Positions 1 to 20,122 of a stretch of DNA of 20,122 bases are shown piece after piece (position 1 is the stretch's first letter; each line of letters begins with the position of its first letter). The notes under the pieces were generated by a model. It ran no database searches and was not told the origin of the DNA. It saw only the letters and a list, made by a program, of their open reading frames with translations. This DNA is from a virus: positions 1-20,122 of the IMG/VR virus record IMGVR_UViG_3300040856_001600. One strand, given 5' to 3'. The position numbers and the translations under genes were made by a program.

Positions 1-49
1 TTCCGTTGCGTGGAGTTTTTTCAAACACAGTGTTTTCGACTGACAGCAT
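1..49 (-). CDS. Start of an unidentified leftward gene, cut by the window edge
   Basis: On the minus strand an ATG at 49-47 opens a frame that stays open to the window edge and reads MLSVENTVFEKTPRNG. A Shine-Dalgarno-like GGAG (55-58 on the plus strand) lies five bases upstream, which is good spacing and is the main reason to call this a gene. It would be the next member of the leftward 55-47-46 block. In T4 the clamp gene 45 follows 46, but these 16 residues do not resemble the clamp N-terminus as I remember it, so I do not assign a product. Confidence 0.5.
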   Translation of the reverse strand, partial: MLSVENTVFEKTPRNG

Positions 50-189
50 TCAATCTCCGTTAACCAGTAGGCCCAATTCTTTTGATGGCTTACCTCACAG
101 TGGTGGTCGATCAACGTGTACGAGTGTCCTTCTCAGGGGACCTTTTACTCAGCGGAATTTCTAAACTGGCCCGCCAACCTTATGTGCTG
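50..189 (-). other. GC-richer non-coding leader, possible structured RNA
   Basis: This stretch lies between the stop of the GIY-YIG gene and the next leftward start. By hand count 61-180 is 60/120 G+C, about 50 percent, against roughly one third in neighbouring coding DNA. All three minus frames are broken by stops. Read leftward it contains short self-complementary parts: GTCC-8-GGAC around 135-150, and an imperfect hairpin around 65-95 (GGTA, mismatch, GCC, 13-base loop, GGC, mismatch, TACT). It could be a 5' leader with regulatory structure for the gene starting at 49. I do not recognise a named riboswitch or tRNA in it. Confidence 0.3.
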
Positions 190-621
190 TTATATTGCCT
201 TTAGATTTTGAAGTGCTTCTTTGAGAATTTTTGAACCGCCTACTCTTACATTAATAATTCCGTTATAATACTCGTCTGTTTCTAATACACGGCGTTCAAA
301 TTGTTCTCTAGCCTCGAGATAACTCATTAGGCCTCTACTGTTGCAAATATATAAAATTTCTCTTGTGAATTTTTCTGGACCAAGTGCCTCTACGTCTGCC
401 TGTAAATGATCTGAAGATCCCCAATAGTCTCTCCAATCACTTTCAATTTTGCTTCTTCTTTTGTTTTTTTTGCCTTTAAGTGGTGGGCGTGTTTTTTTGA
501 ATTTGGCTAGTTTTTTGCCTATGTACTTGCGATTGTTGGTAGTATTCGTTATCAGATAGACAAAACCTTCGCAATCTGCGGGAAGTTCTTGTATTTTTTT
601 GCCCTGATAAGTCCACTCCAT
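190..621 (-). CDS. GIY-YIG family endonuclease, SegE-like
   Basis: This 143-residue protein carries the two signature strands of the GIY-YIG nuclease fold near its N-terminus: GFVYLI at residues 19-24 in place of GIY, and KYIGKK at 32-37 for YIG. Then come a basic stretch (40-58), DYWGSS (65-70), a helix with YLEAREQ (101-107) whose Glu103 or Glu106 is the likely metal ligand, and a late Asn in YYNGIINV (118-125). Length and motif order fit the SegE-type GIY-YIG proteins of T4-like phages. They cut DNA and may act in homing or in degradation of competing DNA; which applies here is unknown. It starts 18 bases after the 76-residue gene, with only a weak ribosome site (GGTAAG), so it is probably co-transcribed with genes 47 and 46. 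Confidence 0.75.
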   Translation of the reverse strand: MEWTYQGKKIQELPADCEGFVYLITNTTNNRKYIGKKLAKFKKTRPPLKGKKNKRRSKIESDWRDYWGSSDHLQADVEALGPEKFTREILYICNSRGLMSYLEAREQFERRVLETDEYYNGIINVRVGGSKILKEALQNLKAI

Positions 622-639
622 AGTGATACTTACCGATGC

Positions 640-870
640 CTAATTTTCAGTATCTAGATTCTGGTTTTGCTTCTTTTTTGCCTTGAGATCTTTGCGCCTA
701 TCCTGTACTTCGTATCGCCTTTGTGTGCATAGCCTTCTAATATCACTTAGTATAGAACGTACCTTACGACCGTTTTCATCAAAGCCTTTTGCTTCCCAAC
801 GTTCATTCATATTATAGTAATCCATAATTGCTTGGATTAACAGTTCATGTGTTGTTGGGCCTTTAGACAT
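640..870 (-). CDS. Small conserved-looking phage protein of unknown function
   Basis: This 76-residue, highly charged protein is predicted mostly helical, with an N-terminal helix (about residues 7-22) and a basic C-terminal half (RRYEVQDRRKDLKAKKK, about 51-67). Its start overlaps the end of gene 46 by eight bases and is preceded by GAGG at good distance, so it is translationally linked to gene 46. Small proteins of this style follow gene 46 in some marine T4-like phages as I recall, but I know no function. The basic tail would suit nucleic-acid or polymerase binding; that is inference only. Confidence 0.6.
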   Translation of the reverse strand: MSKGPTTHELLIQAIMDYYNMNERWEAKGFDENGRKVRSILSDIRRLCTQRRYEVQDRRKDLKAKKKQNQNLDTEN

Positions 871-2644
871 CTACTACCTCAGTATCGGTAGCATAACTTG
901 TAAAGCCGTTTTCTTTGACTACTTTTAATATGTTGTTGACCCTTGAACTTAGTTCATCTTTGTGTGAAATAAGATAGATGTTTTTGTTACGTTCACGAGC
1001 CATTTTCTTTAATATTCCTATAGAACTTTCTACACCTGCGGCATCCATACCACTGTCAATAAGTTCATCGATGAACAGCAAATTAATGCTTTGATATAGA
1101 CTTTCCCAAACATCACGGAACGACCAACTCATTGATAAGATGAGTCTATTTCGTTCTCCTCTACTGAGGTTATCAAAGTCTAAGTCACGCCCTAGTTCTG
1201 TAATTTCTACCGTTAAATCGTTCTGGAATCGTACTTGATGTGGTAATCCTGTCTTTTCTAAATAGTACGCTAGACGCTTGTTTAACACAGCAAGGTTCTG
1301 ATCAATAATACGTTTACGAATAAACGAATCTTTGCTTGTGAGCAGTTTATATAAAAAGTCCATGTGTGCTTTCATGTTCTGCAAATCATTCATATAATCC
1401 CATGAAATTTCTTTGATTGCTGTGTTTTGCAATTCATCCATTTGTTCTGTGTAAGGATTAGTTTCTTCTTCTTTTTCTTTTTTTCTATCTTCTAGTGTTG
1501 CAAGATTGTTTTTGTGATTGTATGCTTCTTCCGCAGTTTCATAAAAAGTTTTTGGTTTGCTATCTAGATCACCAATAGCATCTATCTTGCTTAAACATTC
1601 TTCAAGTTGTAGTGCAACGCCTTGTATGTATGTTTCACTTTCTTTGTAATCATTTTCTTTTTCTTTTAGCAAATCCGCATGCGAATCATCATGTAATTCT
1701 TGTCCACAAGTAAAACATTTTTTGCTTTTGATATCTTTGAGTTCTTGTTCATATTTTTTGTGCTGTCTTTCTGCACGTTGTAGTGATGCTTCTAAACTTG
1801 CTTTTTCTTTTTGCAAGTTTGACAGTTCGTTATTTTTAGTTTCCCAATCACTTAATTTTGTAAATGCATCAATTTCAGCATCAATATCGACTTGAAACAG
1901 TTGCATAATTGCTTTGCTCAGTCGTGAAATTTCTTCTGCCTGTGAAGCGTCCCAAGCCTTGCTTTTAATTTCAAGGGCATTAATGGATTCCTGTACAGCC
2001 TTGTTTGCACTTTCGACTCCTCTAATGCGAGCATCTTCTTCAGTAATATTGTCACGGACCTGTTTCTGTTGCTCCTTGAGGTTCTCCGCTTTTTCAGACA
2101 GAATGGTGATACCTAACAACTGTTCAATAATCTCGCGTTGTGCGTTATTACTGAGAGATAGGAAAGGCTCTGTATAGGTATTAAGTGCCACCAAGTGTTT
2201 GAACATACCATGACTCATGTTCAAAAGTCGTTCTATTTCTTCCTGCGTTTTACGTGAATCACCTTGTGATTCATCTATATCATCAGCAGTACTATCAACA
2301 TCGTTGATATAAAATTTTAATACGTTCTTTCTTCTACCACGCTCAATACGATATGAACGTCCTTCTTTTTCGAACTCAACAGTAACCAACATGTCTTTGC
2401 CGTTGGTTTTGTTAATTAAATTTTCTTTACGAATTTTTGTAAGTGCTTCACCGTACAGTGCATAACTTAGTGCATTAATAATAGTAGTCTTACCTGTACC
2501 ATTACGTGAACCTGCATCATCACCACCTAGGTCCATGTTTTCACCTAGCACAAGGGTCAAGAAGTTTTTATCAAAATCAACTGCCTGTGTTGTGTTTCCA
2601 ACACTCATGAAGTTTTTAACTGTTAGGGTTTTAATTTTAAACAT
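863..2644 (-). CDS. 46: gp46 recombination nuclease ATPase subunit (Rad50/SbcC family)
   Basis: This is the ATPase half of the gp46/gp47 complex, which resects DNA ends for recombination-dependent replication and helps degrade host DNA. The 593 residues show the whole SMC/Rad50 plan: an N-terminal ATPase lobe with Walker A NGTGKT at 48-53, a long charged coiled coil from about 180, a zinc hook CFTC (Cys310, Cys313) at the tip, a returning coil to about 460, then signature motif LSRGE (493-497), Walker B NLLFIDE (521-527) and the switch histidine in ISHKDE (His561). Length is close to T4 gp46. The start codon shares one base with the gene 47 stop (TAATG), and AGGA lies eight bases upstream, indicating coupled translation. 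All catalytic motifs are intact. Confidence 0.96.
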   Translation of the reverse strand: MFKIKTLTVKNFMSVGNTTQAVDFDKNFLTLVLGENMDLGGDDAGSRNGTGKTTIINALSYALYGEALTKIRKENLINKTNGKDMLVTVEFEKEGRSYRIERGRRKNVLKFYINDVDSTADDIDESQGDSRKTQEEIERLLNMSHGMFKHLVALNTYTEPFLSLSNNAQREIIEQLLGITILSEKAENLKEQQKQVRDNITEEDARIRGVESANKAVQESINALEIKSKAWDASQAEEISRLSKAIMQLFQVDIDAEIDAFTKLSDWETKNNELSNLQKEKASLEASLQRAERQHKKYEQELKDIKSKKCFTCGQELHDDSHADLLKEKENDYKESETYIQGVALQLEECLSKIDAIGDLDSKPKTFYETAEEAYNHKNNLATLEDRKKEKEEETNPYTEQMDELQNTAIKEISWDYMNDLQNMKAHMDFLYKLLTSKDSFIRKRIIDQNLAVLNKRLAYYLEKTGLPHQVRFQNDLTVEITELGRDLDFDNLSRGERNRLILSMSWSFRDVWESLYQSINLLFIDELIDSGMDAAGVESSIGILKKMARERNKNIYLISHKDELSSRVNNILKVVKENGFTSYATDTEVVDV

Positions 2645-3666
2645 TATAAATTCCTATAGATATCTAAAAGCGTGTTTGGTCTGTACTGCTCACTTTGTAT
2701 TTTTGTAATTTGATCAGTAACAATTTGATCTACACTTTCAAATTCAATTTCACCACGTTCAAGTGTTAGTGCTTCGTCGTTTTCTTCTGTATTTGGTAGC
2801 AAACTGATTTCACGCACATCATATTGTGCAGTAAAGTTTTCTTTAATAAAGTTTGCTTCTTCGTAACTAATATCAATATCAAGTGTAACACGTAGATATA
2901 AATTGCTAGGCGATAAAATGCTTTCGGTATTGTCAAGTAACTGTGAAAGTTTTACAGTTCGATACTTAGGACAGTCTGGCCAATCAATATATTTTGGCTG
3001 ACCGTCCCATTCAAGCATCATCATACCACGCTCGTCATCCCAAGCATCAGCATAATTGTGCGGAAAGGCGTTGCCGATGTAATGGATATTATTTTGTGTT
3101 TGACGTTTATGGAAATGACCACTAAAAACTAATTCTTGATTCTTAAAGTCTGTGGCTTTAACTTCACCTGTATCTGGCATTTCTACCATGGCATTCATTT
3201 TAAAGTGTGGAAGTTCAAAGTGACCAAACATATATTTGCACTTCATTTTTACTACGTTTTTCCATTCTTCACCAACTAACCATGGAACTAATCCAACATT
3301 GTCTATAACCATAGGTTCATTAACCACAGTAATACCTGGCACATGTTTACCAAATACTACAGAATGAATTTCTCTTTTATCTTTATAATACAGATCATGA
3401 TTGCCTGGAAAGAAGTAAAACTTATCAAAAGCCGCACCTAGTTTTTCCAATGAACGCAAACTAGCATCCATTGTGGTTAAATTTAATGCACTTCTATTAT
3501 GATGCCAGTCACCTGTAAATAGGCCCACATCACAACCGTTTGCTTTGGCTTGTTCTATGTACCAATCTACAAAGCGTTCGCAATCGTCATTGTGTATTTT
3601 ACTGTTTGATTTAAGACCAAAGTGAATATCTGTAAACACAGCGGCCTTTTTAAATAATTGTGTCAT
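2644..3666 (-). CDS. 47: gp47 recombination nuclease subunit (Mre11/SbcD family)
   Basis: This is the metallophosphoesterase nuclease that pairs with gp46. The five phosphoesterase motifs appear in order in 340 residues: DIHFG (Asp13, His15), GDWHH (Asp53, His55), GNHD (Asn89, His90, Asp91), GHFE (His149) and GHFH (His184, His186). These supply the two-metal site typical of Mre11/SbcD. The C-terminal 100 residues form the capping and gp46-contact region. The start is supported by AAGGA six bases upstream. A consensus sigma70 promoter lies 26 bases before the start, so 47, 46 and the genes beyond can be transcribed apart from gene 55. Confidence 0.96.
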   Translation of the reverse strand: MTQLFKKAAVFTDIHFGLKSNSKIHNDDCERFVDWYIEQAKANGCDVGLFTGDWHHNRSALNLTTMDASLRSLEKLGAAFDKFYFFPGNHDLYYKDKREIHSVVFGKHVPGITVVNEPMVIDNVGLVPWLVGEEWKNVVKMKCKYMFGHFELPHFKMNAMVEMPDTGEVKATDFKNQELVFSGHFHKRQTQNNIHYIGNAFPHNYADAWDDERGMMMLEWDGQPKYIDWPDCPKYRTVKLSQLLDNTESILSPSNLYLRVTLDIDISYEEANFIKENFTAQYDVREISLLPNTEENDEALTLERGEIEFESVDQIVTDQITKIQSEQYRPNTLLDIYRNL

Positions 3667-3691
3667 GCCTTTCCTTATACTAATCTACAAT

Positions 3692-3720
3692 ATTATACGA
3701 AATTAAAAAAGTTTTGTCAA
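3692..3720 (-). promoter_or_regulatory. Consensus sigma70 promoter for gene 47
   Basis: Read leftward, TTGACA (3720-3715) is followed by exactly 17 bases and then TATAAT (3697-3692). Both hexamers match the bacterial sigma70 consensus at all six positions. The expected start near 3685 leaves a leader of about 20 bases containing the AAGGA ribosome site of gene 47. The -35 box lies three bases beyond the gene 55 stop, so it fills the intergenic gap precisely. This points to expression by unmodified host polymerase early or in middle phase. Confidence 0.8.
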
Positions 3721-3722
3721 CC

Positions 3723-4574
3723 TTAATAGTCCGCTTTTGGACGTCTCATATTTTTGTAGAACTCTGCAAGTTTTTCTTTGTCTTCTTTAAACACTTCTTC
3801 ATTCTGTCTAGTGAATGATGGATTCAAACCGTTTTCTTGTAGGATATCATCACGAATGTTTTGATTTTTCTTTTCAATGTTCAATACCCTAGTAAATGAA
3901 TTTGTAACTGCGGCAGTGTAATAAGCAAATGGATTTAAACTTTTGCTTTCATCAAACTGTAAACCAATCTGTGAAAGTTGTAGCACAGCCTGTGCTCTCA
4001 TCTCATCATTGTAAGTGTAACCACGCCAGTTACTTCTTGTACCATAACGATCAGCAAGTTTTAGAAACATGCGTCCTAGGCTTTCAGTCATGCGTCCGTG
4101 ATCCTTGCTAAAGTGGCCATTGTGAATACCGCCCTGCCAGTGGCTTTTACCTACACAAATCAAGTTATCATTTTCGTCATATTTCCAATGTTGGAATGGA
4201 GGAAAGTTAACTTTTGTGTGTTCATCTGCCCTAGTTTTTGTTTTGCGTTTGCGTCCTGGTTCTAGTGGAATATGATCAAAAGTCATAATCCTAAAAATCA
4301 AGTCTGTTTTTTCAATTTTACGCCAATCTGGCAAACAATCTGCTTGTTTTACTTTTCTTTTTTCTTCTTTTGCTTTTTCATATGCGGCTTTACCGATTCT
4401 GTCGGCTTGATTACGCTTTGCCTGTGCAATACTAAGTCTGTTAACTTTTTCTAAACTTGGTAAAATTATGTCATGTTGTGCATGTTCGTCGTCTACAAAC
4501 GAGCAATAAGTACACTTGCTGATATGAATCTCTGATAGTAGATCTTTATTTGTTAAGTATTTCGTTCTTTTCAT
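3723..4574 (-). CDS. 55: gp55-like sigma factor for late transcription
   Basis: The recognisable core is at residues 160-245: an RSNWRGYTYNDEMR stretch, then IGLQFDESKSLNPFAYYT, then FTRVLNIEKKNQ. This resembles sigma region 2 as found in T4-type gp55, the phage sigma that directs host RNA polymerase to TATAAATA-type late promoters with help from the sliding clamp. At 283 residues it is about 100 longer than T4 gp55 (185), mainly through an N-terminal extension with CTYC and HAQH (Cys21, Cys24, His31, His34) and a very basic stretch (50-80, 105-116). Start choice is supported by GGAG a few bases upstream. It is adjacent to 47-46, in the same relative order as T4, and opposite a late promoter. 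The identity rests on remembered family similarity of the core. Confidence 0.82.
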   Translation of the reverse strand: MKRTKYLTNKDLLSEIHISKCTYCSFVDDEHAQHDIILPSLEKVNRLSIAQAKRNQADRIGKAAYEKAKEEKRKVKQADCLPDWRKIEKTDLIFRIMTFDHIPLEPGRKRKTKTRADEHTKVNFPPFQHWKYDENDNLICVGKSHWQGGIHNGHFSKDHGRMTESLGRMFLKLADRYGTRSNWRGYTYNDEMRAQAVLQLSQIGLQFDESKSLNPFAYYTAAVTNSFTRVLNIEKKNQNIRDDILQENGLNPSFTRQNEEVFKEDKEKLAEFYKNMRRPKADY

Positions 4575-4597
4575 TAGATTCTCCGATTAATATAAGT

Positions 4598-4626
4598 ATT
4601 ATAAACTACGCAGTTAAAAAAAGCAA
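4598..4626 (-). promoter_or_regulatory. Sigma70-type promoter for gene 55
   Basis: Read leftward, TTGCTT (4626-4621), 17 bases, then TATAAT (4603-4598). The -10 box is perfect and the -35 box matches three of six. The predicted start near 4591 leaves a leader of about 17 bases with the GGAG site of gene 55. The -35 box shares two bases with the rightward late element at 4625-4632, and the spacer is the upstream box of that late promoter. Confidence 0.65.
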
Positions 4627-4640
4627 TAAATATTGTTATA
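4601..4640 (+). promoter_or_regulatory. Two-part late promoter for the baseplate block
   Basis: AATAAATA at 4625-4632 differs by one base from the T4 late box TATAAATA and is followed by TTGTTA. An upstream box ATAAACTACGCAGTTAA at 4601-4617 recurs at the same distance (24 bases start to start) before gene 6. Over 4601-4639 versus 11411-11449 I count 32 of 39 identical bases. With T4-like geometry transcription would start near 4638, giving an 18-base leader with AAGGA (4643-4647) before the ATG at 4656. Function is inferred from position and repetition. Confidence 0.65.
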
Positions 4641-4655
4641 AAAAGGAACCAAAAT

Positions 4656-5456
4656 ATGGCAGGAAATAATCCAAACAGTTTTATAGACAAAGTAGGTAGT
4701 TTCGGTGGTAAGTTCGCTAAGAGCGCCGCACAAGCAACAGGTATCGGACAAAACCCCGGCGCAGTACGAGGTTTAGGAAAACTTATTGGCGATAAAAACC
4801 TACAAAGGCTTGGATTGGATTTAGCCCCTGGAGGTGAGAGACCATACCAGTCTCCTCCGTCAACGCATTTAGCAACTATAGATAATCGAGTCAAAATAAA
4901 AATTGATACAAGGTACTTAAAAGGTCCTGCGGCAATACTAGACGACCTAGGTGGAGTAGTATTTCCTTTTACACCACAAATAGTTGTAACCACAAGAGCA
5001 AATTATGCACCAGTACATCCTACACACAGTAATTATCAGTTTCAATCGTACCAGAACTCACAAGTGGATTCACTGTCTATTGTCGGAACATTTACTGCAC
5101 AAAACACAGAAGAAGCACGTATGCTACTTGGTAGCATTCATGCACTAAGAACTGTAACTAAAATGCACTTTGGTAGTGGACCTAAAGTTGGTGCACCCCC
5201 GCCTCTTTGTAGACTTTCTGGTTATGGAGAATACATGTTTAATGATGTTCCTGTTGTTATAGGTAACTTTTTCTATACACTAAACGAAGATGTAGACTAT
5301 ATTGATGTAGCCACAACAGAAGGTGCAAAAACAACAGTACCATCAAGAGCAGAATTTACAGTAGAATGTTTACCAGCATACAGCAGAAGAGATCAAGCAC
5401 AATTTTCTATGGACGGATATGCAACAGGTGATATGAGATTTAAAGGAATGATATAA
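4656..5456 (+). CDS. Baseplate tail-tube cap/initiator protein, gp48/gp54-like
   Basis: This 266-residue protein opens the late block. The N-terminal 60 residues are Gly/Ala-rich and probably flexible. The rest is beta-rich, with features I associate with the tube-like baseplate proteins of marine T4-like phages: FPFTPQIVV (residues 103-111), HPTHSNYQFQSYQNS, a GTFTAQNTEEAR segment, LRTVTKMHFG, and APPPLCRLSGYGEYMFNDVPVVI followed by FFYTLNEDVDYI. In T4, gp48 and gp54 sit on the baseplate and nucleate the tail tube; both are longer (about 364 and 320). I cannot say which of the two it corresponds to. The start has AAGGA nine bases upstream. Its stop overlaps the next start (TAATG), implying coupling to gene 53. 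Confidence 0.55.
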   Translation: MAGNNPNSFIDKVGSFGGKFAKSAAQATGIGQNPGAVRGLGKLIGDKNLQRLGLDLAPGGERPYQSPPSTHLATIDNRVKIKIDTRYLKGPAAILDDLGGVVFPFTPQIVVTTRANYAPVHPTHSNYQFQSYQNSQVDSLSIVGTFTAQNTEEARMLLGSIHALRTVTKMHFGSGPKVGAPPPLCRLSGYGEYMFNDVPVVIGNFFYTLNEDVDYIDVATTEGAKTTVPSRAEFTVECLPAYSRRDQAQFSMDGYATGDMRFKGMI

Positions 5457-5749
5457 TGTATAAAGAAAGCAGTTTATACGGAGCAACTTCTATAATAGAT
5501 GGCGAGTTAGATATTTTAAATTACAGAAAAATTCCTGGTGTTGCTAGTGACGTTCCATACGTTATCAAACCACAGTACAATTACAGACCTGATCTATTGG
5601 CTAGCGATCTTTATGAAGATCCTAATTTATGGTGGGTGTTCAAGAGTCGAAACCCTAATGAATTAGAAGATCCTATTTTTGATTTTGTTGCTGGAGTAGA
5701 AATCAAGATTCCGAAGTTGGATACTATTAAACGTATATTAGGAGTTTAG
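5456..5749 (+). CDS. 53: gp53-like baseplate wedge subunit
   Basis: This short protein of 97 residues matches the conserved part of the gp53 family: a tyrosine- and proline-rich start, then YRPDLLASDLYEDPNLWWVF (about 44-63), RNPNELEDPIFDF, and a LysM-like end with a lone I-x-I-P strand (VEIKIPKLDTI). In T4, gp53 is 196 residues and locks neighbouring wedges together at the baseplate hub; this version keeps roughly half the length. The start overlaps the upstream stop by one base, and AGGA lies eight bases before it. The next gene begins two bases beyond the stop. Confidence 0.75.
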   Translation: MYKESSLYGATSIIDGELDILNYRKIPGVASDVPYVIKPQYNYRPDLLASDLYEDPNLWWVFKSRNPNELEDPIFDFVAGVEIKIPKLDTIKRILGV

Positions 5750-5750
5750 T

Positions 5751-8700
5751 ATGGCCGGATATCCAGGCGAAAAAGGTCGAAATCCAACTGTAAAAGAAAA
5801 CAGCAATGCGACATCTAGGTCCGCCGGAGAAAACGGCAGTACTTATGATGATGCTATTTTAAGACAGCAAAGAACACAAGCACCAACATATGATACGTTA
5901 AAAGCAAAATTTGAAGGTGCTGAGGATGCTAGACTTAAAGCATTTTATAACGGAAAAAATCCCAATGTTCTTCATCAGTATAACAGTTTCAATTATATTT
6001 TTACTCTTAGGGCATTAAGCAATGATGATTTAAAAGCATCTAATTATCATAACAAATATTTCCAGAATTCTGAAACCTTTAGTGATTATATTATTTTACG
6101 AAGCGGTGGTTACAAACGTACTGATGTTGCTGGCACTAGAGCAGAGATTAATGCAAGTGAGTTTGATATGAGTTATCAAGCACCTCAAGGTTACACACAG
6201 GCAGAATTATCCGGCGGTAACGATTTTAAAACAGGATCACAAAAAGGAAAAGATCTTTTTATTGACAATGTTCAACTAGAGTGTGCTATGGATCTAGGAA
6301 TACAAGGCACTAGCAATCTTGTAACTGGTAAATTTGTAGTCACAGAACCTTTTAGTGTAGGTGGTTTTTATGAAGAACTGTTTAATGGTTCTAGATTTTC
6401 CGGACACGAGCATTATATGGGTGCTCCGTTTTTGTTAAGTTTAGAATTTATAGGGCATAGATTTAAAGGTGAAGAACTAAAGACAGAAACTATTAAAAAA
6501 GCAACAAGACATTTTCCTATCAAAATTACTAATTCTAGAATGAGTGTTACTGAAGCAGGCTCTATCTATAATGTAGAATTTATGGCAGTAAATCACGAAA
6601 CTAGTAAAACCTTTAATGCTACACTACCAGAAAATATTCCAGGCCCTAATCAATCCTATCCAACAGTTGGAAGTATTCTAACAGATTTGTTTATAAAAAT
6701 AAACACTAATGTTGAACAAGCACAAAAAGATCTTAAAGAAAAAAATGAAGATGAAGTAAAAGAAAATCCTGTTTCTAAAAAACAAGAACAATATGTTGCT
6801 GAGCATGGAAAGAAAAATGTTTCTCCATTCCAGCCTCATCGTTATATGTTATGGTTTCCTGAAAGTTATGATGTAAGTATGGATACTAATCCTCAAATGC
6901 TTGGAACAGATACAGCCGTACTGAAAAATGTGTCAAAAACATCAAATCCAAAAGTAAAAATGTTTGACAGTCTGCTTAATAGTGTATCAAGCGATCAATA
7001 CGAGGCTTGGAAGAGTCTAGCATTAGAATATACTGAAGCAGAACGTAGAGGCGAAAATGATGAAAATTTAGATCCTGAAACTAATGTTAAAGATTATAGT
7101 TCTTATAAAAATACCTTGATTAATGCTAGTGATATCTCTAATTCAAAGATGCAGTCTACTAGCAATCAAACCTATACTGGATTTTTTCATGTTCCAGAAT
7201 TACAGTCTAAAGTTGATCAAAAAGATGAGCAAATTAAAAAGAAAAAAGAAAGTATTAGAACACTTAAAACAAATTTAAGAGACGCACAGAAAAAAGCAAC
7301 CGACGAAAGAGTTAAAATTGAAAAAGAACTTGAAAAGTATTTTAAGATTCCAGAAAAAGAATTATCAAAAATTCTAAATGAAAAAGAAGTAGAAGCAAGT
7401 GAAGGAGCAGTAACATCAGACTCTCAAGCACGTTCTAGTTTAACATACGAAAACTTTCAAGAAGTTGATACCGATGGTGATGATGCACGAAAGACTATAC
7501 AATCAAATTCCGGACAAGTGGCAATTGAAAAATCAATCAAAACAGTTAATGATCTTCGTGACGAATACATGAAGAAACTGAACGAAATCGAACTTGCTAA
7601 AAATGCCGTTGAAAAAGCAGAAAAAGAACTAGAAGAACTAGCAGAGGCAAAAGGAAAAGTTTATGAGGAAAAATATGAACGTTATGGTGAAAGCAGAACA
7701 CGATCTTGGCAGTTTAAAAAAGGAACAAGTATTGATAGAAACATAGATAAAATTATTTTTGATAGCGTGTATTCTACTACACTAGATGACGAAGCAAGTG
7801 ACGAATACAATCAAACAGGGTATATCAATTGGTATAGAATTGAAAAACTTGCTTTTATTAGAGGATTTGATACATATACAAATAGTGAAGTATATGATTT
7901 TCATTATATCATACAACCATTCAAAGTTCATTATAGTTCTCTACCAATACCTCAAGATGTTTACAATTATGACACTATGAGAGAAATGGCAGTTAGAGAA
8001 TACAATTATATCTACACAGGTAAAAATTTAGATGTTTTAGAATTTAACCTTGATTTTAATAATGCGTTTGCGGCAACAGCATTTTATAGAAAACAGCAAA
8101 CAGCAGAAGGCGAACAAGGCACGGTTAGCACTGAAAAATCTGATGTTAAACCGCCGCCGCTATCTCAGATACTAGTAGATCCAGCAACAAATAGAGTAGG
8201 TGCTCAAAGAACAAAAGCAGTACCGCAAAGTGCTAGTTCTACACAAACATCACCTACGGCAAATAATGCCAGTGATACTGCAAAATTTTTACATGATGCA
8301 TTGTATAATACACCTGGTGAAAAAGCACTGATTACATCAGAGATCAAAATCGCAGGAGATCCTGTTTATCTATTAAGTAGCGGTGTTACAAGTAGAGCAG
8401 TTTTAGATGCTACAAATATAGAAACAAAATATGGAGAAGTGAACACATTTAGTAGAGAAGGTGATATCGTGTTTAATTTTGGAACAGCAGAAGACACACC
8501 AACTGCATCTGAATTAGCAGGAGGCCAAAGCACAATGCTTTTAGATCCTAGTGTGTATAGCGGACTTTACAAACTTATTAGAGTAACTAGTAATTTTAAT
8601 AACGGTTTGTTTACACAAGATCTAGAAACTTTTAGAAGACCAAATCAAAAACAAGATTACACTGTACGTAAAGAAATTATTCCTGTAAAAAATACTAAAG

Positions 8701-9101
8701 AAATTGATCAAGCCAAAGCCCCAGCAGATGAAGAAAATATAAACAAAATGAAAAAATCTCCTAAGAGAAAACTTTCTAAAGAAGATCTTGATAACCTTGC
8801 TTATCACGGCCCGGGTGCATTAGGCGGAATATCTTCACAAGCAGTTGTAGAAATACCATCATCGGCAATAGGACTACAACCAAATGCGTTGGGAGGCAGT
8901 GTATTCACATCAGTATCACAAGCACAGTCTGTTGCACAACAGATTCAGTCTGGAACTTTTGATCCATCAAACTTTACACCAGATGTAGCACAGAAAGCAA
9001 TAGAAACAAATAAAAATTTAAGCACAAACATTAATACCGGTGAACAAACATTCTCAAGTAAAGGTGGCACTGGTTTAGGTAGACAGGATATAGGAACGTA
9101 G
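5751..9101 (+). CDS. Large baseplate hub-type structural protein with coiled-coil insertion
   Basis: At 1116 residues, this lies between genes 53 and 5, a position that fits a hub component (T4 gp27 is the partner of gp5). An N-terminal beta-rich part (about 50-300) holds YIFTLRALS, ALECAMDLGIQG-like strands and ITNSRMSVTEAGSIYNVEFMAV. A second such part (about 680-960) contains YDFHYIIQPFKVHYSS, NYIYTGKNLDVLEFNLDF, VFNFGT and a SGLYKLIRVTSNF strand. Both resemble structural proteins seen in marine T4-like phages. Between them lie two charged helical stretches (about 480-555 and 585-643) with heptad-like Lys/Glu patterning, probably coiled coil. The last 110 residues are Gln/Ser/Gly-rich and likely disordered. 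A ribosome site AGGAG is seven bases upstream. Structural role is fairly sure; the gp27 equivalence is inference. Confidence 0.6.
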   Translation: MAGYPGEKGRNPTVKENSNATSRSAGENGSTYDDAILRQQRTQAPTYDTLKAKFEGAEDARLKAFYNGKNPNVLHQYNSFNYIFTLRALSNDDLKASNYHNKYFQNSETFSDYIILRSGGYKRTDVAGTRAEINASEFDMSYQAPQGYTQAELSGGNDFKTGSQKGKDLFIDNVQLECAMDLGIQGTSNLVTGKFVVTEPFSVGGFYEELFNGSRFSGHEHYMGAPFLLSLEFIGHRFKGEELKTETIKKATRHFPIKITNSRMSVTEAGSIYNVEFMAVNHETSKTFNATLPENIPGPNQSYPTVGSILTDLFIKINTNVEQAQKDLKEKNEDEVKENPVSKKQEQYVAEHGKKNVSPFQPHRYMLWFPESYDVSMDTNPQMLGTDTAVLKNVSKTSNPKVKMFDSLLNSVSSDQYEAWKSLALEYTEAERRGENDENLDPETNVKDYSSYKNTLINASDISNSKMQSTSNQTYTGFFHVPELQSKVDQKDEQIKKKKESIRTLKTNLRDAQKKATDERVKIEKELEKYFKIPEKELSKILNEKEVEASEGAVTSDSQARSSLTYENFQEVDTDGDDARKTIQSNSGQVAIEKSIKTVNDLRDEYMKKLNEIELAKNAVEKAEKELEELAEAKGKVYEEKYERYGESRTRSWQFKKGTSIDRNIDKIIFDSVYSTTLDDEASDEYNQTGYINWYRIEKLAFIRGFDTYTNSEVYDFHYIIQPFKVHYSSLPIPQDVYNYDTMREMAVREYNYIYTGKNLDVLEFNLDFNNAFAATAFYRKQQTAEGEQGTVSTEKSDVKPPPLSQILVDPATNRVGAQRTKAVPQSASSTQTSPTANNASDTAKFLHDALYNTPGEKALITSEIKIAGDPVYLLSSGVTSRAVLDATNIETKYGEVNTFSREGDIVFNFGTAEDTPTASELAGGQSTMLLDPSVYSGLYKLIRVTSNFNNGLFTQDLETFRRPNQKQDYTVRKEIIPVKNTKEIDQAKAPADEENINKMKKSPKRKLSKEDLDNLAYHGPGALGGISSQAVVEIPSSAIGLQPNALGGSVFTSVSQAQSVAQQIQSGTFDPSNFTPDVAQKAIETNKNLSTNINTGEQTFSSKGGTGLGRQDIGT

Positions 9102-9102
9102 C

Positions 9103-10962
9103 ATGGCAATTTTTAATAAAACACTTAAAGCCGGCGGACAAATTAATGACGCTAAAGCAGAAAAAATAGCCGATCTTTCTTCAGGTCCAGGCCCGTATAT
9201 GGCTGTTGTTGAAAGTAATGCAGATTATACAAAGCACGGAAGTTTAAGCGTAAGCATTCTTGGAAATCAAGACTCGCTACGTTCAGTAACATCGGGTAGG
9301 ATTTCTTGTAGAGTCATGTTACCATTTTATAGTGTAAAAGATTATGCTAATGCAGGTAAAGATCCACAAAAGTTTGAAGATACACAACAAAGTTACGGTA
9401 TGGTATTTCCTGCTCCACAGGTAGGAACAAAAGGATTAGTAATATTCATAAACAAAAATATAGAACAAGCAGTCTGGATTGGAGCACTTGCTGAACCTGA
9501 AATGAATCATCAGATTCCGGACTATGCCGCCAAAACAGATATTTCTACAGATGATGACACATACAATGAACTAAGTCCGGGACCAGACGGGTTACCTGTT
9601 AGTAATTACAACAAAGCCGCATTTATTGGTCAAACAGGTGACAATAAAATTAAACATCCAGTTCATCCTATTGCTTATACTCTTAAAGAACAAGGATTAC
9701 TTGCTGATAAAATTAGAGGACTTACATCGTCTAGTCATAGAAGAGATGCTGTTAATCATGTGTTCGGTATTAACACTCCTGGAAGATATGTTGGTAAAGA
9801 AAGATTAGTTGGAGCCGAGCAAGCCAAAGTAAAAGTAACACAACCAGGCGGTCACGTATTTGTAATGGACGACGGCGATAGCCTTGGTGATAATAATTTA
9901 ATTAGACTACGTACTAAAGGTGGTCATCAAATACTTTTACATGATACTGATGATTTAATATACATTGGTAATTCAAAAGGTACTGCTTGGATTGAACTTA
10001 CATCTGATGGTAAAATGGATGTGTTCTGTGATGACAGTATTAGTATGCGTACTAGAGGTGATTTTAATCTTTATGCTGATAGAGATTTTAATGTTGAAGC
10101 AAAAAGAAATATCAATATGAAAGCATTCAATTATGTAAAACAAGAGTCCAATCATCATAGACAGATTGTAAACGGGTCACAAAGAATTATGGTTAAGGGG
10201 AATAGTGATATTAAAACTCTTAACAGTCGTTTAGATACAAATGATTATCAAGTTAACACAAACAATTTAAGTATTGCAAACAGAATTGATACAAAAATAC
10301 AAAGCGGTAACTTTGATTTAGCGACTACATTAGGTATTAGGCAAACAGCAGGAACTAGTGTAAACATCAAAGCAAATTCTAGCACAGCAATTACAGAAAC
10401 GTTTATAGCAACTGATGTTTATAGCAAAGGATATACAACTACTTTCATAAACAAAGACGATGAATTAAAATTTTATCAAGCACTAAAAAGAACACAAGAC
10501 CCCGATACACTAGAAGCCATTGATCCTAACAATACCGAGTATTGGACAGAATTTGCAGGGCCTGAACACAAAGCAGGCGCCAGTAATGGACAAATTAATA
10601 TTAGTACTACACAAAATGATATTTCAATTGATACTAGCGGTGCTAACATCAATGTTGAAACAGACAAAATTGTGTATGTAGATGGTACTGAAGCAGTACA
10701 TTTGAACTTACCAGGACCGGGTGCTAAACCTAATATCAGTGCATACAATTCTGCCCCACAACCTAGCAGATTTATTGACCATATGGGAGTTATTCAGATG
10801 TGGGAAAAAGAAGTAACAGCCAAATGGGAAGGATACAACTATTATAGATCAGCGTCATTTGAGTCTATACTAAAACGTGTTCCAACTCATGAGCCTTATG
10901 ATCAGCATGAAAACTTAAATCCTCAGGCTGTTAAAAAACTTTCAACTGATAGAGAAACATAG
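9103..10962 (+). CDS. 5: gp5-like baseplate hub/spike protein, no lysozyme domain
   Basis: This is the central spike of the baseplate, which in T4 pierces the outer membrane. Order in the 619 residues: an OB-fold-like domain (about 28-135, with YMAVVESNADYTKHGSLSVSI and VGTKGLVIFI), a linker (136-240) with HPVHPIAY and FGINTPGRYVG, then a VgrG/gp5-type region from GGHVFVMDDGD (249-259) through LIRLRTKGGHQILLHDTDD and SKGTAWIELTSDGK into repeating short strands of a beta-helix (about 300-430, again near 495-540). The C-terminus carries VPTHEPYDQHENLNP, which I recall from cyanophage gp5 proteins. T4 gp5 has a 170-residue lysozyme domain between OB fold and helix; the 100-residue linker here has neither the space nor its motifs. 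AGGAA precedes the ATG. Confidence 0.85.
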   Translation: MAIFNKTLKAGGQINDAKAEKIADLSSGPGPYMAVVESNADYTKHGSLSVSILGNQDSLRSVTSGRISCRVMLPFYSVKDYANAGKDPQKFEDTQQSYGMVFPAPQVGTKGLVIFINKNIEQAVWIGALAEPEMNHQIPDYAAKTDISTDDDTYNELSPGPDGLPVSNYNKAAFIGQTGDNKIKHPVHPIAYTLKEQGLLADKIRGLTSSSHRRDAVNHVFGINTPGRYVGKERLVGAEQAKVKVTQPGGHVFVMDDGDSLGDNNLIRLRTKGGHQILLHDTDDLIYIGNSKGTAWIELTSDGKMDVFCDDSISMRTRGDFNLYADRDFNVEAKRNINMKAFNYVKQESNHHRQIVNGSQRIMVKGNSDIKTLNSRLDTNDYQVNTNNLSIANRIDTKIQSGNFDLATTLGIRQTAGTSVNIKANSSTAITETFIATDVYSKGYTTTFINKDDELKFYQALKRTQDPDTLEAIDPNNTEYWTEFAGPEHKAGASNGQINISTTQNDISIDTSGANINVETDKIVYVDGTEAVHLNLPGPGAKPNISAYNSAPQPSRFIDHMGVIQMWEKEVTAKWEGYNYYRSASFESILKRVPTHEPYDQHENLNPQAVKKLSTDRET

Positions 10963-10968
10963 TAAATA
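10961..10968 (+). promoter_or_regulatory. Possible late promoter box before gene 25
   Basis: AGTAAATA followed by GTGTTATGG. The box overlaps the gene 5 stop codon and ends five bases before the gene 25 ATG, the same geometry as at gene 6. It has no upstream ATAAACTACGCA box (that region is gene 5 coding sequence). Gene 25 lacks a visible Shine-Dalgarno site. Two mismatches to TATAAATA make this the weakest of the three candidates. Confidence 0.35.
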
Positions 10969-10973
10969 GTGTT

Positions 10974-11408
10974 ATGGCAAAGTATACCGATATTGTAATT
11001 AAACCAAATCCTAATACGCTAGGAAATGAGAATAGCCGAAGCAATCTCTATAGAGGTATTAGTACGGTTAGTCAACAAACACCAACCTTTCAGAGTTATG
11101 ATCTTGAGTTGATTAAGCAGGATTTAGTAAACCATTTTAACATTCGTAAAGGTGAAAAAATTTATAATCCAGAATTTGGGACAATTATTTGGGACGCACT
11201 TTTTGAACCATTTACAGACCAAGTTAAAGAAGCAGTTTTACAAGATGTTAAACAGATTATTGATGCTGATCCTAGAGTGCAGATTGATAGTTTAGCGTTA
11301 GTTGAAAAGGAATACGGACTACAAATACAATGTGTGTTATTTTATGTTGATTATGATGTTTCTGAAGCATTACAATTTACTTTTGATAAAGCAAATGCTT
11401 TAGCATAA
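10974..11408 (+). CDS. 25: gp25 baseplate wedge subunit
   Basis: This 144-residue member of the GPW/gp25 family is the small wedge protein that joins the inner baseplate to the first sheath ring. The family hallmark runs IRKGEKIYNPEFGTIIWD (about 57-74), with the conserved EFG and Trp, followed by the LFEPF turn, a helix (TDQVKEAVLQDVKQII), DPRVQI, and a two-strand sheet ending near 133. The first 45 residues are an extension without clear motif. Length is near T4 gp25 (132). It lies 11 bases after gene 5 and directly before gene 6, the T4 order 25-6. No ribosome site is visible before the ATG, which may relate to the promoter box ending five bases upstream. Confidence 0.93.
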   Translation: MAKYTDIVIKPNPNTLGNENSRSNLYRGISTVSQQTPTFQSYDLELIKQDLVNHFNIRKGEKIYNPEFGTIIWDALFEPFTDQVKEAVLQDVKQIIDADPRVQIDSLALVEKEYGLQIQCVLFYVDYDVSEALQFTFDKANALA

Positions 11409-11410
11409 AA

Positions 11411-11450
11411 ATAAACTACGCACTTAATAAGGAAAATAAATACTGTTATG
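11411..11450 (+). promoter_or_regulatory. Two-part late promoter for gene 6, second copy of the repeated module
   Basis: AATAAATA (11435-11442) with upstream box ATAAACTACGCACTTAA (11411-11427) fills the whole 39-base gap between genes 25 and 6. It is the partner of the module at 4601-4639 (32 of 39 identical, identical spacing). T4-like geometry puts the transcript start on the A of the gene 6 ATG at 11448. An AAGGA (11429-11433) lies 14 bases before the ATG, too far for normal use and upstream of the predicted start. Confidence 0.65.
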
Positions 11451-14400
11451 GCAAGTACAGATAGACAAAATTCACTTTTAGCAAACCAAGATTGGGACAA
11501 GATCTATAAAGCATTCTCTAATGCAGACTTTAGTTCTTATGATTTTCCTACACTACGTAGGACTATGATTGCATATCTAAGAGCAAACTATCCTGAAGAC
11601 TTTAACGATTACATTGAAAGTTCTGAATACCTTGCACTCATTGACATGATTGCATTTTTAGGACAAAGTTTATCTTACAGATTTGATTTAAATGCCAGAG
11701 AAAATTTTATTGAATTAGCAGAAAGACGTGATAGTGTTTTGCGTCTTGCAAGACTAGTAGGATACAATCCTACTCGTAACGTACCTAGCAATGGATTATT
11801 AAAAGTAATAGGAGTACAAACAACAGATAATGTACAAGACAGTTTAGGTAATAGTTTAGAAAATACATTTATTAACTGGAACGATGATACTAATAGTAAT
11901 TGGTTAGAACAGTTTCAAGTCATAATCAATAATAGTTTACAGGGTAGTGGTGTAATTGGTAAGCCTGATCAAAGTGATATAATTGATGGAGTAATAACCG
12001 AACAATATAAAATTAATACTCAAAATACTGATGTACCATTATATACATTTAATAAAAATGTAACTGGTAGATCTATGCAATTTGAAGTAACAAGTGCCGG
12101 CATTGAAGACAATTCGATTGTTGAAGAAACTCCATTTCCGAGCAGAGTTCTTGGTATGCTTTATAAAAACGATAAGCGTGGAAACAGTTCACCTAACACA
12201 GGATTTTTCTTTCATTTTAGACAAGGGCAATTACAAAGTTCTACATTTACAATAACTGATCCAAGTCCAAACGAAATTGTAAACATTGATATTCCTGGAA
12301 TTAATAATTCTGATGTATGGTTATGGCAACTTAGCAGAAACGGAACTCCAGAAATAGAGTGGACTAAACTAGATTCAATTTACGGAAGCAATGTAATTTT
12401 CAATAGTGTTAACAAAAATATTAGAACACTTTATAATGTAACAACAAGAGACAATGATCAAGTTAGTTTAAATTTTGCAGATGGCAGTTTTGGAGATTTG
12501 CCTTTAGGTACTTTCAGAGTTTACTATAGAACTTCAAATGGGCTAACTTATACTATTAGACCTAATGATATGCAAAATATCATTTTAACTATCCCATATT
12601 TTAATAAAAAAGGTCAAGGTCATACACTAACTGTACAGTTAAGTTTAGAAGCAAGTTTAACAAATGCAAGTGCAACTGAAACAACAGCAAATATTAGAAC
12701 AAACGCACCACAAAGTTTTTATACACAAAACAGAATGATTACTGGAGAAGATTATAATTCTTATCCTTTAACAGCAAGTAATAATGTAATTAAAATCAAA
12801 TCAGTAAACAGAGTTAGTTCTGGGATTTCAAGACAGTTTGAAATTCAAGATCCTACAGGAAAATACAGTTCTGTTAATTTAATGGCAGATGATGGCATAC
12901 TTTATAAAAATCCTTATGAAAGTGATTTTAACTTTTCATTCCAAACACGTAATGATATTTTAGGTGTAATTAGAAATACTATTGAACCTATTATTAATAG
13001 TTTACCAACTAAAGCATTTTATTATGACAAGTTTCCAAGAATTATAACAAGTGATATTAATATTGATTGGGTAAGATCAACCGAGTCAAGTACAAACAGT
13101 ACAGGTTACTTTAGAAATACAATTAATGGCTCACCTATTACTGTAGGCACATTTACAACAAATAATTTTAAGTTTATTGGACCAGACAGTTTAGTAAAGT
13201 TTGAGCCACCAGAAGGAAAATATTTCTTAGTAGACGGAACAATAGTTTCGACAAAAACTAAAAATAGTTTAAATTACATTTGGGCAAAAGTTGTTCAAGT
13301 AAGTGGTGACGGTTCAAACGGCGGACAAGGTAATTTAGATGACGGTACTGGTCCTATTGTGTTTAGTGAAAACATTCCGTCACTTGCTATTCCAAGTTTA
13401 ATTGTTCCTAATATTGTAACAAACTTTCCAAGTGATTTAGAATTACAATTAGTTGATTTAATTTTTAACTATAAGACATTTGGTATTCGTTATGATCAAA
13501 GTGCTAAAGAGTGGAAAATTATTGTAAACGCTAACCTAAACACTAAAGACGATTTTAGTTTAGAACGACAAGGTGATATAACAGGTTCTAAACTAGATAA
13601 GAGTTGGTTTGTATTATTTGAAACTGACGGTGAAACATACTCGATCACTTATAGAGGATTAGATTATAGATTTGAAAGTGAACAATTAATTCAGTTTTTT
13701 GTTGACAAAGGTATTAAGAAATACGATAGCGAAACTGGAAATGTAATTAAAGATCAAGTTAAGGTTTTAAAAATAAACGAAGATCCTGTTGAAGATAAGA
13801 TTTTAGAAAAAGATTATCAGTGGGAAATTATTGGTAGTGTATTAAACAACGACGGATTTGAAGAAGTAAACAAAGTAAGAGTTAATTTTTATGATTCAGA
13901 CGATGATGGTATGATTGATGATCCAGATAGTTTTGTAAAAATTGTCCAACCAACAAATGTTGACGGTAGAGGTTATAAGGACAAATTTGTTTTCTTCCAA
14001 AGTACAACTGATAATGGTATAACAACTACAACAAAAGTTGATAGTTCTAAATTTGTAATTTTTGACAAAGAAGCAAATGTAAGTTCATTAGTTGGGTTTG
14101 AAACAGGACAGTTATTTTATTTCTATGATAGCAGAGAAGACGTTGTTAAAGTATTTGATAGTGTAAGTGGTACACTTACTTTAGACACTTCTTATTTTGC
14201 AAGACCTGGTAGAGATGGATTAAAATTCCAATATAATCATAATGCACAAAATGATAGAAGACTTGATCCTGGTAAAACAAATATTATTGATATGTATGTT
14301 TTAACAAGAGCATATGATGAAGATTATAGAATTTTTGTAAACAGTGGCGGCATAGAACCAATTAAACCTACAAGTGCTTCTCTAAGACTTGAACTCAACG

Positions 14401-14921
14401 GAACACTAAATGGTGTTAAATCAATTAGCGATGAGATTATATATCATGCTGTAAACTACAGACCGTTATTTGGAGTTAACGCAGATACAGAATTACAAGC
14501 AACATTTAAAGTTGTAAAAAGTGCAGGAAGCACAATAAGTGATAATGAAATTAAAAGTAATATTATTCAAGCAGTGAATGATTTCTTTGCTATTGATAAT
14601 TGGGACTTTGGTGATACATTTTATTTTACAGAACTAGCAACTTTTGTACAACAGCAAACTGCACCCGATGTAGCAAACTTTGTTATTGTACCTAGAAGCG
14701 GTTCACAAGCATTTGGTAGTTTGTATCAGATTAAATGTCGTGCAGATGAAATCTTTATTAGTACAGCATCAGTTGACAACGTAGAAATAATTGATCAAAT
14801 TACAGCAAATAATTTGAAAGCAGATGGCAATGTTGTTTCATCTGTAGATGCAGGTGGTACAGTTTCGGTGTCCACTGCAAATAGTGGAACTACTACTAGT
14901 AGTGGATCTAGCGGTTACTAA
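11448..14921 (+). CDS. 6: gp6 baseplate wedge subunit (BaseplateJ-like), enlarged
   Basis: gp6 forms the ring that ties the wedges around the hub. The N-terminal 130 residues are highly typical: DWDKIYKAFSNADFSSYDFPTLRR, YIESSEYLALIDMIAFLGQSL, YRFDLNARENFIELAERRDSVLRLARLVGY. A BaseplateJ-like core follows (about 215-470, including VSLNFADGSFGDLPLGTFRVYYR and NRMITGEDYNSYPL). The C-terminal end has LRLELNGT and the IIQAVNDFFAIDNWDFGDTFYFTEL segment near 1040. At 1157 residues it is much larger than T4 gp6 (660), through insertions between about 520 and 960. One of these holds an EF-hand-like loop at 816-827. The last 25 residues are a Ser/Thr/Gly tail. The ATG at 11448 is the first in frame and starts the conserved sequence. 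Confidence 0.93.
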   Translation: MASTDRQNSLLANQDWDKIYKAFSNADFSSYDFPTLRRTMIAYLRANYPEDFNDYIESSEYLALIDMIAFLGQSLSYRFDLNARENFIELAERRDSVLRLARLVGYNPTRNVPSNGLLKVIGVQTTDNVQDSLGNSLENTFINWNDDTNSNWLEQFQVIINNSLQGSGVIGKPDQSDIIDGVITEQYKINTQNTDVPLYTFNKNVTGRSMQFEVTSAGIEDNSIVEETPFPSRVLGMLYKNDKRGNSSPNTGFFFHFRQGQLQSSTFTITDPSPNEIVNIDIPGINNSDVWLWQLSRNGTPEIEWTKLDSIYGSNVIFNSVNKNIRTLYNVTTRDNDQVSLNFADGSFGDLPLGTFRVYYRTSNGLTYTIRPNDMQNIILTIPYFNKKGQGHTLTVQLSLEASLTNASATETTANIRTNAPQSFYTQNRMITGEDYNSYPLTASNNVIKIKSVNRVSSGISRQFEIQDPTGKYSSVNLMADDGILYKNPYESDFNFSFQTRNDILGVIRNTIEPIINSLPTKAFYYDKFPRIITSDINIDWVRSTESSTNSTGYFRNTINGSPITVGTFTTNNFKFIGPDSLVKFEPPEGKYFLVDGTIVSTKTKNSLNYIWAKVVQVSGDGSNGGQGNLDDGTGPIVFSENIPSLAIPSLIVPNIVTNFPSDLELQLVDLIFNYKTFGIRYDQSAKEWKIIVNANLNTKDDFSLERQGDITGSKLDKSWFVLFETDGETYSITYRGLDYRFESEQLIQFFVDKGIKKYDSETGNVIKDQVKVLKINEDPVEDKILEKDYQWEIIGSVLNNDGFEEVNKVRVNFYDSDDDGMIDDPDSFVKIVQPTNVDGRGYKDKFVFFQSTTDNGITTTTKVDSSKFVIFDKEANVSSLVGFETGQLFYFYDSREDVVKVFDSVSGTLTLDTSYFARPGRDGLKFQYNHNAQNDRRLDPGKTNIIDMYVLTRAYDEDYRIFVNSGGIEPIKPTSASLRLELNGTLNGVKSISDEIIYHAVNYRPLFGVNADTELQATFKVVKSAGSTISDNEIKSNIIQAVNDFFAIDNWDFGDTFYFTELATFVQQQTAPDVANFVIVPRSGSQAFGSLYQIKCRADEIFISTASVDNVEIIDQITANNLKADGNVVSSVDAGGTVSVSTANSGTTTSSGSSGY
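13893..13928 (+). other. EF-hand-like calcium loop inside gp6
   Basis: This codes for D816-S-D-D-D-G-M-I-D-D-P-D827. Acidic residues fall at loop positions 1, 3, 5, 9 and 12, with Gly at 6 and Ile at 8, the spacing of an EF-hand or dockerin-type calcium loop. It is part of the insertion relative to T4 gp6. Confidence 0.45.
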
Positions 14922-14932
14922 TAGGATTATAA

Positions 14933-17900
14933 ATGGCATATAGCGACAAACAAGGTACACCAGTAAACATAGAAAACAAAGACAAGTTAAGAAACAGTGC
15001 TGACTTGTTACCTATGTACTTTCGTACAGAAGCAAACAAAAAGTTTCTTGGCGCAACAGTTGACAGTTTAATCAGCAAAGGTAATTTAGATAGGTTAAAT
15101 GGATTTGTTGGTGCTAGGAATACCGAAAACGCATCTTCTAAAGATGTTTATATTTCAGAACCAACTGCAAATAGAAGAAGATATAACTTCCTTCCATCGG
15201 CAGTAACTAAAAATCCTGTTGATAATTCAAACAAATGGACAGGTACATATGACGATCTAATTAATCAATTAGAATTCTTTGGCGGCATAACAGATAACCA
15301 CGACAAACTATTTCAAGCAGAATATTTTGCTTGGAATCCGATGTTCGATTTTGACAAGTTTGTAAATTACAGACAGTACTATTGGCTTTCACAAGGTCCA
15401 GACCCAGTAAGTGTTTCAGGAAATCCTGGCAATACTGAAAGTGAATATTCAGTTACAAATAGCGGACAAAATAGTTTTGTGTTTACGCCAAACGGATTTA
15501 GCGAAAATCCAACAGTTGTATTATACAGAGGTGGTACATACAAATTTAAAGTTAATGCAACAGGTCATCCTTTTTATATTAAGACTACAAATACAATCGG
15601 TATAGGTGATCAATACAATGACGGTGTTGAAAATAATGGTGCAGAGAGTGGAACTATTACATTTACTGTTCCTGTAAATGCACCTGATAGATTATTTTAT
15701 GCTTGTCAGTATCATCAATCAATGCAAGGTACACTAGAAATTCGTGATACTTCTCAAGATTTAACAATTGATGTTGAACAAGAAATTATTGGAAAAGCAA
15801 ACTTTACAAGTGCTAATGGTGTAAAACTTACAAACGGAATGAAAATTAATTTTGTAGGCGATGTTTTACCTACAAAGTATAGAGAAAAGAATTGGTATGT
15901 TGAAGGTGTAGGCGATAGAATTACACTAATTGATGAAACAGAATTAGATACACCCGAACTATATGCTAAAAATGCTGAATATGAATTTGATGTTGACCCA
16001 TTTGATGATACACCATATGACGATACTGAAAATAGTCCTTTAACAGCAGAGTATATTACAATTAATCGTGCAAGTAAAGATAAAAACCCATGGAGTAGAT
16101 ATAACAGATGGGTGCATAAAGATGTAATTGAACTAAGTGCAGAGTATAATAATACATCACCTGTACTTGATGAAAATAATAGAGCAGTAAGACCTATTTT
16201 AGAATTCAAACCTAATCTTAAACTGTTTAACTTTGGTGAAAAAGGTATTGGCAATGTTGATTTAATTGATACAGATACAACAGATGCAATGAGTGATGTA
16301 GAAGGATCCTTTGGATATCACGTTGATGAAGTATTATTACGCAAAGGTATGCGTGTAATTTTTAATGCTGATCCAGATATCACAGTAAAAGGTAAAGTAT
16401 ACGAAGTTGATTTTGTAGAATATGAAGGACAAGAACGTTTACATCTAATTGAAAAATATACACCTATGGTTAACGATAGTGTTGTTGCCACAGATGGTGC
16501 TGTAAATCAAGGTGTGTCATATTATTATAATGGCACTGAATGGGTCAAAGCACAAGTTAAAACAGAATTGAACCAAAGTCCTTTGTTTGATTTGTTCGAT
16601 AGTAGTGCAAACAGTTTTTCAAACACAACAAATTACTTTTCATCTAACTTCCAAGGCAATGCTATTGCAAGTTATAAGCGTGGTGTAGGAGCAAATGATC
16701 CTGTACTAGGTTTTCCGATCAGTTATCAAAATATCAATAACGTAGGTGATATTACATTTGAGTTCAATTGGGACGATAGCGAGTTTACATACCAAGAAAA
16801 TAACATATTAACAACTGTTGATACTGCTAGTGGTTTGGTTTATGATTATAACGATGAAAAATATTATAGTGGCTGGCAACTTGTAAAAGATAAAGTTACA
16901 AGACAGAGAATTTTGCAGTTATTAGACATAGTACAAACTACAGATACTATTATTGTTAATTGCATAAAAGAACCTTACAAGTATGATTTAGACATTATTG
17001 CTGAATATAACGGTGTTACCTATAAAGAAACAACTGATTTTGAAAAAATTATTGACAAAAATAGAGCATCCTATCAGTTAAAATTTAAAACTCCAATCGA
17101 AGGAGGTACAAGAGTAACACTAAAAGTTCTTACTGATCAAAAACCTAATGACAATGGATTTTATGAACCACCGATCAACCTAACGAACAATGGTGAAAAT
17201 AACGATTTGCGTACATTTACACTTGGTAGTGTTAGTGATCACTTTAAAACTATATTCCAAACCAATGCAATCATTACAGGAAAGTCGGTAGGACCTAACA
17301 ATGCTAGAGATGTGTATAATATTCATCTAGATGGTAGTAGATATGTTAAACATAAGGGTAGTGTTTTACCTGCAATACTTTTCTTAATTCAAGAAGATTT
17401 AAATTTTGTCAACTCTATGCGTAAGACAGGCAGAGATTATAACTTCTTTAAAGATCAGTTTATTGAAAAAGCAGGAAAAATTGAAAGAAGTGAAAATATT
17501 GCTTCAGATGTAGATAAAATTTTATATGAATTAAGTATTAACAAGTCAAGCGAAGCATCGTACTTTTATTCAGATATGGCAGGCTTTGGTAAAAAAGTCG
17601 AACGCCTACAGTTTGAAGTAAAAAACGGAACGCAAAATGTATTTGCAATTAACAATGCGTTCGATACAACCAAAGTAAGCGATCGTGCAGTGTATGTGTA
17701 CTTGAATGATGTACAATTATATCTCGATACAGACTATGAGTTCGATGCTGTAGACAATACTGTTACAATTAAAAAAGCATTATCAGTTGGTGATGTAATC
17801 AAAGTTAATGATTACGATACTACTGGTTCAGTTATTCCTCACACTCCAACTAAACTTGGTTTATACCCTGCGTTTGTTCCTGAAATATTCGTAGACGACA

Positions 17901-20122
17901 GTTATCTAACAGCAACAAAAGTAATTCAAGGCCATGATGGTAGTATTACAAAAGCATTTGACGATGAACGTGATGAATTAATCTTAGAATTAGAAAAGCG
18001 TATCTATAATAACCTTAAAGTAAAGTATAATAGAGATGTTTTTGATATTTTAAAACAAGTTCCTGGAAAATATAGAACAAATACATTTACCGCTAACGAA
18101 TTTAACAAAGTATTAAGAACAGATTTTGGTTATTGGAAGAGTTTATTTGACATTGATTATGAAACAAACAGTGTAACAGTAGACGCTAATCCGTTTTCGT
18201 ATAACTTTAACACAATGATCAGTGTTGACGATCAGCGTTTACCGGGTTATTGGAGAGCAATTTACAAATCATACTTTGATACTGATCGACCTCATACACA
18301 TCCGTGGGAAATGCTAGGTATTACAATTAAACCTACATGGTGGGACGAAGTTTATGGCCAAGCACCTTATACTAGTGGAAACAAAATTCTTTGGGACGAC
18401 ATTGAAAGAGGGTTGGTAAGAGATCCAAGTGGTAATAAAATATATTCGGATTTTGCCAGACCTGGTTTATCTAAAAATCTACCAGTTGACGAATACGGTG
18501 ATTTAATAGATCCTAGTAAAATTAATATTGTTAAGGCAATATTTGTTACAGAAATCAAAAATGATTGGAAATACGGTGATGAAGGTCCGGCAGAAACTTC
18601 ATGGAGAAAATCTAGTTGGTATCCTTTTGCATTACAGAATGCAGTAGCACTAACAAAACCTGCACAATACTTTGGTAGTCAGTTTGATACTAATCAAAAT
18701 CAAATTACTGCAAGTGGAAATGTTGTTTATGCTGACACAGGAAAGATTTTCAATCTAAAAGAAGCAAAAATTAAAGACTTGTTGTTTAGCAATAAGAGAT
18801 TTTTAGGACTAGGATACCATGTACCTATGGTTGAATATCTCAAGAGTTTTTCAAAAGACGTTAAAGAAACATTTTATGATACATTAAGAAATACGTCAAG
18901 TAACCTAACTTATAAACTAGGCGGCTTTGCAAACAAAAACAGATTAAGAGTATTAGCAGAAAGTTCTAATCCTAATACCGCTGATAATAGTGTTTTCCTT
19001 CCTAGCGAAAACTATCAACTTACACTAAGAAAAAGTAATCCTATTAACAGTGTAAGAATAAGTGGTATGATTGTTGAAAAAACAACCAAAGGATTTTTAA
19101 TTAGAGGTTATGATACACTACGTCCATGGTTTAATATCTATAAACCAAAGCATGGACAGAATGATATTGGAATCAATGTAGGCGGCACAGAAGCAAAGTT
19201 TGTTATTTGGAGTTCAGGAAAATTTTACGGTGAAAAGCAAATTGTAGAATTTAGTGGAAAATATTTTAGAGTAAAAACAAACCATACAAGTACAGAAACA
19301 TTTGATAATGACAAGTTTACATCTTTAGGTGAGTTACCTGTAACTGGTGGAGCAGAAGTTGCTAAAGCAAGATCATTTGAAAGCAAAGTAACTGAAGTCA
19401 GTTACGGAACTGTATATGCAAGAGCACAAGAAGTATATGACGTAATTCTTGGATACGAACATTGGTTGAAAGAACAAGGGTTTGTTTTTGACAAGTATCA
19501 AAGAGAAACATTATCAGTGCAAGACTGGGATCTAAGTGCAAAAGAATTTTTATACTGGACAACACAAAATTGGGCAGAAGGTAGTGTTGTTGCACTAAGT
19601 CCTTTTGCAGACAATTTAGAATTTGAATACAAGTATGCAACTGTAGACAGTGTCCTTAACAGTTTTTATGAATATAGTATTTTAAGTGCTAATGGAGCAC
19701 CATTAGAAAAAGAGGCTCTAAGCATTGTTAGAGGCAGTGGTAAGTTTTCACTTTCTACAAAGGGAACACAAAAAGGAATTTTCTTTGCTGTATTAAATCT
19801 AGTACAGTGGGAACACATTGTAGTATTTGATGATAAGAGTCAATTTGGTGATGTAATCTATGACCAAGAAGCAGGTTACAGACAAAAACGTATCAAGTTA
19901 GTTGGATTTAAAACAAGCGAGTGGGACGGTGATTATGTTAGTCCTGGGTTTGTATTTGACGAAGCAGTAGTAGAAGATTACGTTCAAGGACGTGATTACA
20001 ATCTTGGTGATGTTGTAAGATTTAAGAGCAAATTTTATAGTGCAAGTAAATTTTTACCTGCAACAAAAACATTTAATTTTAGCGATTGGGTGTTTATCGG
20101 CGACAAGCCTGTTGCAGAATTA
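14933..20122 (+). CDS. Giant virion structural protein in the gene 7 position, 3' end outside window
   Basis: From the ATG at 14933 (AGGA six bases upstream, eleven bases after gene 6) the frame stays open for 1730 codons to the window edge. It follows gene 6, where T4 has wedge gene 7 (1032 residues), and matches in style the very large structural proteins at this place in marine T4-like phages: LERLNGF-like NLDRLNGFVGARN near residue 48, FAWNPMFDFDKFVNYRQYYWL, KNPWSRYNRWVHKDVIEL near 385, and PGYWRAIYKSYFDTDRPHTHPWEMLG near 1105. A cupredoxin-like domain (about 165-270) is inserted near the N-terminus. No transmembrane or enzymatic motif was seen. Probable role is a peripheral wedge or tail-fibre attachment component; equivalence to gp7 is inference from order. 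Confidence 0.75.
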   Translation, partial: MAYSDKQGTPVNIENKDKLRNSADLLPMYFRTEANKKFLGATVDSLISKGNLDRLNGFVGARNTENASSKDVYISEPTANRRRYNFLPSAVTKNPVDNSNKWTGTYDDLINQLEFFGGITDNHDKLFQAEYFAWNPMFDFDKFVNYRQYYWLSQGPDPVSVSGNPGNTESEYSVTNSGQNSFVFTPNGFSENPTVVLYRGGTYKFKVNATGHPFYIKTTNTIGIGDQYNDGVENNGAESGTITFTVPVNAPDRLFYACQYHQSMQGTLEIRDTSQDLTIDVEQEIIGKANFTSANGVKLTNGMKINFVGDVLPTKYREKNWYVEGVGDRITLIDETELDTPELYAKNAEYEFDVDPFDDTPYDDTENSPLTAEYITINRASKDKNPWSRYNRWVHKDVIELSAEYNNTSPVLDENNRAVRPILEFKPNLKLFNFGEKGIGNVDLIDTDTTDAMSDVEGSFGYHVDEVLLRKGMRVIFNADPDITVKGKVYEVDFVEYEGQERLHLIEKYTPMVNDSVVATDGAVNQGVSYYYNGTEWVKAQVKTELNQSPLFDLFDSSANSFSNTTNYFSSNFQGNAIASYKRGVGANDPVLGFPISYQNINNVGDITFEFNWDDSEFTYQENNILTTVDTASGLVYDYNDEKYYSGWQLVKDKVTRQRILQLLDIVQTTDTIIVNCIKEPYKYDLDIIAEYNGVTYKETTDFEKIIDKNRASYQLKFKTPIEGGTRVTLKVLTDQKPNDNGFYEPPINLTNNGENNDLRTFTLGSVSDHFKTIFQTNAIITGKSVGPNNARDVYNIHLDGSRYVKHKGSVLPAILFLIQEDLNFVNSMRKTGRDYNFFKDQFIEKAGKIERSENIASDVDKILYELSINKSSEASYFYSDMAGFGKKVERLQFEVKNGTQNVFAINNAFDTTKVSDRAVYVYLNDVQLYLDTDYEFDAVDNTVTIKKALSVGDVIKVNDYDTTGSVIPHTPTKLGLYPAFVPEIFVDDSYLTATKVIQGHDGSITKAFDDERDELILELEKRIYNNLKVKYNRDVFDILKQVPGKYRTNTFTANEFNKVLRTDFGYWKSLFDIDYETNSVTVDANPFSYNFNTMISVDDQRLPGYWRAIYKSYFDTDRPHTHPWEMLGITIKPTWWDEVYGQAPYTSGNKILWDDIERGLVRDPSGNKIYSDFARPGLSKNLPVDEYGDLIDPSKINIVKAIFVTEIKNDWKYGDEGPAETSWRKSSWYPFALQNAVALTKPAQYFGSQFDTNQNQITASGNVVYADTGKIFNLKEAKIKDLLFSNKRFLGLGYHVPMVEYLKSFSKDVKETFYDTLRNTSSNLTYKLGGFANKNRLRVLAESSNPNTADNSVFLPSENYQLTLRKSNPINSVRISGMIVEKTTKGFLIRGYDTLRPWFNIYKPKHGQNDIGINVGGTEAKFVIWSSGKFYGEKQIVEFSGKYFRVKTNHTSTETFDNDKFTSLGELPVTGGAEVAKARSFESKVTEVSYGTVYARAQEVYDVILGYEHWLKEQGFVFDKYQRETLSVQDWDLSAKEFLYWTTQNWAEGSVVALSPFADNLEFEYKYATVDSVLNSFYEYSILSANGAPLEKEALSIVRGSGKFSLSTKGTQKGIFFAVLNLVQWEHIVVFDDKSQFGDVIYDQEAGYRQKRIKLVGFKTSEWDGDYVSPGFVFDEAVVEDYVQGRDYNLGDVVRFKSKFYSASKFLPATKTFNFSDWVFIGDKPVAEL
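15425..15748 (+). other. Cupredoxin-like domain within the giant structural protein
   Basis: Residues about 165-272 read as a small beta-sandwich with FVFTPNGFSENPTVVLYRGG, TYKFKVNATGHPFYIKT, an ITFTVPVNAPDRLFYACQYH segment and SMQGTLEI. His212 in the GHPF turn and Cys258, His261 and Met264 in CQYHQSM line up with the His, Cys, His, Met ligands of type 1 copper sites (plastocyanin has C-x2-H-x4-M; here C-x2-H-x2-M). Related YYCxxHxxM modules occur, as I recall, in other marine phage structural proteins. Confidence 0.6.

Follow-up and report, generated by a model that had tools for sequence, protein, structure and literature searches.

Two-part modules ahead of the structural genes

The window, by which we mean the whole stretch of DNA analysed, is a 20,122-base viral contig that belongs, judging from its gene content, with T4-like giant phages of the PA5oct, CBB, RaK2 and Atu_ph07 kind. 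It encodes the late sigma factor gp55 (family matches phrog_234, E 9e-25, and phrog_12791, E 7e-81) and two structural units on the opposite strand, the first headed by a virion structural protein whose family is placed by PHROGs in the head and packaging category and the second by the baseplate wedge protein gp6 (Table 1). SbcC/SbcD-like recombination subunits are also encoded, and a SegE-like GIY-YIG homing endonuclease (190-621, minus strand) lies downstream of their genes. After gp6, an open frame of 1730 aa (14933-20122, plus strand) continues past the end of the window; its match to CBM_5_12 is weak and under the cut-off.

Table 1. Promoter elements and genes of the window, with the 93-aa gene locus of a relative
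Feature	Position	Strand	Details
gp55, late sigma factor	3723-4574	-	283 aa; ~130-residue insert relative to T4
Probable divergent sigma70-like promoter of gp55	4598-4626	-	TTGCTT (4626-4621), 17 nt, TATAAT (4603-4598); by eye
Dyad-symmetric upstream box, copy 1, ATAAACTACGCAGTTAAA	4601-4618	+	predicted -37 to -20
T4-type late box ATAAATA	4626-4632	+	within AATAAATA (4625-4632); predicted +1 at 4638
Virion structural protein, phrog_12050	4656-5456	+	opens structural unit 1
Baseplate wedge subunit, phrog_7145	5456-5749	+	gp53-like, judged by position in relatives
Baseplate hub / tail lysozyme, gp5-like	9103-10962	+	
GTAAATA, probable late box of gp25	10962-10968	+	five nt ahead of gp25 ATG
gp25, baseplate wedge	10974-11408	+	
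Dyad-symmetric upstream box, copy 2, ATAAACTACGCACTTAAT	11411-11428	+	
T4-type late box ATAAATA	11436-11442	+	predicted +1 at 11448
gp6, baseplate wedge	11448-14921	+	1157 aa; phrog_10646, E 5e-299; opens structural unit 2
93-aa gene locus	G001 148586-148904	-	

A first-pass annotation had proposed a two-part late promoter ahead of each structural unit, and one copy does precede the unit that opens at 4656 and another the unit that opens at gp6 (11448). The downstream part, AATAAATA at 4625-4632 and 11435-11442, is a TATAAATA-type box at the -10 position. The upstream part contains the exact 12-mer ATAAACTACGCA, found at 4601 and 11411 and nowhere else in the window, and the modules at 4601-4639 and 11411-11449 are identical at 32 of 39 positions (82%) without a gap, as had been described. 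The start-to-start spacing from the upstream box to ATAAATA, given earlier as 24 bases, measures 25. In the available part of one T4 study (PMC2988020) the 8-bp late box starts at -13, where A replaces T at nine T4 sites. With the T4 box running from -13 to -6, the upstream box lies at -37 to -20, centred on -28.5; the earlier placement at -37 to -21 holds up to about -20, and the conserved block is longer than had been thought, at 18 bp. TGTTAT, common to both modules, overlaps the predicted start site and in the second module extends into the gp6 ATG (11448). The predicted +1 at 11448 coincides with the A of this ATG, so that gp6 mRNA is predicted to be leaderless.

The window holds two instances of ATAAACTACGCA combined with ATAAATA at spacing 25, whereas 100 shuffles gave none, and a search of the window for the two elements in reverse order gave no match. 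ATAAATA itself occurs only at 4626 and 11436 when both strands are searched, compared with a mean of 10.9 in shuffled sequence, as though it were avoided outside promoters. A sigma70 promoter with -35 and -10 hexamers was considered as a plus-strand reading of the module and rejected: a TTGACA-like hexamer followed after 16-18 nt by TATAAT had no match on the plus strand at 4400-4750, and the three weak matches at 11250-11550 (9-10 of 12 positions) all have something other than ATAAATA as second hexamer. At the probable gp25 late box GTAAATA (10962-10968), no upstream dyad was seen.

Conservation and symmetry of the upstream box

Loci of relatives were collected around gp55 (80) and gp6 (30). 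Among 164 distinct ATAAATA contexts (L001-L111), ATAAWVTRCGYA lay at spacing 25 in 34, at 24 and 26 in one each, at 13 in seven and at -12 in two. On the gp55 side, where 77 of the 80 loci were used (L053, L054 and L057 were omitted for lack of a usable start), a permissive pattern that admits TAGCA cores located the core hexamer 18-20 nt ahead of NTAAATA in 36 of 41 distinct upstream regions, the exceptions being L056, L062, L067, L079 and L080. A symmetric PWM trained on eight distinct gp55-side 18-mers only, which gives 99% of random 90-nt windows a score under 7.5, was applied to 26 of the 30 gp6 loci (L104, which is cut, and L109-L111, which are partial matches, were omitted). In 17 of these it placed the box 37-38 nt ahead of the ATG. 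In six more the best match lay 25-26 nt before a late-type box with a leader, scoring 15.5 in L098-L101 and a modest 10.4 in L102 and L107. Overall, 23 of the 26 gp6 loci have a box 25-26 nt before a late-type box, and no box was found by PWM in L105, L106 and L108 (36% identity). The spacing of 25 or 26 was maintained in gp6 loci down to 47% identity, and in L089, L091, L093 and L097 the upstream element is retained although the late box is now GTAAATA. A late box accompanied by a conserved upstream box thus stands before structural operons, at a spacing that is near-fixed where it had been called fixed.

Further copies were found at the same genes in many uncultured phages, so that the outcome named in advance as refuting the proposal, a lack of copies in relatives, did not arise among them, and a strict two-part pattern (gap 10-16) was present in 10 of 10 viral contigs; it was absent, however, from all nine cultured relatives searched whole. 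By eye, PA5oct alone among the cultured relatives has a box-like stretch at the gp55 side, and none was seen upstream of PA5oct gp6.

Copy 1 of the dyad overlaps the spacer and -10 of the probable divergent gp55 promoter. A TTGNNN-16/17-TATAAT-like sequence faces gp55 in 28 of 41 distinct regions, with a full TTGACA in two; a consensus promoter scan that needs four of six positions in the first hexamer reported a weak pair at 4617-4589 in place of the window's gp55 promoter. Conservation on the gp55 side is owed partly to this divergent promoter. Because gp25 runs in the same direction as gp6, the gp6 dyad needs a reason of another kind. It might be argued that the box has no function, being a copied promoter of common origin, or that its conservation is that of the opposite-strand gp55 promoter alone, and both the near-identity of the window's two copies and the gp55-side overlap would fit. 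We give this very little credence, since no divergent promoter is expected between gp6 and the co-oriented gp25 and since the box survives changes in its flanks and in the late box (the GTAAATA loci) and recurs across IMG/VR.

An earlier IMG/VR scan with the exact 12-mer at spacing 24 had returned one stretch. Scanning with the left half of the box and ATAAATA at spacing 25, the right half being unconstrained, returned at least 119 stretches, the two scans differing in the looseness of the left half as well as in spacing; the same pattern at a control spacing of 32 returned 34. The 76 newly fetched loci out of 80 returned at spacing 25 represent 61 distinct contexts, which partly overlap the gp55 and gp6 contigs (e.g. 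L294, L305, L329 and L357) and are thus not fully independent of them. An ORF start lay within 45 nt in 56 of the 61, comprising 29 gp6-like, 12 tail-tube-like and 15 other contexts (gp25 and the gp55-side structural gene included), and five contexts had no such start. At the control spacing, 7 of 27 contexts had an ORF start, with none gp6-like and none tail-tube-like. These classes were defined by motifs near the N-terminus, and PHROGs agreed for three of three gp6-like and three of three tail-tube-like proteins checked. As the control yields matches, chance matches are to be expected in such a scan, but not at gp6-like or tail-tube-like genes.

The upstream box is an 18-bp dyad, ATWAACT-RCGY-AGTTWAT, around the core TRCGYA. 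Among 39 boxes gathered by eye, a procedure whose counts may favour look-alikes, the dyad fraction was 63% at this centre versus 16-37% at other centres. In the scan set the unconstrained right arm matched at 4.0 of 6 positions (40 distinct 18-mers), compared with 1.58 of 6 among the 24 distinct 18-mers of the control, and perfect palindromes exist (ATAAACTACGTAGTTTAT in L331 and ATAAAATGCGCATTTTAT in L317).

Predicted leaderless late genes, the 93-aa gene and the reach of the dyad

Three relatives, G001 (180 kb; loci L134-L142), G005 (113 kb; L143-L148) and G003 (79 kb; L149-L152), were examined together with the window for the distance from TAAATA to an ORF start. Counting ORFs of at least 50 codons, some of them orthologous so that the counts are not independent, the ATG lay exactly 5 nt on in 20 of 124 cases in G001, 9 of 63 in G005, 7 of 39 in G003 and 2 of 6 in the window, where the genes are gp25 (10962-10974) and gp6 (11436-11448). 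Distances of 0-4, 6 and 7 nt were empty in all four. Controls at 5 nt gave 1 of 79 in T4 (70-120 kb), 5 of 611 in PA5oct, and, for parts of the genomes, 0 of 56 in CBB, 1 of 127 in RaK2, 1 of 81 in a Vibrio phage and 1 of 69 in Atu_ph07. Within the clade ATAAATA was counted 10 times at the 5-nt distance, versus 4 for the best other permutation. On the T4 spacing, in which transcription starts 6 nt past the box, the start would be the A of the ATG, and leaderless mRNAs are predicted as a result. Reading the sequences in this manner, we predict that many late boxes of the clade yield leaderless mRNAs, those of gp25 and gp6 included, which is a sharp and easily testable start-site prediction. In the full-text literature searched, we found neither a leaderless class nor an upstream box at T4-type late promoters; the available part of the AR9 paper states that phage transcripts are often leaderless and holds nothing further on the topic.

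A gene for a 93-aa protein (MSRPKP...) belongs to a family present in at least 600 viral-contig stretches, of which 80 were kept for analysis (L194-L273; 74 distinct upstream regions). G precedes ATAAATA in 69 of the 74 and TATRCGTA follows it directly in 64. The segment ATRCGTA forms the left arm of a hairpin whose other arm lies at the start codon and whose loop holds an AAGGA-like sequence. At the R:Y position the pairing is G:C in 36 regions, A:T in 24 and G:T in 2, with 3 unscored and the 9 of 74 regions that have no left arm omitted from scoring. The predicted late start falls within the 5' arm, a geometry that lends indirect support to the T4 spacing in these phages. The 93-aa protein had been suspected as a regulator on account of the shared promoter core and was rejected in that role, because the core is one arm of this covarying hairpin. 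A search of PHROGs with the protein gave no match. Its AF2 model (pLDDT 89.5) is rich in beta structure and has a single long helix; no helix-turn-helix was seen in it, nor did any PDB entry match at E 0.001 or better, and the matches in a viral library were two uncharacterised phage proteins.

A hairpin at one late gene raises the question of whether the dyad itself works as RNA, for example as a small hairpin in read-through mRNA that serves processing. Its arms are able to pair around a 4-nt loop, and at the 93-aa gene the core TRCGYA does pair with another arm, and the two covary clearly. Between the dyad arms, however, covariation was absent in the 39-box set (p 0.43) and weak in the scan set (p 0.02), which makes a protein site likelier than an RNA helix. 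Furthermore, the upstream gene on the gp55 side is oppositely oriented, so that read-through mRNA is not expected there, and the spacing to the late box is maintained. An RNA role therefore appears quite improbable.

The dyad is confined to a minority of late promoters. With late-box sites defined as ATAAATA anywhere plus [AGT]TAAATA-N5-ATG, a dyad lay nearby at 4 of 40 sites in G001, 4 of 17 in G005 and 3 of 12 in G003, counts that rule out a general late-promoter element and overturn the view of the box as part of late promoters generally. Dyad-bearing sites recur at the gp55-side operon, gp6 and a gp26-like hub gene (spacing 13), with the 93-aa gene as a further site in G001 and G005; in other contigs the spacing before the 93-aa gene is mostly 27-30. 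Since the 93-aa core is a hairpin arm, its site at offset -3 was excluded from the dyad regulon. The small number of sites and the recurrence of the same genes point to a sub-regulon made up mainly of baseplate and tail genes. Across the contigs analysed, a late-type box lies no more than 45 nt from 88 of 97 distinct dyad sites, compared with a background of 6%; the training sites are part of this set, as are 19 sites of the 93-aa hairpin class (offset -3). Genome-wide, the strongest dyad scores alone exceed those of shuffled genomes, and weaker scores are no commoner.

Two sites stand somewhat apart. Between the gp26-like hub gene and a 768-aa ORF of G001, two ATAAATA boxes face each other, and each divergent transcript would, from the sequence, begin within the leader of the other; a dyad sits directly before one facing box at spacing 13 (L007 ~16029, L002 ~9024 and L006 ~16026). 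Our guess is that the 768-aa ORF, for which there is no family match, encodes the tape measure. In L146 a strong dyad, ATAAACTACGCATATAAA (17207-17224; G005 77207), has no late-type box nearby and adjoins an apparent inverted repeat.

A candidate regulator and its relation to known systems

A gp55-family sigma factor is present and, by its sequence, is the candidate reader of the late boxes; T4 gp55 (7d7c) matched the family profile with an E of 2e-8. The AF2 model of the window's gp55 is of middling confidence (mean pLDDT 70.6, pTM 0.52). Foldseek gave no match to it at E 0.001 or better (T4 gp55 7d7c, E 0.095), and alignment to 7d7c by VIA-align covered 94 residues with Z 9.1 and an rmsd of 2.5; most of the best matches from Foldseek and VIA-align 2 have sigma region 2 folds. 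As residues 6-238 of the model align with 10-113 of T4 gp55, the extra ~130 residues appear to be inserted after the N-terminal helix and ahead of region 2. A region-4-like domain in this extension found no support, the whole-protein model resembling sigma region 2. The longer gp55 could nevertheless be imagined to read the box itself in place of a -35 element, given that the box is located where a -35 would be and that the additional residues are conserved in 25 relatives. We judge this improbable: in the model the extra part appears insert-like, the site is two-fold symmetric, and the dyad is missing at most late-box sites. For the first two of these reasons the extra gp55 contact offered by the first-pass annotation is disfavoured.

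The reading that we favour, and to which we assign about an even chance, is that the dyad is the operator of a putative dimeric regulator acting at a few gp55-dependent late promoters of baseplate and tail-tube-like genes. This regulator is probably an activator, an activator being likelier because the spacing is near-fixed upstream at gp6 and on the gp55 side. What the sequences show is the dyad, its near-fixed spacing relative to the late box and its return at the same genes in diverged uncultured phages; we infer the regulator's binding, its dimerisation, the sign of its effect and its help to RNA polymerase carrying gp55. A putative dimer would sit on the dyad at about -37 to -20 and, once bound, would help the gp55-carrying polymerase at baseplate and tail promoters. 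Sigma region 4 is missing from the T4 late polymerase, which therefore need not occupy the DNA from -37 to -20, and neither the T4 nor the bacterial type of sliding clamp, the former being the activator of T4 late promoters, was recognised in the relatives searched. On the gp55 side, the bound protein could switch the structural operon on and gp55 down; as the dyad overlaps both the spacer and the gp55 -10, one bound protein could couple both directions.

A separate activator site, as suggested earlier, is thus still the best reading, and its main rival is a repressor operator. A dimer bound inside the polymerase footprint could delay or shut the baseplate late promoters, and gp55 with them, until it is removed. 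Sites within the footprint at several positions, 24-30 nt ahead of the late box and, at the gp26 site, 13 nt, do not share a single helical phase and suit a repressor at least as well, and the TTGNNN-16/17-TATAAT-like promoter on the gp55 side (28 of 41 regions) has its -10 and spacer under the dyad. The gp6 spacing of 25 or 26 down to 47% identity is, however, tighter than a repressor needs, and with the exception of the gp26 site the dyad is upstream of the late box and not over it. Repression is therefore a serious alternative that we hold to be unlikely.

A more far-reaching version of the activator reading would connect the dyad to the replication clamp. The C-terminal end of T4 gp55 binds the clamp; by inspection, the C-terminus of the window's gp55 has no clear match to that end. 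The clamp family PF02916 was recognised in T4 but in none of six cultured relatives and none of five viral contigs, in a search that a diverged clamp could escape and for which the window is a fragment; PF00712 was found in none of 12 records, with control genomes positive. The available part of the CBB paper reports no gp33 or gp45 (PMC5259590), and a review, as far as available, attributes gp33 orthologues to this supergroup (PMC7824862). It is conceivable, if rather doubtful, that clamp-driven late activation has been lost or reduced in this branch of T4-like phages, that a phage-coded dimer at about -28.5 replaces region 4 at a dedicated baseplate/tail regulon, and that many other late genes yield leaderless mRNAs straight from the late box.

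A symmetric box kept at near-fixed spacing before the same genes in diverged phages would amount to a separate control layer for one virion sub-assembly. If a dimer does replace the clamp there, it would show the rewiring of a replication-coupled switch. Both the dyad and the leaderless motif could help to flag late genes in uncultured phages.

Among known systems, the late motif ATAAATA of CBB and GAP32 comes from a phage supergroup shared with the window. The available part of the CBB paper describes ATAAATA before structural genes at 35 sites and mentions no upstream box (PMC5259590), and the CBB record has no match to the strict two-part pattern. The late start of the 93-aa gene inside a 5' hairpin arm follows the logic of T4 genes e, soc, 49 and I-TevI, in which the start region is concealed in an RNA helix (PMC3014915, available part); that type concerns an RNA hairpin at a different gene, and the dyad of the two-part promoter is a separate matter.

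The T4 late promoter consists of one short box served by a moving activator, the replication clamp. It likewise has an 8-bp TATAAATA-type box and a gp55 homologue. T4 late promoters lack sequence conservation at -35, a feature that most other late-box sites in the same genomes share, whereas the promoters described here have a dyad conserved from about -37 to -20; and T4 late transcription is activated by a sliding clamp, whereas no clamp family was recognised in the present relatives. T4 middle promoters combine a MotA box at about -30 with a sigma70 -10. The MotA family MotA_activ (PF09114) had no match in eight of eight records, in a search to which control genomes were silent too. The middle promoters likewise place an upstream activator box near a -10 element in lieu of a -35, but their partner is a sigma70 -10, whereas the box described here is a dyad whose partner is a late box.
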